From Lachnospiraceae bacterium (GTDB lineage: Bacteria > Bacillota > Clostridia > Lachnospirales > Lachnospiraceae): a DNA stretch of 64,000 bases. Location of the stretch: assembly GCA_902363665.1 (NCBI GenBank), contig CABJAW010000004.1, forward strand, positions 1 to 64,000, given 5' to 3'. The first letter of the stretch is position 1; each line of letters opens with the position of its first letter. Below are positions 1 through 64,000 of the stretch, piece by piece. Made by a program: the position numbers and the translations under genes. The notes below the pieces were generated by a model. That model saw nothing but the letters and a program-made list of their open reading frames with translations. It was not told where the DNA came from and did not search any database.

Positions 1-18
1 CATTATAAACCGTTTTGA

Positions 19-42
19 GGCAGATTTGCAATCTGTCTTTTT
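19..42 (+). terminator. Intrinsic terminator of a gene upstream of the window
   Basis: An 8-bp stem (19-26 with 30-37, one G-T pair) with a 3-nt loop is followed directly by five T residues (38-42). It probably ends a plus-strand gene lying to the left of the window. Confidence 0.55.
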
Positions 43-164
43 GTCGTGCTTTCCTTCACGGGTAAATCGTAAACATATCTGTAAAACGGTTTCACTAAGG
101 TTCATCTGTAATTTATTCTGTAAGAATTCGCTCCCTATTAAACGTTAACTAAATGACATTGAAT

Positions 165-197
165 CAGTCTGTCGGACTTCTATAGTCCGACAGACTG
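165..197 (-). terminator. Perfect 14-bp hairpin after the TPR fragment
   Basis: Bases 165-178 and 184-197 are perfect inverted repeats around a 5-nt loop. The hairpin lies just past the stop of the minus-strand TPR fragment. There is no strong T tract on the minus strand, so it may be a weak or factor-assisted terminator or another type of palindrome. Confidence 0.4.
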
Positions 198-205
198 GGA
201 ATGTT

Positions 206-526
206 TTAGTTAAATTGGTCAAGCAGTGAGATACTTTTTTCCATGTGTTCTCTTGCAAGATCGGGATGACCGTTCATGCGGTAAAGTCCACCGAGATTGG
301 CATGAAGGTTGGAAACGAGGCGAGCATTGTCAGCAGTGATATTTTCTATCTGGGCAAGTGCATCTTTTTCCAGTTTTATTGCTTTTTCAGGTTTGGTTTC
401 AAGAGTTGCTTGAAAATCCAGTAATAATGCCCGGTCAGAGTCGGTTCCAATGTTTTTTGTCTTTAACAGCCCCTTCAGTTCCTGAATGATTCCATTCATA
501 CCTTTGTGGTTGCAGTCAGACATCAA
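206..526 (-). pseudogene. TPR-like protein fragment
   Basis: About 106 codons encode a helical protein with tetratricopeptide-like pairing (an NLHANLGGLYRMNGHPDLARE segment near the C-terminus). The frame stays open only a few codons upstream of the first ATG (523) before a stop, and no ribosome binding site precedes 523 or the TTG at 526. I read it as the C-terminal piece of a longer TPR protein, probably a regulator or scaffold, whose start has been lost. A short genuine gene is possible but less likely. A strong hairpin at 165-197 follows it. Confidence 0.4.
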
Positions 527-580
527 TGGAAGCAGGTTCTGTAAAATAAGCTCAGATCAAAACAATAACAGGAGGAGCTT

Positions 581-715
581 ATGCAACAGAATATTGAATT
601 TGAGCGGTGCATTGATTTTCTGGTACGGATGATTGATAAGTACGGCGCTGAAGTCCTCCGGGAGTTGGAGGAAGAAAAACAGAATAAAGAAGAAAAAGAA
701 GCGGCAGTTTCCTGA
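581..715 (+). CDS. Small acidic/charged protein, 44 aa
   Basis: A 44-codon frame starts at ATG 581, eight bases after a strong AGGAGG ribosome binding site, and ends at TGA 713-715. The product begins MQQNIEFERC and ends in a lysine/glutamate-rich tail; it is probably one or two helices with no membrane segment. I do not recognise a family. A terminator overlaps its 3' end, so it appears to be a monocistronic short transcript. The good translation signals argue for a real gene rather than a chance frame. Confidence 0.55.
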   Translation: MQQNIEFERCIDFLVRMIDKYGAEVLRELEEEKQNKEEKEAAVS

Positions 716-748
716 AATACAAAATGTAAATCAGACTGTCGCTTTTTT
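701..748 (+). terminator. Intrinsic terminator of the 44-aa gene
   Basis: Bases 701-710 pair with 733-742 (two wobble pairs) and are followed by a run of six T residues. The left arm lies inside the last codons of the small gene. Confidence 0.5.
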
Positions 749-762
749 CATGCATTTTTAAA

Positions 763-905
763 TCAAATAAATTTTAAAAGCTGATGCAGAGTGTGTGGCT
801 CATTATTCTGAGAAGCGGTAATACGAGTATCAAATGGCTTGAAATGATTCTGCGTATAAAAGCTCAGAAGAAATTCATTATCTTCGCATTCAAGACCTGT
901 GGGTT
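763..905 (-). pseudogene. C-terminal remnant of a GNAT-like acetyltransferase
   Basis: In a minus-strand frame different from the small gene upstream, codons read about 45 residues ending PHTLHQLLKFI before a stop at 763-765. This tail (EFLLSFYTQNHFKPF then a charged stretch then QLLKFI) resembles the C-terminus of GNAT N-acetyltransferases that commonly follow a MATSSIT-type small protein in Clostridia. The N-terminal acetyl-CoA-binding part is absent. A deletion seems to have joined the upstream gene to this tail out of frame. Family assignment is from recall of family tails, so moderate to low confidence. Confidence 0.4.
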
Positions 906-1036
906 CGTTAACTGACGTCCGGGAAGTGTCTGCTTTGGTGTGCGGTCACGGTCGGCTTCGTCAATCGCTGCAATAAAACGTTTTACGCTGTTTGGACTGG
1001 ATAGGACAAAATTATGAGTAATACTTGAAGTAGCCA
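864..1036 (-). CDS. MATSSIT-type small protein, possible antitoxin-like partner (truncated)
   Basis: The start ATG (1036-1034) is preceded by GGGAGG at a good distance, so the gene is real at its 5' end. The product is 57 aa, starting MATSSITHNF. Proteins with this start are common in Clostridia, usually just upstream of a GNAT acetyltransferase, with the layout of a toxin-antitoxin pair. Here the last residues come from the scar with the acetyltransferase remnant (763-905), so the C-terminus is probably shortened. The pairing and antitoxin role are inferred from neighbourhood, not from a diagnostic motif. Confidence 0.5.
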
Positions 1037-1125
1037 TACGGACACCTCCCAGTTTTTGTGGCTTTTTTTGTGTATTAATTATACGATTGGCAGAGAAATG
1101 CGTCAATAGAGGAGTAATGTTTTTC

Positions 1126-1154
1126 TTGTGTACAGTGGAGTATGAGAGTATAAT
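1126..1154 (+). promoter_or_regulatory. Sigma-A promoter for the c-di-GMP riboswitch operon
   Basis: TTGTGT (1126-1131), 17-bp spacer, TATAAT (1149-1154). Transcription would start near 1161, about 35 bases before the riboswitch core. Confidence 0.6.
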
Positions 1155-1192
1155 AAAACCAGTTTTTTTACATAAATCTGAAGACTTTAAAA

Positions 1193-1475
1193 GGATGATC
1201 GGCAAAGCAGACGAAAGTCTGTGACGCAAAGCTACAGGGCCTGTCAAAGCGGATATTCGCAATCCGCTTCGCTACTTGCCGGATCATAAGGGATCCTCCC
1301 GCAAGCGGGTCCTTCCTTATGATATTTCATAACCGAGTAGCTGCTTTGCAGCTTATCAGGAGTGGCTTGTACCACTCCTGATACAAGCAAGTCCCCACCC
1401 ACTGCTTATTGCTCAGCGCAATTGAAGCAGGGGACTTGCCTGACTCGGTTAAAATGGCAGCCAGTTGCATGAAGT
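1193..1475 (+). ncRNA. Cyclic di-GMP-I (GEMM-I) riboswitch, split by an inserted repeat
   Basis: The 5' half at 1200-1242 carries GEMM-I hallmarks: GGCAAAGC, a GAAA-capped stem (the tetraloop), then GACGCAAAGC and a GGGCCT strand. The 3' half (ATGGCAGCCAGTTGC) is at about 1453-1468. In normal GEMM-I RNAs these halves are separated by only a short loop; here 208 bp of R element (1243-1450) sits between them. A terminator follows at 1483-1507 and the first gene starts at 1529, so the RNA was built to control the downstream signalling operon through c-di-GMP. Whether the split aptamer still folds is unknown: the insert is itself a closed palindromic structure and could act as an enlarged peripheral stem. 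Confidence 0.8.
1243..1450 (-). repeat. R element copy R1, inside the riboswitch
   Basis: A 208-bp multi-stem palindromic element in minus orientation. The outer stem AACCGAGT/ACTCGGTT encloses a long imperfect hairpin, a second hairpin with arms near ATCAGGAGTGG, and a short GC hairpin. It is followed by a conserved block built on CATAAGG/CCTTATG and a terminal GCGGAT/ATCCGC hairpin. It shares the whole 3' block with the copies at 9713 and 62587. No protein is encoded. Confidence 0.85.
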
Positions 1476-1482
1476 GATGTGT

Positions 1483-1507
1483 ACTGTCGGTAGGACAGTG
1501 TTTTTTT
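1483..1507 (+). terminator. Riboswitch expression-platform terminator
   Basis: ACTGTC (1483-1488) pairs with GACAGT (1494-1499), followed by G and seven T residues. It lies between the aptamer's 3' half and the first gene, the usual place for a transcription-terminating switch. Confidence 0.65.
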
Positions 1508-1528
1508 ATCAGGGAAGAGAGAAGGAAT

Positions 1529-3307
1529 ATGAAATTTAGAAAAACACAAAGCGTATGTCTTATTTTGACATGTATGGCAGTAACAGGACTTATTGGGTGT
1601 GGAAAAACAGATGAAACATCAGAGAAACACGAAGCAATTACCTTTATGGCTCCTTATCTGGATGTGGACAGCTTTATAAAAGAAGTGCATAAAACATATC
1701 CGGAGATCGAGCTTGAAGTAGTCCCGTACAGCGGAGCAAACACAACAACCTGTCTGCAGAATATGTTAGAAGCAGATGATTTTCCGGACATCTGCACACA
1801 GACCTTTTATAATCCGGATGTGGTGGATGTCAGTGATAAGATGATTGATCTCTCCAGATACGATTTTACAGATAATTATGTGGAATCACGTCTGAAAGAT
1901 GTATCCGATGATGGTGCGCTTTATATGCTTCCATCTTTGTACAACTGTTATGGAATCACTTATAATAAAACACTGCTTGAGAAACATGGCTGGAAGCTGC
2001 CAACATCTTTTGCAGAGCTTGAAGAACTTGCAGACAAGGCAAAAGAAGCAGGAGTCACGTTATGTATGGCACAGATTCAGTACCCTGGTTCCACCTTCCA
2101 GTATGTATGTAATATTGCGGATGCGGGATTCCTTAGTACCATGTCTGGAAAGCAGTGGCAGAAAGATTACCTGTCAGGAAAGGCAAATGTAAGCGATACA
2201 CCAGGCATGGTGGAAAGTATGGAATATATCCAAAAATGGAAAGACCTTGGGATGCTCGACTGCAGCAACAGTGATCCGGCAGATGATGGCAAAACAAGAG
2301 AAGATTTTATAAAGGGAAATTCACTGTTTCTATTGGGACCACAGAATGGCATTATGGACGCGGAAGATACAACAGACAAATTTGGTCTGATGCCATATCT
2401 GTCTGAAGACGGAAGCAGAAATGTATTTATTTTAAATGTAAACCGTTATTATGGATTGAATAAAGAGCTGGAGAATCATCCTGAGAAACTTGAAGATGCA
2501 TTAAAAGTCATGAAGGTGCTGTCTACGGTAGAAGGAACCAGCGCCCTGTATCCGGACAGCACATTAAAAGCAGGACTGCTTCCTTTCAAAGATGCGAAGG
2601 CGGATGACACCTTTTATGCAGATATTTCAGATATGATCAATACAGGGAATACGACACCGTTTATATATGCCGGATGGGAAAATACGATTGTAAATACCGG
2701 AACCAAAATGCTGGAATTCATGCAGGATAAGGCATCAATAAAGGATGTGGCAGATCAGCTGGACAAGGATCAGGACAGCGTGGTAAATAACCGGCCGGAA
2801 GTGATCACAACAGCTACAGAGGAAATCTCACAGGAAAGCTGTGCAAAGCTGGTGGGCAGGTGCTTCGCCGGGGCGACCGGAAGTGACATTGCTCTTATAT
2901 CCCTTGGAACATGGATCAGTGGAAATGGCACGAACCAGAACAATGATGGCGTGAGCGGAAAACTGTATGCAAAGAATATTACAGACTATGATATCTGTAC
3001 CATTCTTCCGACTGGCTGGTCACGGACGATTAATACAATCAGGCTGACGGGAAAACAGATTCAGGCATTGTATAAAGAAGGTTATGATGCAGTTGGTACA
3101 GGAAAGAATTATCCATATATGCTGGTAAATCCTGAAGATCTGAAACTGGAGGAAGGAAAGACTTATCAGGTCGCGATTTCCGGGATCAGCGAAAAACTTG
3201 CTTCGGAAGTGGAAGTGACAGACAGTGGGGTTGTAGGTCTGGATGCGGCAAAAGAATTTTTTGGGCAATTTAAGACTTTAAGTGAAGCGGACGCAAAATG
3301 GAACTAA
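1529..3307 (+). CDS. Extracellular solute-binding lipoprotein fused to a 5'-nucleotidase C-terminal-like domain
   Basis: 592 aa. The signal peptide ends in lipobox LIGC with C24 as the lipid-anchored residue, so the protein sits on the outer face of the membrane. Residues about 35-410 resemble family 1 ABC solute-binding proteins (YNKTLLEKHGWKLPTSFAEL is the typical pattern). From about 437 to the end it resembles the C-terminal substrate-binding domain of UshA-type 5'-nucleotidases (GSDIALISLGTW, then CTILPTGWSRTINTIRLTG). There are no permease or ATPase genes beside it; two hybrid kinases follow, so I infer a ligand-sensing rather than a transport role. It is the first gene after the c-di-GMP riboswitch. 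A catalytic metallophosphatase domain is absent. Confidence 0.8.
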   Translation: MKFRKTQSVCLILTCMAVTGLIGCGKTDETSEKHEAITFMAPYLDVDSFIKEVHKTYPEIELEVVPYSGANTTTCLQNMLEADDFPDICTQTFYNPDVVDVSDKMIDLSRYDFTDNYVESRLKDVSDDGALYMLPSLYNCYGITYNKTLLEKHGWKLPTSFAELEELADKAKEAGVTLCMAQIQYPGSTFQYVCNIADAGFLSTMSGKQWQKDYLSGKANVSDTPGMVESMEYIQKWKDLGMLDCSNSDPADDGKTREDFIKGNSLFLLGPQNGIMDAEDTTDKFGLMPYLSEDGSRNVFILNVNRYYGLNKELENHPEKLEDALKVMKVLSTVEGTSALYPDSTLKAGLLPFKDAKADDTFYADISDMINTGNTTPFIYAGWENTIVNTGTKMLEFMQDKASIKDVADQLDKDQDSVVNNRPEVITTATEEISQESCAKLVGRCFAGATGSDIALISLGTWISGNGTNQNNDGVSGKLYAKNITDYDICTILPTGWSRTINTIRLTGKQIQALYKEGYDAVGTGKNYPYMLVNPEDLKLEEGKTYQVAISGISEKLASEVEVTDSGVVGLDAAKEFFGQFKTLSEADAKWN

Positions 3308-3320
3308 GCGGAGGGGAAGG

Positions 3321-5582
3321 ATGCAGAAGGCAAAGAGTTACCGGAAATTAATATTGGGCTGCTGTATGGCTGGTATAGCAATGATTCTTGCATTCTTTTT
3401 CCTGTATCATACGTATATCCAGAATATTATCTATGAGGAACGGTTAAACCAGATGGAAGAGATTACCCGTCAGATGTTTCAAAATCTGGAAGATGTAATC
3501 GATTCCCACTGGGATCGGGTAACGGAAGAATGCAATTATCTGCAAGATGCAAATCTACAGACTACAGATGAACTCTGCAGACATATGAAAAAGAAGTATG
3601 ACTTATCAGCATATGCAGACCATAAGATCACGTTGATGGCAGTGGATTCAGAAGGCGGATATTATACTGAAAATGGATACAGGGGACTTTTTCGGGATCT
3701 GGATTATTTTGAAGAAAGTCCTGAAAAGATCAGTTTTGTTTTTGATTCTATGACAGACAATCAGTCAGAGATGGTATTTCTGAATCATCTTCCAGAGCCA
3801 ATACATCTTCAGAATGGAGAAAAGAAAACTTCAATTCTCTATTTTGGAATTTCCCAGGATATGGAACAACTGAATCCTTATTTTAACTGCGAAGCTTATA
3901 ACGGAAACAACAGTGTGTATGTACTGGACGATAATGGATTCAAACTGTTCAACAGCAATCAGGTAGAACTGATCAAAGGTCATAATGTATTTTCTGTTTT
4001 ACAGAATATGAAATATCTTCACAATTCTTCTTTTGAGAAAACAAAGGCGGAACTGGAAGAAAAAGGCTGCAGTTATTCTAATGCAGTTCTGGATGGAACA
4101 GAGTATTTTTACGGGTTAAAAAGAATGGAAAATGCCGAATGGACACTTATCTTCCTGGTTCCGGCAGAGTATGTTGCTACGAATACATTAAAACTTGTCA
4201 ATTTTGTCACGATATTTATCGTTATCTTTACGGTTATCGCAGCTGCCTGCGTTATGCTGGGAATTTCGTTTGTTATGCGCAGAAACCAGCAGGAAGCGAT
4301 CCGTGTGGAGCGGGAAAATAATGCGAAGCTGGAAACAGTGAATACAGAACTGCGGCAGGCAAACCAGGCGGCGGAAGAAGCTTTTCAGGTGGCACAGGAA
4401 GCGAACAGATCCAAGAGCAGTTTCCTTGCCAATATGTCTCACGATATACGTACTCCTATGAATGCAATCATTGGTATGACGTCACTGATCAGACATGATG
4501 CCGGTGATAAAGGCAAGGTAATAGAGTATGCGGATAAAATAGATATTTCATCACAGCATCTGTTAGGGATCATTAATGACGTTCTGGATATGAGTAAGAT
4601 CGAGGCAGGAAAAACAGTTTTCAAGTATTCTGATTTTTCGATAGCGGATTTTATACAGGAACTCGACACGATGTTTCATTCTCAGATATCTGAAAAAGAG
4701 CAGACCCTTACTATTTCAAAAGAAAATATCCGGCATGAGTGGGTGAATGGGGATCGAGTCCATTTGATGCAGATTTTCAGCAACCTGCTGTCTAATGCAA
4801 TAAAATATACACAGGAAGGCGGAAAAATTCAGCTTCTGGCAGAGGAATGTGAATCAAAATCTTCTGTTTATGCAAAGTACCGCTTTTTAGTCAGCGATAA
4901 TGGTATGGGAATGTCGGCGGATTTCAAGGATATGATCTTTGATGCATTTACCCGTGCAGAAAATTCCCTGACAAGTAAGATACAGGGAACAGGTCTTGGA
5001 ATGGCAATCACCAAAAATCTGGTTGATTCGATGGGCGGAACGATCGATGTAGAAAGTGAACCGGGACAGGGCAGCTGTTTTGAGATTTTTATGGATCTGA
5101 AAATTGCAGAAGAAAGATCTGTTTCTCCGGTGTCACAGGCAGAAACAGATGAGCAGGATGGTAATATCTTGCAGGGTATGCGGTTCCTGTGTGCAGAGGA
5201 TAATGAGATAAATGCAGAAATCCTGACGGAACTGTTAAAGATTGAAGGTGCGGAATGTACCATCTGTGAAAATGGTGAAGAGATTTTGAAAACATTTGAA
5301 CAGTCCGCTCCGGGTGATTATGACATGATCCTGATGGATGTGCAGATGCCTGTTATAAATGGTTATGAGGCAACAAAGGCAATCCGCAGAAGCTCCCATG
5401 AACTGGCAAAGACGATTCCGATCATTGCCATGACAGCCAATGCATTCTCAGAGGATATCCAGCATTCTCTGACAGCCGGTATGAATGCACATGTTTCAAA
5501 ACCGGTTGAAATGAAAGTACTGGAAAAGACGATCAGAAGCATAAAATCCGGCGGAGGGAGGTACCGAAACGCAGGCCATTGA
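3321..5582 (+). CDS. Membrane hybrid sensor histidine kinase with receiver domain
   Basis: 753 aa from ATG 3321, chosen because GGAGGGG lies just upstream; an in-frame ATG at 3282 lies inside the preceding gene and has no such site. Layout: TM helix near residues 10-30, an extracytoplasmic sensor region of about 250 residues (probably Cache-like), a second TM near 290-315, a coiled linker, and HisKA with phosphoacceptor H374 in SHDIRTP. The HATPase_c follows (N box SNLLSNAIKYT, DNGMGM, GTGLGMAI), then a receiver with D673 in LMDVQMP and the conserved KP. No output domain follows, so phosphate must pass to another protein. It lies 13 bp after the solute-binding fusion, its likely signal partner. 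Confidence 0.9.
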   Translation: MQKAKSYRKLILGCCMAGIAMILAFFFLYHTYIQNIIYEERLNQMEEITRQMFQNLEDVIDSHWDRVTEECNYLQDANLQTTDELCRHMKKKYDLSAYADHKITLMAVDSEGGYYTENGYRGLFRDLDYFEESPEKISFVFDSMTDNQSEMVFLNHLPEPIHLQNGEKKTSILYFGISQDMEQLNPYFNCEAYNGNNSVYVLDDNGFKLFNSNQVELIKGHNVFSVLQNMKYLHNSSFEKTKAELEEKGCSYSNAVLDGTEYFYGLKRMENAEWTLIFLVPAEYVATNTLKLVNFVTIFIVIFTVIAAACVMLGISFVMRRNQQEAIRVERENNAKLETVNTELRQANQAAEEAFQVAQEANRSKSSFLANMSHDIRTPMNAIIGMTSLIRHDAGDKGKVIEYADKIDISSQHLLGIINDVLDMSKIEAGKTVFKYSDFSIADFIQELDTMFHSQISEKEQTLTISKENIRHEWVNGDRVHLMQIFSNLLSNAIKYTQEGGKIQLLAEECESKSSVYAKYRFLVSDNGMGMSADFKDMIFDAFTRAENSLTSKIQGTGLGMAITKNLVDSMGGTIDVESEPGQGSCFEIFMDLKIAEERSVSPVSQAETDEQDGNILQGMRFLCAEDNEINAEILTELLKIEGAECTICENGEEILKTFEQSAPGDYDMILMDVQMPVINGYEATKAIRRSSHELAKTIPIIAMTANAFSEDIQHSLTAGMNAHVSKPVEMKVLEKTIRSIKSGGGRYRNAGH

Positions 5583-5648
5583 ATCGTAATAAATGGCAGC
5601 GAATCTGATATGAAAAAATCGAAAAGGATAGTTAGGGATAAAAGGAAA

Positions 5649-6464
5649 ATGAAAGGAAAAAGAGTGATTGCAGCCATGCTGCTTGCGGGAATTTTAGCAG
5701 TTACCCTGGCAGGGTGTAAAAATACAGATAACACGAAAGAAGAAACAGAAAAGCCTGTCATTACCCTCGGCAGTGATAACTATCCACCATACAATTATCT
5801 GAATGAGGATGGAATCCCGACAGGAATCGATGTGGAACTGGCTACAGAAGCTTTCAAAAGGATGGGATATCAGGTGGAGGTTGTCCAGATCAACTGGGAG
5901 GAGAAAAAAGAACTGGTGGAGAGCGGAGAGATTGACTGTATCATGGGATGTTTTTCCATGGAAGGACGCCTTGACGATTACCGCTGGGCGGGACCGTACA
6001 TAGCAAGCCGTCAGGTGGTCGCTGTAAATGCGAACAGTGATATCTATAAACTGAGTGACCTGGAGGGAAAGAACCTGGCTGTCCAGTCCACAACTAAACC
6101 GGAAGGCATCTTTCTGAACCGGACAGATGAAAAAATCCCTAAACTGGGCAATCTGATCAGTCTTGCACACCGGGAGCTGATCTATACGTTTCTGGGAAAA
6201 GGATATGTAGATGCAGCTGCCGCACATGAGGAATCTGTTGTCCAGTACATGAAGGATTATGATACAAGCTACCGTATCCTGGAAGAGCCTCTGATGATCA
6301 CCGGAATAGGCGTTGCTTTTGCAAAAGATGATGACAGAGGAATCTGTGAGCAGATGGAACAGACTCTGGAAGAAATGCGGCAGGACGGCACGACTCTGAA
6401 AATCGTTGGAAAATATCTGGATGATCCGGAAAAGTATCTGGAGGTGGATGATCTTGAATATTAA
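5649..6464 (+). CDS. Family 3 solute-binding lipoprotein (amino-acid type)
   Basis: 271 aa from ATG 5649, which gives an ideal lipoprotein signal peptide (KGKR, hydrophobic core, LAGC with C23). An upstream in-frame ATG at 5610 would add 13 basic residues but has no clear binding site. The body is a bacterial SBP family 3 fold: the opening ITLGSDNYPPYNYLNEDG, then PTGIDVELATEAF and LEGKNLAVQS, which in transporters bind amino acids. No permease or ATPase gene is adjacent; it lies between two hybrid kinase genes, with its 3' end holding the ribosome binding site of the second. I infer that it presents a ligand to that kinase. Confidence 0.85.
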   Translation: MKGKRVIAAMLLAGILAVTLAGCKNTDNTKEETEKPVITLGSDNYPPYNYLNEDGIPTGIDVELATEAFKRMGYQVEVVQINWEEKKELVESGEIDCIMGCFSMEGRLDDYRWAGPYIASRQVVAVNANSDIYKLSDLEGKNLAVQSTTKPEGIFLNRTDEKIPKLGNLISLAHRELIYTFLGKGYVDAAAAHEESVVQYMKDYDTSYRILEEPLMITGIGVAFAKDDDRGICEQMEQTLEEMRQDGTTLKIVGKYLDDPEKYLEVDDLEY

Positions 6465-8607
6465 GAGAAAGAAAAACGAAAAACGAATCCAGCTGGTCGG
6501 CGGTCTGATTGGAATCTGTGTGGCTGTAGTCTCTCTGTTTTATTTCTTCCACGCAGAAAAAGCGGAAGCAGAAAAAAGAATGGTGGAGATTGTAAACTAT
6601 GTGAAAGTACAGTGCTCCACCTACACCCATTATAATGAATCTTCGGAATCCAAAAGTCTTCTCCGTGCCATTGAAAGTGCCAGACAGATGAGTACAAATA
6701 TTCAAATGGAAACAGAAAACGGCGGTCAGTTAAGCCGGGAATTTTTGAAAGGAAATCTGCAAACTCTCTGGGTGGATGGTATCATTGTACTGGATAAAGA
6801 AGGAAAGACGGAGTGTGAATACAGCACGGATGAATCTCTTGCCAATGAGATTGCGGAGTATCTGCAAAAAGAAATTATCATGGATTTTGCCGGATATGAA
6901 GAAAGATCTTATTCAGAACGGTTTGCCAGGGAAGATGGATCCTATATTGACATTGCAGCCTGTGCCAGAAAAGATGCACCGGGTATCGTTGCGATCTATT
7001 ATTACACATCTCCTGAATTTACCAGAAATTATACCCTGACGATACAAGGACTTTTAAATGGTTATAGTGTCCAGAAGGATGGAACGATTATTGTTGCAGA
7101 CGATGGGATCGTTGTTGCCAGTAATGATGAGGGGCTGTTAGGGCAGAATACAGCCGATAACGAAGTTGTTCAGGCAATGAAAAAGCATACAGACAGTCAG
7201 CACATTTATCATTTGAAGAATGAAGGAATTGGATGCTACGGAATCATGCTGAAGCAGAGGGATTATTATATCTATGCATATCTTTCGGATGCGGAAGTGT
7301 TCCATAATCTTCTATTAAGTGTGATAAGCGTTATTTTTCTTTATTTCCTGATGTTCAGTATATTCTGGTTCTGGACATACAGAACCAATCAGTCGCACCG
7401 GAAACAGGAAGTGGAAAAGGACGAAAAATATAAATCAGAACTTCTGATAGCCGCTAAAAAGGCAGAAGCCGCCAATGAGGCAAAAACAGAGTTCCTTCAG
7501 CGGATGAGTCATGATATCCGGACTCCAATCAATGGAATCTGCGGCCTGGTCAATATGGCAGAGTATTATGCAGATGATATGGAAAAACAGACGGAATACA
7601 GGACAAAGGTGAAAGAAGCATCCCATCTGCTTCTGGAACTGGTAAATGATATTCTGGACATGAGTAAGCTTGAGTCAGGTGAAATTATTCTGGAAGAGAT
7701 TCCATTTAATCTGAGCAGTATTTCCAGGGAAGTATTTGTTGTGATCGAGCAGATGGCTGCAGAACAGAATATCCGGATCGTGTGGGAGAAAAAAGAAATC
7801 ACACATCGTGATTTTATTGGAAGCCCGGGGTATGTGAAACGGGTGATGATGAATATTTTGTCGAATGCAGTGAAATATAACAGAGAAAACGGACATATCT
7901 ATATCAGCTGCATGGAAATTCCATCCGAACAGCCAGAAATGGCGACAATGGAATTTGTTTGTCGTGATACTGGAATCGGAATGACTGAGGAGTTCCAGAA
8001 ATGTGTGTTTGAACCATTTGCACAGGAACATACAGGAAGCCGCACAAAATTTGCAGGAACAGGCCTGGGAATGGCAATTGCAAAGAATCTGGTCGAGAAA
8101 ATGGGTGGAACGATTACTTTTGAAAGTGAAAAAGGTGTAGGGACGACATTTGTGATTCGGGTTCCGTTTAAAATAGATATGGATGCGGACAAACGTGAAG
8201 AACAGAAGGATGTATCCGAAAAATCTATAAAGGGGCTGTATATTCTTCTGGCAGAAGATAATGAGCTGAATATGGAGATCGCAGAATTTATGCTGCAGAA
8301 TGAGGGTGCTGTTGTGACAAAAGCATGGAATGGACAGGAAGCTGTTGAACTGTTCGAAAAAAGCAGACCTGGTGAATTTGATGTCATTCTTATGGATATC
8401 ATGATGCCGGTCATGAATGGTTATGAAGCTGCAAAGATGATCAGGTCTCTGGACAGAGAGGATGCAAAGGAGGTACCGATCATTGCAATGACAGCAAATG
8501 CGTTCACGGAGGACAGAATAAGAGCAAAAGAAGCGGGAATGGATGATCATATTGCTAAGCCTGTTGATGCAAAATTACTGATAAAGGTAATTCATGAATT
8601 GCTATAG
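6454..8607 (+). CDS. Second membrane hybrid sensor histidine kinase with receiver domain
   Basis: 717 aa if translation starts at TTG 6454, which lies a normal distance after GGAGGTGG (6440-6447). The in-frame ATG at 6448 is too close to that site and the ATG at 6406 has none. It overlaps the previous gene's end by 11 bp, suggesting coupling. One TM near the N-terminus, an extracytoplasmic sensor of about 260 residues, TM near residues 285-310, then HisKA with H353 (SHDIRTPIN), HATPase_c (NILSNAVKYN, DTGIGM, GTGLGMAI) and a receiver with D648 in LMDIMMP. It has the same plan as the kinase at 3321 but a different sensor. The final phosphate acceptor is not obvious in the window. Confidence 0.88.
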   Translation: MNIKRKKNEKRIQLVGGLIGICVAVVSLFYFFHAEKAEAEKRMVEIVNYVKVQCSTYTHYNESSESKSLLRAIESARQMSTNIQMETENGGQLSREFLKGNLQTLWVDGIIVLDKEGKTECEYSTDESLANEIAEYLQKEIIMDFAGYEERSYSERFAREDGSYIDIAACARKDAPGIVAIYYYTSPEFTRNYTLTIQGLLNGYSVQKDGTIIVADDGIVVASNDEGLLGQNTADNEVVQAMKKHTDSQHIYHLKNEGIGCYGIMLKQRDYYIYAYLSDAEVFHNLLLSVISVIFLYFLMFSIFWFWTYRTNQSHRKQEVEKDEKYKSELLIAAKKAEAANEAKTEFLQRMSHDIRTPINGICGLVNMAEYYADDMEKQTEYRTKVKEASHLLLELVNDILDMSKLESGEIILEEIPFNLSSISREVFVVIEQMAAEQNIRIVWEKKEITHRDFIGSPGYVKRVMMNILSNAVKYNRENGHIYISCMEIPSEQPEMATMEFVCRDTGIGMTEEFQKCVFEPFAQEHTGSRTKFAGTGLGMAIAKNLVEKMGGTITFESEKGVGTTFVIRVPFKIDMDADKREEQKDVSEKSIKGLYILLAEDNELNMEIAEFMLQNEGAVVTKAWNGQEAVELFEKSRPGEFDVILMDIMMPVMNGYEAAKMIRSLDREDAKEVPIIAMTANAFTEDRIRAKEAGMDDHIAKPVDAKLLIKVIHELL

Positions 8608-8619
8608 TGAAATACAATT

Positions 8620-8667
8620 GCAGGAATGAACGCACATCTTGCAGAGCCATTGGATGAAAAAAATTAA
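8620..8667 (+). pseudogene. Receiver-domain C-terminal remnant
   Basis: Sixteen codons read AGMNAHLAEPLDEKN then stop, the standard end of a hybrid-kinase receiver domain. It follows the intact kinase by 12 bases and is out of context, so it is a scar of another kinase gene. Downstream to about 8830 more decayed coding sequence with stops can be read, of unknown origin. Confidence 0.6.
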
Positions 8668-8882
8668 GAAGACTATATGCGAAGAGTTGAGAAGCAGTGG
8701 GAACAGGGAAAACTGCTGATTTTACGGCTGTCTATTATGTTGAATAACCGTGGGATATGGCAAAATTTGAGACAGTCGCGCGATCATATGGCATCGAATT
8801 CTTCTCCTTGCATAAAGCATAATCCTGGAGTACAATGAAGCAGACAGAACCGTTGCAGACAAAGAAAGACAGGGAGGAAACA

Positions 8883-9431
8883 ATGGGAAAAACAATCGGA
8901 CTGGCAGAGTTGACCAGTATTACGTACGGCATTGCAGCATCCGATGCGATGCTGAAAGCGGGTCAGGTAAAGCTTCTGCGCAGCGCACCGGCGTGTCCGG
9001 GAAAATATCTGATCCTGATCGCCGGAGATACCGGAGAGGTGAAGGCGGCGATGGAGGCGGGAGCGGAGATTGCAGGAAAGCATCTGCGCAATTCCTATGT
9101 GATCCCGCACATCCATGAGCAGGTGCTTGAGGTGCTTTCTACCCGGAAAAAGGTGGAAGCGCGTGAGGCAGTCGGTATTCTGGAGTGCTCAATGATGGTA
9201 TCGGCGCTTTATGCGGCGGATATGGTGGCAAAAGAGGCGGCGGTGCGTCTTTGTAGAGTACGCCTTGGCCAGGGCATCGGCGGAAAAGGTGTCGTGATCC
9301 TTTCCGGTGATGTGGGAGCCGTAAAAGCAGCGGTAAACGCGGTTGTAAAGGGCTGTGATGCACTGAATCTGCATCTGCAGGAGCATTACGTGATCCCAAA
9401 TCCGGATCCGGAGCTGCTGGATTTTCTGTAG
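8883..9431 (+). CDS. Tandem-BMC-domain microcompartment shell protein
   Basis: 182 aa from ATG 8883, five bases after GGGAGG; an upstream in-frame ATG (8835) has no site. Two BMC repeats are visible, residues about 4-85 and 95-182, each with an AVG/GLAE-type strand, an AAD/ASDAMLKAG helix and the ending YVIPH or YVIPNPD. This is the BMC-T architecture that forms pseudohexameric trimers with a larger pore in bacterial microcompartment shells. No enzyme or other shell gene is nearby, so this is an orphan; it may serve a compartment encoded elsewhere. It sits between two receiver-domain scraps, which suggests an inserted or rearranged segment. Confidence 0.85.
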   Translation: MGKTIGLAELTSITYGIAASDAMLKAGQVKLLRSAPACPGKYLILIAGDTGEVKAAMEAGAEIAGKHLRNSYVIPHIHEQVLEVLSTRKKVEAREAVGILECSMMVSALYAADMVAKEAAVRLCRVRLGQGIGGKGVVILSGDVGAVKAAVNAVVKGCDALNLHLQEHYVIPNPDPELLDFL

Positions 9432-9467
9432 AAGAAAGAAATAATAATCAGATATGAAACATACAGC

Positions 9468-9507
9468 AGGACGAGATATGCCCGGGAAGCGGCTTCTCGT
9501 CCTTTTT
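9468..9507 (+). terminator. Terminator after the BMC gene
   Basis: AGGACGAGA (9468-9476) pairs with TCTCGTCCT (9495-9503), with further pairing inside, followed by a T run. Confidence 0.65.
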
Positions 9508-9519
9508 ATACCTGCCGGG

Positions 9520-9579
9520 ACAATTCCGATTATTGCAATGGCAGTGAATGCATTTGCAGAAGACTGGAAAACCAGATGA
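9520..9579 (+). pseudogene. Receiver-domain remnant
   Basis: Codons read TIPIIAMAVNAFAEDWKTR then stop, matching the beta5/alpha5 region of hybrid-kinase receivers (IPIIAMTANAFAED in both intact kinases here). The other scrap, at 8620, corresponds to the part that should come directly after it, so the two pieces lie in swapped order around the BMC gene. Confidence 0.6.
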
Positions 9580-9652
9580 CTTGTTTTTCCGGTTCTTTCA
9601 CTTTGGTATCTCGTTTTATATAAAGAAAATGCAGAACTCGCTAAAATTTTGA

Positions 9653-9682
9653 TTGACATATGACGATATTCCGTTTTACAGT
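9653..9682 (+). promoter_or_regulatory. Promoter for the diguanylate cyclase gene
   Basis: TTGACA (9653-9658), 18-bp spacer, TACAGT (9677-9682). It lies 30 bp before R element copy R2, which sits between promoter and gene. Confidence 0.5.
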
Positions 9683-9712
9683 ATTTTGTAAGAAAGGGTC
9701 TGATGACAATTT

Positions 9713-9833
9713 AACCGAGTCAAGCTGTGAAGCAGCTACTCGGTTATGAAATATCATAAGGAAGGACCCGCTTGCGGGAGGATCCCTTATGATCCTGCAA
9801 GTAGCGAAGCGGACCTGGAATATCCGCCTTGAC
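9713..9833 (+). repeat. R element copy R2, at the start of the diguanylate cyclase gene
   Basis: A 121-bp plus-oriented version of R that keeps the outer stem AACCGAGT/ACTCGGTT and the conserved 3' block but lacks the two large inner hairpins of R1 and R3. It contains GGGAGG (9776-9781) and ATG 9789, which read in frame into the following gene. Confidence 0.85.
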
Positions 9834-11369
9834 AGAGAAATTGAAAACAAAAATTTTGGACAGGGGGGTGTCGTTATCAGTCAGAGAAGATTTGACCTGA
9901 AAGATTATACGAAAACAATTCTATTATTTATAGCGGCAGTTGCGTTTGGCGTTGCAGTATTTTTCGTGTGTGCGGAGTATTCGATCAGTGAAAACTCACA
10001 GGATACGGTCCGGGCGACTGTAACGCGCCAGAGCGAACATCTTCGCTCTATGATGGAACTGCATTATCAGTATCTGCAGATCGTTGCCGATCAGATCGGA
10101 GAGACGGATGACATCATTTCCGATGAAAATATGAAGATGATCGCCAACCTGCATGAATATACGGATCTGGAACTTTCTGCGATCATAGAACCGGACGGAA
10201 CCTCGCATTATGACAATGGAACAGAAAAAAATGTAGCCCACCGCAGTTATTTTCAGGAGGCGATGGAAGGAAAGCAGGCGCTCAGTGACCCGCTGGAAAG
10301 CAGTGTTGACCAGGAGACACGGGTTGTGCTCAGTGTTCCAATCAAGCGGGATGAAGTGGTGGTTGGTGTACTTGGTGCATCATACAATGTCACTGCTCTG
10401 AGCCGTCTGATGTTCAATGATACGTTTGGCGGTGTCGGGTACAGCCTGATCGTTACGCAGGACGGAGAGATTATTGCATATGACGGAGAACCGTCACACC
10501 ATAAGATTTCTTATGGTGACAATTTCTTTGAATTTTACAGTGATAAGAAAATCATGGAGAATATCTCGCTCCTGGATGTGCAGAAAGATTTCAACGAGGG
10601 AAAATCCGGTCTGTTCCGGATGCGGGATGCACAGGGGAAGCGGGCATCGGAGCAGTATCTCTCTTACGTACCGCTTGGAATGAATAACTGGATGATCTGT
10701 TACATGCTTCCGCTTTCGGCGGCGCTGCAGCCGTATCGTTTTTTTACGACGTATGAAGTTTTTTTTATCATCGGATTCTGCATTCTGGTTGTGATTCTCT
10801 TTGTCTGTATCCTGAAAAAAAACAGTCAGAAGAACCGGGAACTGCTTAAGGCATCCCAGATGGATGCGCTGACCGGACTTTACAACAAAAAGGTGACAGA
10901 GGAGCGAATCAATGAAGTGCTCCTGGAGCAGCCGGAAGCGATGCATGCATTTCTGATCCTGGATCTCGACCGTTTCAAGAAAGTGAACGATGGGTACGGA
11001 CATGCAGCCGGCGATGCCGTTCTGCGTGAGTTTGCAGGACTGCTGCGGAATTATTTCCGGGAAAATGATGTGATCGGACGGATCGGCGGAGATGAGTTTG
11101 TCGTCCTTATGAAAAACGTGGATTCAAAAGACTCCGTACGAAACCGGGCGGGAGGTCTGGTGCAGAAGATCGGTGAGCTGGAATTTTCAGGCATGCCGGA
11201 GCATATCACAAGCAGTATCGGAATTGCATTCGCACCGGAACAGGGCGACTGCTACATGGATTTATATAAGGCGGCTGACGGGGCGCTGTATGAGACGAAG
11301 CGCCGCGGCAGAAACGGTTATACCGTGAGCCTTCAGATGTGTGAGCTGAAGGAAGAAAAGACGGAGTAA
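9789..11369 (+). CDS. Membrane diguanylate cyclase with extracellular Cache-like sensor
   Basis: 526 aa. TM near residues 38-58, an extracytoplasmic sensor (about 60-310, dCache-like, with SYFQEAMEGK), a second TM near 317-340, and a GGDEF domain from about 355. The active site is intact, GGDEF at 433-437, and an RxxD inhibitory site (REND, 424-427) lies at the standard five residues before it, so it should make c-di-GMP with product feedback. There is no EAL or HD-GYP domain. The only good in-frame start, ATG 9789 with GGGAGG, lies inside R element R2, so about 15 N-terminal residues derive from the repeat. An ATC following AGGGGGG (near 9876) may mark the original start. Confidence 0.88.
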   Translation: MILQVAKRTWNIRLDREIENKNFGQGGVVISQRRFDLKDYTKTILLFIAAVAFGVAVFFVCAEYSISENSQDTVRATVTRQSEHLRSMMELHYQYLQIVADQIGETDDIISDENMKMIANLHEYTDLELSAIIEPDGTSHYDNGTEKNVAHRSYFQEAMEGKQALSDPLESSVDQETRVVLSVPIKRDEVVVGVLGASYNVTALSRLMFNDTFGGVGYSLIVTQDGEIIAYDGEPSHHKISYGDNFFEFYSDKKIMENISLLDVQKDFNEGKSGLFRMRDAQGKRASEQYLSYVPLGMNNWMICYMLPLSAALQPYRFFTTYEVFFIIGFCILVVILFVCILKKNSQKNRELLKASQMDALTGLYNKKVTEERINEVLLEQPEAMHAFLILDLDRFKKVNDGYGHAAGDAVLREFAGLLRNYFRENDVIGRIGGDEFVVLMKNVDSKDSVRNRAGGLVQKIGELEFSGMPEHITSSIGIAFAPEQGDCYMDLYKAADGALYETKRRGRNGYTVSLQMCELKEEKTE

Positions 11370-11437
11370 GGCAGAAGACAAAGCTGTGCTGAAAGCAGAA
11401 AAAAACGAGAATGTTCGGAATTAACGAAAAAAATAAT

Positions 11438-11578
11438 GTAACTGTTCAGAGCAACCTCCAAAATGCTACGCATTTTGGAGGTGTGGCGTATCCGCCAAAT
11501 AAAATTTCAAAAACAGGCTTAAAAATGCAAGCATTTTCCGCCTGTTTTATGAAATTTTGCTTGGCTCTGAACAGTTAC
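11438..11578. mobile_element. MITE copy A with 8-bp target duplication
   Basis: 141 bp bounded by GTAACTGTTCAGAGC and its inverted repeat, with an internal inverted repeat too. The 8 bases on each side (AAAATAAT) are identical. No coding capacity. The outer ends match copies at 13027 and 36910; the centre differs from them. Confidence 0.88.
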
Positions 11579-11706
11579 AAAATAATGTGAAAAAAGAGCA
11601 ATACAATTGGAAGAAAATCGGTTATAATACGGTTGGTAGGCAAGAGAGAAAACCGGCTGTATGAGAGACATCAGCCGGCAAAAGAAAATAAAAGGAGTAA
11701 CGTCAT

Positions 11707-12858
11707 ATGAAAATTACAGACAGCATTAAATACGTAGGTGTCAATGACCATCAGGTTGACCTGTTTGAGGGCCAGTACAAGGTGCCAAATGGCATGTCCT
11801 ATAATTCTTACGTGATTCTTGACGAGAAGGTAGCAGTCATGGATACGGTGGATGCGCACTTTACCGACGAGTGGCTTGGCAATCTCGCACGTGTCCTTGA
11901 TGGACGCAAGCCGGATTATCTCGTTGTACAGCATATGGAGCCGGATCACGCGGCGAACGTTGCCAATTTTATGAAAGCATATCCGGAGACGACTGTCGTA
12001 GCAAATGCAAAGACATTTGTCATGATCAAAAATTTCTTTGAACTGGATCTGGAGGGCCGGAAGCTGGTTGTGGAAAATGGCAGCTCCTTAAGCCTTGGAA
12101 GCCACACGCTGACCTTTGTATTCGCACCGATGGTGCACTGGCCGGAGGTTATGGTGACGTATGAAAGCAGCGAAAAGGTACTGTTTTCAGCGGATGGCTT
12201 CGGAAAGTTTGGAGCACTTGATGTGGAGGAAGACTGGGATGACGAGTCCAGAAGATACTTTATCGGGATCGTCGGAAAGTACGGTGCACAGGTACAGGCG
12301 CTTCTGAAAAAGGCGGCGGCACTTGATATTTCCATTATCTGCCCGCTGCACGGACCGGTTCTGACCGAAAATCTGGGTCACTACATTGGGCTGTATGACA
12401 CGTGGTCCTCTTATCGTCCGGAAGAGGAAGGCGTTGTGATCGCCTATACTTCCGTTTACGGACATACAAAGAAAGCGGTAGAACTGCTTGCTGAGAAATT
12501 AAAAGCAAATGGAGCGCCGAAAGTAGTCGTTTATGATCTGGCAAGGGATGATATGTCGGCGGCAGTTGCAGATGCATTCCGCTACAGCAGGCTTGTGCTC
12601 GCAACGATTACATACAATGGCAGTATTTATCCGTTCATGAACGATTTCGTTACCCGCCTTGTCGAGCACAACTTCCAGAACCGTACGGTCGGGCTGATTG
12701 AGAATGGTTCCTGGGCGCCGACGGCAGCCAGAGTGATAAAGAAGATGATGGAAGGAAGCAAGAATATCAAGTGGACTGACACAACCGTGACGATCATGTC
12801 AGCCGTAAAGCAGGAGAATGTGGAGCAGATCGAGGCGATGGCGAAGGAGCTGTGCTGA
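11707..12858 (+). CDS. fprA: FprA-type flavodiiron protein
   Basis: 383 aa, ATG 11707 after AAAGGAG. N-terminal metallo-beta-lactamase-like domain with all di-iron ligands: H76, E78, D80 and H81 in HMEPDH, H144 in MVHWPEV, D163 in SADGFG, H215 in PLHGP. Residues about 255-383 form a flavodoxin domain (YTSVYGHTKKA binds FMN phosphate). Such proteins reduce O2 to water, and in some cases NO, in the cytoplasm of anaerobes, taking electrons from rubredoxin or ferredoxin-type donors. No rubredoxin domain is fused. Thioredoxin, Crp/Fnr and ferredoxin genes lie nearby, consistent with redox defence. The product family is clear; substrate preference is not. Confidence 0.92.
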   Translation: MKITDSIKYVGVNDHQVDLFEGQYKVPNGMSYNSYVILDEKVAVMDTVDAHFTDEWLGNLARVLDGRKPDYLVVQHMEPDHAANVANFMKAYPETTVVANAKTFVMIKNFFELDLEGRKLVVENGSSLSLGSHTLTFVFAPMVHWPEVMVTYESSEKVLFSADGFGKFGALDVEEDWDDESRRYFIGIVGKYGAQVQALLKKAAALDISIICPLHGPVLTENLGHYIGLYDTWSSYRPEEEGVVIAYTSVYGHTKKAVELLAEKLKANGAPKVVVYDLARDDMSAAVADAFRYSRLVLATITYNGSIYPFMNDFVTRLVEHNFQNRTVGLIENGSWAPTAARVIKKMMEGSKNIKWTDTTVTIMSAVKQENVEQIEAMAKELC

Positions 12859-12962
12859 GATATCTGAAAGAATGAAACGGCAGTGCGGAAGAGGCCATCT
12901 GTTCCTGCCAGAAGAAACTCACAGATGAAAGCCAACGGCTGTGAGTATGGGAAAAATATCAG

Positions 12963-12998
12963 AAAGGGAGTGTATCGAAACGGATGCACTCCCTTTTG
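12963..12998 (+). terminator. Terminator after fprA
   Basis: AAAGGGAGTGTATC (12963-12976) pairs with GATGCACTCCCTTT (12983-12996) with a single wobble, followed by T. Confidence 0.65.
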
Positions 12999-13026
12999 TA
13001 AGTGAACAGTTAGAACAAAAATCAGG

Positions 13027-13171
13027 GTAACTGTTCAGAGCCAACCTCCAAAATGCTACGCATTTCGTCGGTGTGGCGTATCCGCCAAATAGATTTCCAT
13101 GTAAAAGTGTTCATTCATGCAAGCATGATTCACACTTTTGCATGAAAATCTGCTTGGCTCTGAACAGTTAC
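13027..13171. mobile_element. MITE copy B with 8-bp target duplication
   Basis: 145 bp with GTAACTGTTCAGAGCC terminal inverted repeats and a central AAAGTG/CACTTT hairpin. Flanks are a perfect AAATCAGG duplication (13019-13026 and 13172-13179). The right-hand copy of the duplication contains the stop codon of the thioredoxin gene. Nearly identical inside to copy C at 36910. Confidence 0.92.
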
Positions 13172-13174
13172 AAA

Positions 13175-13483
13175 TCAGGAAATCATTCCGAGAATTACAT
13201 CCCCTGGATGCACTCCGCTGATCCGTTTTACCGTCCGTCCGTTCTGAAAAAGGATAAGCGTTGGAATGCTCAAAATCTGAAATCGTTCGGCCAGCTCGGG
13301 CTCTTCCTCTACGTTGATCTTTCCGATCAGAAGATCGGGTTTTGCAGCGGAAACTTCTTCCAGAATCGGCGCAAGCATCCGGCAGGGGGCACACCAGTCG
13401 GCCCAGAAGTCGAGCAGTACCGGAGCAGAGGAAGCGCATACGTTTGTTTCAAAATCAGAATCGTGAATTGTAAGAATTGGCAT
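13175..13483 (-). CDS. trxA: Thioredoxin
   Basis: 102 aa, a complete thioredoxin fold. The active site is WCAPC with C31 and C34, the alanine replacing the more usual glycine; the cis-proline is in IPTLILF. It reduces protein disulfides in the cytoplasm. AAAGGAGG precedes its start. MITE copy B inserted exactly at its stop codon, leaving the coding sequence whole but replacing its original 3' flank. No thioredoxin reductase is adjacent. CAPC variants are known in Clostridia; whether it works with an NADPH- or ferredoxin-dependent reductase cannot be seen here. Confidence 0.9.
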   Translation of the reverse strand: MPILTIHDSDFETNVCASSAPVLLDFWADWCAPCRMLAPILEEVSAAKPDLLIGKINVEEEPELAERFQILSIPTLILFQNGRTVKRISGVHPGDVILGMIS

Positions 13484-13504
13484 AGAATCCTCCTTTTAAA
13501 GTTT

Positions 13505-13672
13505 GAACGCAGATCAGCATTCCCACGATTCAAGTGTGGGAAGCTTCAGACACGTTCTAGTATTTCCCAAAAGAAGAAAAAGAATGCCAGGAATCGCTTG
13601 ACACCTATCTGAAAATAAGAGAGAATGGGGGCACTGCATAAGCGAAAGCAGATAGCGAATATCCGTATTTCA
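13505..13672 (+). repeat. Decayed R element copy R4
   Basis: The left end (GAACGCAGATCAGCATTCCC with TTCAAGTG) closely matches the start of R3 at 62584, and the right end (GCGAAAGCAGATAGCGAATATCC) matches the end of R elements. The middle has diverged. It fills the gap between thioredoxin and the MATE gene. Confidence 0.5.
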
Positions 13673-13738
13673 AAGGAAAAAGTGAGAACGAATCACCGCT
13701 TTGCTGCTTTGCAGAAAGAGAAAAATGTGGGGGTACTT

Positions 13739-15103
13739 ATGAAGAAAAAAATAACAGGTGAATTTTATGAAAAGCTGATGAAGCTGATGATTCCGATCGT
13801 GCTTCAGAACCTGCTGCTGGCATCTGTGGCTGTAGCGGATGCGATCATGCTCGGCAGTGTGGAGCAGAATTCGATGTCGGCAGTATCGCTGGCAACACAG
13901 ATCCAGTTTATTCAGAACATGTTTCTGGCGGCGGTCACATCCGGTGTATCGATCCTCGGCGCACAGTACTGGGGGAAGGGTGATAAAGAGACAATGAACG
14001 ATATTTTCTGTCTGGCGCTTCGCCTGGCAGGCACCGTTTCCATCCTGACCTTTGTTGCATGCAGTTTTTTCCCGGGACTGCTGATGCGGATATTTACAAA
14101 TGAAGATGTACTGGTTCAGGCGGGAGTCGCTTATCTGCGGATCGCAGGCTGGTCGTATCTGCTGACCGGACTGACGCAGTGCTATCTGACGATGATGAAA
14201 GTCAGCGAGCATGCAAGTCAGACTGCGCGGATCAGCGGTATGGCGGTGATCCTGAACATCGTAATGAATGCAGTCTTTATCTACGGCTGGTTCGGACTTC
14301 CGGCTATGGGGGTACAGGGTGCAGCGATCGCAACGCTGATCGCGCGGATCGCAGAGTTTGTCTGTTCTGTGGCAGTCTCCGGGCGAAAAGATTTTGTCCA
14401 TCCGGATTTTCGCCATCTCTTCCGTCACAACAAGGTACTGGATCAGGACTTCGCAAAATGTTCGATGCCGATTCTCGGCGCGTGCCTGTTCTGGGGGATC
14501 GGATTTACGTCTTATTCCGCATTTATGGGGCATCTCGGGACGGATGCGGCAGCGGCCAATTCCGTTGCAGCGGTCGTGCGTGACCTGATCTGCTGCTTCA
14601 GCGGCGGTATCGCAAGCGCGGGCGGTATCATGGTTGGAAATGAGCTGGGAGCCGGCAACCTGGAAAAAGGAAAAAGCTATGGAGACCGCCTGGTAAAAAT
14701 CGCATTTGCATGCGGCGCTGCGGCATCACTTCTGATGCTGGCTGTGACACCTCTGCTGCTGCATTTTGTAAAGCTGACAGACGGTGCAAAGCAGAATCTG
14801 ACAGGGATGCTGATTGTGATAGCAATCTATCTGATCGGGCGTGCGGTCAATGACGTGACGATCAACGGTATTTTTGCGGCAGGCGGCGATACACTGTTTG
14901 ACATGTACAGTCTGGCAGTGTGCATGTGGTGTCTGGCGATTCCGCTTGCAGCGGCAGGAACATTTTTCTTTCACTGGCCGGTCGTGGTGGTATATGCCTG
15001 CACCTGTCTGGACGAGGTTGGCAAGATTCCCTGGGTGATGTACCATTATAAAAAGTATCGGTGGGTGAAGGATCTGACGCGGGATACATCCGGGCGTGTA
15101 TGA
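13739..15103 (+). CDS. MATE family efflux transporter
   Basis: 454 aa from ATG 13739 (MKKKITGEFY), the usual MATE length; an upstream in-frame ATG at 13625 lies in the decayed repeat and gives an unlikely leader. About 12 membrane helices in two halves, with the typical opening MKLMIPIVLQNLLLASVAVADAIMLG and the second-half repeat CSMPILGACLFWGIGF. MATE proteins export cationic drugs or metabolites using a Na+ or H+ gradient. A weak GGGGG binding site precedes the start. It is monocistronic between repeat R4 and a convergent Crp gene. The substrate is unknown. Confidence 0.88.
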   Translation: MKKKITGEFYEKLMKLMIPIVLQNLLLASVAVADAIMLGSVEQNSMSAVSLATQIQFIQNMFLAAVTSGVSILGAQYWGKGDKETMNDIFCLALRLAGTVSILTFVACSFFPGLLMRIFTNEDVLVQAGVAYLRIAGWSYLLTGLTQCYLTMMKVSEHASQTARISGMAVILNIVMNAVFIYGWFGLPAMGVQGAAIATLIARIAEFVCSVAVSGRKDFVHPDFRHLFRHNKVLDQDFAKCSMPILGACLFWGIGFTSYSAFMGHLGTDAAAANSVAAVVRDLICCFSGGIASAGGIMVGNELGAGNLEKGKSYGDRLVKIAFACGAAASLLMLAVTPLLLHFVKLTDGAKQNLTGMLIVIAIYLIGRAVNDVTINGIFAAGGDTLFDMYSLAVCMWCLAIPLAAAGTFFFHWPVVVVYACTCLDEVGKIPWVMYHYKKYRWVKDLTRDTSGRV

Positions 15104-15182
15104 TCCGGCAGAAAGCATTTTCGGGCATGTGCCGGGCAGGCAGAGAAAAAGAGAATTGGCAGTTCAGGCAAAACTATGAATT

Positions 15183-15836
15183 TCAGAGGGGATTCTGGTA
15201 TAAAATGAAGTGATTTTTCTTAAAATCAAGAATTCCGTCTTTCTTCATACGCCCAAGTTCCTTTGAGAGTGCACTGCGGTCCAGATTCAGATAATCTGCC
15301 ATTCCCTGCCGGTCGAAGGGGATGGTAAAGGAAGTGGAGCCTGCTTTTGCCGATTCGGAGGAGAGATATACAAGCAGCCTGCCACGCACGGTTTTCGGTG
15401 TGGTGCAGAAGATTCGGTTGGAGAGAATCAGATTTTTCCGGACACAGATGGCAAAAAGATTTTGCATGATCGCGTCGCGGCAGCTGCCCGGCTCAGAAAA
15501 GGAACGAGCCAGAAACTCAAGATTTAAGAAGAGGATTTCGCAGGGCGCTGCCGCTGTCACGTCAACTAGCAGCGGTTTGCGGCAGATCGCGTACGTCTCC
15601 GCAAAAATCTGCCCCGGTGCGATGCTGCTCAGAATGCTCTTGTTTCCCCACAGATCAATCATTTCAATATGGACATTTCCGGTCTGGACGATTCCAACCT
15701 CGCAGATTCGGTCACCGGCATGGAAGACCGTCTGATTTTTTTCAAAGAACTGACTGCGCATACAGGCAGCGTGGTACAGCTGATCGAGATCACTTTCTGA
15801 AAGATCCTGAAAGAGCGGGTGATTTTTTAAATTCAT
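15183..15836 (-). CDS. Crp/Fnr family transcription regulator
   Basis: 217 aa: cyclic-nucleotide-binding-type beta barrel (residues about 15-120), dimerisation helix, and a C-terminal winged helix with the recognition segment MADYLNLDRSALSKELGRM. No N-terminal cysteine cluster, so it is not an Fnr [4Fe-4S] sensor; the barrel lacks a clear RxSxxxE cAMP pocket, so the ligand is unknown. It is divergent from the ferredoxin gene at 15921 with 84 bp between them. That gap holds a GTTATAAC palindrome placed as an activator site for the ferredoxin promoter, so I infer local control of that gene. Confidence 0.85.
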   Translation of the reverse strand: MNLKNHPLFQDLSESDLDQLYHAACMRSQFFEKNQTVFHAGDRICEVGIVQTGNVHIEMIDLWGNKSILSSIAPGQIFAETYAICRKPLLVDVTAAAPCEILFLNLEFLARSFSEPGSCRDAIMQNLFAICVRKNLILSNRIFCTTPKTVRGRLLVYLSSESAKAGSTSFTIPFDRQGMADYLNLDRSALSKELGRMKKDGILDFKKNHFILYQNPL

Positions 15837-15853
15837 TTTTTCCTCTTTTCGTT

Positions 15854-15892
15854 GTTATAACCACGGAGTTTTCGTGAGTATTGTACTATACT
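15854..15892 (+). promoter_or_regulatory. Crp/Fnr-type operator and -10 box for the ferredoxin gene
   Basis: TATACT (15887-15892) forms a -10 with no good -35. Palindrome GTTATAAC (15854-15861) is centred about 41.5 bp before the predicted start of transcription (near 15899), the classic class II activator spacing for the Crp/Fnr family. Confidence 0.45.
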
Positions 15893-15920
15893 GAGCGTAC
15901 AAAAACAAGGAGGCAGAACA

Positions 15921-16607
15921 ATGATCAGAAGAATCATCGAGATAAATGAAGAAAAATGTAACGGCTGCGGTGCATGCGCGGCAGCCTGTCATGAGAGCGC
16001 AATCGGAATGGTGAATGGCAAGGCAAAGCTTCTGCGAGACGATTACTGCGACGGACTGGGTGACTATCTGCCGCAGTGTCCGACCGGAGCAATTAAATTT
16101 GTGGAGCGGGAGGCAGCAGAGTATGATGAGGCCGCGGTACTTGCAAACAAAAAAAAGAAAGAAGCAGAAGCATTACACGGATGCCCGGGTTCACAGGCGA
16201 TGAGACTGAAACCGATGAGGGATACTACAGTGGCAGAGCCTGTCACATCCGGGCTCGCACAGTGGCCGTGCCAGATCAAACTGGTTCCGGTGAGTGCCCC
16301 GTATTTTGAGGGAGCAGACCTTTTGATTGCGGCAGACTGTACTGCCTATGCCTATGCAAACTTTCATCAGGAATTCATGCGAGGAAGAATTACGCTGATC
16401 GGCTGTCCGAAGCTGGATGCGATCGATTACAGCGAGAAACTGGCGGAAATTATCCGGGAAAACGAGATCCGCAGCGTGACCGTGCTTCGGATGGAAGTCC
16501 CGTGCTGCGGAGGTCTTGAGCAGGCAGCAAAGAGGGCACTGCAAAGAAGCGGAAAGCGGCTGCCGTGGCAGGTGGTGACGGTGGCTGTGGACGGAACGCT
16601 GCGCTAA
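15921..16607 (+). CDS. 4Fe-4S ferredoxin-like protein
   Basis: 228 aa, after AAGGAGG. N-terminal ferredoxin region with CNGCGACAAAC (C13, C16, C19, C23) and further cysteines at C42 and C52 (QCPTGAIKF), so at least one [4Fe-4S] cluster. The rest (from about 75) is a cytoplasmic domain with several conserved cysteines, including C-C-G-G near the C-terminus (PCCGGLEQAA), which may bind another metal or cluster. It is a recognised Clostridia family usually labelled 4Fe-4S binding protein, often beside a Crp/Fnr gene as here. The electron partner is unknown. The layout suggests induction by the divergent regulator under redox or nitrosative stress. Confidence 0.8.
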   Translation: MIRRIIEINEEKCNGCGACAAACHESAIGMVNGKAKLLRDDYCDGLGDYLPQCPTGAIKFVEREAAEYDEAAVLANKKKKEAEALHGCPGSQAMRLKPMRDTTVAEPVTSGLAQWPCQIKLVPVSAPYFEGADLLIAADCTAYAYANFHQEFMRGRITLIGCPKLDAIDYSEKLAEIIRENEIRSVTVLRMEVPCCGGLEQAAKRALQRSGKRLPWQVVTVAVDGTLR

Positions 16608-16702
16608 TTCGCACCTTTTTTCCGGGATATAGAAGGAAAAAGAAGTAAAAGCCAATTGCAGAAAGTATTTTTCAAACATGCGCTGGTGAAGGAGGCAGAA
16701 AC

Positions 16703-18097
16703 GTGAAATCGGTATCGATCTATGCACTCACAAGAAATCAGAGCGGCGATCAGCTGCAGAAAATGGAGCATCAGCTCTCCGGAAGAGATTCCCTTTTGAA
16801 GATACGCGACTGGGAGATCGGGAGCATGAGAGTGCTGGTGAATCAGCTGGAAGCACATATGGAGGAAGTGCCGCTGCTGCGCTTTTTCTATTCGTTTCAG
16901 ATTCCGCGGCTTGGAAAAGAATTTGACCTTCTTCAGATTAAGGATGGCCAGATCCTGAATATCGAGCTGAAAAGCGGAGCGGTGCCGGATCATGCGATTC
17001 GCAGGCAGCTTTTGCAGAACCGCTACTATCTGTCGGTGCTTGGAAGGCCGATTCGTTCCTACACCTATATCAGCAGTGCGAATCGTCTGGTGCGTCTGAA
17101 CAGTCACGATCATATCGTGGAGGCCGACTGGGAGCTGCTGTGCCGGGATTTGATGCAGGAGAGTGCAGACTATGAGGATGAGATCGAGAGGCTGTTTCGT
17201 GCAGAACTGTACCTGATTTCACCGTGGACACAGCCGGAGCGTTTCCTGAAAAAAGAATATTTTCTGACGTGCCAGCAGCGGGATATTGAACGGCAGATTC
17301 TGAAAAAGATCCGGGCGGAAAAGGCCGGAATTTTCAGTTTTTCCGGTCTTCCGGGGACGGGAAAGACGCTGCTGCTTTATGATCTGGCGATGAAGCTGTC
17401 GAACCGGCAGCCGGTCTGTATCATTCACTGCAAAGAAGAAGGAAAGAAATGGAATATTCTGCAGAAACGACTGCAGCGAGTTACCTTTTTGTCGGCGAAT
17501 GAGATAGAAACACAGCTGCCTCGTGGTTTGTTTCATGCAGTGCTGGTGGATGAAGCGCATCTGCTTTCGGAGGAAAAAGGGAGAGCTTTACTTGGTTTCT
17601 GCCAGAATCGTCCGCTGATTTTTGGCGGAGACCGGGAAGACATGATTGCGCCTGAGGAGCTGCCGTCAAATACGATGACGCTTCTGGAAACTCTGCCGGA
17701 AATCCAGAGCTTCCGCCTCACCAACCGGATACGGACAAATGCAGAGCTTTCCTCGTTCATTCGCGATATGATGCATCTTCCCAGGCAGAAAACGCAGAAA
17801 TCCTATCCGCATATTGCGGTGGTATATGCAAATACTGACACTGAGGCAGAAAAATTGCTGTATGCTTATGAAAAGCAGGGTTATCAGAGAACGAACGCCG
17901 GAGAAGAAACAGATCGGCTGGTTGTTTTGCTGGTGGATTTCTGGTATTATGAAAAGACAGGCTATTTAAGGTCAGGCAGTGAAGAGGCGAGTGTGCGTCG
18001 GCTGTTTCACCAGCTGAGCACAGCGAAAGAGAAACTGGCGATTATTGTGCAGCAAAATGAGCCGATTTATGATACGCTTCTGAATTTGCTGAAATAA
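16703..18097 (+). CDS. PD-(D/E)XK nuclease-like and P-loop ATPase (DUF2075-type) protein
   Basis: 464 aa from GTG 16703, after AAGGAGG. Residues about 60-130 show a PD-(D/E)XK-like pattern (D75, E88, K90 in EFDLLQIKDGQILNIELKSG). From about 190 there is an SF1-helicase-like ATPase: Walker A GLPGTGKT (215-222), Walker B VDEAH (282-286), GGDRE (motif III), NRIRTN (motif IV). The classical C-terminal motifs V and VI are not obvious, so it may not unwind DNA. It resembles DUF2075/Schlafen-group ATPases joined to a nuclease domain, a plan seen in defence and DNA-repair proteins. Biological role unknown. It is 3 bp before the next gene's first possible ATG, so probably co-transcribed. Confidence 0.7.
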   Translation: MKSVSIYALTRNQSGDQLQKMEHQLSGRDSLLKIRDWEIGSMRVLVNQLEAHMEEVPLLRFFYSFQIPRLGKEFDLLQIKDGQILNIELKSGAVPDHAIRRQLLQNRYYLSVLGRPIRSYTYISSANRLVRLNSHDHIVEADWELLCRDLMQESADYEDEIERLFRAELYLISPWTQPERFLKKEYFLTCQQRDIERQILKKIRAEKAGIFSFSGLPGTGKTLLLYDLAMKLSNRQPVCIIHCKEEGKKWNILQKRLQRVTFLSANEIETQLPRGLFHAVLVDEAHLLSEEKGRALLGFCQNRPLIFGGDREDMIAPEELPSNTMTLLETLPEIQSFRLTNRIRTNAELSSFIRDMMHLPRQKTQKSYPHIAVVYANTDTEAEKLLYAYEKQGYQRTNAGEETDRLVVLLVDFWYYEKTGYLRSGSEEASVRRLFHQLSTAKEKLAIIVQQNEPIYDTLLNLLK

Positions 18098-18115
18098 AAA
18101 ATGGAGGATTTTAAT

Positions 18116-18985
18116 ATGAAAATTGCAGTAACGTATGATGACGGAGAAATTTTTCAGCACTTTGGAAAAACAGAATTTTTTAAGGTGTATGAAGCAGAGG
18201 ACAATCAGATTATTTCCAGTGAAGTGATCGGCTCAAACGGTACCGGTCACGGAGCGCTTGCCGGGCTGCTTGCAGATCAGGGAATCGATGTCCTGATCTG
18301 CGGTGGAATCGGCGGCGGAGCACAGGCGGCACTTGATGAAGCGGGTGTGAAACTTTGTGCCGGAGTGCATGGAGATGCGGATGAAGCTGCAAAAGCGTAT
18401 CTGAATGGCGAACTCGTATCGACTGGTGCGAACTGCGATCATCACCATCACGAAGAGGGTCATTCCTGCGGCGGCCATGGAGAAGAGCATTCCTGCGGCG
18501 GCCATGAGGATGGCGGTTCCTGCAGCAGCTGTGCAGGCGGATGCGGCAGCGCACTGACCGGAAAAAATGTAGGAAAGACCTGCAGAACGCACTACAGAGG
18601 CACCTTCAATGACGGAACTCAGTTTGATTCCTCTTATGACCGCGGCGAACCGCTGGAATTCATCTGCGGAGCAGGCCAGATGATCCGGGGCTATGATGCA
18701 GCCGTGGCGGATATGGAAGTAGGAGAAATCAGAGAGATCCATCTGATGCCGGAAGAGGCGTATGGACAGCCGGATCCGAATGCGATTTTTACACTTGAAA
18801 TCGCACAGCTTCCGGGCTCCGAGGGTCTTACTGTCGGTCAGCAGGTTTACCTGACCAATCAGTATGGCCAGCCATTCCCGGTCAAGGTAGCAGCAAAGGA
18901 TGAGACGACAATCACCTTCGATGCGAACCATGAGATGGCAGGAAAAGAGCTGAATTTCAAGATCGAACTCGTAGAAGTGAAGTAA
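18116..18985 (+). CDS. NifX/NifB-type domain fused to an FKBP (SlyD-like) prolyl isomerase
   Basis: 289 aa from ATG 18116, 8 bases after GGAGG (an earlier ATG at 18101 precedes that site). Residues 1-105: dinitrogenase iron-molybdenum cofactor family fold (IAVTYDDGEIFQHFGKTEFF, ICGGIGGGAQAALDEAGV). Residues 107-145: a histidine/cysteine-rich linker with HHHH and repeated HSCGGH units, a probable metal-binding tail. Residues about 150-289: FKBP-type domain with inserted flap (GTFNDGTQFDSSY, MPEEAYGQPDP), as in SlyD. SlyD chaperones handle nickel with a His/Cys tail, so the fusion looks like a metal-cluster or metallochaperone protein. No nif genes are nearby. Cytoplasmic. Confidence 0.85.
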   Translation: MKIAVTYDDGEIFQHFGKTEFFKVYEAEDNQIISSEVIGSNGTGHGALAGLLADQGIDVLICGGIGGGAQAALDEAGVKLCAGVHGDADEAAKAYLNGELVSTGANCDHHHHEEGHSCGGHGEEHSCGGHEDGGSCSSCAGGCGSALTGKNVGKTCRTHYRGTFNDGTQFDSSYDRGEPLEFICGAGQMIRGYDAAVADMEVGEIREIHLMPEEAYGQPDPNAIFTLEIAQLPGSEGLTVGQQVYLTNQYGQPFPVKVAAKDETTITFDANHEMAGKELNFKIELVEVK

Positions 18986-18991
18986 GAGAAA

Positions 18992-19020
18992 AGAGAAGGC
19001 CGCGATTAGCGGCCTTCTCT
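18992..19020. terminator. Bidirectional terminator between convergent genes
   Basis: AGAGAAGGCCGC (18992-19003) pairs perfectly with GCGGCCTTCTCT (19009-19020) around a 5-nt loop; T-rich on both sides. Its right arm codes for the last residues of the minus-strand activase. Confidence 0.75.
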
Positions 19021-20703
19021 GCATTTTTCAAACGCAAACAGCGCGGCACCCAAAGCCCCGCAAAGCTGTGCTTCGTCACAGATATAAAGCGGTGCACCGA
19101 TTTTTTCCTCAAGTGCTTTGATGATGCCCTGATTTTTGGCAACGCCTCCGGTCATCATGTATTCACCCGGATTGTTTTTGCCGAGGCGGGCAGCGAGTGC
19201 GCCGACTTTGGAAGCAACAGACACGTTTAGTCCGTGAATGATATCGGCTACATTCTTATTCTGCGCGACGAGCGAAACTACTTCAGACTCCGCAAAAACC
19301 GTGCACATGCTGGAAATTACGATATTTTCTTTCCATTCCAGCCCCTTTTTGCTCATGTCTTCGAGCGAGAGGCCAAGCGTCCGGGCCATCATTTCCAGAA
19401 AACGTCCGGTTCCGGCTGCACACTTATCGTTCATCAGAAAGTTTTTGACAGCGCCGTTTTCATCAATGCTGATTGCCTTGATGTCCTGTCCGCCGATATC
19501 GATGACGGTGCGTACATTTGGATTTAAGTAATGAGCGCCCTTTGCATGGCAGGTGATCTCCGTGATGCTGTCATCGCCGCTGTCAATATAAGCGCGCCCG
19601 TATCCTGTTGTGACGATGCGGACAATGTCCTCTTTTTTGATGCCAGCTTTTTCTACGGCGAGTTCAAGACTCTTTTCGGCACTCATCATAGCACCGCCGC
19701 CGGTCGGGATAATCATTGTTGATTTAATTTTTCCATCTTGATCCAGGATGACAACGTCAGTACTGGTAGAGCCGCTGTCGATTCCGGCAACGTAATAAAT
19801 TCCGGATTTCATTTTTTTCTTTGCCTCCTCACTGATACCCGTTCCAGAGCCTATACCCTGTGATCCTTCGGTTGTTTCGGAAAACGCCTCGATTCTGGTC
19901 AGAAGCTGCCCGGCACTCTGACTGGTAAAATCCGTTTCGATCTTAAGAAGTGGAACCTTGATGTTCTTTTTTATGCTTGCATATTCGAAACCGTAATAAT
20001 CACAGAACTTGATCGTATGATAGATAATTCCCTTCAGATTTGGATCCAGATAAAGCTCTGTCCGCTGACTGCGGTGATTCATGCGAAAACATGGAATCTG
20101 CCGAAGCAGTGCATCTGCGTATGCCAGAAAGAGATCATTTTTCTCCAGATTCTGAAGCTCTGAAAGAGAGACGGACAGCTTTCTGCTGCCGGTGCAGGTA
20201 AGATTTTCCACGTCCATCGAAATATGATCGCGGATCATTGTTTCGAGCACACCACTGACGCGAACGCCGAGCACACCGATATACGGACGAGATTCGTTTG
20301 TGGATGTAGAAAACGCATTCAGAAAGCGGGATTTATCAAAAACTTTTCCGGAAAATTCCTCGTAAGCATCCTTCAGGCGGCAAAGTGAAGCCGCAAATTT
20401 TACCTTTTCACACTCGTTATCTTCATGAGGAAGATCCAGCAGATAAAGAAATTTACATTTTCCGGTGCTTTTTACGATATCGTAGACGCGGCGCATCGAG
20501 TCGCAGCAGTTGACCAGAATCAGCTGGTCAGCCTTTCCCTCCAGGACAGCTTGAATCACGGACTTTCCGAAGCCGCACAGGTTTGCGTGTGCAATCTGGT
20601 CGGAAAGATCAAAATTTTCCGGCATTGCTTCCAGCACCGCGCAGGATTCCCCAAATCCACGAAAGAGTTCAAGAGGAGTATATTTGCAGACGTAATAGAT
20701 CAT
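19006..20703 (-). CDS. 2-hydroxyacyl-CoA dehydratase activase (ASKHA ATPase) with an extra dehydratase-like N-domain
   Basis: 565 aa. The C-terminal half (from about 300) is the activator ATPase of the HgdC/YjiL type: phosphate loop GIDSGSTSTDVV, IDIGGQDIKA, and the two cysteines that hold the bridging [4Fe-4S] cluster (NDKCAAGTG and ISSMCTVFAES). The N-terminal 290 residues resemble part of a dehydratase component, so this is a fusion of about twice the normal activase length. The protein transfers one low-potential electron, driven by ATP, to its partner dehydratase. It overlaps the partner gene (20700-21980) by 4 bp (ATGA), showing coupled translation. The system is oxygen sensitive and typical of anaerobes. 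Confidence 0.88.
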   Translation of the reverse strand: MIYYVCKYTPLELFRGFGESCAVLEAMPENFDLSDQIAHANLCGFGKSVIQAVLEGKADQLILVNCCDSMRRVYDIVKSTGKCKFLYLLDLPHEDNECEKVKFAASLCRLKDAYEEFSGKVFDKSRFLNAFSTSTNESRPYIGVLGVRVSGVLETMIRDHISMDVENLTCTGSRKLSVSLSELQNLEKNDLFLAYADALLRQIPCFRMNHRSQRTELYLDPNLKGIIYHTIKFCDYYGFEYASIKKNIKVPLLKIETDFTSQSAGQLLTRIEAFSETTEGSQGIGSGTGISEEAKKKMKSGIYYVAGIDSGSTSTDVVILDQDGKIKSTMIIPTGGGAMMSAEKSLELAVEKAGIKKEDIVRIVTTGYGRAYIDSGDDSITEITCHAKGAHYLNPNVRTVIDIGGQDIKAISIDENGAVKNFLMNDKCAAGTGRFLEMMARTLGLSLEDMSKKGLEWKENIVISSMCTVFAESEVVSLVAQNKNVADIIHGLNVSVASKVGALAARLGKNNPGEYMMTGGVAKNQGIIKALEEKIGAPLYICDEAQLCGALGAALFAFEKCREGR

Positions 20704-21980
20704 GAACGTTGTTCCTCCTTGTTTTTTTGCAGCATTTCCATGAAGGCCTGAAGCCGCGTGGACACCTGCCCGTCACTCGTATTCGCGGGATTACAGCCAT
20801 CGCCGTCAAGGATCATGGTTGGAAGTCCTGCTTTTTCAAGAGAAGTTTTGATAAGACTGGAAGCGCCGATGGTTCCCTTACAACCCCAGTGGGCAAACAG
20901 GATTCCGCCGTCCGCGCCCGTCAGGTTCTCCAGATCTTCCGCCAGCTGAATCCGCTGATCTACCGCGCCATTGTAAATGCAGTTCACCATTTTTTCTGCC
21001 ATGGCCTCATAAGGATCGGAAGCATGCATCTCACGGAAGCCGTCTGCTACAAAATCGCAGGCGCTGATATGAATGTCTTTGCTGTAATTGAAGACTTCTT
21101 TAACCGGTTCCTGCAGAAACGGCATGATGTGCATCCAGAGAACATGCAGCCCTTCTGATCGCGGAGCTTTTTTCACATCGTCGAGCAGCATCTGTGTATA
21201 TTTGACAGCGGTTTCGGAGCCAGAGAGCAGATGACACATAAAAATAGCGTACAGCTCATTGGTCAGAGTCGTGGACGGATCATGGGTTTTCCGAAGTGCC
21301 AGCTGCTGCTGATAATTCGCGGCCGCCTTTTTGCTGTTGGAAACGGCTGCCTGTACCGCCTCCTCTGAAATCATTTTTCCAGTCATCTCTTCCAGAAAAC
21401 GTTTCATTTCCCGCAGCTGTCCGGCTACGTACTGGATGGCTTCCTGGTTTTTTTCATAGGGGACATCGATATAAAATCCGGGGATACCATACGTCTCCCG
21501 CAGATAAGGGAAGGTCATCATGTTTCCATCACAGGCCAGATTCGTGTAAATCATGCATTTCGGCTTCGGCAGAAGTCCGGTCAGTGCCGCACCCAAAAAG
21601 ACTCGGTGATAGGAACACATCGTTTCCGGAAAGCCCTCTTCTTCTGTTTTTCGCAAAAACGATTGTTCACACTTTGTACCTGCCATAAAGCAGGACAGCG
21701 CTTCGACGGAGTAAGGAGTGAGTCCCGCAGCCGTCAAAAGCTCTCCCGGCACAAAAATGCTGACCATCGCCGCATTTTCCGGCTTTGCAAGAGCCTGAAT
21801 GATATTTTTCATAACGACGCGCGCCGCATACCGGCCGGATGGCGGTAGCTCCTTATCCGGAGCAAGCAGAAGCCGCGCTTCCTGAAGGTGATAACCGGCA
21901 AGGAGCAGGTTACGCGCCTTTTTCGGATCCTGCAAGGCCTCACTTCCGACCATGGATCCAAATTTATCAATGATACTCAT
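20700..21980 (-). CDS. 2-hydroxyacyl-CoA dehydratase family protein (HgdB/YjiM-like, possibly a double-cubane-cluster protein)
   Basis: 426 aa with the dehydratase-component fold of the FldB/HgdB/BcrB family (CSYHRVFLGAALTG, TNLACDGNMMTFPYLRE, LFAHWGCKGTIGAS). Cysteines that would hold a [4Fe-4S] or a larger cluster are present. As a single component paired with one activase, it fits either a 2-hydroxyacyl-CoA dehydratase-like enzyme or the group related to double-cubane [8Fe-9S] proteins, which reduce small molecules; the sequence alone does not decide. No CoA transferase or other amino-acid fermentation gene is adjacent, which slightly favours the second. Its promoter carries a palindromic operator. 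Confidence 0.82.
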   Translation of the reverse strand: MSIIDKFGSMVGSEALQDPKKARNLLLAGYHLQEARLLLAPDKELPPSGRYAARVVMKNIIQALAKPENAAMVSIFVPGELLTAAGLTPYSVEALSCFMAGTKCEQSFLRKTEEEGFPETMCSYHRVFLGAALTGLLPKPKCMIYTNLACDGNMMTFPYLRETYGIPGFYIDVPYEKNQEAIQYVAGQLREMKRFLEEMTGKMISEEAVQAAVSNSKKAAANYQQQLALRKTHDPSTTLTNELYAIFMCHLLSGSETAVKYTQMLLDDVKKAPRSEGLHVLWMHIMPFLQEPVKEVFNYSKDIHISACDFVADGFREMHASDPYEAMAEKMVNCIYNGAVDQRIQLAEDLENLTGADGGILFAHWGCKGTIGASSLIKTSLEKAGLPTMILDGDGCNPANTSDGQVSTRLQAFMEMLQKNKEEQRS

Positions 21981-22007
21981 GTTTCATTCCTTCTGTTCTT
22001 TTGATTT

Positions 22008-22059
22008 TTCGTTCGGAACGAACTGCTGTTTATTATAGCAAGGATCGGGGAAAAGTAAA
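22008..22059 (-). promoter_or_regulatory. Promoter and palindromic operator for the dehydratase/activase operon
   Basis: On the minus strand: -35 TTTACT (22059-22054), 16-bp spacer, -10 TATAAT (22037-22032). Just downstream lies a perfect 7-bp inverted repeat with 1-nt centre, TTCGTTC-G-GAACGAA (22008-22022), at about the transcription start, where a bound repressor would block initiation. No regulator gene is adjacent. Confidence 0.55.
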
Positions 22060-22110
22060 TAAATTAGTCAAAATAAATTTAATTTATTCATTTCTGATAA
22101 AAAGACTAAA

Positions 22111-22360
22111 TTGATTTTTAGAGGAAGGGATGATAGGATTAATATGATTGGTGGCAGTTACAAAAATTCAGATAATGAAATTGCAGAAGAACTGGCAGAT
22201 GGAACGAGAAGAGTTCGGTTTCAGCCAGTTCCGGCATGGGAAACAGCGGATTGCAGCCTTTCAAAGCCCGACCGTGTGCGTGAAATCGTTAAGAATTCTT
22301 TTGGAAAAATTACGGAAACGGAAACTGTGGTAAAATGTCCAGACATTAACGAAAGAGAAA
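22111..22360 (+). pseudogene. Fic-domain protein relic with the catalytic core deleted
   Basis: One frame reads GSYKNSDNEIAEELADGTRR then VRFQPVPAWET, the segment that precedes the catalytic core of many Fic proteins. It then jumps directly to KPDRVREIVKNSFGKITETE and KCPDIN, which resembles their C-terminal winged-helix tail. The HPFxxGNGR catalytic block that should lie between is missing, so an internal in-frame deletion is inferred. The remaining frame runs on into the MazG gene out of register. No function expected. Confidence 0.6.
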
Positions 22361-22369
22361 GGAGATACC

Positions 22370-22690
22370 ATGAATCAGGAAACAATCGAACGAATTCGAA
22401 AATTTACCGAAGACCGCGACTGGGATCAATTCCATTCCCCGGCCAATCTTGCAAAATCGATCGTGATCGAAGCCGCAGAGCTGCTGGAATGCTTCCAGTG
22501 GTCGGACAAAGAATACGATCTCCAGCACGTAAAGGAAGAACTTGCAGACGTTCTGGTGTACAGTCAGAACCTGCTCGACAAGCTCGGCCTTGATGCGAAC
22601 GAGATCATCAATATGAAAATGAACCAGAACGAGGCAAAATATCCGGTGGAAAAGGCGAAGGGGAAGGCGGATAAGTATGATAAGCTTTAG
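22370..22690 (+). CDS. MazG-like nucleotide pyrophosphohydrolase
   Basis: 106 aa, ATG 22370 after GAAAGGAG. A single all-alpha NTP-PPase domain with the two metal-binding helices EAAELLECFQW and EELADVLVYSQ (E and D residues hold Mg2+). Short MazG-like enzymes of this type (RS21-C6/dCTPase group) hydrolyse non-canonical or excess nucleoside triphosphates to monophosphate and pyrophosphate in the cytoplasm. They sometimes have roles in phage defence by nucleotide depletion. It lies between a Fic relic and a DUF262 endonuclease, so a small defence cluster is possible, but a housekeeping role is equally likely. Confidence 0.85.
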   Translation: MNQETIERIRKFTEDRDWDQFHSPANLAKSIVIEAAELLECFQWSDKEYDLQHVKEELADVLVYSQNLLDKLGLDANEIINMKMNQNEAKYPVEKAKGKADKYDKL

Positions 22691-22838
22691 AGTGTGTTTG
22701 AAAGAACATGAAGCTGCAAAATGACTGAACCGGGAGTCTCTTAACAGTGTGGAATGTCTGCCGGCGGATCGGGAATTGATTGATAAGGTATATAAGAAGC
22801 TTGGTTAGGAAAACTAATTATGCAAAGGTGGAGAAATA

Positions 22839-24614
22839 ATGCAGACAAATGACAGGCAGATAACAGAATTAATGAAAGCTGTTGACAGCGGAAATGCACA
22901 GCTTCCGGATTTTCAGCGTGGATGGGTTTGGGATGATAATAGAATTAAAGCTTTGATTGCCAGCGTTACAAACACTTTCCCGGTTGGTGCGGCAATGTTT
23001 TTAGAATACGGGAATGTAAACATTCGTTTCAAATACCGAGTAATTGAAGGCGTTCCGGCTATTGGAGTTGTTCCATCGGAATTAATTCTTGATGGTCAGC
23101 AGCGAATAACATCATTGTATTCTTCTTTGTATAGTCCTAATCCAGTACATACAAGAACAGATAAGGGAAAAGATATTCAAAGATTCTATTATATTGATAT
23201 TGAAAAAGCGTTAGACCAGACGTGTGATCGTGTGGATGCGATTATTTCTGTACCGGAAACAAGGCAGGTGACTTCTAATTTCGGCAGAGATATAGAACTT
23301 GATTTATCTACTCCTGACTTGGAATATGAACAAAAATTGTTCCCATTAAATATTATTCTTGATTATTCAAAAACATTTGCGTGGATGCAGGGCTATATGC
23401 TCTATTATAAAAATGATGCTGCGGTTATGGAACAATGGAGTGAGTTTCAGGGAAAAATTATCATGGAGGTATTCAAGTATAAAATGCCCGTTATTTTACT
23501 TGATAAAGCAACGCCGAAAGAAGCAGTTTGTCAGGTATTTGAGAATGTAAATACGGGCGGTGTTTCACTAACCGTATTTGAACTTATAACTGCGATATTT
23601 GCCATGGATGATTTTGAACTTAGAAAAGACTGGAAGGAAAGATATGAGAAATATTTTGCCGGAGATCTTCTTTCCGGTGTCACAGCAACCGATTTTTTGA
23701 CAGCTGCAACGCTGCTTTCAAGTTATAAGAAAGGTGGTACGGTTAGCTGTAAAAAGAAAGATGTTTTGAATCTTACTTTGCCAGAGTACAAAAAATATGC
23801 CGATGCATTGACAAATGGGTTTATTGAAGCAGAAAAAATTTTGCAGGAAGAAAGAATTTTTGCTGGAAGAGATATTCCATATACAACGCAGTTAATTCCG
23901 CTTGCTGCATTATGTACAGTTCTTGCGGAAGGTAATAAGATAAAAAGCACCAATATTAAAAATAAAATAAAACAGTGGTACTGGTGTGGGGTGTTTGGAG
24001 AATTGTATGGAGGGGCCAATGAGACGCGATATGTAAATGATGTTGTTGGCGTTATGGACTGGATCAGTGATGATTCTAAATTGCCGAAAACGGTAGCGGA
24101 GTCTTATTTTAATCCACTTAGACTTTTGACATTACAATCCAGAGTTTCTGCAGCATATAAAGGGATTATGGCGTTAATTTTAAAAAATCACAGTCAGGAC
24201 TTTATTTCGGGGAGAGAGATGGATTTTACTGCATATAAAGCAGAATATATTGATATTCATCATATTTTTCCAAGAGATTATTGTGAAAAGCAAAGATATC
24301 CGAAAGAAAAATGGAATTCTGTAATAAATAAGACACCAATTTCATATTCCACCAACAGAGAAATCGGCGGAGTGGCACCGAGTAAATATTTAGATAAGAT
24401 TGAAGGCAAAGGGCAGGTAACAGCTCCTGTGCTTAATACGTATCTTGAATCACATTGGATTAATGTAGAGGCTTGCAGAACGGATGACTTTGATAAACAC
24501 ATCGTTGAACGAGCAAAAAAACTTTTGGATGCGATTGAAGATGCAACCGGAAAAACAATCTCGGGACGAGACAGTGAAGATGTTATAAATAAATTTGGAA
24601 GTAAACTTAAATGA
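22839..24614 (+). CDS. DUF262/HNH (GmrSD-like) restriction endonuclease
   Basis: 591 aa, ATG 22839 after AAGGTGGAG. N-terminal DUF262 (ParB-like) domain with LPDFQRGWVWDDNRIKALI and the nucleotide-handling LILDGQQRITSLY. The C-terminal DUF1524-type HNH domain has DIHHIFPRDY (residues about 475-484). This fusion is the plan of GmrSD, a type IV enzyme that cuts modified phage DNA using NTP, and of many stand-alone DUF262 defence proteins. Base composition is visibly more AT-rich than neighbouring genes, suggesting transfer. No methylase or partner is adjacent, in line with a modification-dependent enzyme. Confidence 0.85.
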   Translation: MQTNDRQITELMKAVDSGNAQLPDFQRGWVWDDNRIKALIASVTNTFPVGAAMFLEYGNVNIRFKYRVIEGVPAIGVVPSELILDGQQRITSLYSSLYSPNPVHTRTDKGKDIQRFYYIDIEKALDQTCDRVDAIISVPETRQVTSNFGRDIELDLSTPDLEYEQKLFPLNIILDYSKTFAWMQGYMLYYKNDAAVMEQWSEFQGKIIMEVFKYKMPVILLDKATPKEAVCQVFENVNTGGVSLTVFELITAIFAMDDFELRKDWKERYEKYFAGDLLSGVTATDFLTAATLLSSYKKGGTVSCKKKDVLNLTLPEYKKYADALTNGFIEAEKILQEERIFAGRDIPYTTQLIPLAALCTVLAEGNKIKSTNIKNKIKQWYWCGVFGELYGGANETRYVNDVVGVMDWISDDSKLPKTVAESYFNPLRLLTLQSRVSAAYKGIMALILKNHSQDFISGREMDFTAYKAEYIDIHHIFPRDYCEKQRYPKEKWNSVINKTPISYSTNREIGGVAPSKYLDKIEGKGQVTAPVLNTYLESHWINVEACRTDDFDKHIVERAKKLLDAIEDATGKTISGRDSEDVINKFGSKLK

Positions 24615-24728
24615 TGGAGTAAGACGTGCCGTGTCAATAGAAAGCAGAAAAAGGAGTTCTGAAAGCTACAGGAAAAATAAAATTCGAGCGACAGTTTGAC
24701 CAAAATGGAAAATTGCAGCTACGTAGAA

Positions 24729-24746
24729 GACTTGCCTGACCCGGTT
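24729..24746 (-). repeat. R element remnant R5
   Basis: Only GACTTGCCTGACCCGGTT remains, matching the outer end of R1 (1428-1450) with one change; the rest of the 24615-24760 interval is non-coding and not recognised. Confidence 0.4.
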
Positions 24747-24865
24747 ACAATAGCATAAATAATTTGCAGAAGGAATCGAGAATGGATGAAACAAAGGAAA
24801 TAAAAGCGGCAGACGACATTATTTTTGAAAAAGCAGGGATTACAATCGAAAAAGGAGGAAAAAAG

Positions 24866-25360
24866 ATGAACAGCATTTTCCACAGAGTAAGCATTCGGAA
24901 ATATACCGATCAGAAGATAGAAGAGGAAAAGATTATGCAGATGTTAAGGGCGGCAATGGCGGCGCCTTCGGCCTGCAATCAGCAGCCATGGGAGTTTTAT
25001 GTGGTGACGAATCCGGAGAAGATAAAAGAATTGTCGCAGGCATCGCCGTACACGGGATGCGCCAAAGGTGCACCGCTCGTATTTGTACCGTGCTATCGGG
25101 AAACGGGGGTAGCTCCTGGATATTATCAGATTGATTTGAGTGCGGCGGTGGAAAATCTGCTTCTGGAGGCAGATTCTCTTGGGCTTGGTGCTGTGTGGAT
25201 GGGAATTGCACCGGGGGAAGACCGCATGGAAAAGGTAAGAAAAATATTGGAGATACCGGAGGATCTTTTTGCATTTGCACTTGTGCCGTGCGGATACCCG
25301 GCAGAAACGCGTCCACAGCAGGATCGTTTTAAAGAGGAGCGGATTCACAGGGTGAAATAA
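24866..25360 (+). CDS. Nitroreductase family protein
   Basis: 164 aa from ATG 24866 (MNSIFHRVSIRKYTD), seven bases after AAAGGAGG; an upstream ATG at 24764 lacks a good site. Typical NfsB/FRase fold: VSIRKYTDQKI binds FMN phosphate, then MLRAAMAAPSACNQQPWEFYV, and ADSLGLGAVWMGIAP, ending in ALVPCGYPAE. It lacks the extra C-terminal extension of larger members. Works as an FMN-dependent oxidoreductase dimer, usually NAD(P)H-linked, in the cytoplasm; true substrate unknown. It precedes an HD hydrolase by about 80 bp. Confidence 0.87.
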   Translation: MNSIFHRVSIRKYTDQKIEEEKIMQMLRAAMAAPSACNQQPWEFYVVTNPEKIKELSQASPYTGCAKGAPLVFVPCYRETGVAPGYYQIDLSAAVENLLLEADSLGLGAVWMGIAPGEDRMEKVRKILEIPEDLFAFALVPCGYPAETRPQQDRFKEERIHRVK

Positions 25361-25441
25361 AAAAATAGGATTGGAGCGTGTTTGAAAAAGCATTTCCGCA
25401 GATTACAGAAAGCTTTTTTCGGACACGCACAGGGGAGAGAG

Positions 25442-26230
25442 ATGAACAGAGAAAAGATACGGTCAGAATTTCAAAGTTATGTGAGTCATTATGACCCGTC
25501 AGATCCCAAAATCCGGCTGAAAATTGATCACACGTATCGGGTGGCTGATTTATGTGAACGGATTGCCGGGAGTCTGTCACTGTCCGAAGAAATGACTGAG
25601 ATTTCCTGGATTTGCGGCATGCTGCATGACATTGGAAGGTTTGAACAGGTTCAGCGGTTTCACACTTTTCTGGACGCGGAGTCGGTGGACCATGCAAAGC
25701 TTGGGGCAGAAATTCTTTTTGGGGAAGAGCAACTGATTCGCCGTTTTCTGGAAGAGATGAAATGGGATGAACAGATCAGAGATGCGATATACTGGCACAG
25801 TGCTTATCAGCTGCCGGAAAATTTAAAAGAAGACCCGTTCTGCCGAATTCTGAGGGATGCGGACAAGCTGGATATTCTGCGTGTAAACCTGGAAACGCCG
25901 CTGGAGGACATTTACAATGTGACCACGAAGGAGCTGCGGACAAGTGAAGTGACACCGGAAGTGATGGAGGCAGTAAAAGGACATCACACGGTATTGCGCA
26001 GCAAAAAGAAATCACCGGTGGATCATGTGGCAGGACATATCTGCCTTACGTTTGAACTTGCATATCCAGAAAGCCGGAAGATTTTGAAAGAGCAGGGGTA
26101 TCTGGATCGCATGCTGCACTTCGAAAGTGAAAATCCTGTGACCCGTCAGCAGTTTGAGACGATCCGGGAAGAAATGCAGAGGTATCTGGAGACAGGAGAC
26201 GAGCGGAGAAAGGGAACCGATGGCAATTAA
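25442..26230 (+). CDS. HD domain phosphohydrolase
   Basis: 262 aa from ATG 25442, after GGGGAGAG. HD metal ligands are all visible: H in DHTYRVADL, HD in GMLHDIGRF, H in DHAKLG, H in YWHSAYQ and D in RDADKLDIL. Such proteins hydrolyse phosphoester bonds in nucleotides or signalling molecules; there is no GYP motif, so a c-di-GMP phosphodiesterase role is not supported. It overlaps the start of the CorA gene by 11 bp, so the two are translationally coupled. Confidence 0.8.
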   Translation: MNREKIRSEFQSYVSHYDPSDPKIRLKIDHTYRVADLCERIAGSLSLSEEMTEISWICGMLHDIGRFEQVQRFHTFLDAESVDHAKLGAEILFGEEQLIRRFLEEMKWDEQIRDAIYWHSAYQLPENLKEDPFCRILRDADKLDILRVNLETPLEDIYNVTTKELRTSEVTPEVMEAVKGHHTVLRSKKKSPVDHVAGHICLTFELAYPESRKILKEQGYLDRMLHFESENPVTRQQFETIREEMQRYLETGDERRKGTDGN

Positions 26231-27218
26231 AGTATACATTCTGAAGAAGTCAATCATGAAATCATCCGTCGACGAATATCTCGAGATGAAGGCGGAGATA
26301 AAAGAGAAGAAAAGGCTGGAAAAGCAGACGAACCCGGAAAAGACACTGGAAGAAAAGCAGAAGAAGGATCTTCGTGCGGTTTTTGTTTCAACCTCGGATA
26401 CTGCGCTGCAGGCACTGGAAATTGCAGGCATTTCTTATGAGGGGGATATCGATCTGGATGATATCGAGTTCTGCAAGGTGGAGTCGCAGCAGAAATGTAT
26501 CTGCGGAAACCTTCATATTCCAAAACTCAGTGATGTACTTGGAGAAAAGATACGGATGTACTTTTTTGCAAACCGCAGGAACATCGTGATCATCGACGAT
26601 GAGGAATTTGCAGAAAAACTGATTAAACGCATTATAGCCAGCAGAACAAAGCCGGGGCAGAGCCGTGAACGTTTTCTGTACAGCTTTTGTATTAAATTTA
26701 TGGATACGGACCTGGACAATCTCGGACGATATGAGAAGAAGATCATGCAGATCGAGGAGCAGATCACGCTTGATGATCTGGATGATGTCACGACAAAAAT
26801 CGCACATCTTCGAAAAGAACTTTTAATTTTAAGAGAGTATTACGATGAACTGCACGACTTTGGCAAGCAGCTGGAGGAGAATGAAAATAACTTTTTCTCC
26901 GGCAAAAATCTGGCCTATTTCGGTACCATCTCTGACCGTGCGGACCGGCTCATGGGCCGCACCATGTATCTGCTGGACTACATTGGTCAGGTCCGCGATA
27001 CGTATCAGGGAAAAGTGGCAGAACACCAGAATGCCAACATGGAATTCCTGACCATGATCTCCACGATTTTCTTCCCGCTGACTTTGATTACCGGCTGGTA
27101 TGGCATGAACTTTCAAAATATGCCGGAGCTGACGCACGGCTATCCTTTTGTGATCGGACTGAGCCTGGTGGTCATTGCGGTGATTGTCTTTATTTTCAAG
27201 AAGAGGAAGATCTTGTAG
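26220..27218 (+). CDS. corA: CorA-like Mg2+/divalent cation channel
   Basis: 332 aa from ATG 26220 (MAIKVYILKK), with AAAGGG upstream. Long cytoplasmic alpha/beta N-terminal domain with a coiled stalk helix (about 160-270), then two C-terminal TM helices. The first ends in the selectivity motif YGMNF (GMN) followed by MPEL, and the C-terminal tail is basic (FKKRKIL), as in all CorA pentamers. It moves Mg2+, possibly Co2+ or Ni2+, inward. Start overlaps the HD hydrolase gene. Confidence 0.9.
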   Translation: MAIKVYILKKSIMKSSVDEYLEMKAEIKEKKRLEKQTNPEKTLEEKQKKDLRAVFVSTSDTALQALEIAGISYEGDIDLDDIEFCKVESQQKCICGNLHIPKLSDVLGEKIRMYFFANRRNIVIIDDEEFAEKLIKRIIASRTKPGQSRERFLYSFCIKFMDTDLDNLGRYEKKIMQIEEQITLDDLDDVTTKIAHLRKELLILREYYDELHDFGKQLEENENNFFSGKNLAYFGTISDRADRLMGRTMYLLDYIGQVRDTYQGKVAEHQNANMEFLTMISTIFFPLTLITGWYGMNFQNMPELTHGYPFVIGLSLVVIAVIVFIFKKRKIL

Positions 27219-27269
27219 ATGAAAAAAATGGGATTTTAAAAACAATTTTTTTGAATGTGAGGTAGAAAA

Positions 27270-27845
27270 ATGACAGATCAGAAGAAATTAAGAATCTTAT
27301 TCATTGGCAACAGCCATACATATTTTAACGACATGCCGGAGATGGTCGCAGAACGGTTTCGAAAAACGAAGTACGATTGCGAAGTGACAATGATCGCGCA
27401 TGGCGGATGGTTCCTGGAGCAGCACGTAAACGAACCGGATGTCCGTTTCAACATTCTCTACGGACATTACGATTATGTGGTGCTGCAGGAACATGCGCAT
27501 CCATTTGGTCCAGAAGAAAAATTTTTCAGAGCAGTTCGCCAGCTGAACGAGTGGATTTTGGAAGCCGGCAGCAAGACCGTAATCTATATGACCTGGGCAA
27601 AGAAAGAGGAAGAATACAACCAGGAAAGAATGACGCTGGCGCATGAGCAGATCGCAGAGGAAATCGAGGCGCTGCTTGCTCCGGTTGGAAAATACTGGTG
27701 GAACTATAAGAAGAAGCATCCGGAAGTAGAGATGTATTACAAAGACGGGCAGCATGCATCTCCGGATGGATCACGGTTTGCAGCGGGATGGATCGGGGAT
27801 GTGATTGAAAAAGATCTTTGTAAGAAAAATGAGTCCATGAAATAA
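27270..27845 (+). CDS. SGNH-hydrolase-like protein
   Basis: 191 aa, ATG 27270 after GAGGTAG. Block I is LFIGNSHTYFNDMP (Ser in GNSH), the central region has YDYVVLQEHAHPFGPE, and block V is DGQHASPDGS (D and H), so Ser-His-Asp hydrolysis is plausible. There is no signal peptide, so it acts in the cytoplasm. Related Clostridia proteins are labelled SGNH/GDSL or DUF4886-like. Substrate unknown; ester or sugar acetate hydrolysis is the family norm. Confidence 0.72.
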   Translation: MTDQKKLRILFIGNSHTYFNDMPEMVAERFRKTKYDCEVTMIAHGGWFLEQHVNEPDVRFNILYGHYDYVVLQEHAHPFGPEEKFFRAVRQLNEWILEAGSKTVIYMTWAKKEEEYNQERMTLAHEQIAEEIEALLAPVGKYWWNYKKKHPEVEMYYKDGQHASPDGSRFAAGWIGDVIEKDLCKKNESMK

Positions 27846-27869
27846 AAGATGTAAAGGGAATAGGCTCTG

Positions 27870-27947
27870 ATGACAAAAGAGGAATGGTACAGTCAGTTAT
27901 TTGAGCACCTCGGCGATTCGAAGTTCCGCAGCAACTTCAAAGGCTGA
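27870..27947 (+). pseudogene. N-terminal fragment of a DUF4186-like protein
   Basis: Twenty-five codons beginning MTKEEWYSQLFEHLGDSKF, then RSNFKG and a stop. HLGDSKFRS is the opening of the DUF4186 family as I recall it. The break lies 23 bp before an R element remnant (27970-27994), so the repeat or its loss probably removed the rest. Confidence 0.5.
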
Positions 27948-27969
27948 TATTGGGGGGATGGAGGAGAAA

Positions 27970-27994
27970 GCGGATTGCGAATATCCGTTTTGAC
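27970..27994 (+). repeat. R element remnant R6
   Basis: GCGGATTGCGAATATCCG then TTTTGAC matches the 3' terminal hairpin of R1 with one change. No other part of the element is recognisable. Confidence 0.5.
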
Positions 27995-28029
27995 ATGAAT
28001 CAGGGCAAGAAGTTGAGGAGTGACAATAT

Positions 28030-28656
28030 ATGAAGTATTTATATTTGCACGGACTAGGACAAAAACCAGACAGTTGGAATAAAGTAATAAAAGGAACGAA
28101 AGTATCGGAAAGTAGTATCAATTTGAGTTTAGCAGAGATGCTAGAAGGGAAATCTGCTACATATAAGGAATTATATTCAGTATTCTCATCAGAATGCGGC
28201 AAGGAGAAAGGCGGAATTGTCTTATGTGGGCTTTCTCTAGGAGCTGTTTTGGCACTTAATTATGCGATAGAGCACCCAGATAAAGTAAAAGCGCTCGTAT
28301 TAATTGCAGCACAATATAAAATGCCTGAAAAAATATTGAAAGTTCAGAATATGTTGTTTCATCTTATGCCAAATTCGGCATTCAATAAAATGGGATTCAA
28401 AAAAGCAGATGTTATCAGCCTATGTGGTACGATGGCTGAATTAGATTTCCGTGATTCACTGCATAAGGTGTCTTGTCCGGTATTGATCGTTTGCGGAGAG
28501 AAGGACAATGCAAATAAAAAAACTTCAAAAGAACTTTGCCATTATTTGAACAATTCCTGCTTTCATGAACTTATGAAAACAGGTCATGAGGCAAACCTGG
28601 AAGCTCCGGAAGAGTTGGCAATCGTGTTGCAGAAATTTTATGATAGTATCAGATAG
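28030..28656 (+). CDS. Alpha/beta hydrolase
   Basis: 208 aa, ATG 28030 after GAGGAG. Alpha/beta hydrolase fold with nucleophile elbow CGLSLGA (Ser near residue 68), acid in GEKDNAN and His in TGHEAN, so the Ser-Asp-His triad is complete. YLHGLGQKPDSW forms the oxyanion loop. No signal peptide. More AT-rich than neighbours. Substrate unknown. Confidence 0.82.
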   Translation: MKYLYLHGLGQKPDSWNKVIKGTKVSESSINLSLAEMLEGKSATYKELYSVFSSECGKEKGGIVLCGLSLGAVLALNYAIEHPDKVKALVLIAAQYKMPEKILKVQNMLFHLMPNSAFNKMGFKKADVISLCGTMAELDFRDSLHKVSCPVLIVCGEKDNANKKTSKELCHYLNNSCFHELMKTGHEANLEAPEELAIVLQKFYDSIR

Positions 28657-28694
28657 ATTCCAGTTTTCAGAGCAGGTGGCTATCATGGAGATGA

Positions 28695-28907
28695 AGAGAA
28701 AGGGATGAGAAGAAAGCTTACTGGTTTGAACAGTCATATATGCCGCGGATGAAAAATATTGCGGTGGCTCCTTTTATTCTGGAAGATGGAAGGTTGTCCT
28801 TCTGTGTTCCGGGGGATGGTGAATTAAGTCAGAATAAAGAACGTGGCTGTAAGCTGTATTGCTATAGTATGTATTTGAGCGGTAGATATAGTGCCAAAGT
28901 ATTTTGA
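28695..28907 (+). pseudogene. Unrecognised protein fragment
   Basis: A frame of 70 codons without a plausible start reads YWFEQSYMPRMKNIAVAPF then ILEDGRLSFCVPGDGELS and stops at 28905-28907. The composition looks like real protein, and no ribosome binding site or start precedes it. Probably the 3' part of a broken gene. The remainder of 28908-29030 is AT-rich and non-coding. Confidence 0.3.
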
Positions 28908-29038
28908 ACCCTATTTTACACCTTTTGCGGACGATATTATGCGAAAATAAACCAGGTTATGCCAGAAAGCAAAAAATTACAAAGGCTTACAAAGCCTGAA
29001 AAACCAAGAAAAACTAAGAAATGCGAGGTTATGCAACA

Positions 29039-29494
29039 ATGATAAAAGTACTTTTCATCTGCCACGGCAATATCTGCCGCAGCCCAATGGCAGAATATAT
29101 TTTTAAAGATTTAGTGAAAAAAGAGGGACTGGAAAGTGAGTTTGAGATTGCATCCGCGGCGACGAGTATGGAGGAGATCGGCAATCCGGTGTATCCGCCG
29201 GCGCGGCGCAAGCTGGCGGAGTATGGGATTCGATCGGATGGACATCATGCACGTCGGATAGAGCGGAGTGATTATGAAAAATATGATTATCTGATTGGAA
29301 TGGAGCAGTTTAATATTCGGAATATGATGCGGGTTCTTGGAAGTGATCCGGAACAGAAGGTATATCGCCTGCTGGATTTTACGGACAGACCGGGTGATAT
29401 TGATGATCCGTGGTATACGAATGATTTTGAGACAGCGTACAGGGAGATTCTGCGGGGATGTGAAGGATTGCTGCGGACGCTGAAAAAGAAATGA
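29039..29494 (+). CDS. Low molecular weight protein tyrosine phosphatase
   Basis: 151 aa from ATG 29039 (MIKVLFICHGNICRS). The P-loop CX5R is C8-HGNIC-R14 followed by S15, and the general acid is D in DDPWYTNDF near residue 122. Cytoplasmic phosphatase acting on phosphotyrosine proteins or related substrates. GAGG lies slightly far upstream (about 11 bases), so expression may be modest. No tyrosine kinase gene is adjacent. Family certain, physiological target unknown. Confidence 0.9.
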   Translation: MIKVLFICHGNICRSPMAEYIFKDLVKKEGLESEFEIASAATSMEEIGNPVYPPARRKLAEYGIRSDGHHARRIERSDYEKYDYLIGMEQFNIRNMMRVLGSDPEQKVYRLLDFTDRPGDIDDPWYTNDFETAYREILRGCEGLLRTLKKK

Positions 29495-29571
29495 TTTGTG
29501 TTAGCTCTGAGTGAGAAAATAAAAAGAATATTGAAACAACAAATGAAAAATCAATCGGAGGAGAAAAAGCT

Positions 29572-30063
29572 ATGAGCATGGGTGCAAAGCGTGAAGATTA
29601 TATTACATGGGATGAATATTTTATGAGTGTGGCGTATCTTGCTGGGATGCGGTCAAAGGATCCGAGCTCGCAGGTGGGTGCGTGTATTGTGAGTGAGGAT
29701 AATAAGATTCTGTCGATGGGCTACAACGGATTCCCCAAAAACTGCTCGGATGATGAGTTCCCGTGGGAGAGGGAAGGGGACTCTCTGAATACAAAATATT
29801 TCTATGTAGTGCACAGCGAGCTGAATGCGATTCTGAATTATCGTGGCGGAAGCCTGGAGGGATCGAAGCTGTATGTAACATTGTTTCCGTGCAATGAATG
29901 TGCAAAGGCAATCATTCAGGCAGGAATCAAGACTGTGGTATATGATGACGATAAATATAAAGATACACCGGGCGTGATTGCGTCGAAGCGCATGATGGAT
30001 GCGGCAGGGGTGCGATATTATCGGTATCAGAGAACAGGAAGAAAAATTGAGTTTACGGTGTAA
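29572..30063 (+). CDS. dCMP/cytidine deaminase family protein
   Basis: 163 aa, ATG 29572 after GGAGGAG. Zinc deaminase motifs: H81-x-E83 in VVHSELNAI and P-C107-x-x-C110 in FPCNECAK. The preceding GYNGFPKNCSDDEFPWERE segment is the standard dCMP deaminase substrate loop, so it probably converts dCMP to dUMP for dTMP synthesis. The ComEB family label would also fit. Monocistronic, followed by a long AT-rich gap. Confidence 0.9.
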   Translation: MSMGAKREDYITWDEYFMSVAYLAGMRSKDPSSQVGACIVSEDNKILSMGYNGFPKNCSDDEFPWEREGDSLNTKYFYVVHSELNAILNYRGGSLEGSKLYVTLFPCNECAKAIIQAGIKTVVYDDDKYKDTPGVIASKRMMDAAGVRYYRYQRTGRKIEFTV

Positions 30064-30249
30064 GTAGAGATATGTGAATTTTATTGAGTAAGGCAAAGTT
30101 TTTTCTTTCCTAAAAAAATTTCTTCCATATATATGTATAAGCGTGTTATAAAAAATAGTGAATGGAAAAGGAGCGAATTCCATAGGGGACATAACTTAAC
30201 TTTGCAGGTAAATTATGGAAGAAATAGAGAATAAATTGAAAAAAAGATA

Positions 30250-30278
30250 TTGACACCACAACCCACCTATACTATAAT
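30250..30278 (+). promoter_or_regulatory. Strong sigma-A promoter of rplM-rpsI
   Basis: TTGACA (30250-30255), exact 17-bp spacer, TATAAT (30273-30278). Consensus boxes fit a ribosomal protein operon. The 30064-30249 interval before it shows no gene. Confidence 0.8.
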
Positions 30279-30284
30279 ATATGG

Positions 30285-30456
30285 GTATGACCAAGTATGT
30301 AAATGTTTTGCCAAAAGCCCCGGTGAAACATTTTACCATATTGCCAGATGAACAGGTTACGGACATTTCCTGAGTATTCATGAAGGCATGTTCGGGAGGA
30401 CGGAAATAAGCCTCTGTTTGCCCGCAGTTATTGAATCAGATTAAGGAGGAAGACCA
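30285..30456 (+). ncRNA. Structured 5' leader of rplM-rpsI (L13 leader candidate)
   Basis: About 170 nt of untranslated leader between promoter and rplM. Inverted repeats such as AAATGTTT with AAACATTT indicate folding. Firmicutes often have an L13-binding autoregulatory leader here. I identify it by position and pairing only. Confidence 0.4.
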
Positions 30457-30885
30457 ATGAAGAGTTTTATGGCTAGCCCGGCAACGATTGAAAGAAAATG
30501 GTATGTAGTTGACGCTACAGATATGACACTGGGCCGTTTAGCATCAGAAGTGGCTAAGGTTTTAAGAGGAAAGAACAAACCAACGTTTACACCTCATATT
30601 GATACAGGCGATTATGTGATCGTAGTTAATGCAGAGAAGATTAAAGTAACTGGCAAGAAGCTGGATCAGAAGGTATATTATCATCATTCTGAGTACGTAG
30701 GTGGTATGAAAGAGACCACGCTGCGTGAGATGCTTGCAAAGAAACCGGAGAAGGTTATCGAGCTGGCTGTTAAGGGCATGCTCCCGAAAGGACCGCTCGG
30801 AAGAGAAATGTACACAAAGCTGTACGTTTATGCAGGACCGGATCACAAGCATCAGGCACAGAAGCCGGAAACGCTGACATTCTAA
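30457..30885 (+). CDS. rplM: 50S ribosomal protein L13
   Basis: 142 aa, ATG 30457 after AAGGAGG. Full-length L13 with [36 protein letters not shown] and [20 protein letters not shown]. It is an early-assembly 23S rRNA-binding protein of the large subunit. It has its own strong promoter and leader and lies 17 bp before rpsI, the conserved bacterial pair. Confidence 0.98.
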
Positions 30886-30901
30886 TAGGAGGTAAGGAAC
30901 A

Positions 30902-31294
30902 TTGGCTAAAGAAAGATTTTACGGAACAGGAAGAAGAAAAAAATCGATCGCTAGAGTATATCTTGTACCGGGTACCGGCAAGATCACAGTAAATAAAAGA
31001 GATATCGATGAGTATTTCGGACTTGAGACTCTGAAGCTTATCGTTCGTCAGCCGCTTGCAGCTACTCAGACAGCAGACAAGTTTGACGTTCTGGTAAACG
31101 TACACGGTGGTGGAACCACTGGCCAGGCTGGTGCAATCCGTCATGGTATCTCCAGAGCACTTCTTCAGGCAGATAACGAGTATAGACCGACCCTTAAGGC
31201 AGCTGGATTCCTGACTCGTGACCCGAGAATGAAAGAGCGTAAGAAATACGGTCTCAAAGCAGCTCGTCGCGCTCCGCAGTTCAGCAAGCGATAA
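30902..31294 (+). CDS. rpsI: 30S ribosomal protein S9
   Basis: 130 aa, starting at TTG 30902, set by TAGGAGG eleven bases upstream and by the standard N-terminus [14 protein letters not shown]. The C-terminal basic tail RRAPQFSKR, which reaches the P-site tRNA, is intact. Second gene of the rplM operon, ended by a strong terminator at 31327. Confidence 0.98.
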
Positions 31295-31326
31295 TCGACT
31301 GCTCAGACTATATCAAAAGGTTTACA

Positions 31327-31360
31327 AAACCCCGGAAAATCAAGGTTTTCCGGGGTTTTC
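31327..31360 (+). terminator. Terminator of the rplM-rpsI operon
   Basis: AAACCCCGGAAAA pairs with TTTTCCGGGGTTT around a short loop, followed by T residues. Confidence 0.88.
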
Positions 31361-31365
31361 TTATG

Positions 31366-31575
31366 GTGCGCCTAGCGACGCACGTTTCTAACGGGTCAAA
31401 GTCCCGAATCCGCCCGGTAGTGAGAAGGATATAGCCGAAGGCAAGGGTGTCCATCGTGAGATGGAATCTGAAGGAAGCTGGATGTGAGGAACATACTAAC
31501 TCACAGGCAAATCTCTGGTCTGACGAACAGAAATCTCATATGAGGTCATGCATGAGGGTAAGACTGCCATACTAA
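31366..31575 (+). mobile_element. Group II intron 5' fragment (domain I), no intron-encoded protein
   Basis: Starts with GTGCGCCTAGCGACGCAC, a typical bacterial group II intron 5' splice-site end, and continues with domain I segments (GAAGGAAGC, GACGAACAGAAATCTCATAT). About 200 bp are present. No reverse transcriptase/maturase gene and no domain V or VI hairpin follow before the next gene, so this is a 5' truncated remnant that landed just after the rpsI terminator. Confidence 0.7.
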
Positions 31576-31583
31576 AAATCTCA

Positions 31584-31613
31584 TTGCGTATTTAGACGCA
31601 GTATGCTTATAAT
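31584..31613 (+). promoter_or_regulatory. Promoter for the hydrolase / NRPS-like cluster
   Basis: TTGCGT (31584-31589), 18-bp spacer, TATAAT (31608-31613), about 90 bp before the start codon. Confidence 0.5.
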
Positions 31614-31704
31614 GAGTCTATGGTGAAAGACCTTAAAGCTGTCTAATATAACTGGAGTTTTATAGGCGGTATTCTTATTAAAAATGTGAACTGCGGAGGA
31701 AATC

Positions 31705-32676
31705 ATGACGAAGAAAAAATTTATTAAACCGTTCGCAATACTGGCGGCTGTTTTTCTGGGATCACTGGAGATGGGATGGCGCTTTTTTAACATGGTGGTC
31801 CGCTGCAAAAGAGGAGAGCAGAAAAAGGAAAGAAAGAAATGGTTTGAACTGTCTCATATCAGGGAAAATCATCCTCAGAACGGTTATGCCAGAGAATATA
31901 ATGAGAGTAAGGCATGGTGCTTTGAACAGAAAATGCAGGACTGTTATATCAAAAGCATTGACGGATTAAAACTACATGCATTATATCTTCCTGCTGAAGC
32001 TGCGAAACGGATCGTCATATTAAGTCATGGATATCGTGGCAGCCGGTTTGGCACGTTGTCTTTTATGGCGAAATATCTGCATGAGCATCAGTGTGATGTC
32101 CTGTTTATAGAGCATCGCTGCTGCGGTGACAGCGAGGGAAACTATATTACTTTTGGAGCAAAGGAACAATGGGATGTGCAGCAATGGGCAGTATATATGG
32201 CTGAACGAAACAAAGAGAAGCTTCCGATTTACCTGTATGGACAATCCTTGGGTGCAGCTTCTGTGCTGATGGCATCAGGACATACACTTCCACTGGAGGT
32301 GAAAGGCCTGATTGCGGACTGTGGTTTTCAGTCTATGGAAAGGCAGATGCGTGATATGGCAGCTAACTGGTTTCACCTGCATTATATTCCGTTGCTTCTG
32401 ATGGAACTGGACTGGTTCTGTTCTCTTGTGGCTGGATTTCATATGAAAGATGCAGATACTACAGAAGCCATGAAAAAAAATAAAAGACCGGTTCTCTTTT
32501 TTCATGGAGAGAAGGACACCTATGTATATCCCAATAACTCTTTTCAGAACTATATGCTCTGCAGGGCAGAGAAGGAACTGGTGATCATACCGGGAGCTCG
32601 GCATCTGTGCAGTGCCTATGCAGATCCGGAACTGTATCAGCATAAGATGATGGAATTTTTTGAAAAATACGATTAA
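31705..32676 (+). CDS. Membrane-anchored alpha/beta hydrolase
   Basis: 323 aa, ATG 31705 after GCGGAGG. One N-terminal membrane helix (about residues 9-25), then an alpha/beta hydrolase domain: oxyanion segment LSHGYRGS, nucleophile GQSLGAAS, acid in HGEKDTYV, His in GARHLCS. Resembles YqkD/BAAT-C-like hydrolases. It heads the NRPS-like cluster (condensation protein, carrier protein, AMP ligase) in the same orientation, so it might release or process a lipid product, as thioesterase-like hydrolases do. That link rests on position only. Confidence 0.75.
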   Translation: MTKKKFIKPFAILAAVFLGSLEMGWRFFNMVVRCKRGEQKKERKKWFELSHIRENHPQNGYAREYNESKAWCFEQKMQDCYIKSIDGLKLHALYLPAEAAKRIVILSHGYRGSRFGTLSFMAKYLHEHQCDVLFIEHRCCGDSEGNYITFGAKEQWDVQQWAVYMAERNKEKLPIYLYGQSLGAASVLMASGHTLPLEVKGLIADCGFQSMERQMRDMAANWFHLHYIPLLLMELDWFCSLVAGFHMKDADTTEAMKKNKRPVLFFHGEKDTYVYPNNSFQNYMLCRAEKELVIIPGARHLCSAYADPELYQHKMMEFFEKYD

Positions 32677-32911
32677 ATGAAAAAATCCTGACCGGGATTT
32701 ATCAGACATAGTACATAGCAGGAAATACACCTTTGAACTGCTATGTTAAATGTATGATAAGTTCCGGTCAATTTTTTATAAAGTGTTCATTAAGTCTTCA
32801 GGGTACTGGTATTTCCTGAGAAGGTATGATATTTTTTCACCTGAAGCATACATACAATGTTTTCTGTCCCGGATAAAGAGAAAAATCGGGACAATGGAGG
32901 TTATTTATTAT

Positions 32912-34300
32912 ATGAGGAATTATTATCCTTTGACGGCAGCTCAGAAAATGCATCACAACTGGATCCTGGATTATGGTACACAGCAGGTATCTGGCGTAAG
33001 CGTTGTGGCTTCTGTACAGGCAGAACTGGATTTTGGATTATTAAAAAAATGTATTCAGATGGAAACAGAGCGTTCCGGTTGTACCAGAGTCCGTTTTACA
33101 AAGCCGGATAAAGAAGGAAATGTAAAACAGTATATCGAAAAACAGGACCCGCGTGATATTGAGCTGAAGGATCTGTCAGGAATGGAAAGTCTGGCAAAGG
33201 CAGATGAGCTGATGCAGCAGTGGGCATATGAAACATTTGACGGAAATAATATTCCCATGTGTGAATTTACCATGCTGAAGCTTCCAGAAGGATACAATGG
33301 TTTCTTTTTACATATGGATCACAGACTGATCGATTCCTGTGGGCTTGTAGTTATGATCGGAGATCTGTTCCAGTTATATACGCATTACAGATATGGAACA
33401 GCCTGCCCGCAGGAGCTGGTTGATTTTGAGACGGTTCTGAAAAAAGATCTTGCAAAAGCGGGCAATGAAAAGCGTTTTGCAAAAGATAAAAAATTCTGGG
33501 ATGACCAGCTGGATGCACTGGGTGAGCCGTTATATTCTGATATTCAGGGACCGTCCGTATTGGAGGAAGCAAGAAAGCGTCATGGGGATCCGAAGCTCCG
33601 TGCTTCTGATATTGAGATGAATGAGCTGTTTGTTGCAGTAAAGGATTATCATCTGGAACCGTATGCGACACAGAACCTGATGGATTTCTGTATGAATCAT
33701 CAGCTTTCCATGACAAATCTGCTTCTGCTTGGTATCCGTACTTATCTGTCAAAAGTAAATAATGGACAAGAAGATATTACAATCCAGAATTTTATATCCA
33801 GACGTTCTACCCATGACGAATGGACTTCAGGAGGAAGCCGAACCATTATGTTTCCATGCAGAACAGTGATCTCACCAGAGACAGATTTTCTTTCGGCAGC
33901 TTATGAAATTCAGAATATACAGAATCGAATTTATATGCACAGCAATTATGATCCGGCATTTATTGTGGATGAGATGAGAAAAAGATATCATACACCGGAG
34001 CATACCAGCTATGAAAGCTGCTATCTGACCTATCAGCCAATGCCGGTGAAGGTGGAGAATGAAATGCTTGGAACTATTCGCCAGCATGCCAAATGGTTTG
34101 CAAACGGTGCTGCAACCAAGAAAATGTATCTGACCGTATCTCACACCGAGGATGGGGGAATGAACTTCTCCTATCATTATCAGACTGCTCATCTGGAGGA
34201 GCATGACATGGAACTGTTGTATTATTATATGATGCGTATTCTTTTTAAAGGGATTGCAGAGCCGGATATGAGCATTGGCGAGATTATGGAACAGGTATAA
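32912..34300 (+). CDS. Free-standing NRPS-type condensation-domain protein
   Basis: 462 aa from ATG 32912 (MRNYYPLTAAQKMHH), preceded by GGAGG at about 11 bases; the frame is open to 32750 without a good start. The condensation-domain opening YYPLTAAQKM is followed by the active-site variant DHRLIDS (second His and Asp of HHxxxDG retained, first His replaced by Asp), near residues 140-146, and a later TNLLLLGIRTYLSKV bridge region. Such enzymes join an acyl thioester to an amine or alcohol. It stands with a carrier protein and an AMP ligase, giving all parts for making an N-acyl amide. Cytoplasmic. Confidence 0.82.
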   Translation: MRNYYPLTAAQKMHHNWILDYGTQQVSGVSVVASVQAELDFGLLKKCIQMETERSGCTRVRFTKPDKEGNVKQYIEKQDPRDIELKDLSGMESLAKADELMQQWAYETFDGNNIPMCEFTMLKLPEGYNGFFLHMDHRLIDSCGLVVMIGDLFQLYTHYRYGTACPQELVDFETVLKKDLAKAGNEKRFAKDKKFWDDQLDALGEPLYSDIQGPSVLEEARKRHGDPKLRASDIEMNELFVAVKDYHLEPYATQNLMDFCMNHQLSMTNLLLLGIRTYLSKVNNGQEDITIQNFISRRSTHDEWTSGGSRTIMFPCRTVISPETDFLSAAYEIQNIQNRIYMHSNYDPAFIVDEMRKRYHTPEHTSYESCYLTYQPMPVKVENEMLGTIRQHAKWFANGAATKKMYLTVSHTEDGGMNFSYHYQTAHLEEHDMELLYYYMMRILFKGIAEPDMSIGEIMEQV

Positions 34301-34397
34301 AGAGTAACAGGTTCCACAAAGCCTGAAAGGTTAAGAGTGGTTAACGAGAAATTGTCGGCATTGTTTTTATAGAAATCAAAAATCAGGAGGAAATGGA

Positions 34398-34628
34398 ATG
34401 AGTCAGGAAATGGAATTTAAAAATATTGTGGCGCAGTACAGTAAAGTGAAACCGGAAGAGATGACAGGTGAGATGAGATTTCGTGAGGATCTGGGATTTA
34501 CTTCCCTGGATTTTATGTCTTTCCTGGGTGAGCTTGAGGATACCTTTGATATTGAACTGGATGAAAACGAAGTGACAAAAATTACAACTCTTGAGGAGGC
34601 ACTTAATCTTCTTGAGGAGCTTCAGTAG
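34398..34628 (+). CDS. Acyl/peptidyl carrier protein
   Basis: 76 aa, ATG 34398 after AGGAGG. An acidic four-helix carrier with the phosphopantetheine attachment serine S36 in DLGFTSLDFM. It differs from fatty-acid AcpP (no DSLD), as expected for a dedicated carrier that holds the substrate activated by the AMP ligase at 34708 for the condensation protein at 32912. A 9-bp hairpin (34638-34662) lies just after it, which may set relative expression in the operon. Confidence 0.9.
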   Translation: MSQEMEFKNIVAQYSKVKPEEMTGEMRFREDLGFTSLDFMSFLGELEDTFDIELDENEVTKITTLEEALNLLEELQ

Positions 34629-34637
34629 GACTTAACG

Positions 34638-34662
34638 TTACTGTTCCCGGAGTGAACAGTAA
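34638..34662 (+). other. Intra-operon hairpin
   Basis: TTACTGTTC pairs perfectly with GAACAGTAA around 7 nt, with no T tract, so not a terminator; a second smaller palindrome TTCACTG-AA-CAGTGAA (34681-34696) abuts the next ribosome binding site. Confidence 0.5.
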
Positions 34663-34707
34663 GAATTAACAGAGTGTCAGTTCACTGAACAGTGAAGGAG
34701 GAAAAAT

Positions 34708-36252
34708 ATGCTGATCAGGAATATATTAGAAGAAAGTGTACAGAAATTTGGCGAAGTCAAAGCAGTAAAATGGCTTAACCGAAAAGAAGTTCTGGAGAAA
34801 AGTTACAGCGAAATGATGAAAAACGTGATTTCTACCAGAAAAGGACTTCTTGCAGAAGGGTTTGAGGGAAAACATATTGCATTAATTGGAACCAGTTCTG
34901 TAGAATGGATCGAAAGCTATCTGGGAATTATTACAGGATGCGCTACAGCGGTGCCGCTGGATGCTGCACTCCCGTGTGAAGAACTGATCGACCTGATAAA
35001 TCGCTCCGATTCCGAAGCACTCTTCTTAAGTCCGAAACACAGACCATATCTGGAAGCATTTCTTGCAAACTGTCCGAAGCTTCAGAAGGTGTGGATGCTC
35101 CAGAAAGAGGTGGAGGATCTGCCTTCAGGAGTGTACAGTATCAATGAGCTGAGAGATATGGGAAAGAGTGCAGCAGAAGATGCTTCCTGTCCGGATGCAG
35201 AAGCTATTGCGACTATTATCTTTACTTCCGGAACCACAGGCAAGAGCAAAGGGGTTATGCTGACACAGAATAATCTGGCATCCAACGTTGAGGCAGTTAA
35301 GATTTCAGCAGAGCCTGGAACTGCCATGCTCAGTGTACTTCCAATCCATCATGCATTCTGCCTTGTCATGGACTGGCTGAAAGGATTTTCTCAGGGGGCA
35401 ACTATCTGTATCAATGACTCCCTGCTTCATATGGTCAGAAATATGAGCATTTTTAAACCAGATATCATGCTCATGGTTCCGATGATGATTGAGACAATTT
35501 ATAAGAGACTGGCGGCTGCTGATCCGGAAATCCCGAAGGCGGTTCTTGCAGAAAAAGTATTCGGCGGAAAACTGCAGACGATTTTTACCGGCGGGGCACA
35601 TCTGGATCCGTACTATATTGACCGTTTTGCAGAATATGGCGTTCAGATACTGGAAGGATATGGCATGTCGGAATGTTCTCCTGTTATCAGTAATAATACA
35701 CCGGAAAATCATAAACCGGGTTCTATCGGAAAACCACTTGAGAATGTGGAGATAAAGTTTGAAAACGGGGAGATTCTGGTAAAGGGTACAAGTGTTATGA
35801 AAGGGTACTATCAGATGCCGGAGGAGACAGCGGAAACACTGAAGGATGGCTGGCTGCATACAGGCGACAAGGGCTATATGGATGAAGATGGCTACCTCTT
35901 TATTAACGGTCGTGTGAAAAATTTGATCATTCTCTCCAATGGGGAAAATGTATCACCGGAAGAACTTGAGAACAAGCTTGCGCTGAATCCACTTGTTGCG
36001 GAAGTGATTGTAACAGGTGAAGAGAATGGTCTGACAGCACGCATCTATCCGGAACAGGCAGTTGTGGAAGCAAAGGCACTGGATACTGAGATGATTCGTT
36101 TACAGCTTCAGGCATTTCTGGATGTATACAATAAAAATCAGCCGACCTATCGTCGCATTACAGGTCTGGTGATCCGGAAAAATCCGTTTATACGCAGTAC
36201 AACAAAGAAAATCAGGAGACAGGATGTCCTGATTGATGAGCCACAGGCATAA
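34708..36252 (+). CDS. AMP-dependent acyl ligase (adenylation enzyme)
   Basis: 514 aa, ATG 34708 after GGAGGAAA. ANL superfamily: P-loop IIFTSGTTGKSKGVML, GYGMSECSP, LHTGDKGYMDEDGYLFINGR, and the C-terminal lysine region TTKKIRRQ. It activates a carboxylic acid as the acyl-AMP and can load it on the neighbouring carrier protein. A fatty acid is the likeliest substrate from the long-chain-ligase-like pattern (GYLFINGRVKNLIILSNGENVSPEE), but specificity cannot be read. Last gene of the biosynthetic operon; a bidirectional terminator follows. Confidence 0.88.
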   Translation: MLIRNILEESVQKFGEVKAVKWLNRKEVLEKSYSEMMKNVISTRKGLLAEGFEGKHIALIGTSSVEWIESYLGIITGCATAVPLDAALPCEELIDLINRSDSEALFLSPKHRPYLEAFLANCPKLQKVWMLQKEVEDLPSGVYSINELRDMGKSAAEDASCPDAEAIATIIFTSGTTGKSKGVMLTQNNLASNVEAVKISAEPGTAMLSVLPIHHAFCLVMDWLKGFSQGATICINDSLLHMVRNMSIFKPDIMLMVPMMIETIYKRLAAADPEIPKAVLAEKVFGGKLQTIFTGGAHLDPYYIDRFAEYGVQILEGYGMSECSPVISNNTPENHKPGSIGKPLENVEIKFENGEILVKGTSVMKGYYQMPEETAETLKDGWLHTGDKGYMDEDGYLFINGRVKNLIILSNGENVSPEELENKLALNPLVAEVIVTGEENGLTARIYPEQAVVEAKALDTEMIRLQLQAFLDVYNKNQPTYRRITGLVIRKNPFIRSTTKKIRRQDVLIDEPQA

Positions 36253-36290
36253 GAAAAATCCGTCTGAGTGAATTGCTTAGACGGGTTTTT
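36253..36290. terminator. Bidirectional terminator between the ligase and TetR genes
   Basis: AAAAATCCGTCT and AGACGGGTTTTT form the outer stem, with T runs on both strands between convergent genes. Confidence 0.7.
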
Positions 36291-36298
36291 CAAACACG

Positions 36299-36877
36299 TC
36301 AGGATAAAAGAGGCAGCATGCCAGTCAGGAAAACCTGAGTCAGAATCTCTGCAATGACTTCTGGTTCAAGATCAAAATGATCTCGGGTCCATTTGTGAAG
36401 AACACCGATCGTGCTGCCGATCGCACAGGTGATCACATAAGATATTTCCTCTTTTGTGTGTCTGCCGGGTCTGGCACTGGAGGTAGTAGCTGTGACATAG
36501 TGATGAAGCATAGTCAGCATTTTTTCAAAGAGATCATTCCCATGGGGTGTGCTCAGAAGACTGGAAAGGAAAGGATTTTCCATTGTATAGCGGCAAAGTG
36601 TCAGAAAATAGGACTGACAGATATCCCGGTCATTTTCAGGATGAAATTTTTCCATTATAGAAAAAACATCCTGGATCGTCTTTTCCTCAACAGCGGATAC
36701 AAGAGAAGGAATGTCTTGATAATGATTATAAAAAGTGCTTCTCGCGATACCGGCTGTCTTAGTGATATCGGATACTGTGATCTGATCAGGAGTTTTTTTC
36801 TTTAGAAGTTTAAAAAAAGCACCCAGGATGGCTTCATCCGCTACAGAATATCTTTCGTCAGGAACTGGATTTTGCAT
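36299..36877 (-). CDS. TetR family regulator beside the NRPS-like cluster
   Basis: 192 aa from the ATG at 36877-36875, seven bases after GGGAGG on the minus strand; longer frames run into MITE copy C and are not credible. TetR-type HTH at residues about 15-60 (ITVSDITKTAGIARSTFYNHY) with a C-terminal ligand/dimerisation domain of the TetR_C_8-like kind. It is convergent with the acyl-ligase gene, so it may control the biosynthetic cluster or its export. MITE copy C lies 33 bp upstream of its start, across its likely promoter region. Confidence 0.82.
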   Translation of the reverse strand: MQNPVPDERYSVADEAILGAFFKLLKKKTPDQITVSDITKTAGIARSTFYNHYQDIPSLVSAVEEKTIQDVFSIMEKFHPENDRDICQSYFLTLCRYTMENPFLSSLLSTPHGNDLFEKMLTMLHHYVTATTSSARPGRHTKEEISYVITCAIGSTIGVLHKWTRDHFDLEPEVIAEILTQVFLTGMLPLLS

Positions 36878-36909
36878 AGTCGATTCCCTCCCATATTTAT
36901 AAATATAAT

Positions 36910-37053
36910 GTAACTGTTCAGAACCACCTCCAAAATGCTGCGCATTTCGTCGGTGTGGCGTATCCGCCAAATAGATTTCCATGTAAAAGTGTTCATTCAT
37001 GCAAGCATGATTCACACTTTTGCATGAAAATCTGCTTGGCTCTGAACAGTTAC
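36910..37053. mobile_element. MITE copy C with 8-bp target duplication
   Basis: 144 bp, inner sequence nearly identical to copy B, with GTAACTGTTCAGA terminal inverted repeats. Flanks are a perfect AATATAAT duplication. It lies upstream of the TetR gene and may alter its promoter. Confidence 0.92.
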
Positions 37054-37140
37054 AATATAATAAAGTATAACACAAATCCAATCGTATAAGAACAAGAAAA
37101 AATAGCTATTGATTGTATTTATATTAAGTTTTCAACAACA

Positions 37141-37161
37141 ATGTAACCATTGAAATTACAT
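37141..37161. promoter_or_regulatory. Rrf2 operator 1
   Basis: ATGTAA-N9-TTACAT perfect dyad, 42 bp before the Rrf2 start codon. The same 21-bp pattern recurs at 37757 and 37805. Confidence 0.65.
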
Positions 37162-37202
37162 CTGTTTTTTGATATGATTACTGTTAAAGAGAGGTGTTTA
37201 TA

Positions 37203-37637
37203 ATGCAGATTTCAAGCAGATTTACAATGGCAATCCATATGTTTGCCTGTATAGATACATTTTCGGATCAGAAGATGACTAGTGATTTTATGGCAGCAAG
37301 CATTGGAACTAATCCGGTGATTGTTCGTAAAATATTGCAACAATTAAAGGCTGCTGGTCTTATTGAAGTTGCAAGAGGGACAGGCGGTGTGACAATTACC
37401 AGACCATTGGAGCAGATTACATTCCTTGATGTGTATAAAGCAGTGGAATGTGCACCAGATGAAGAACTGTTTCATTTTCATGAAAATCCCAATCAGAAAT
37501 GTCCGGTAGGAAAGAATATTCACCATGTTCTTGATAAGAGACTGTTAGAAGTACAGAAGGCAATGGAGGAAAAACTTTCAGAAATGACACTTGCTGATGT
37601 GAAAAAAGATATTGCAGTGTATACAGAGGAAGAGTAG
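37203..37637 (+). CDS. Rrf2 family transcription regulator (YwnA-like)
   Basis: 144 aa from ATG 37203, after AGAGAGGTG. Rrf2 winged helix: ISSRFTMAIHMFACID, recognition helix IGTNPVIVRKILQQL, wing GGVTITRP. The C-terminal half lacks the three-cysteine [Fe-S] signature of NsrR/IscR (only one or two isolated cysteines), so it is of the YwnA-like, probably thiol- or ligand-sensing, group. Matching palindromes lie upstream of itself and upstream of the flavin-binding gene at 37848, so autoregulation and control of that gene are likely. Confidence 0.85.
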   Translation: MQISSRFTMAIHMFACIDTFSDQKMTSDFMAASIGTNPVIVRKILQQLKAAGLIEVARGTGGVTITRPLEQITFLDVYKAVECAPDEELFHFHENPNQKCPVGKNIHHVLDKRLLEVQKAMEEKLSEMTLADVKKDIAVYTEEE

Positions 37638-37644
37638 CCTACAG

Positions 37645-37696
37645 AAGGCTTCGGATGAGTGATTATATCATCACAATTTCCGGAGCCTTTTCGTTT
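37645..37696 (+). terminator. Terminator of the Rrf2 gene
   Basis: AAGGCTTCGGA (37645-37655) pairs with TCCGGAGCCTT (37679-37689); an inner TGAGTGAT/ATCATCA stem adds to it; T-rich tail. Confidence 0.65.
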
Positions 37697-37756
37697 TTCA
37701 TAATCAATGTAAAATCTTCAAAAGGAGTTGTAACAAAAAAAGTTACAAAAAGTTTG

Positions 37757-37825
37757 ATGTAACTATTGGCATTACATTAAGTGATGATATTGTATAGCTA
37801 CAAGATGTAATAATCATTGTTACAG
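37757..37825. promoter_or_regulatory. Rrf2 operators 2 and 3
   Basis: ATGTAA-N9-TTACAT at 37757-37777 (perfect) and ATGTAA-N9-TTACAG at 37805-37825 (one mismatch). They are spaced 48 bp apart and stand directly before the gene at 37848. The spacer and half-sites match operator 1. Confidence 0.65.
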
Positions 37826-37847
37826 CATATCGAGGAGGTAATTTAAA

Positions 37848-37970
37848 ATGCAGAAAGTAGTAGAATTTTTACAGAAAAACCCGGTTCAGTATTTAGCAAC
37901 CGTCGGAAGAGATGGAAAGGCAAAATGCCGTCCATTCATGTTCTGTTTTATGAATTTTAAAGATAATTAA
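37848..37970 (+). pseudogene. Truncated pyridoxamine-phosphate-oxidase-like flavin protein
   Basis: Only 40 codons (MQKVVEFLQKNPVQYLATVG, then RDGKAKCRPF), with a good CGAGGAGG site. This is the N-terminus of PNPOx-like FMN-binding split-barrel proteins, which normally have about 130 residues. After PFMFCF the sequence reads MNFKDN and stops, 15 bp before the FMN riboswitch, so the rest was deleted. It keeps two Rrf2 operators in front of it. Confidence 0.7.
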
Positions 37971-37984
37971 CAGAAAAAATTACA

Positions 37985-38090
37985 GTCTTCGGGGCAAGGT
38001 GTAATTCCTGACCGGCAGTATAGTCTGCGAGCAAAAGCTGATATGGTGCAATTCCATAAGCGACAGTAAAGTCCGGATGAGAGAAGATAT
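37985..38090 (+). ncRNA. FMN riboswitch (RFN element)
   Basis: All conserved RFN blocks appear in order: TCTTCGGGGCAAGGTG, AATTCCTGACCGGCAGTA, a GCGAGC stem, GGTGCAATTCC, CGACAGTAAAGTCCGGATG and GAGAGAAGA. It binds FMN and usually lowers transcription of riboflavin genes. Here it leads to the remains of ribU, via the terminator at 38103. Confidence 0.95.
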
Positions 38091-38102
38091 GATAAAACAA
38101 GT

Positions 38103-38134
38103 CCCGCAGGAAATCCCGTCCTGCGGGCTGTTTT
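38103..38134 (+). terminator. FMN riboswitch terminator
   Basis: CCCGCAGGA pairs with TCCTGCGGG around a short loop, then a T run; 32 bp before the ribU start. Confidence 0.8.
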
Positions 38135-38166
38135 AAATTCAGGCATATCTCACAAAAAGGAGATTT

Positions 38167-38595
38167 ATGAGTAACAATACAGCAACTATTAAAACAAGAA
38201 AAAATTTAGTTTCTACAAGGGCGATAACAATGACAGCTCTACTGGCAGCTATATCATATGTGTTGGCATTTTTAGAGTTTCCGGTTCCTTTGAGTCCATC
38301 ATTTGCACGAATGGATGGGCAGACCCTGAATGTGGGGCGCGTGATGACACCAACGCTTGCGATGGTGGTCATGCGGGATGCAGCAATTCGGGTGTTCAAG
38401 CAGGAGCCGTTCTACTCGGCAGAATTGAAATTTCGGAATTTTCAAGCGGGCGGTGAGCGGATGAAAGAAAAAGCAGAAGCAGAAAAACTGGTGGCAGAGT
38501 GCTGTCAGGCGGGTAGTGCCATCATTACCAAGGTGGAATTGACTTACTGCTTGAACTGTCCTGCATCCTTCATGTCAGGACGGATTATCTTCTGA
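38167..38595 (+). pseudogene. ribU: Chimera of ribU (riboflavin ECF transporter) N-terminus and a topoisomerase III fragment
   Basis: The ORF is 142 codons. Residues 1-50 are the start of the riboflavin-binding ECF S-component RibU (TMTALLAAISYVLAFLEFP, PLSPSFARMD). At codon 51 (about 38317) the sequence changes to GQTLNVGRVMTPTLAM, which with EPFYSAELKFRNF and AEKLVAEC is the type IA topoisomerase III (TopB) of mobile elements. From about 38540 the frame crosses a third gene scrap. RibU's remaining membrane helices are absent, so no transporter is made. The FMN riboswitch in front is intact. Confidence 0.75.
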
Positions 38596-38681
38596 TGGGC
38601 AGCGAGCCAAGCAAAGAGGAAATCAAAAATGATCTTCTGAGCATTATTTCGGAGCTGTCTACGATAGCGAAGAAAATCTAA
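38541..38681 (+). pseudogene. C-terminal fragment of an XRE/HTH-type regulator
   Basis: In the frame next to the chimera's end, codons read LLELSCILHVRTDYLLMGSE then PSKEEIKNDLLSIISEL and a stop at 38679-38681. This is the tail of Cro/C1-type regulators of Clostridia (TDYLLMG). Third broken gene in 500 bp. Confidence 0.55.
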
Positions 38682-38710
38682 AAAGCATTTTGTTGATCTG
38701 CAAGCATCAT

Positions 38711-38744
38711 ATGCCTCGTTGGGAAACCGACGAGGCATTTTTCG
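38711..38744 (+). terminator. Terminator after the XRE fragment
   Basis: ATGCCTCGT pairs with ACGAGGCAT, followed by TTTT. Confidence 0.7.
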
Positions 38745-38775
38745 ACAAAATCAGACGATACGGAGTACGGAAAGG

Positions 38776-39213
38776 TTAGCTATGTGCGTTTTCATATGCT
38801 TTTCGGATTCCGTCCGGCAAGTGGTCGGGAATCAGTGTCTTTAGTCTGTCCTCACTGCCGTCTTTGATTGCCTGCTCATAGTACCAGCATTTGAATTTCA
38901 GCATATCCAGAGTGCGGTTCATCTGTTTAAGCTCTGCCTCCATGTGCGACCGTTGTTCCTCAAACAGTGCCTTGCGTTGCGGGTAGGTGGACGGCCCTTC
39001 TACACACCAATCCATGAATTGCCGGATGTCCTTAATCTCCATGCCAGCCTTTTTCAGACATTCAATGATCCGGAGTGCTTCAATCTCCGTGTCACCGAAT
39101 TTGCGGATGCCGGACACCCGTTCCATGTTTGGAAAAAGTCCCTGTTTATCATAATAGCGCAGCGTGGAAATAGGCAATCCGAACATCTCTGCCACCTGTC
39201 CAATTGAATACAT
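38776..39213 (-). CDS. MerR family regulator
   Basis: 145 aa from the ATG at 39213-39211, after GGAGGGAAA. N-terminal MerR winged helix (MYSIGQVAEMFGLPISTLRYYDKQG; the RYYDKQGL box is standard), then a long coiled-coil dimerisation helix. The C-terminus has no conserved cysteine metal loop, so it senses an organic or redox signal rather than metals. It is divergent from the flavin reductase operon at 39319, whose promoter has the 19-bp spacer and central dyad that MerR activators need. Confidence 0.88.
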   Translation of the reverse strand: MYSIGQVAEMFGLPISTLRYYDKQGLFPNMERVSGIRKFGDTEIEALRIIECLKKAGMEIKDIRQFMDWCVEGPSTYPQRKALFEEQRSHMEAELKQMNRTLDMLKFKCWYYEQAIKDGSEDRLKTLIPDHLPDGIRKAYENAHS

Positions 39214-39244
39214 AAATTTCCCTCCAAAAATTTTCAAAAATATC

Positions 39245-39275
39245 TTGACCTAAAGTTAGGTTTAGGTGCTACTAT
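39245..39275 (+). promoter_or_regulatory. MerR-type promoter with 19-bp spacer
   Basis: -35 TTGACC (39245-39250), 19-bp spacer, -10 TACTAT (39270-39275). The dyad CCTAAA-GTTAGG-TTTAGG (39249-39266) fills the spacer, as in MerR-activated promoters, where the regulator untwists an over-long spacer. Confidence 0.75.
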
Positions 39276-39318
39276 GAGAATAACACAAAGAATATAAAAA
39301 TGCAAGGAGTGTTCTACG

Positions 39319-39858
39319 ATGAATAAAAAGGTACTAATCATTTCCTCAAGTCCCCGTAAGGGCGGCAACTCCGAAACGCTGGCGACAGCGTTTGCCAAGG
39401 GCGCACGGGAGGCAGGTAATCAGGTAGAAACCGTATATCTGCGGGAAAAGCAGGTTGGCTTCTGCAAGGGCTGTCTTGCCTGCCTGAAGCTGGGGCACTG
39501 CGTCATCCAGGACGATGCCGTAGAAATTGCCGCTAAAATGCACGATGCAAATGTGCTGGTGTTCGCAACGCCTGTCTACTATTACTGCGTCAGCGGTCAG
39601 CTCAAGACGATGCTGGACCGTGCCAACCCGCTGTTCGATACGGACTACGTCTTTACGAAAGCCTATCTGCTTGCAACGGCGGCAGAAGACTCATCGGAAA
39701 CCTTTGCGGGCACAGAGAAGGCCGTGCAGGGCTGGGTAGACTGCTTCCCCCGCTGTGCGTTGGCTGGCACAGTGTTTGCGGGCGGCGTAAACGGCGTGGG
39801 AGAAATTGCAGGTCATGCTGTACTGGAGCAAGCCTATCAGATGGGCAAGGAGGTGTGA
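39319..39858 (+). CDS. NADPH-dependent FMN reductase / flavodoxin-like protein
   Basis: 179 aa, ATG 39319 after AAGGAGTG. Flavodoxin-like fold: FMN loop SSSPRKGGNSETLA, then GFCKGCLACLKLGHCVIQDD (a cysteine cluster typical of iron-sulfur flavoproteins of this group) and TPVYYYCVSGQLKTMLDRA. A cytoplasmic flavin enzyme that passes electrons from NAD(P)H or a cluster to small substrates. First gene of the MerR-controlled cassette, whose GC content is visibly higher than the flanks. Partner genes follow at 4-bp spacing. Confidence 0.85.
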   Translation: MNKKVLIISSSPRKGGNSETLATAFAKGAREAGNQVETVYLREKQVGFCKGCLACLKLGHCVIQDDAVEIAAKMHDANVLVFATPVYYYCVSGQLKTMLDRANPLFDTDYVFTKAYLLATAAEDSSETFAGTEKAVQGWVDCFPRCALAGTVFAGGVNGVGEIAGHAVLEQAYQMGKEV

Positions 39859-39861
39859 GCC

Positions 39862-40626
39862 ATGGCAATCAAACAAACGGCAGGCAGAGATGCTTTGGGG
39901 GAATTTGCTCCCAAATTTGCGGAATTGAATGATGATGTGCTGTTTGGGCAGGTGTGGAGCCGGGAAGACAAGCTTTCCCTGCGGGATCGCAGCATTGTAA
40001 CCATAGTTGCGTTGATGGCGCAGGGACTGACGGATTCGTCTTTTCAGTACCATCTGACAACTGCAAAGAATAATGGCGTGACCAAAACGGAAATTGCGGA
40101 GATCCTGACCCATGCGGCATTTTATGCGGGCTGGCCCAAGGCATGGGCGGCCTTCCGTATGGCAAAGGAGGTATGGGCGGAGAACGATGCTGCCGACGCA
40201 AAAGCCGAACATCAGAATGAAATGGTCTTTCCCATCGGCGCACCCAATGACGCCTTTGCGAAATATTTTATTGGCCAAAGCTATCTCGCACCTCTTTCTA
40301 CGCAGCAGGTCGGTATTTACAATGTGACCTTTGAACCCGGTTGCCGTAACAATTGGCACATTCATCACGCCAAAAGCGGCGGCGGACAGATCCTCGTCTG
40401 TGTGGCTGGTCGAGGTTACTATCAGGAATGGGGCAAACCGGCACAGGAGCTACGCCCTGGCGATGTAGTAAATATTCCTGTGGGTGTAAAACACTGGCAC
40501 GGCGCTGCACCGGATGGCTGGTTCTCTCATCTGGCGGTAGAGGTTCCGGGGGACGAAACATCCAATGCATGGTTGGAAGCCGTGGACAACACAGTATATT
40601 TTAAGGCAACAGGCAAGGAGGTATGA
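39862..40626 (+). CDS. Carboxymuconolactone decarboxylase-cupin fusion
   Basis: 254 aa. Residues 1-115: AhpD-like/CMD domain (LSLRDRSIVTIVALMAQG, TEIAEILTHAAFYAGWPKAW) without the CxxC pair of AhpD. Residues about 130-250: cupin barrel with metal-ligand pattern HIHHAKSGGGQ, then RPGDVVNIPVGVKHWHG. Such fusions are common beside flavin reductases and aldo-keto or hydrolase genes and are thought to handle reactive carbonyl or peroxide compounds. Start ATG 39862 is 3 bp after the previous stop. Confidence 0.87.
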   Translation: MAIKQTAGRDALGEFAPKFAELNDDVLFGQVWSREDKLSLRDRSIVTIVALMAQGLTDSSFQYHLTTAKNNGVTKTEIAEILTHAAFYAGWPKAWAAFRMAKEVWAENDAADAKAEHQNEMVFPIGAPNDAFAKYFIGQSYLAPLSTQQVGIYNVTFEPGCRNNWHIHHAKSGGGQILVCVAGRGYYQEWGKPAQELRPGDVVNIPVGVKHWHGAAPDGWFSHLAVEVPGDETSNAWLEAVDNTVYFKATGKEV

Positions 40627-40628
40627 AT

Positions 40629-41600
40629 ATGGAAAAACTGAAATTGACACAGGAATGGGATAAGGTGTTTCCGAAAAGCGACAAGGTGGACCACAAGAAA
40701 GTAACCTTTCACAACCGCTACGGCATCACACTGGCGGCGGATATGTACACGCCGAGTGGCGCAGAGGGCAAGCTGCCTGCTATTGCCGTCAGCGGTCCGT
40801 TCGGTGCGGTAAAGGAGCAGTCCTCCGGTCTGTATGCGCAGAAAATGGCAGAGCTTGGCTTCTTGACGATTGCCTTCGATCCGTCCTACACCGGCGAGAG
40901 CGGCGGTATGCCCCGCTATGTCGCTTCGCCGGACATCAACACCGAGGATTTCTGCGCAGCGGTAGACTTCCTCTCCGTGCAGGAGAACGTTGACTCCGAG
41001 CGTATCGGTATCATCGGTATCTGCGGCTGGGGCGGCATGGCGATCAATGCCGCCGCCATTGACACCCGCATCAAAGCTACTGCGGCTATGACTATGTACG
41101 ACATGACCCGTGTAACTGCTAACGGATATTTTGATGCTGAGGATTCTGAGCAGGCACGCTTTGAGAAGAAAAAAGCCATGAATGCACAGCGCACCGTAGA
41201 TTACAAAAACGGTACCTATGCTCTGACAGGCGGCGTGGTTGATCCGCTGCCGGAGGACGCACCGCAGTTTGTGAAGGACTATTACGCCTACTACAAAACG
41301 CCACGTGGCTATCACTCCCGCAGCCTAAACTCCAACGGCGGTTGGAATGTGACCTCCTCGCTGTCGTTCCTGAATATGCCGATCTTACAATACAGCAGCG
41401 AGATTCACTCTGCTGTGCTGATGGTACACGGAGAGAAAGCACACTCCCGCTATTTCAGCGAAACAGCGTACAGCAAGCTGACCGGCGATAACAAGGAATT
41501 GCTCATTATCCCCGGTGCAAACCACACTAACCTTTACGATCAGATGGACATCATTCCGTTTGAAAAGCTCAACGCATTCTTTACGGCGTATTTGAGATAA
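40629..41600 (+). CDS. Alpha/beta hydrolase (dienelactone-hydrolase-like)
   Basis: 323 aa from ATG 40629, eight bases after AAGGAGG; the ATG at 40623 (ATGA overlap) is too close. Fold motifs: AVSGPFGAVKEQSSG oxyanion region, FDPSYTGESGG, nucleophile elbow GICGWGG with a cysteine at the nucleophile position (as in dienelactone hydrolase), and PGANHTNLYD with the catalytic His. Third gene of the MerR cassette, GC-rich like the other two. Substrate unknown. Confidence 0.85.
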   Translation: MEKLKLTQEWDKVFPKSDKVDHKKVTFHNRYGITLAADMYTPSGAEGKLPAIAVSGPFGAVKEQSSGLYAQKMAELGFLTIAFDPSYTGESGGMPRYVASPDINTEDFCAAVDFLSVQENVDSERIGIIGICGWGGMAINAAAIDTRIKATAAMTMYDMTRVTANGYFDAEDSEQARFEKKKAMNAQRTVDYKNGTYALTGGVVDPLPEDAPQFVKDYYAYYKTPRGYHSRSLNSNGGWNVTSSLSFLNMPILQYSSEIHSAVLMVHGEKAHSRYFSETAYSKLTGDNKELLIIPGANHTNLYDQMDIIPFEKLNAFFTAYLR

Positions 41601-41606
41601 GTTATC

Positions 41607-41801
41607 ATGGGTTGCGTCATAGGACTTATCATTGGCTGTGCCTATGATAGAGTGATCATGAGTGATTCTCTCAACTGGATCAAAAATGACGAATGGTATG
41701 TATCACGGTTTGCTATCCTTCGGATGGAAACAGCAGGAATTGAGACCATTAGGGCAGCCAATATCAAGAAAAAGGAACATAAAAAAGCAGAGCATTGCTA
41801 A
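41607..41801 (+). CDS. Short hypothetical protein, possibly a gene remnant
   Basis: 64 aa at most, from ATG 41607, or 47 aa from ATG 41658 (MSDSLNWIKNDEWYVSRFAI). No clear ribosome binding site for either start. It ends in a lysine-rich tail whose last codons form the left arm of the terminator at 41784. No family recognised. It may be the last gene of the MerR cassette or a fragment. Confidence 0.35.
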   Translation: MGCVIGLIIGCAYDRVIMSDSLNWIKNDEWYVSRFAILRMETAGIETIRAANIKKKEHKKAEHC

Positions 41802-41826
41802 TGTTGCAATGTTCTGCTTTTTTTGT
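41784..41826. terminator. Terminator of the MerR cassette
   Basis: AAAGCAGAGCATTGC pairs with GCAATGTTCTGCTTT (one wobble), flanked by A-run and T-run, so it may serve the convergent AraC gene too. Confidence 0.75.
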
Positions 41827-41868
41827 TTGTGTTAGGCTTTGCTGGCAGTAGTCTACCAGAATTTTTCA

Positions 41869-42585
41869 TTACAGTGTTTTGCTAAAGGAATCCGATGGAG
41901 CTATACCCTGGATTTTTCTGTATTCGCTGGGTGACATTTTGACTATAGACTGAAAAGCGCTTGAAAACTTTCCCTGGGTTTGGTAGCCTACCTGGGAAGC
42001 AATATCCGCGATAGTGTCATTTGTTTCCCGTAATAATTTCATAGCCTGACGTACTCGAAATTCCTTCATATAGGTGGCGATAGGCTGGCCGTAGACTGCC
42101 TTGAATATCTCCTTTAGAGTGGAGGTATTTATCAAATACTGTTTGGAAAGTTCTGCAATCGTAAATCGTTGATCCAAGTGCTCTGTCAACTGTTGATGAA
42201 TTTCTTTTATCAATTCGGTTTGCTGGGAGAAGTATTGAGTCAATTCTTTATGCTCCGATTTCATGTTGCTCAAATAAATCAAAATTTCCAGCACCTTCAA
42301 TTTCAAGAGGGAAATTCGAATGGACACAGGAGCAGAAAAGAGTGGGGCAAAAATATGTTCTAAATCGGAACAGGACGGGATTGCGGATGGCTTTCCGGAG
42401 CAAAATCGATCCCGTAACTGGTCTGATTCCACACCGGCATTCTTTAAAACTTCCGGGCAAATGGAAGAGAGCTGTTTCAGATCCACAGAAATGGAAATTC
42501 CCTCTGAATATCCTAGGGGAAACATCATGGCAGAATCCGCGCAGCAGGCCATACTGTGTGCTGTCACATCACCTGTACCTAAATG
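41869..42585 (-). pseudogene. AraC family regulator, 5' truncated by IS200
   Basis: The C-terminal two HTH motifs are complete (FTIAELSKQYLINTSTLKEI; DTIADIASQVGYQTQGKFSSAF then SPSEYRK). The N-terminal region begins abruptly at LGTGDVTAHSMACC beside the left end of the IS200 element. Full-length relatives have about 80-90 more N-terminal residues (ligand-binding barrel). The missing part is not on the other side of the IS, so the insertion was followed by a deletion. An internal start could make a 232-aa protein, but loss of function is likely. Confidence 0.72.
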
Positions 42586-42654
42586 AAAAGTCTAATCCCC
42601 CAGCTATGCTGGGGAGAATAGAGTAAGTGGAAACGTAAAGGATACCATAAAAAA

Positions 42655-42710
42655 GCCTCCTATGATAAAATGAGAATGGTGTCGCAAGCCAATCTCAAAG
42701 AATAGGAGGC
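42655..42710 (+). promoter_or_regulatory. RBS-hiding hairpin before tnpA
   Basis: GCCTCCTAT (42655-42663) is perfectly complementary to ATAGGAGGC (42702-42710), which contains the tnpA ribosome binding site. This is the known IS200 device that keeps transposase translation low. Confidence 0.8.
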
Positions 42711-42717
42711 GGTCCAA

Positions 42718-43146
42718 ATGGACAATAAAAGTTTAGCACATACACGATGGAAATGCCAATACCATATAGTATTTATTCCGAAATATAGGAAAAAAGTTTT
42801 GTATGGAAGGTTACGAAATGATGTACGGGAGATAATATCGACGTTATGTAAGTATCAAAATGTTGAAATAGTAGCAGGTGCTGTATGCGTAGATCATGTA
42901 CATATTAGCGTAGCAATACCGCCGAAGATAAGTATTTCAAAATTTATGGGATACTTAAAAGGAAAAAGTACTCTTATGATATACGATAGACATCCAGAAT
43001 TGCAAAGTAAGTGGGATAAAGCATTTTGGGCGAGAGGATATTATGTAGAGACAGTTGGTAATATTACAGATGAAGCAGTGCAGAAATATATAAGAGAGCA
43101 GGCTGAGGAATCAAGAAAAGAAGATTCCAAGAGTACCGCTTTATAG
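42718..43146 (+). CDS. tnpA: IS200 transposase TnpA (Y1 HUH)
   Basis: 142 aa, ATG 42718 after AGGAGG. Y1 single-strand transposase: YHIVFIPKYRKK opening, HUH motif HVHISVAIPP (His residues at about 61 and 63), and the catalytic Tyr in the RGYYVETVG to AVQKYIREQ region. Acts as a dimer on hairpin ends during replication. Full length, so the element may still be mobile, and it is a candidate source of Y1 activity for other hairpin elements in this genome. Confidence 0.95.
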   Translation: MDNKSLAHTRWKCQYHIVFIPKYRKKVLYGRLRNDVREIISTLCKYQNVEIVAGAVCVDHVHISVAIPPKISISKFMGYLKGKSTLMIYDRHPELQSKWDKAFWARGYYVETVGNITDEAVQKYIREQAEESRKEDSKSTAL

Positions 43147-43258
43147 CGGACCAGTGACAAAGCTTGCGATACCGCCCTTTTGGGCGAGCAGTAATATAGC
43201 CCTTATGAGGGCTAACACAAACCACCACTTGAAGTGGTGGTTGTGAATTGCAGGCATC

Positions 43259-43642
43259 GTGTGGCTTATTGCCGGATTTAATGTGGCAAGACTCGGTATA
43301 CTGTCTTATCTTGAAATAGCCCCTCAATGGTATCTGTTTCTGCTTACAATGGCAGTATTTTCACTCTTTGACACAATGTTTTACAAAATGAGCCAAAAGC
43401 ACACAAAAAGAATTATGGGCTATGAAGAATACAGACCGTTTTGGCATTTCTTTGACTTAAAGGCATACATCATTATGGTTTGTATGATGGGCGGAGGGAT
43501 CGGATTGAGAGCCGCAGGAGTATTCGCTGACATTTTCATTTCATTCTTCTACTCTGGGCTCGGCTGTGCACTTGCATTGGCAGGAGTTATATTTATCAAA
43601 AATTATATTGGCTATGAAAAGCTGAAAGAAAAGGAACTTTAA
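43259..43642 (+). pseudogene. Multi-pass membrane protein, N-terminus cut by IS200
   Basis: The open frame enters from the IS right end (GIVWLIAGFNVARLGIL); GTG 43259 is the first possible start but has no ribosome binding site. About 127 residues with four hydrophobic helices and a conserved-looking loop KHTKRIMGYEEYRPFWHFFD. It is followed 2 bp later by another membrane protein gene. Family not recognised. Probably lost its first helix when the IS200-adjacent deletion occurred. Confidence 0.55.
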
Positions 43643-43644
43643 TT

Positions 43645-44325
43645 ATGGCAAACGAAAAATACAAACCACAAGTTCCTGATATTATGGAATCAATTTTTGA
43701 CGCAGGATATTTGATTTTCGACTTAATCGCAGGTATTTTGTTCTTCGCATTTTCAAAAGGGAATCCTTTGTTCATCTTGTACGGCGTGCTGACATTGACA
43801 CTTTGCGGCGGTGACGCATTCCACCTTGTTCCAAGAATTATCAGAGCAGTTTGTGGAAGCAACGACAAGATCAAAAAACAACTCGGCATCGGCTTGCAGG
43901 TTTCATCAATTACTATGACAGCGTTTTACATTGTTTTGTTGTACATCTGGAAACTTACATTTCCTGAATTGACAGCACCTGTTGCAGTTGAAGCAATGAT
44001 TTGGATTTCTGCAATCATCAGAATGGTAATCTGCGTTCTCCCGCAAAACAATTGGTGTTCAGACGAAGGAAATATGAAACTTTCTATCATCAGAAACGCA
44101 GTTTTCGCAGTGACAGGCATCGGCGTAATCATTCTTTATGCAATTTCAGGCAACACAAACGACCTCCATATGACAAGAATGGTTGCTGCAATCATCATTT
44201 CCTTTGGCTGCTACATCCCTGTAACATTGTTCAGCAAATCAAAGCCAAAGGTTGGCTTGCTTATGATTCCAAAAACCTGTGCATATATGTGGATTATCGC
44301 AATGGGACTTCAGCTCTTATTTTAA
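43645..44325 (+). CDS. Multi-pass membrane protein of unknown function
   Basis: 226 aa, ATG 43645, immediately after the preceding gene's stop. Six or seven hydrophobic helices (DAGYLIFDLIAGILFFAF; GLQVSSITMTAFYIVLLYIW; VFAVTGIGVIILYAI and others). Charged loops are short, there is no signal peptide, and no transporter motif is recognised. The paired layout with the membrane protein before it suggests a two-subunit membrane complex whose first member is now damaged. Confidence 0.65.
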   Translation: MANEKYKPQVPDIMESIFDAGYLIFDLIAGILFFAFSKGNPLFILYGVLTLTLCGGDAFHLVPRIIRAVCGSNDKIKKQLGIGLQVSSITMTAFYIVLLYIWKLTFPELTAPVAVEAMIWISAIIRMVICVLPQNNWCSDEGNMKLSIIRNAVFAVTGIGVIILYAISGNTNDLHMTRMVAAIIISFGCYIPVTLFSKSKPKVGLLMIPKTCAYMWIIAMGLQLLF

Positions 44326-44377
44326 TAGATATTTGAACAGATACGGTCATTGATTTGACGAATGGGAGGTATGCTTC

Positions 44378-45394
44378 ATGCCGTTGCAGATTATTAGAAA
44401 CGATATTACAAAAATGAGCGTTGACGCAATTGTCAATGCTGCCAACACGTCCCTTTTGGGCGGTGGCGGTGTGGACGGCTGCATTCATCGTGCCGCCGGA
44501 CCGGAACTGCTTGCAGAATGCAGTACGCTGCATGGCTGCGAGACCGGCAGCGCAAAAATCACAAAGGGATACCGCTTGCCCTGCAAATATGTGATCCATG
44601 CAGTCGGCCCGCGCTGGCGGGATGGCAAGCATCGGGAACAGGAGCTTTTGGAATCCTGCTATCGGACATCTTTGAACCTGGCGAAAGAAAATGGCTGTCA
44701 GTCGGTGGTCTTTCCGCTGATTTCTTCCGGCATTTACGGCTATCCTAAAGACCAAGCACTGAGAGTTGCAGTCGATACCATCAGTACGTTCCTGATGAAA
44801 AATGAGATGATGGTCTACATCGTTATCTTTGATCGAAAGGCATATCAGATTAGCGGAAAACTGTTTGCTGATATCACAGCGTACATAGATGACCGGTATG
44901 TGGAAGAACATACCGACAGCCGGGCAGAACGGAGACGGCGGCTTAAAGCGTTGTCAGAGGAATGTTGCTTTGAAGCTGCACCTGCCCCGCTGCCCTCTGA
45001 AGCAATCTGTAAATCTTGCGGCAGTCAATCTCTGGAGGAGGCACTGGGGCAGATAGATGAGAGCTTTTCGGAAATGCTGCTGCGGAAGATTGACGAAAGC
45101 GGCATGACGGACTCGCAATGCTACAAGAAGGCAAATATTGACCGGAAGCTCTTTTCCAAAATCCGTTCTGATAAATTCTATAGGCCATCCAAACCTACAG
45201 TGCTGGCATTTGCCCTGGCTTTGGAACTGCCGCTTGCCCAGATGCAGGAGATGCTCGGCAAGGCAGGGTTTACCCTTTCCCGTTCGAGTAAATTCGACAT
45301 CATTGTAGAATATTTTGTCGAACGGGGAAACTACAATGTGTATGAAATCAACGAGGCACTGTTTGCTTTTGACCAGAGTTTGATTGGAGCATAA
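44378..45394 (+). CDS. Macro-domain ADP-ribose-binding protein with C-terminal helical/HTH-like domain
   Basis: 338 aa, ATG 44378 after GGGAGG. Residues 1-175 form an AF1521-type macro domain: [20 protein letters not shown] (ADP-ribose loop, residues 17-37) and [16 protein letters not shown]. Such enzymes hydrolyse ADP-ribosyl or O-acetyl-ADP-ribose adducts. Residues about 225-335 form a separate helical domain ([18 protein letters not shown] then [15 protein letters not shown]) resembling XRE-like DNA-binding folds. It precedes the VWA gene by 184 bp in the same direction, a recurring layout in mobile islands. It might counter ADP-ribosylation or sense NAD-related damage; that is inference. 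Confidence 0.82.
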
Positions 45395-45578
45395 GGACAA
45401 AGAAATGTCGCTTTCCATGCGACCACTCCACAAAAGAAAATCACTATACTATGGCTGCAAGGTATGAAACCGAGCAGCCATATGCGCGTGTAATGAGCCA
45501 AAGTTCGAGCTTGCTCGAAACCTTGGCGAATACCGCGACAGCGAGCCCGCAAGGGCGAGATTTTGGGAGGACAAGCAT

Positions 45579-46238
45579 ATGAGAAAGAATTTAACAGAGA
45601 TCGTTTTTATCTTAGACCGCAGCGGTTCCATGAATGGATTGGAACGGGATACCATCGGCGGATTCAATTCCATGATTGAGCAGCAGAAAAAAGCAGAGGG
45701 CGAAGCACTGATTTCAACGGTATTGTTTGACAATGTGAGTGAAGTCCTGCATGACCGTGTAAATGTAAAGGACATCGAACCGATGACCGACCGGGATTAC
45801 ACGGTTCGCGGATGCACGGCACTCTTAGATGCCATCGGCGGTGCGATTCATCACATTGGAAATGTTCACAAGTACGCAAGGCAGGAGGATGTGCCGGAAC
45901 ATACCCTGTTTGTAATCACTACGGACGGAATGGAAAATGCCAGCCGCCGGTACAACAGCGAAAAAGTGAAGCAGATGATCGAGCGTCAGAAAACAAAATA
46001 CGGTTGGGAATTTTTGTTCCTTGGTGCCAATATTGACGCAGTAGAGACCGCAAGCCAGTTTGGAATCGGTGCAGATCGTGCAGTCAACTATCAGTGCGAC
46101 AGCGAAGGGACTGCGCTCAATTATGAGGTGGTCAGCGAAGCAATCAGCTCTGTAAGGTGCAGTGCCAAGCTGAGTGCAGACTGGAAAAAGCGTATAGACG
46201 AGGATTACAAAAAGCGCGGAGGCCGCAAGCACAAGTAA
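45579..46238 (+). CDS. VWA-domain (TerY-like) protein
   Basis: 219 aa, ATG 45579 after GGGAGG. A stand-alone von Willebrand factor A domain: MIDAS DxSxS is D13-S15-S17 (ILDRSGSM), followed by the MIDAS Thr region (VRGCTALLDAIGG) and TTDGMEN. No signal peptide, so a cytoplasmic metal-dependent protein-binding module, similar to TerY of tellurite/stress clusters. Nearly identical to the C-terminal part of the chimeric gene at 61012. Partner unknown; the macro-domain protein upstream is a candidate. Confidence 0.88.
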   Translation: MRKNLTEIVFILDRSGSMNGLERDTIGGFNSMIEQQKKAEGEALISTVLFDNVSEVLHDRVNVKDIEPMTDRDYTVRGCTALLDAIGGAIHHIGNVHKYARQEDVPEHTLFVITTDGMENASRRYNSEKVKQMIERQKTKYGWEFLFLGANIDAVETASQFGIGADRAVNYQCDSEGTALNYEVVSEAISSVRCSAKLSADWKKRIDEDYKKRGGRKHK

Positions 46239-46322
46239 ATGTTTTTTGAAGCCGGGGTGATGATTCGCTCCGGCGTTTTCTATGGCAGGAACTGCCGTTA
46301 AAGCATCCGGAACGGGCGCAAG

Positions 46323-46464
46323 ACATCCGGTGGACGTCTGCTTTGCGCGGACTGGAGTGGAACGGAGACGCAGCAGCCCGATGCCGCAGGCAGCGTTCTA
46401 TGGGGATTGGGGGCGCACGAGGTCCGGTGGACCTCGGCTTTGCGCCGACCGGAACGGAGTGGAG
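46323..46464 (+). repeat. Degenerate internal repeats in ICE-like intergenic DNA
   Basis: Two related units (46323-46367 and 46421-46464) share a TCCGGTGGAC then GCTTTGCGC then GGAGTGG pattern; a third related unit is at 59139-59182. The 46239-46640 stretch has no credible gene; short frames here are chance results of GC-rich repeats. Confidence 0.5.
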
Positions 46465-46640
46465 ACTTTCCCAAACAAGCAGAAAATCGCTTTCGTGTCA
46501 CGAAAGCCCTGCTTGCAGAAGACTTGCAGCTTATGAGAAGTCGGCATTTTTTGTTTACTCTTAAAGCGTGTTGTGCTATAATGTCAATAGAGTTTTTTGA
46601 TGGCTTGGAAACCACTTAGAAAGATAGAAGGCGAGGAAAA

Positions 46641-46877
46641 ATGGCAGTATCGTACAACAGACTATTCAAACTCATGATCGACAAAAAAATGCGTAAAAAA
46701 GATTTGTGTGAGCTTGCCGGTGTGAGTACAAGCACTATGAGCAAGATGGGGCGGGACGAGATTGTTTCGCTGGAAGTCATTGATCGAATTTGTCAGAAAT
46801 TAAACTGTCGCATCGAGGATGTTCTTGAAATTCTGCCTGATAGTCCTGATAACGGGACATCAAAAAATGTAAAATGA
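46641..46877 (+). CDS. XRE/Cro-type HTH regulator of the defence block
   Basis: 78 aa, ATG 46641 after GGCGAGG. Small single-domain HTH_26-like regulator: YNRLFKLMIDKKMRKKDLCE, recognition helix GVSTSTMSKMGRDE, then DRICQKLNCRIEDVLEI. It sits 20 bp before the SNF2 helicase gene as the first gene of the block, so it is the likely controller of that operon. Confidence 0.85.
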   Translation: MAVSYNRLFKLMIDKKMRKKDLCELAGVSTSTMSKMGRDEIVSLEVIDRICQKLNCRIEDVLEILPDSPDNGTSKNVK

Positions 46878-46896
46878 AGACTGAGAACAAAGGCGG

Positions 46897-49800
46897 GTGA
46901 GCAATTTGAAGATTCTTGACAATATTACCAGTACGGTCAGGGATGATCTGCGAGTGGAAATCAAAAAGGGAAGCAAGGTGTCAATAGCGGCAGCTTGCTT
47001 TTCGATGTATGCGTATAAAGAGCTGAAGAAGCAACTGGAATCTGTGGACGAGTTTCGTTTTATCTTCACATCGCCCACCTTTGTCAAAGAGAAAGCGGAA
47101 AAGCAGAAACGAGAATTCTATATTCCCCGTCTTTCCCGTGAGACCAGCCTATATGGCACAGAGTTTGAAATCAAGCTGCGCAATGAGATGACCCAGCGAG
47201 CTATCGCAAAGGAGTGCGCCGATTGGATCAGGAAAAAAGCAAAATTCAAATCAAACACAACCGGTGAAAACATGGCAGGCTTTATGACCGTGGATTCTGG
47301 AACAGCACAAACGGCCTATATGCCAATCAATGGGTTTACGACGGTGGACATCGGCTGTGAGCGTGGCAATAACAGCTACAACATGGTCAACTGCATGGAA
47401 GCTCCGTTCGCTCAGCAATATATGCAGCTTTTTGATGGATTGTGGAATGATCATGAAAAGATGCAGGATGTCACGGACGTAGTTTTGGAAAACATCAGCA
47501 CGGCCTATGCGGAAAATTCTCCGGAGTTCATCTATTTCATGACACTGTATCATGTGTTCAGTGAATTTCTGGATGACATCTCTGAGGATGAGCTGCCGAA
47601 CGAGGCTACTGGTTTCAAGCAGAGCAAAATCTGGAGCATGCTCTATGATTTCCAGCGGGATGCCGTGCTTGCCATCATCAATAAATTGGAAAAGTATAAC
47701 GGCTGCATTCTTGCCGATAGCGTCGGTCTTGGTAAAACATTTACCGCTCTGGCTGTTGTAAAGTATTATGAAAATCGAAATAAGTCGGTGCTGGTGCTTT
47801 GCCCGAAAAAGCTGGCTGAAAACTGGAATACATACAAGGACAACTATGTCAATAACCCGATTGCATCGGACAGGCTGAACTACGATGTTTTGTTCCATAC
47901 GGACCTTTCTCGCAATGGTGGGCAGTCTAATGGTCTTGATCTGAATCGCCTGAACTGGGGCAATTATGACCTTGTGGTAATCGATGAATCGCACAACTTC
48001 CGCAACGGCATTGGTACGCACAGCAAGACGCAGGATAACCGTTATCAGCGTCTGATGGATAAGGTGATCCGTTCCGGAGTAAAAACCAAAGTTTTGATGC
48101 TCTCGGCAACGCCGGTCAACAACCGTTTTGTTGATTTGAAGAACCAACTTGCCCTTGCCTATGAGGGTAATTCGGAATTTCTTGACGATCGGCTGAATAC
48201 ATCCAAAAACGTGGAGGATATTTTCAAGCAGGCGCAAAAGGCGTTCAATGCATGGAGCAAACTGCCTCAGGAGGAACGAACCACAGATGCGCTGCTGCGC
48301 ACATTGGATTTTGACTTTTTTGAGCTGTTGGACAGCGTGACCATTGCCCGCTCCCGTAAACATATTGAAAAATATTATGACATTAACGAAATTGGAAAAT
48401 TCCCCGAACGATTCAAGCCAATTTCCAGATGTCCCTGTCTGACGGATTTGAATAACGCCATCAACTACAACGAGATTTATGAGCAGCTTATGCAGCTCTC
48501 TTTGTGTGTGTATGCGCCGTCCAATTACATTTTCCCCAGCAAGCTCCAGAAATATAAAGAGCTGACCCACAACAAGGGCGAGAACCTGACCCAGACAGGA
48601 CGTGAGCAAGGTATCCGCCGCTTGATGAGTATCAACCTCTTGAAGCGTCTGGAAAGCTCCGTACATTCTTTCCAACTGACACTGACCCGAATTAAAGAAC
48701 TGATCGATGGTACGATTCAGTCCATCAACCAGTTTGAAGCATACGGTCAGGCAGATTTGGATATGTACGATGCTGGTGGCGATGATTTTGATATAGATGA
48801 TGAAAATTCGGATTTCTTCACCGTTGGCAAAAAGGTAAAAATCGACCTTGCGGATATGGACTGGAAGAGTTGGCGCACGGAGCTTCGGCGGGATGCGGAG
48901 GTTCTGGAACTGCTGACCTTTATGGTTGCGGATATTACCCCGGAACATGATACCAAGTTGCAGGAGTTGTTAAAGCTGCTGTCTGAAAAAATCGAGCATC
49001 CCATCAATGAGCAGAATAAGAAAGTCCTGATCTTCTCGGCGTTTTCTGATACGGCCGAGTATCTGTACGACCATGTCAGCGAGTATATCAAGAAGAACTA
49101 TGGATTGAATACGGCAGTCATCACCGGCTCCATTGATGGAAAAACAACGATCAAAGGATTTCAGGCAACACTGAATAATGTGTTGACCTGCTTTTCTCCT
49201 GTTTCCAAAGGTCGGGATGTTCTGATGCCGGGCAGCACCACCGAAATTGATGTGCTGATCGCAACGGACTGTATTTCAGAAGGTCAAAACTTGCAGGACT
49301 GCGATTATCTGATCAACTATGATATTCACTGGAATCCGGTTCGCATTATTCAGCGGTTTGGACGTGTTGACCGTATCGGCAGTCGTAACCGGTACATTCA
49401 GCTTGTAAATTTCTGGCCGGACTTGACGCTGGATGAGTACATCAATCTGAAATCCCGTGTGGAGACTCGCATGAAAATCACCGTTATGACCTCTACCGGT
49501 GATGATGACCTGATCAATCCGGAAGAAAAAGGTGATTTGGAATACCGCAAGGCGCAGCTTAAACGCTTACAGGAAGAAGTGGTTGATATTGAGGATATGT
49601 CCGATGGAATCTCCATTATGGATCTGGGGCTGAACGAATTCCGGCTCGACTTATTGGACTACATAAAACGGAACGGAGACATGGACAAAAAGCCTCGTGG
49701 TCTTCATGCTGTGGTGCCTGCTACGGATGAACTGCCGGATGGTGTGATCTTTGTGCTGAAAAACATCAACAACAGTGTCAATGTGGATAACCGGAACCGC

Positions 49801-50136
49801 ATCCATCCGTTCTACATGGTTTATATTGGAGTGGATGGTCAGATTATCTGCGATTACCTGAATCCGAAAAAGATGCTGGATGATATCCGCTTACTCTGCC
49901 GTGGAAAATCCGCACCGATCAAAGAGGTATACGAATGCTTTAACCGGGAAACGGATGATGGGCGAAATATGGCAGAGATGTCCGAGTTACTGAGCGAAGC
50001 AATCAATTCCATCATTGATGTGAAAGAAGAAAGCGACATTGACAGTCTGTTCTCTGCCGGTGGCACTTCTGCTTTGATGAGCGATATATCCGGACTGGAT
50101 GATTTTGAGCTGATTTGCTTCCTTGTTGTGAAATGA
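46897..50136 (+). CDS. SNF2-like helicase with PLD-like N-terminal region
   Basis: 1079 aa. The start may be GTG 46897 or, better placed after AAAGGCGG, TTG 46906 (KILDNITSTVRDDL). Residues about 1-180 look like the PLD-related N-domain of defence helicases, without a visible HxKxxxxD. Helicase motifs: Walker A ADSVGLGKTFTA (about 270-281), DESH in VVIDESHNF, LSATPVNN, then DVLIATDCISEGQNL and RIIQRFGRVDRIGS. It translocates on DNA using ATP. Similar helicases accompany DISARM and type III-like systems. The next gene encodes DUF4391, a recurring partner. GC content is clearly above that of the host flanks. Confidence 0.88.
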   Translation: MSNLKILDNITSTVRDDLRVEIKKGSKVSIAAACFSMYAYKELKKQLESVDEFRFIFTSPTFVKEKAEKQKREFYIPRLSRETSLYGTEFEIKLRNEMTQRAIAKECADWIRKKAKFKSNTTGENMAGFMTVDSGTAQTAYMPINGFTTVDIGCERGNNSYNMVNCMEAPFAQQYMQLFDGLWNDHEKMQDVTDVVLENISTAYAENSPEFIYFMTLYHVFSEFLDDISEDELPNEATGFKQSKIWSMLYDFQRDAVLAIINKLEKYNGCILADSVGLGKTFTALAVVKYYENRNKSVLVLCPKKLAENWNTYKDNYVNNPIASDRLNYDVLFHTDLSRNGGQSNGLDLNRLNWGNYDLVVIDESHNFRNGIGTHSKTQDNRYQRLMDKVIRSGVKTKVLMLSATPVNNRFVDLKNQLALAYEGNSEFLDDRLNTSKNVEDIFKQAQKAFNAWSKLPQEERTTDALLRTLDFDFFELLDSVTIARSRKHIEKYYDINEIGKFPERFKPISRCPCLTDLNNAINYNEIYEQLMQLSLCVYAPSNYIFPSKLQKYKELTHNKGENLTQTGREQGIRRLMSINLLKRLESSVHSFQLTLTRIKELIDGTIQSINQFEAYGQADLDMYDAGGDDFDIDDENSDFFTVGKKVKIDLADMDWKSWRTELRRDAEVLELLTFMVADITPEHDTKLQELLKLLSEKIEHPINEQNKKVLIFSAFSDTAEYLYDHVSEYIKKNYGLNTAVITGSIDGKTTIKGFQATLNNVLTCFSPVSKGRDVLMPGSTTEIDVLIATDCISEGQNLQDCDYLINYDIHWNPVRIIQRFGRVDRIGSRNRYIQLVNFWPDLTLDEYINLKSRVETRMKITVMTSTGDDDLINPEEKGDLEYRKAQLKRLQEEVVDIEDMSDGISIMDLGLNEFRLDLLDYIKRNGDMDKKPRGLHAVVPATDELPDGVIFVLKNINNSVNVDNRNRIHPFYMVYIGVDGQIICDYLNPKKMLDDIRLLCRGKSAPIKEVYECFNRETDDGRNMAEMSELLSEAINSIIDVKEESDIDSLFSAGGTSALMSDISGLDDFELICFLVVK

Positions 50137-50156
50137 TTGTCTGGAGGTGAGATGCC

Positions 50157-50789
50157 GTGCTGGGATTGCCAAAATCCACGGAGTTTAACAAGCGTATCCC
50201 CAAGCAGAAGTTTTTTGAGAACATTGCTGTGACACCGGCCATGAAAAAAGCGTTTGTGGAGCAAATAAGGATCATCTACTGGCGCAATAAGATTGCGGCC
50301 ACTACCCTGAATCTGGCTGCTGGCGAACAGGTGACAGAGATTGAGGTGTTCGAGGTTCGGTTATCTGCCCCGGATTTGGACGAAAGTGTGTTGCGCCAGA
50401 TTGACCGGGAGATTCCGTATCACATTCTCTTTTTACTGGAATACGAGGGAAGGCTTCGGGCTGCTATCGGTTACAAGGAAGCTGCGGAGGGGAAGACGGC
50501 TTTTAAGGTTGATCGTTATTATTACACAGAATGGCTCGAAGCGGATGAACTTCCAGTGCATCTGGATGGGCTTTCGCTGGATGCCGTATATGAGAATTTT
50601 GTGCGGCAGATTGCGGGGACGGCTCTCGGTTCGGATGAATCCGCTACTCTGAAAGAAAGTATAGAGCAGCAGAAGCAGCGAGAACAACTGGAGAAGCAGA
50701 TTGCGGCTTTGGAATCCAAAATCAGGAAAGAAAAACAACCAAAGAAGAAATTTGAACTGGTACAGCAATTGAAAAGCCTACAAGGCTAA
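50157..50789 (+). CDS. DUF4391 protein
   Basis: 210 aa from GTG 50157, nine bases after GGAGG. DUF4391 pattern: LGLPKSTEFNKRIPKQKFFE, IRIIYWRNKIAATTLNL, DREIPYHILFLLEY, then a C-terminal coiled coil (IEQQKQREQLEKQIAALESK). Function unestablished; found beside helicase/methylase defence genes. The coiled coil suggests it bridges the SNF2 helicase and other subunits. Co-directional, 20 bp after the helicase. Confidence 0.82.
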   Translation: MLGLPKSTEFNKRIPKQKFFENIAVTPAMKKAFVEQIRIIYWRNKIAATTLNLAAGEQVTEIEVFEVRLSAPDLDESVLRQIDREIPYHILFLLEYEGRLRAAIGYKEAAEGKTAFKVDRYYYTEWLEADELPVHLDGLSLDAVYENFVRQIAGTALGSDESATLKESIEQQKQREQLEKQIAALESKIRKEKQPKKKFELVQQLKSLQG

Positions 50790-50821
50790 TTGTGGTAGAG
50801 ATAGGATGGTGAGTTTTTGAT

Positions 50822-51712
50822 ATGTCAAGTGAGCAATATCAAAGGACGGTAAATAGCTTAGATAAGGAAATCGCTGATCTTGAAAAGAAAAAAGCGGCAA
50901 AAGACAAAGAGGTGGCAAATCTTCAAGGTAAAATTAACTCTATGAAGAAAAGTATAACAAGTCATACATCGCAATCTACGCTTAACAGCAAAATGCGTCA
51001 GATTGCTTCTTATGAGTCTGACCAAGCAAAAAAGAGCAATGATAGTGCTGAACTTGGAAAGAAAATGGCAGAAAAACGAAAAAAGAGAGCTGATGCGTAC
51101 CTCAAGCTGCAAAAGGAGCAGCAAAAAGAGCAACGAAAACAGGACGATATAAATCGAAAGGTACAGGCTTCCTATGAAGCGCAAATAGAGGAACTTCAAC
51201 AACTATTACAATCTCCAGCCACAATAGCAAACGAGATATTGTCTGATGAGGAATATGATGTCTTTGTTTCCCATGCATATGAGGACAAAGAATCGTTCGT
51301 GGATGAGTTTGTCGAAGCGTTACGCAATCAGGGGCTTAAAGTATGGTACGACACAGACAAGCTCAAGTGGGGCGATTCGATGCGTGAAAAGATTGATAAA
51401 GGACTGGCTAAATCGAGGTATGGCGTCGTAGTGCTATCGCCAAATTATATTGCAGAGCATAAATACTGGACAAAAGCGGAATTGAATGGGTTATTCCAAG
51501 TAGAAACAGTTAATGGTAAGACCATTCTTCCGATATGGCATAATCTGACAAAAAAACAGGTCGTTGAATACAGCCCTATCATTGCAGATCGTAAGGCAAT
51601 GACTACAGCTTTAATGACTCCTCAAGAGATTGCGGAAGCATTGAAAGCGCTTTTTACATCTGAAAATTTGGAGGAAACCGAAAATGGACAAACTGAAAAT
51701 GCACAGCTTTGA
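50822..51712 (+). CDS. Coiled-coil TIR-domain protein
   Basis: 296 aa, ATG 50822. Residues 1-140: long coiled coil (LDKEIADLEKKKAAKDKEVA and similar). Residues about 142-280: TIR domain with YDVFVSHAYEDKESFV, LKVWYDTDKLKWGDSM, VVLSPNYIAEHKYWTKAEL; E220 matches the catalytic glutamate of NAD-cleaving TIR domains. It probably acts as an NADase effector triggered by infection. The gene is visibly more AT-rich than its neighbours. Its last 29 bp overlap the Mod gene, and the Mod ribosome binding site is inside its coding sequence, so TIR and Mod are translationally linked. Confidence 0.87.
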   Translation: MSSEQYQRTVNSLDKEIADLEKKKAAKDKEVANLQGKINSMKKSITSHTSQSTLNSKMRQIASYESDQAKKSNDSAELGKKMAEKRKKRADAYLKLQKEQQKEQRKQDDINRKVQASYEAQIEELQQLLQSPATIANEILSDEEYDVFVSHAYEDKESFVDEFVEALRNQGLKVWYDTDKLKWGDSMREKIDKGLAKSRYGVVVLSPNYIAEHKYWTKAELNGLFQVETVNGKTILPIWHNLTKKQVVEYSPIIADRKAMTTALMTPQEIAEALKALFTSENLEETENGQTENAQL

Positions 51713-53720
51713 CGGCGTGGAGAGAAATATAGAACTGATCGGCAAGCTGTTCCCCAATGCCATCACCGAAGTGATTCGTGACGGCAAGGTAGAACACGCC
51801 ATTGATTTTGACGTTCTGCGGCAGGAACTTTCCGATTCCATCGTAGAAGGTCGGGAGGAACGCTATCAGTTTACTTGGCCGGACAAGAAAAAGGCGATGC
51901 TGGCGGCCAATGCGCCCATCGCGGCAACGCTGCGTCCGATAAAAGCAGATAGCGTGGGCAGGGACGGTACGCCTGGTGGCTTTGACAGCGAAAACCTCTA
52001 TATTGAGGGCGATAATCTGGAAGTGCTGAAGCTCTTGCAGGAGACCTATCTGGGCAAGGTCAAGATGATCTATATTGACCCGCCGTACAATACGGGGAAT
52101 GACTTTGTTTACAATGACGACTTTTCGCAGAGTGCGGAAGAGTACATGGCAGGCAGCGGCCAGTACGATGAAGCAGGAAACCGTATGGTAACAAATACGG
52201 AAAGCAATGGACGTTTCCATACAGATTGGCTCAATATGATTTATCCACGTCTGAAAATTGCAAAGGATTTGTTGACAGATGATGGTGCGATTTTTATTAG
52301 TATAGATGATAATGAATGCGCGAATCTTCTTAAAATTTGTGCAGAGGTATTTGGAGAAAGTAATTTCATTGCAGATATTTCTTGGCAACGGACTTATTCC
52401 ACAAGAAATGATTCTCAGGGCATTGTGCATGAAGTAGAGCATATAGTAGCATATGGTAAACAAACTGGATGGAATCCTGCTAAGTTGCCTCGTACAGAGG
52501 AAATGGACTCAAAATATAAATCCCCAGATGGAGATTCTGTTCCATGGACAAGTGATAATCCATTCGCACCCGGGGCAGCGACACATCAAGGAATGGTTTA
52601 TGCTATACAGCATCCATTTACAGGCGAGATGATTTACCCGAGCGATAGTGCTTGTTGGCGTTATCAACAACATGAAATGCTGAAAATAATGCAAGGATGG
52701 TGTCCTTACGAATTAAAAAACTTAAATGATGAAGAAAAACGTGCAAACGTGTGTGGAATTTCGACAAATCAAGTTAGACCAGACGTAAAGGGTATCGTTT
52801 TGTCACTTCCGTTTGAGGAATCTAAAAAACTTGCCCGAAAAGTTTACGATAAAGGTCCGTGGCCAAGATTTTATTTTACTAAAGGCAGCTTGGGCGGGAT
52901 ACGTCGAAAAACATACTTGGATAGCGTGGGAGGAAAACTACCTACAAATTTTTGGTCATATAGTGAAGTTGGACACACCGATGAAGCCAAAAAAGAAGTG
53001 AAAGCACTATTTGGTGGAACAGCACCTTTTGACACACCTAAGCCGACTAGATTATTGGAACGCATTTTGACGATTGCAACAGAGAAAGACTCTTATGTTT
53101 TGGATTTCTTTTCTGGGTCTGCAACGACGGCGCATGCAGTTATGAAAAAGAATATGGAAGATGACGGAAATCGAAAGTATATTCTTGTCCAACTTCCAGA
53201 AAAGAGCAATTCGCCGCAATATGCAACACTTTGCGGGATTGGCAAGGAACGTATCCGCCGTGCTGGAAAGAAAATCAAAGAGGATGCCGGTTTGACGGTT
53301 CTGGCTGATTTGGACATCGGCTTCCGCTGCCTGCGTCTGGATGAAAGCAATATGAAGCCTGTATACTACACGCCGGATGAAGTCGGTCAGCAGGATCTGT
53401 TCTCGTCGGTGGACAACGTGAAGGAAGACCGTACCCCGGAGGACTTGCTGTTCCAGGTGATGCTGGATTTGGGCGTGCTGCTGTCCAGCTCCATTGAGGT
53501 GAAAGAGATCGCAGGCAAAAAAGTATTCAACGTAGCAGACGGCTTCTTGCTGGCCTGCTTTGACCATGATGTGACAGAGGAGACTGTCAAGGCCATTGCC
53601 CAGATGAAGCCCTACTATGCCGTATTCCGTGACAGCAGTATGGCAAACGACAGCGTAGCCACAAACTTCGAGCAGGTTTTCGAGACATACAGCCCTGATA
53701 CCGTAAGGAAGGTGCTGTGA
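51684..53720 (+). CDS. Type III restriction-modification DNA methyltransferase (Mod)
   Basis: 678 aa, ATG 51684 after GGAGG located in the TIR gene. Beta-class N6-adenine methyltransferase: motif IV DPPY at D132-Y135 (YIDPPYNTGNDFVYND) first, the target recognition region (about 185-465) in the middle, and the SAM-binding motif FFSGSATTAHAVMKKN near residues 472-490. Methylates one strand of an asymmetric site and guides the Res subunit at 54758. The middle about 1 kb (52230-53220) is much more AT-rich than both ends, suggesting exchange of the recognition domain. Confidence 0.9.
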   Translation: MDKLKMHSFDGVERNIELIGKLFPNAITEVIRDGKVEHAIDFDVLRQELSDSIVEGREERYQFTWPDKKKAMLAANAPIAATLRPIKADSVGRDGTPGGFDSENLYIEGDNLEVLKLLQETYLGKVKMIYIDPPYNTGNDFVYNDDFSQSAEEYMAGSGQYDEAGNRMVTNTESNGRFHTDWLNMIYPRLKIAKDLLTDDGAIFISIDDNECANLLKICAEVFGESNFIADISWQRTYSTRNDSQGIVHEVEHIVAYGKQTGWNPAKLPRTEEMDSKYKSPDGDSVPWTSDNPFAPGAATHQGMVYAIQHPFTGEMIYPSDSACWRYQQHEMLKIMQGWCPYELKNLNDEEKRANVCGISTNQVRPDVKGIVLSLPFEESKKLARKVYDKGPWPRFYFTKGSLGGIRRKTYLDSVGGKLPTNFWSYSEVGHTDEAKKEVKALFGGTAPFDTPKPTRLLERILTIATEKDSYVLDFFSGSATTAHAVMKKNMEDDGNRKYILVQLPEKSNSPQYATLCGIGKERIRRAGKKIKEDAGLTVLADLDIGFRCLRLDESNMKPVYYTPDEVGQQDLFSSVDNVKEDRTPEDLLFQVMLDLGVLLSSSIEVKEIAGKKVFNVADGFLLACFDHDVTEETVKAIAQMKPYYAVFRDSSMANDSVATNFEQVFETYSPDTVRKVL

Positions 53721-53721
53721 T

Positions 53722-54768
53722 ATGGACGATAAGAAGAAAAAAGAACTTGCCATTCGCAGCTCCGCAGCAGAATACCTGACCTTTGTTGCCTCTACCGGCG
53801 AGAGTGATGCCAGCTTTGAAATGCGTTATGAGGATGAGAACATCTGGCTGACACAGAAGATGATGGCGGCATTGTATGACGTTTCGGTTGCGGCGATCAA
53901 TCAGCATCTGAAACGGATTTTTGAGGATGGAGAGCTGCGGGAGGAGGCAGTTGTTAAGAAATACTTAATAACTGCCTCAGACGGAAAAAACTATAATACG
54001 AACCATTACAATTTGCAGGCGATTATTGCCGTAGGTTTCAAGGTGAACAACCAGAGGGCGGTGCAGTTCCGCAAATGGGCGGGTCAGATCGTCAAAGACC
54101 ACACCATTCAGGGTTGGACGATGGATGTGGAGCGGCTGAAAAAAGGCCACATGTTCACCGATGAATACTTTGAGCGGCAGTTGCAGCAGATTCGGGAAAT
54201 CCGCCTTTCTGAGCGAAAATTCTATCAGAAAGTGACGGATTTGTACGCCACTGCGTTTGATTATGACAAAAATGCAAAGACAACTCGCCTGTTTTTCCAG
54301 ACGGTACAGAACAAAATGCACTATGCTGTTCATCGCCACACGGCGGCGGAGCTGATCGTGGAGCGGGCGGATGCCAACAAGGAACACATGGGATTGACCA
54401 CATGGGAGAATGCTCCGGATGGGAAAATCTTGAAAGCAGATGTGTCGATTGCGAAGAATTACCTGAGTAAAGACGAAATGAATTATCTGGAGCGCATTGT
54501 GTCTCTCTATCTGGATTATGCCGAGCTGCAGGCAGAGCGAAAAATCCCCATGAGCATGGAGGATTGGGCAAAGCGGCTGGATGGTTTTCTGGAGTTCAAC
54601 GGCAATGAGCTGTTGACCGGGCCGGGTAAAATCAGCGCAGAGCAGGCAAAACTCCACGCAGAAACGGAATATGAAAAATATCGTATCATTCAGGACCGCC
54701 TGTATGAGAGCGATTTTGACCGCTTTCTGATGCTGGAGCAGGAGGTGAACCACAAAGATGAAGTTTAG
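53722..54768 (+). CDS. RhuM family protein
   Basis: 348 aa, ATG 53722, directly after the Mod stop. RhuM family (COG3943): YEDENIWLTQKMMAALYDVS, INQHLKRIFEDGELREE, YNLQAIIAVGFKVNNQRAVQ, FRKWAGQIVKDH. The first 120 residues resemble phage antirepressor/KilA-like DNA-binding domains. Its role is unproven, but it commonly sits between mod and res of type III and type I systems. It overlaps the Res gene by 11 bp. Confidence 0.88.
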   Translation: MDDKKKKELAIRSSAAEYLTFVASTGESDASFEMRYEDENIWLTQKMMAALYDVSVAAINQHLKRIFEDGELREEAVVKKYLITASDGKNYNTNHYNLQAIIAVGFKVNNQRAVQFRKWAGQIVKDHTIQGWTMDVERLKKGHMFTDEYFERQLQQIREIRLSERKFYQKVTDLYATAFDYDKNAKTTRLFFQTVQNKMHYAVHRHTAAELIVERADANKEHMGLTTWENAPDGKILKADVSIAKNYLSKDEMNYLERIVSLYLDYAELQAERKIPMSMEDWAKRLDGFLEFNGNELLTGPGKISAEQAKLHAETEYEKYRIIQDRLYESDFDRFLMLEQEVNHKDEV

Positions 54769-57700
54769 TTTCAAGATTCAGCAGTATCAGACCGATGCCG
54801 TGGAAGCTGTGGCTCGTGTCTTTCAGGGTCAGTCTTATAGTGCAGGAGTGTCCTATCTGCGCGATATGGGAAGCCTGTCTGCAAAGCCCCAGCAGTTGAG
54901 CCTTGTGCCGATGGCCGAGGATGCAGCGCAGTTGGAATTGCAGGATTTGATCAACGATTCAGGATTCAAGAATGAAGCTCTGCAACTGACAGATGCAGAT
55001 TTGGTGCAGAATATCCGTGCATTGCAGGCAGAAAGCAATATTCATCAGTCGGACAAGTTGGTGGCACCGCTTGGCAGATGTTCTCTGGACATTGAGATGG
55101 AGACCGGTACGGGAAAGACCTATGTTTACATCAAAACCATGTTTGAGCTGAACAAGCGATATGGATGGAGTAAGTTTATCGTTGTTGTGCCGAGCATTGC
55201 CATCCGTGAGGGTGTAAAGAAGTCCTTTGAGATCACTGCCGATCATTTCATGGAGTGCTACGGCAAAAAAGCACGGTTCTTTATCTACAATAGCAGCAAC
55301 CTAAACCAGTTGGATTCGTTCTCCAGCAATTCCGGCATCAATGTCATGATTATCAATACCCAGGCCTTTGCCGCTTCCATGAACGAGGACAAGAATGTGG
55401 AAGGCCGCAAGGGTGATGCTGCTGCACGTATTATCTATACCAAGCGGGATGAGTTTGGCTCCCGCCGTCCGATTGATGTGATTGCGGCCAACCGTCCGAT
55501 CCTGATTCTGGATGAGCCGCAGAAGATGGGTAAGGAAGATTCTGCTACCCAGAAAGCGTTGAAGAAATTCAATCCCTTGTTTACACTGAACTACTCCGCC
55601 ACCCATGCCAAGCAGCACAACCTGATTTATGTGTTGGATGCACTGGATGCTTACAACAAGCGGCTGGTTAAAAAGATTGAGGTCAAAGGCTTTGAGGTCA
55701 AGAACCTGCGTGGTACAGACAAATATCTGTATCTGGAAAGCATCATTATCTCCCCCAAGAATCCGCCACGGGCAAAGGTGGAGCTGGAGGTCAAACACCA
55801 GAGCGGTACAAAGCGGGAATTCCGTACATTGGATGTGAGCGATAATCTCTACTATATCTCCGGCGAGATGGAGCAGTATAAGGGCTTTGTCGTTTCTGAA
55901 ATTGACCCGATCACTGGCGTTGTGACATTTACCAATGGCGATACTATCCGCAAAGGTGATGTAACCGGCGATGTCTCCGAGGATGATATGCGCCGGGTGC
56001 AGATTCGGGAGACGATTATTTCCCACTTTGAAAAAGAGCAGGAGCTGTTCAAAATGGATATCAAGACCCTTTCCCTGTTCTTCATTGATGAAGTGGCTAA
56101 ATACCGCCAGTACGATGAAGACGGAAATGAGCTTCTGGGCGAGTATGGCAAGATTTTTGAACAGGAATACATGGCTGTAATGAACGAATACCGTTCTATT
56201 CTTGAGCCGGAGTATACTGCTTATCTGGATGCCACCGATATACATGATGTGCATAAGGGCTATTTCAGTATTGATAAGAAAGGCCACAGCGTCAACAGTT
56301 CCGTTAAGCGTGGCACGGATATGTCCGATGACATTTCGGCCTACGATCTGATTTTGAAAAATAAGGAGCGACTGCTATCCTTTGAAGAGCCGACCCGATT
56401 CATCTTCTCCCACTCTGCCCTGCGGGAAGGCTGGGATAACCCGAATGTGTTCCAGATCTGTACCCTGAAGCACAGTGACAGTACCACCCAGAAGCGGCAG
56501 GAAGTAGGCCGTGGCCTGCGTCTGTGCGTGAATAAGGACGGAAACCGCATGGATGTGGAAGTGCTGGGAGATAAGGTGCAGGATATCAATGTCCTGACCG
56601 TTATTGCCAGCGAGAGCTACGCAGGATTTGTGGACGGACTGCAAAAGCAGACCGAAGCCGTGCTGTATGACCGCCCCCGCAAGGCAGACATTGACTACTT
56701 TGTTGGAAAGACCATCAAGCTTGATGGTAAAACAGTCAAAGTGGATGACCGTCAGGCACGGGCTATCTATCAGTATCTTGTCCGCAACAACTATGTGGAT
56801 GAGCAGGATAACATCACACAGGACTACCGGGACGATGTGCAGGCCGGAACGCTTGCGCCTGTGCCGGAGACACTGAAACCTATCGAAGAGGGTGTGCATG
56901 CGCTGGTTCAGGCGATTTATGATGAAAATATGTTGAAATCCATGTTCGAGGATGGCAACAAGCCGAAAGTGCTGGAAAATCCTCTGAACGACCGGTTTGA
57001 AAAAGCAGAGTTCCAGAAGCTCTGGCAGACCATCAATCACAAATACGCCTATACGGTGGATTTTGATTCTGAAGAGCTGATCCAGAAGTCGATTGCACAC
57101 ATCGACAGTGAGCTGTATGTCAGTCGTCTGCAATATACCGTCACCTATGCCGGACAGAAAGACATTCTGAATGCAGACATGGTGCGTGAGGGCAGTAGCT
57201 TTTATGACGCAAAAAGTAAGACGGCTGTATTGAAAAATACGCATACCAGCCAGGTAGCATATGACCTGATCGGTAAGATTGCAGAGGGCACAACATTGAC
57301 CCGCCGCACAACAGCCCGCATTTTGCAGGGTATAAAGCCGACTACCTTTGCCATGTATCAGAACAACCCGGAAGAATTCATTACAAAGACAATTCGTCTG
57401 ATCAAAGAACAGAAAGCTACGATGATCGTGGAGCATATTACCTATGATACCATCGAGGGCAGTTATGACAGCAGCATCTTTACGGCAGAGAAACACGCTC
57501 TGACGATGGATAAGGCTTACAAGGCGCAAAAGGCGATTCAGGATTACGTTTTCACCGATGGCACGGCGGAAAAGAGCGTGGAACGGAAGTTTGCGGAAAA
57601 TCTGGATGGTGCAGAAGAGGTCTTTATCTATGCCAAGCTGCCGAAAGGCTTCTTTATTCCGACTCCGGTAGGACACTATTCCCCGGACTGGGCAATCGTG

Positions 57701-57895
57701 TTCCATGAGGGCAAGGTGAAGCACATCTACTTTGTGGCAGAAACAAAAGGTACAATGGAGAGCCTGAACCTGCGCCCAATCGAGAAGTCCAAGATCGACT
57801 GCGCCAAGAAGCTCTTCACAAAACTGTCGGATGGTCTTGTGACATATGACCATGTAGACAGCTATCAGGAGTTGATGAATAAGGTGCTGCAATAA
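54758..57895 (+). CDS. Type III restriction endonuclease subunit (Res)
   Basis: 1045 aa, ATG 54758. SF2 helicase with Walker A METGTGKTYVY (about 115-121), motif II LILDEPQKMG, a Q-x-x-GRGLR motif VI (KRQEVGRGLRLCVN), and a C-terminal PD-(D/E)XK nuclease (SPDWAIVF then YFVAETKG, near residues 970-990). With Mod it cuts DNA beside unmethylated sites that face each other, after ATP-driven sliding. Full length and no frame damage. Its C-terminus is followed by a small unknown gene. Confidence 0.92.
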   Translation: MKFSFKIQQYQTDAVEAVARVFQGQSYSAGVSYLRDMGSLSAKPQQLSLVPMAEDAAQLELQDLINDSGFKNEALQLTDADLVQNIRALQAESNIHQSDKLVAPLGRCSLDIEMETGTGKTYVYIKTMFELNKRYGWSKFIVVVPSIAIREGVKKSFEITADHFMECYGKKARFFIYNSSNLNQLDSFSSNSGINVMIINTQAFAASMNEDKNVEGRKGDAAARIIYTKRDEFGSRRPIDVIAANRPILILDEPQKMGKEDSATQKALKKFNPLFTLNYSATHAKQHNLIYVLDALDAYNKRLVKKIEVKGFEVKNLRGTDKYLYLESIIISPKNPPRAKVELEVKHQSGTKREFRTLDVSDNLYYISGEMEQYKGFVVSEIDPITGVVTFTNGDTIRKGDVTGDVSEDDMRRVQIRETIISHFEKEQELFKMDIKTLSLFFIDEVAKYRQYDEDGNELLGEYGKIFEQEYMAVMNEYRSILEPEYTAYLDATDIHDVHKGYFSIDKKGHSVNSSVKRGTDMSDDISAYDLILKNKERLLSFEEPTRFIFSHSALREGWDNPNVFQICTLKHSDSTTQKRQEVGRGLRLCVNKDGNRMDVEVLGDKVQDINVLTVIASESYAGFVDGLQKQTEAVLYDRPRKADIDYFVGKTIKLDGKTVKVDDRQARAIYQYLVRNNYVDEQDNITQDYRDDVQAGTLAPVPETLKPIEEGVHALVQAIYDENMLKSMFEDGNKPKVLENPLNDRFEKAEFQKLWQTINHKYAYTVDFDSEELIQKSIAHIDSELYVSRLQYTVTYAGQKDILNADMVREGSSFYDAKSKTAVLKNTHTSQVAYDLIGKIAEGTTLTRRTTARILQGIKPTTFAMYQNNPEEFITKTIRLIKEQKATMIVEHITYDTIEGSYDSSIFTAEKHALTMDKAYKAQKAIQDYVFTDGTAEKSVERKFAENLDGAEEVFIYAKLPKGFFIPTPVGHYSPDWAIVFHEGKVKHIYFVAETKGTMESLNLRPIEKSKIDCAKKLFTKLSDGLVTYDHVDSYQELMNKVLQ

Positions 57896-57914
57896 CGCAT
57901 GATAGGAGAAGAAT

Positions 57915-58253
57915 ATGGCGGATTTGCGAAAAAAAGTATCTATGTTGCAGGTCATGGACGATATAAAACCGTATATTACAAAACATTTTATAGCACAATC
58001 GACGGTTCATGAACGGGACATTGCTGCAATCTGCCAGATTCTGCTTCCTCGCTATAAAAACGTGAAGCTGCTTCAGGGACTGACTAACAACAAGCCGGAT
58101 TTCAGAATTCAGGTGAAAGGTTTGTTCGGGACAGATGAGAAACGGTTTGAAGTGGTCGGCGGTGATAAGAAAAGACCGGCACCCAAAAAGAAATCTGACC
58201 TGGGCTGGATTGATCAGCTGGAAGAGATAGATGCCGCGCTCGATGATTTCTGA
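57915..58253 (+). CDS. Small hypothetical protein of the defence block
   Basis: 112 aa, ATG 57915 after AGGAGAAG, 19 bp after Res. Helical N-terminus (VMDDIKPYITKHFIAQSTVH), then LLPRYKNVKLLQGLTNNKPD and an acidic C-terminus. No recognised domain. Tight spacing suggests it belongs to the R-M operon. It could be an accessory or immunity factor; nothing in the sequence decides. Confidence 0.6.
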   Translation: MADLRKKVSMLQVMDDIKPYITKHFIAQSTVHERDIAAICQILLPRYKNVKLLQGLTNNKPDFRIQVKGLFGTDEKRFEVVGGDKKRPAPKKKSDLGWIDQLEEIDAALDDF

Positions 58254-58345
58254 TATCAATGCAGTGCGGAGAGGTATCTGAGGCAAAACTTTGTGCAACA
58301 GGTTGTTGCACAAAACCACACATAAAACAGCGGGGAAGCGATGGA

Positions 58346-58759
58346 GTGACACGACAAGAATTATTTACATGGATACGCCAGCAATACGGCACAGAGCCGG
58401 AATACCCCTGGCATGATTGGAATGCTGTGCTGCGGCACAATGACAACAATAAATGGTATGGTGTAGTCCTGAAAGTATCAGCTGATAAGTTGGGATTGCC
58501 GGAGGCAGGCATCATTGATGTCCTTAATGTGAAAAGCGATCCGCTGCTGATTGGCTCTCTTCGCGGTCAGGATGGCTATTTTCCGGCCTATCACATGAAC
58601 AAGGAAAAGTGGCTCAGTATTCAGCTTGGCAAACCGGAACTGGATGATGCCATCAAAGACCTGCTTTCTTTGAGCCATGAGCTGACAGCACCGAAAAAAC
58701 GCAATCCAAAGTCATCAGCAAAAAATCCGGGAGATTCCGCAAATGGCAAAGAAAAATAA
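58346..58759 (+). CDS. MmcQ/YjbR family protein
   Basis: 137 aa from GTG 58346, after GGGGAAG; the frame is open upstream but lacks family similarity. MmcQ/YjbR fold: WHDWNAVLRHNDNNKWYGVV, IIDVLNVKSDPLLIGSLRGQ, GYFPAYHMNKEKWLSIQL. A small DNA-binding-like cytoplasmic protein of unknown function, widespread in Clostridia. C-terminal extension (about 20 residues, lysine/asparagine-rich) is unusual and overlaps the next short frame. Confidence 0.8.
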   Translation: MTRQELFTWIRQQYGTEPEYPWHDWNAVLRHNDNNKWYGVVLKVSADKLGLPEAGIIDVLNVKSDPLLIGSLRGQDGYFPAYHMNKEKWLSIQLGKPELDDAIKDLLSLSHELTAPKKRNPKSSAKNPGDSANGKEK

Positions 58760-58823
58760 ACTGACGAAGGCTGAGCGAAAGGAAGCACGTCTCCGAAAAG
58801 GCAAGCAGTATTCAGGAAAATAA
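58743..58823 (+). pseudogene. Truncated small mobile-element protein
   Basis: Twenty-six codons MAKKNKLTKAERKEARLRKG then KQYSGK and stop. This matches the N-terminus of a small basic protein common on Clostridia conjugative elements as I recall it; the remainder is lost at a junction with the ImmA fragment on the other strand. Confidence 0.4.
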
Positions 58824-59028
58824 AGCGATTTCTCTTAATCACCCGGTACATTCCCTTCAGGAAATCGAAATTTTCGCAAAGCATGACATTGATACCAAGC
58901 TGCCTTGCAATTTCAAAAGGGTCTCTGGAACCGCAGCGTTTTACCAGTTTCTCGCCGACCCGTGAAAGCTGTTCCGCATGCCGAGTACCGGCATTCCCGT
59001 AAAGAAATGCGGGAGCTTTTAACAGCAA
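58808..59028 (-). pseudogene. ImmA/IrrE metallopeptidase N-terminal fragment
   Basis: Minus-strand codons read LVKRCGSRDPFEIARQLGIN, then FDFLKGMYRVIKRNRFIFLN, the N-terminal part of ImmA/IrrE-type peptidases. The HEXXH zinc site that should follow is missing because the sequence runs into other material at about 58810. Only a fragment of the family, with no expected activity. Confidence 0.6.
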
Positions 59029-59336
59029 AGGCTAATGTGGACCGAGTGCTGAAAATGGAGGTAGAACAGGATGTTGAAAAAGAAAAAGACCACGGCCAGC
59101 GGTAAACTGGTCCTGGTCAAAAGCGTTCGCAGGCATTGGACATCCGGGGGATGTCCGTTTAGTGCCGACCGGAGTGGAACGGGAACCGCGCAGCCACAGA
59201 ATGAAATTCTGTGTTCAAAGGGGCTTGGGGGCGCTGCTTTCTTGCCCCGTTCGTAACCCCTCCGAAGCTGTGAACCTCAATAGTAAGGCAGCAAAATCAG
59301 TTGAGGTATTTATTTGTAAATTTCGCTTCGGACGGA

Positions 59337-59365
59337 TTGACAATGTGCATTGCACGTTGTATAAT
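59337..59365 (+). promoter_or_regulatory. Promoter and operator of TetR gene 1
   Basis: TTGACA (59337-59342), 17-bp spacer, TATAAT (59360-59365). The spacer is a palindrome CAATGTGC-ATT-GCACGTTG (59341-59359, one mismatch), ideal for autorepression. Confidence 0.7.
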
Positions 59366-59407
59366 CTTAATTATACATAATGCAAGTTATAAAATGGAGG
59401 TGTGAAT

Positions 59408-59980
59408 ATGCCCGCAAAAGCAAAAGTCACTAAAGAAATGATTGTTGACGCAGCCTTTGCGGTTGCTCGTGAAGCGGGAGTGGAAAACATCAACGCAAGG
59501 ACTGTTTCGGACAGGCTGCATTGCTCCACACAGCCTGTCATGTATCATTTCGCAACGATTGAAGAACTGAAAAAGACGGTCTACACGAAGGCAGACCTTT
59601 ATCATTCGGAATATCTTATGAACATGAAAAAACCGCCGAAAGGTACTGCACTTGGAATAGGAATGAATTATATCCGCTTTGCAATCGAAGAACCTCATTT
59701 GTTCCGGTTCCTGTTTCAGTCGGATTATTTCAGCGGAAAGACTTTGCTTGAGCTGATTGATGCCGAGGAGCTTAGCCCTGTCCTCCTGGCTATGCAGGGA
59801 GCTTTAGGAATTAGCATGGAACAGACGAAAAAGGTTTTTCTGACGGTTTTTCTGTTTGCCCATGGGTACGCAAGTATCATCGCTAACAATTCGCTGAAAT
59901 ATGACGAGGAGCTTATCAATTCTCAGTTGGAGCAGGCGTACAGAGGCGCAATATTGGCTGCGCAGGAAGAAGCGACATGA
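59408..59980 (+). CDS. TetR family regulator 1
   Basis: 190 aa from ATG 59408, after GGAGGTG. TetR HTH: VTKEMIVDAAFAVAREAGVE, NARTVSDRLHCSTQPVMYHF. The C-terminal domain (from about 60) has the conserved GIGMNYIRFAIEEPHLFRFLF shared with regulator 2. The self-palindrome in its promoter suggests autoregulation. It resembles regulators of ICE cargo. The effector is unknown. Confidence 0.87.
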   Translation: MPAKAKVTKEMIVDAAFAVAREAGVENINARTVSDRLHCSTQPVMYHFATIEELKKTVYTKADLYHSEYLMNMKKPPKGTALGIGMNYIRFAIEEPHLFRFLFQSDYFSGKTLLELIDAEELSPVLLAMQGALGISMEQTKKVFLTVFLFAHGYASIIANNSLKYDEELINSQLEQAYRGAILAAQEEAT

Positions 59981-60057
59981 AAGAGCAATACAGGGCAATG
60001 TAATCCGCTTTTTTGCCCCATGTCGCTCCGTCCGAAAATCATGACATACTGACGCCT

Positions 60058-60081
60058 GATGTGCATTGGACAATGTACATC
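60058..60081. promoter_or_regulatory. Operator upstream of TetR gene 2
   Basis: GATGTGCATTG-GA-CAATGTACATC, an 11-bp near-perfect inverted repeat with one mismatch. The half-site ATGTGCATTG is the same as in the promoter of TetR gene 1. Confidence 0.65.
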
Positions 60082-60115
60082 AGGAAATGCACTTTATAAT
60101 GAAAGGATGCGGGAT

Positions 60116-60748
60116 ATGGCTCCGAAAAACAAATTCACAAAGGAAGAAATGGTAGAGGCAGCGCTGCGGGTCGTGCAGGCGAAAGGGATCGGCTGTCTGA
60201 CGGCAAAGGCAATAGCCGATGAACTTGGAACATCCACGCGCCCGGTCTTTACTTACTTTGGCTCTATGGATGAAGTCAAGCAGGCGGTCTATGCTGCTGC
60301 GGTGCGTGTATATGATAGCTACACCAAGGCAGGCTTAAAAGAGAAAATCCCGTTTCTCGGTGTCGGAAAGAGTTATATCCGTTTTGCGCGGGAAGAACCG
60401 GAGCTTTATTGGCTCCTGTTCCTGACTCGGTCGCCGGAGTACAGTGCCATGAATTCGATGCAGCATTTACAGTTACTTGTCCGTCCGACCCTGATGAACA
60501 TTTACCATATCACCGCCGAAGAAGCAGACCTTTATTTCCGGAATTTGTGGTTCGTTGTTCATAGCCTGTCCACACTAATCGTGACCGGCGATTGCCTCTA
60601 CTCCGACCAAGAGATTGGGCATATTCTAACGGGCTTCAGTATCAGCATTTGCAAATCCATCAAAGAAATCCCCGGATTTGCGGCAGGCACCTATGACCGT
60701 GATGCTGAGTTTCGAGCACTGGTCAGCAAGGAAACAGAGGTGATATAA
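60116..60748 (+). CDS. TetR family regulator 2
   Basis: 210 aa from ATG 60116, eight bases after AAGGA; the ATG at 60107 is too close. TetR HTH: FTKEEMVEAALRVVQAKGIG, TAKAIADELGTSTRPVFTYF, and a C-terminal domain (GKSYIRFAREEPELYWLLFL) clearly related to regulator 1, so these two arose from one ancestor. Shared half-sites in front of both genes suggest cross-regulation. Followed after 1 bp by the KTR gene. Confidence 0.87.
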   Translation: MAPKNKFTKEEMVEAALRVVQAKGIGCLTAKAIADELGTSTRPVFTYFGSMDEVKQAVYAAAVRVYDSYTKAGLKEKIPFLGVGKSYIRFAREEPELYWLLFLTRSPEYSAMNSMQHLQLLVRPTLMNIYHITAEEADLYFRNLWFVVHSLSTLIVTGDCLYSDQEIGHILTGFSISICKSIKEIPGFAAGTYDRDAEFRALVSKETEVI

Positions 60749-60749
60749 A

Positions 60750-60938
60750 TTGGTCGAAGCTCTGAAATCAAAAGTTGATTGGCTTTGCTGCCCAAGATGC
60801 GGCGGCAAAACAAGGACACAGATACGCCCGCATACGGTGTTGGAGGACTTTCCTCTATTTTGTCCAAAGTGCAAATACACCTGTGTGATTCGTTTCAAAG
60901 ACGGAAAAATTGAAGAAATCAAAATGCCAGACGCTTAG
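60750..60938 (+). CDS. Cysteine-rich KTR domain protein
   Basis: 62 aa, starting at TTG 60750 directly after the TetR stop. Two CxxC pairs (LCCPRCGGKTRTQIR and FCPKCKYTCVIRF) form a zinc-ribbon-like fold. Small proteins with the KTR signature are typical passengers of conjugative elements; function unknown. Its presence supports an ICE-type origin of the region. Confidence 0.82.
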   Translation: MVEALKSKVDWLCCPRCGGKTRTQIRPHTVLEDFPLFCPKCKYTCVIRFKDGKIEEIKMPDA

Positions 60939-61011
60939 ACGCAGTGCAGACCGATGAATAGGTTTGTACTGCGTCTTTTTATCACATCAATTGAGAAAAG
61001 AGGAACTGCAA

Positions 61012-62574
61012 ATGAAGAAACCCAATGAAAATGATATTCTGGAAACCACATTGTCCATCGCAGAAAAGGGATACCTGGAAGCTTATCAATTTTTGCTGAA
61101 TGCCTACGAGGAAAGCCCAAGCAGCTTTGGGCCGCAAACATTCTACTTCCTTGCCTGTTTGGCCGATGGGCCGGGGGCGGCTTTGGAGTGGCTGCGAAAG
61201 GCCATTCAAGAAAATAACTGGTGGTATCGCCCGGAAGTGTTGGAGGATGACGACCTTGCAGCGCTTAAAAATGATGCAGAATTCCTTTCGCTGAAAGCAA
61301 TTTCGGACGCCCGCTATGCGGCTGCCGTTTCCAAGTCAACGGCGATTTTTTCATGGAAGAAGAAAATGGCAGACAACCTGTTTCTGGCCATTCATGGGAA
61401 CACACAAAACGGTGACGTCGCGCGGGCAGATTGGAAACCGATTGTGGGAACAAGCGGCCTGTGGCAGTTGGAAACCATCCAGAGTGCCGAACCGGACGGC
61501 TATGGAACCTATCGTTGGAGCTATGACAACACTTCCTATTTGCCGGTGGCAAATTCCATGGAAAGGGTACAAACCCAGGGCTACCACAAAATTGCCTGCG
61601 GCGGCTTTTCTGCCGGATGCGATATGCTTTTGCGTGCGGTCGTATTTTCGCCTGCACACTGCGATCTGCTGATCCTGCAAAGCCCTTGGATTCCCGTATT
61701 GCAGGATCAGGCAGAAGATGTGGTTCGTGCCATTTCGCAAAAGAACATCGTGCTTCGGATTTTCTGCGGTGCAGAGGATGAGGACTGCCTTCCTATGGCA
61801 GAGCAGTTATATGCCGTGGCGAAGCAAGCGGGCTGCAATGTGGCGCTGACCGTTCAGGAGAACACCCGGCATCAGTTTCCGGTGCAGCCGTACTATGTTT
61901 GGGAGGACAAGCATATGAGAAAGAATTTAACAGAGATCGTTTTTATCTTAGACCGCAGCGGTTCCATGAATGGATTGGAACGGGATACCATCGGCGGATT
62001 CAATTCCATGATTGAGCAGCAGAAAAAAGCAGAGGGCGAAGCACTGATTTCAACGGTATTGTTTGACAATGTGAGTGAAGTCCTGCATGACCGTGTAAAT
62101 GTAAAGGACATCGAACCGATGACCGACCGGGATTACACGGTTCGCGGATGCACGGCACTCTTAGATGCCATCGGCGGTGCGATTCATCACATTGGAAATG
62201 TTCACAAGTACGCAAGGCAGGAGGATGTGCCGGAACATACCCTGTTTGTAATCACTACGGACGGAATGGAAAATGCCAGCCGCCGGTACAACAGCGAAAA
62301 AGTGAAGCAGATGATCGAGCGTCAGAAAACAAAATACGGTTGGGAGTTTTTGTTCCTTGGTGCCAATATTGACGCGGTAGAGACTGCAAGCCAGTTCGGA
62401 ATCGGTGCAGATCGTGCAGTCAACTATCAGTGCGACAGTGAAGGGACTGCGCTGAATTATGAGGTGGTCAGCGAAGCAATCAGCTCTGTAAGGTGCAGTG
62501 CCCCGCTGAGCGCAGACTGGAAAAAGCGTATAGACGAGGACTACAAAAAGCGTGGAGGCCGCAAGCACAAGTAA
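61012..62574 (+). CDS. Chimeric hydrolase-VWA protein
   Basis: 520 aa from ATG 61012, after GAGGAAC. Residues 1-110: helical TPR-like region (AYEESPSSFGPQTFYFLACL). Residues about 120-300: alpha/beta hydrolase with nucleophile-like elbow GGFSAGCDM, GAEDEDCLP and His in NTRHQFP. At residue 302 a full second copy of the VWA protein begins (MRKNLTEIVF), in frame, with the VWA gene's own ribosome binding site and ATG still present (61903-61917). So a duplication of the VWA gene landed in the hydrolase gene, removing its stop. Both the fusion and free VWA could be made. Confidence 0.75.
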   Translation: MKKPNENDILETTLSIAEKGYLEAYQFLLNAYEESPSSFGPQTFYFLACLADGPGAALEWLRKAIQENNWWYRPEVLEDDDLAALKNDAEFLSLKAISDARYAAAVSKSTAIFSWKKKMADNLFLAIHGNTQNGDVARADWKPIVGTSGLWQLETIQSAEPDGYGTYRWSYDNTSYLPVANSMERVQTQGYHKIACGGFSAGCDMLLRAVVFSPAHCDLLILQSPWIPVLQDQAEDVVRAISQKNIVLRIFCGAEDEDCLPMAEQLYAVAKQAGCNVALTVQENTRHQFPVQPYYVWEDKHMRKNLTEIVFILDRSGSMNGLERDTIGGFNSMIEQQKKAEGEALISTVLFDNVSEVLHDRVNVKDIEPMTDRDYTVRGCTALLDAIGGAIHHIGNVHKYARQEDVPEHTLFVITTDGMENASRRYNSEKVKQMIERQKTKYGWEFLFLGANIDAVETASQFGIGADRAVNYQCDSEGTALNYEVVSEAISSVRCSAPLSADWKKRIDEDYKKRGGRKHK

Positions 62575-62952
62575 ATGTTTTTTGAACGCAGATAAGCATT
62601 CCCCGCTTCAAGTGCGCGGAGCACTAAGCGGCGGGTGAGGGGGATGCTTATGTCAGTGGGAGTTGAAAGCTCCCACTGACAGATCGCGAAGCGACTGCGT
62701 TCATGAAATATCATAAGGGGGAACCCGCTTGCGGGAGATTCCTTATGATCCTACAAGTAGCGAAGCGGATTGCGAATGTCCACTTTACGCCGGGGTGATG
62801 ATTCGCTCCGGCGTTTTCTATGGCAGGAACTGCCGTTAAAGCATCCGGAACGGGCGCAAGATGTCCGGTGGACGTCTGCTTTGCGCGAATCGGAGTGGAG
62901 ACTTCCCCAACAAGCAGGGCTTTCGTGTTACGAAAGCCCTGCTTGCAGAAGA
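61902..62952. repeat. Right copy of the VWA direct repeat
   Basis: Same sequence and orientation as 45566-46523 with few substitutions (for example one Lys to Pro near the VWA C-terminus), interrupted by R3. Similarity stops after CCTGCTTGCAGAAG on both sides. Confidence 0.85.
62587..62788 (+). repeat. R element copy R3, with empty site in the window
   Basis: A 202-bp plus-oriented full copy. Its outer stem is GAACGCAG/CTGCGTTC; inner hairpins have arms GTCAGTGGGAG/CTCCCACTGAC and GCATTCCCC/GGGGGATGC; the 3' block matches R1 and R2. In the left VWA repeat the same site reads TTTTTTGAA-GCCGGGG with no insert (46242-46257), which fixes the borders to within three bases. No target duplication is seen beyond that. 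Confidence 0.9.
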
Positions 62953-62972
62953 GCTGGTTCTGATGTTGTCAT

Positions 62973-63194
62973 AATCAGATTGACGCGCGCGGAGACAAGG
63001 CAAACACTGAGGATGAAGTGTTTCATGCGTGTGAGGAAGCCGTTCAGGAAATCATGGATTTGATTCATCGAATCTCCGTCAGCGGCAACACCTGTCATTT
63101 TATCGTCACTGCCGATCATGGCTTTATTTACAAGCGTGATAAGCTGACAGAAAGTGACAAGATTACCGGGAACGCTTTCATGTGGATTCTGTGA
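62973..63194 (+). pseudogene. pglZ: pglZ fragment (BREX phosphatase-like)
   Basis: Seventy-three open codons read IDARGDKANTEDEVFHACEE, then CHFIVTADHGFIYKRDKLTE and SDKITG, the alkaline-phosphatase-superfamily core of BREX PglZ with the metal-binding TADHG motif. There is no start codon context; the frame ends in a stop soon after. It is a relic of a BREX system that has otherwise been deleted here. Confidence 0.72.
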
Positions 63195-63274
63195 CGGTCG
63201 CTAAAGATTTGCAGAACCTCCAGTTTATAGTATAGCGAAAAGTGTGTATGATAAATATCACTGATTGAATTTTT

Positions 63275-63303
63275 TACGCCTCGTTTTCGGGGCGTATTTT
63301 TTA
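63275..63303 (+). terminator. Terminator after the pglZ relic
   Basis: TACGCCTCG pairs with CGGGGCGTA around TTTT, followed by six T residues. Confidence 0.75.
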
Positions 63304-63522
63304 CCAGGCTGCCATTTTGCTGGATACCATTCGCGAGCTTCCGCCATATGTCTTAAAAAAATGATGGCAGAATAATATGCCGCTGTGATATAATGCCTAA
63401 GGAAAGTATCGCATTCAGAGCAATAGTTTTTTACTTTTTTCGCGGTTCTTCAGGAATCCATAGTAACGGATTTTTCGAAAACCAGATGGAAGGATTTGTG
63501 ATGTGTAATAACCCGGTGATTT
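63304..63522. other. Intergenic region, end of the island
   Basis: AT-rich non-coding DNA. A TATAAT box at about 63390 (GTGATATAATGCC) may be a -10 for the next gene, without a clear -35. No riboswitch is recognised. Confidence 0.4.
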
Positions 63523-63999
63523 ATGGAGAAAAGAACAATGGATAAAAGTAGAAAAAAATCAGCCGCACTATGTGCAGGTATATTTGTGGTTTTAGGAATG
63601 TGGATGATATTATCAGTACATTGCCGGGCTGCTGAAATGAATAGTGATGAAAAACTTCCACAGGCGGTGGAGCAAGACGAATCAACACAACAAGAAACAA
63701 AAAAATCAGAAACGCAGACGACAGAACAGAAAATTATCCGTGTCGGTTCATTTGAGGATACCTTCGATTATGTCGATAAAAACGGTGTCAGGCGAGGATA
63801 TGGCTATGAACTCCTGCAGGCTCTGGCAGGTTATGCCGGATGGAAATTTGAGTATGTGAAATGTGACTGGTCGAATTGTTTTGATATGCTTGAAAATGGT
63901 GAGATTGACGTCATGGGCGATATCTCTTACACCGATGAACGTGCACAAAAGATGCTCTTTTCTGATGAGGCAATGGGTGAAATATATCCTTTATGCTGA
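63523..63999 (+). CDS. Solute-binding / sensor protein N-terminus, apparently frameshifted at window edge
   Basis: The first 150 residues are normal: signal anchor (SAALCAGIFVVLGMWMILSV, after MDKSRKK; ATG 63538 or 63523), a Gln/Glu/Thr-rich linker, then a family 3 SBP domain (IIRVGSFEDTFDYVDKNGVR, RGYGYELLQALAGYAGW). Such proteins usually continue as an SBP-sensor hybrid kinase or diguanylate cyclase. The frame ends in a stop at 63997-63999, after MGEIYPLC; another frame at the same place reads KYILYAD, the normal family continuation (MGEEKYILYAD), so a small deletion near 63980 is likely. The rest lies outside the window. Confidence 0.65.
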   Translation: MEKRTMDKSRKKSAALCAGIFVVLGMWMILSVHCRAAEMNSDEKLPQAVEQDESTQQETKKSETQTTEQKIIRVGSFEDTFDYVDKNGVRRGYGYELLQALAGYAGWKFEYVKCDWSNCFDMLENGEIDVMGDISYTDERAQKMLFSDEAMGEIYPLC

Positions 64000-64000
64000 T

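Follow-up and report, generated by a model that had tools for sequence, protein, structure and literature searches.

The leader of a solute-binding protein and histidine kinase operon in a Lachnospiraceae bacterium carries the two conserved parts of a c-di-GMP-I (GEMM-I) riboswitch aptamer on either side of a palindromic repeat, which raises the question of whether a mobile element has split a single aptamer and whether the switch still works. We analyzed this leader within a window of 64,000 nucleotides (GenBank assembly GCA_902363665.1, contig CABJAW010000004.1, positions 1 to 64,000), to which all coordinates refer unless a locus is named; features lie on the forward strand unless stated otherwise. 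Segments 1191–1242 and 1449–1475 are the two halves of one c-di-GMP-I aptamer. The 5′ half, assigned by its match to the Rfam model RF01051 and by its undisturbed conserved columns, comprises P2 with its GAAA loop, the junction and the 5′ strand of P3, reading GACGCAAAGCTACAGGGCCT after P2. The 3′ half comprises the 3′ strand of P3 and the closing segment, and was assigned by the same segment in intact relatives. A covariance-model scan (cmscan) reported RF01051 at 1191–1279 with 38.0 bits (cut-off 35), using the first hairpin of the inserted repeat, R1, as the 3′ half; 1191–1244 alone scored 37.8 bits. We rejected this match as the whole aptamer, as its 3′ half is borrowed from R1 and relatives place the true one behind the insert. 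Rfam did not detect the 3′ half alone. We also built a profile HMM from 29 related aptamers, with the window excluded. In the filled site it recovered the two halves in the correct order (50.5 and 16.5 bits), and it scored them at 77.8 bits when joined; none of 100 shuffles of the joined sequence was reported. No deviation occurs in the 40 aptamer columns conserved at ≥90% in the 29 relatives, and every pair tallied in the window is standard (9/9 in P3 and 5/5 in P2). Both helices covary among the relatives, with one P3 pair being C-G in 22, U-A in six and U-G in one of the 29. A preliminary description of the window had held that both conserved GEMM-I halves remain, and the undisturbed columns bear this out, as does the joined score, here taken from a profile HMM in place of the covariance model that the description had proposed. 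The ligand of most GEMM RNAs is c-di-GMP, and that of rare variants c-AMP-GMP (PMC7266159); the window leader would probably have c-di-GMP as its ligand. Among 20 related leaders, seven (L064, L067, L070, L071, L073, L077 and L080) match c-di-GMP-I-GGC (RF03167) best, at 54.9–58.6 bits, below its cut-off of 59.

Searching with the protein encoded by the first operon gene yielded four related loci, in Blautia sp. MSJ-9 (L001), Brotaphodocola (L002), B. wexlerae (L003) and Hominifimenecus (L004). R1 (1243–1448, 206 bp) is absent from the orthologous leaders L001, L003, L004 and L068, whose aptamers are uninterrupted (RF01051, 54.7, 54.7, 57.7 and 54.0 bits, respectively); in L068, the sequence behind the leader matches the start of the same gene. 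In L002, most of the aptamer has been lost at this place. The join is seamless, the empty site reading GGGCCTGTAAAATGG and the filled one GGGCCTGTCAAAG...CTCGGTTAAAATGG, and alignment with the empty sites revealed no target-site duplication of 2 bp or more at R1. The ends of R1 are ambiguous by 1–2 bases (1243–1448 to 1245–1450), and comparison with the empty sites gives 206 bp in place of the 208 bp first proposed for the insert. Across 64 genomes of the genus of Blautia sp. MSJ-9, the exact 5′ motif occurs at 34 places in 15 genomes, and all 34 aptamers are uninterrupted (28 by a gapped pattern and the other six by reading); this count covers one exact 20-base motif, GEMM-I aptamers of other sequence lying outside it. 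Because the four orthologous leaders and all 34 motif-bearing aptamers are uninterrupted, R1 is almost certainly a derived insertion. The preliminary description had singled out sister genomes as the place to look for an uninterrupted version, or else for the same stretch as an ancestral part of the leader: the relatives carry the former (54.0–57.7 bits) and, having an empty site, show that the 206 bp are not ancestral. We therefore rejected an ancestral R1 lost in the relatives, a vanishingly improbable history for which only logical possibility speaks, given seamless joins without R1 in the four orthologs, the same state in the 34 aptamers of the genus, and a dispersed repeat of which four other aligned copies have sites without it elsewhere. 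A pattern for the filled junction, specific to R1's orientation and place, matched none of 397 sampled Lachnospiraceae genomes, an even sample of the larger bacterial family, and no viral contig. The insertion is so far known from this one window, the relatives compared being other species. As a separate observation, L002 retains a remnant of the aptamer 5′ half (L002:5075–5100) before an operon of four genes, and an orphan 3′ half together with a terminator (L002:12307–12360) lies 7.2 kb beyond this remnant, past the operon and preceding an 840-aa hybrid-kinase-like frame; either two deletions occurred or the operon was placed between two half aptamers.

R1 is a member of a modular palindromic mobile repeat family, which we call a MITE-like palindromic repeat rather than a MITE, and folding predicts it to be a chain of hairpins. 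The window holds two further copies on the reverse strand, with ends counted by eye: R2 (9715–9833; matched at 9722–9835) is inverted and 93% complementary to R1, and R3 (62584–62788; matched at about 62600–62786) is 78% identical to R1 with the same module order. A lone piece of the left module also lies at 27968–27995 (96% over 28 bases). Genomes G001 and G003 contain at least 44 and at least 45 matches to the repeat, respectively. The left module of R1 (≤3 mismatches) was found in 41 of the 397 sampled genomes, with 68 copies in the richest, and its reversed control pattern gave none in the listed counts. Copies come in nested sizes of 45 bp (L121, L127), 74 bp (L108) and ~162 bp (the majority of the 26 copies in which both ends could be located); R1, R2 and R3 have an extra hairpin of ~47 bp that is missing from the aligned G001 and G003 copies. 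The right module is palindromic by itself in L017; in the full element, the left and right ends are different. Flanks were searched for 18 copies, and nine pairs aligned, covering four copies (L036, L006, L012 and L037). Since the corresponding sites in other genomes lack the repeat for all four, the family has, on this sequence comparison, moved. The preliminary reading, in which a structured mobile repeat splits a GEMM-I aptamer, thus agrees both with the uninterrupted relatives and with the dispersed copies of R1. The junctions of these four copies are A/T-rich with untidy left ends, and target-site duplication amounts to at most TTA at L037, with none clear at L036, L006 and L012. Absent duplication and a constant TAAA end would suggest an IS200/IS605-like origin; because the left ends at the other empty sites are untidy, we name no transposition mechanism. 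In two other genomes, at L069 and L072, a short repeat copy read by eye lies directly behind the riboswitch terminator; at that junction, the body of the gene is missing, and what follows is just the final part of a binding-protein or kinase gene.

The position of R1 within the aptamer has a simple candidate explanation. TAAA terminates 24 of the 26 copies for which both ends were located, a count that leans towards this end because the search pattern contained it, with mismatches allowed. The joined aptamer contains one TAAA, which is the P3 apical loop, and no TTAA or TTTA. As the single aptamer TAAA coincides with the TAAA ends of the repeat copies, the neat fit in the loop probably reflects target choice and not selection for a working arm. 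The preliminary description had R1 in place of the short peripheral loop, and the insertion site is this only TAAA; its picture of a closed palindrome joining the halves is replaced by several predicted hairpins at a place probably explained by the target sequence. Natural loops at the insertion point range from 4 to ~26 nt in relatives, and some read TTTAAAA in the P3 loop, so that a T or G may have stood at the loop position before insertion.

Downstream of the aptamer, an intrinsic terminator with an 8-pair stem and a U-run occupies 1481–1507 (stem 1481–1501), the same place as in relatives, and is the only terminator-like site listed within 1050–1600. The operon starts at 1529, so the terminator and operon described earlier are both in place behind the aptamer. 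Upstream, a putative promoter read by eye (1126–1154) consists of TTGTGT (1126–1131), 17 nt and TATAAT (1149–1154); it is conserved in L001, L003 and L004, and a consensus scan did not call it. When the leaders of eight relatives were folded without the terminator 3′ arm, the 5′ arm was predicted to pair mostly with the aptamer 3′ strand in all eight, as a candidate antiterminator. Forcing the native aptamer raised terminator probability in six of the eight and lowered it slightly in two. These data fit an OFF switch with moderate strength only, and the leaders of the relatives are, by this modelling, probably an OFF-type platform: before the terminator is completed, its 5′ arm would pair with the aptamer 3′ strand, and a ligand-held aptamer would release the arm for terminator formation. 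In the window, the terminator 5′ arm is predicted to prefer the aptamer's 5′ GGCA segment over the 3′ strand, and forcing the native aptamer left terminator probability unchanged at 0.88. The window terminator is the weakest in comparison with eight relatives (−8.8 versus −10.7 to −14.1); with another segment cut, it falls within the range of 12 close relatives (−10.8 versus −10.5 to −15.2). The modelled antiterminator is weaker than in 12 close relatives (−7.4 versus −8.3 to −12.6). Separately, L001 and L003 (9815–9965 in each) both have, between terminator and gene, a hairpin-rich stretch of another kind, which neither the window nor L004 contains; this leader seems to admit repeats.

Folding of the filled leader, which covers secondary structure only, gave a z-score of −6.5 with the long stems in R1. 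The expected number of pairs between R1 and the rest of the leader was 4.1, whereas 100 shuffled inserts averaged 27.9 with a minimum of 2.0; these keep base composition only, and at least one of the 100 had fewer outside pairs (2.0) than R1. The base of P3 was kept as well by one of the 100 shuffled inserts. Relative to the best fold, the forced native P3 conformer cost 7.8 kcal/mol with R1 and 3.7 kcal/mol without it, a difference that makes native P3 ~4 kcal/mol costlier in the folding model when R1 is present. The earlier idea that R1 folds on itself is therefore upheld by the few predicted outside pairs, but not to the extent of leaving the aptamer free of cost. The model prefers non-native P3 pairing even in intact relatives, so the energies leave out something real, presumably the tetraloop–receptor contact together with the ligand.

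Whether the switch still works can thus be judged from both sides. The account that we favour, with about even confidence in it as a whole, is that R1 inserted at the only TAAA of the aptamer, in the P3 apical loop, with the conserved positions unchanged; that it most likely forms a self-contained domain of several hairpins added to the tip of P3; and that the filled RNA would still be able to adopt the aptamer fold and would retain a response to c-di-GMP, a less efficient one than in the relatives. Retained function is favoured by the unchanged halves, the standard pairing of all tallied P2 and P3 positions and the scarcity of predicted contacts between R1 and the aptamer; the energies of the native fold (7.8 versus 3.7 kcal/mol), the flat terminator probability of 0.88, the preference of the terminator 5′ arm for the GGCA segment and the weaker terminator and antiterminator count against it. 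Among the relatives compared, no aptamer loop contains an insertion of R1's size. The insertion may be recent, and the unchanged halves therefore need not mean function. On balance, we regard some retained switching as slightly likelier than full loss, at close to an even chance.

The main alternative, which we consider a serious one while putting it below an even chance, is that R1 broke the aptamer, so that c-di-GMP is no longer sensed and the operon is constitutive or basal at a level set by the weak terminator. The ~4 kcal/mol penalty for native P3 points this way, as do the 206 nt with several strong hairpins between the halves, a terminator (by one segment cut) and antiterminator weaker than any compared, and the lack of a filled relative in the 64 genomes or, for R1's orientation, in the 397. 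Yet a broken aptamer sits less well with conserved positions that are all unchanged and with an insert that hardly pairs with the aptamer, and its energy argument comes from a model that prefers non-native P3 even where the aptamer is intact. Because the platform in relatives looks OFF-like, loss of aptamer function would probably mean an operon that stays ON; intact downstream genes are thus no argument for a working switch. At the other end, it is unlikely that R1 is a working peripheral domain that extends P3 and retunes the response, through weaker affinity or a ~200-nt transcription delay between the halves; if true, a natural aptamer would have gained an arm by mobile-element insertion. 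Finally, repeats of R1's kind can be processed by ribonuclease, and the long stems of R1 with the leader z-score of −6.5 would suit post-transcriptional cleavage of its hairpins that separates the aptamer from the operon mRNA and lets the repeat set mRNA level or stability, but attenuation acts during transcription, before much processing, and we hold this to be quite improbable.

The genes behind the leader fit the earlier description of two kinase/ligand pairs. The operon begins with a full-length extracellular solute-binding protein of 592 aa (1529–3307; Pfam SBP_bac_8/SBP_bac_1), 93% identical to L001 over residues 1–591, followed by a hybrid histidine kinase with a receiver domain (3282–5582; HisKA, HATPase_c, Response_reg), a family 3 solute-binding protein (5610–6464; SBP_bac_3) and a second hybrid histidine kinase with a receiver domain (6406–8607; HisKA, HATPase_c, Response_reg), giving two binding-protein/hybrid-kinase pairs by Pfam. 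The diguanylate cyclase reported 8 kb off is likewise present, as a dCache-GGDEF gene that starts ~8 kb on (9789–11369); a gene for a microcompartment-domain protein also lies downstream of the second kinase, before the cyclase in gene order. R2 overlaps the listed start of the cyclase gene (9789), and since that start lies inside R2, the true start is likely later. That one repeat copy sits at a c-di-GMP switch and another at a c-di-GMP synthase gene is probably coincidence. Over 4.1 kb, the unit of binding protein and kinase shares ~92% identity with L001, whereas window gene 11707–12858 is at best 76% identical among the 64 genomes of that genus, and these two comparisons suggest horizontal transfer of the unit. 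The same gene has three matches at E 1e-200 or better in the 397 sampled genomes, all at 74% within that E range. Positions 1119–5582, covering switch, binding protein and kinase, are 85–92% identical across genera (L001, L002, L003 and L004) with unmatched flanks, which suggests that the three travel as a unit. Elsewhere in the window, we noted a second, unrelated dispersed repeat in three copies (11429–11607, 13019–13200 and 36901–37082); identical 300-base copies ~16 kb apart (45562–45861 and 61898–62197) with methylase, helicase-endonuclease and TIR-domain genes between them; a group II intron D1–D4 match (31450–31637, 59.4 bits); and an FMN riboswitch (37981–38092, 100.6 bits).

The locus is an experiment of nature on the amount of additional RNA that a riboswitch can accommodate before it fails. 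Aptamers vary in their peripheral arms, and it is seldom possible to watch such an arm arise. At this locus, sequence comparison reveals the donor repeat family, which is present in many genomes of the bacterial family, along with the insertion target, relatives with an empty site and the precise junction; tolerance of a 206-nt self-folding insert can therefore be measured. A covariance-model scan can also misread a split riboswitch, as the 38 bits obtained with a wrong 3′ half illustrate, and similar cases may therefore hide in annotations.

In the open-licence literature, we found no description of a mobile repeat inside a riboswitch aptamer, or of Blautia or Lachnospiraceae repeats of R1's kind. 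The part of one source drawn on here concerns a riboswitch aptamer mutated by point changes (PMC8546581). According to a 2024 MITE review, riboswitches or terminators could conceivably be formed by MITEs, and BOX elements contain T-box-like motifs; the passages drawn on describe no insertion within an aptamer, which is where R1 sits (PMC10969869). As with MITEs and the modular repeats BOX and RUP in those passages, R1 is short, non-coding, multi-copy, hairpin-forming and modular, with copies that lie mostly outside genes (PMC10969869), and it differs from MITEs in lacking a target duplication and in having terminal inverted repeats that are unclear over the whole element. Mobile attenuators, in the portion of the account used, similarly place mobile-element sequence within a transcription-attenuation leader, but there the element supplies the terminator upstream of genes, whereas R1 lies within the sensing part of a leader whose terminator belongs to the host (PMC2965389). 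Rickettsia palindromic elements are, like R1, palindromic repeats in a functional product that may stay functional; the passages cited describe them in protein genes, while the host of R1 is a riboswitch aptamer (PMC10969869). With the c-di-GMP-I riboswitch itself (RF01051; near relative RF03167), the window leader shares the conserved core, the P2 GAAA hairpin, a P3 with an AG bulge and a terminator behind, and it differs in a P3 apical loop that carries a 206-nt mobile repeat where natural loops read 4 to ~26 nt.
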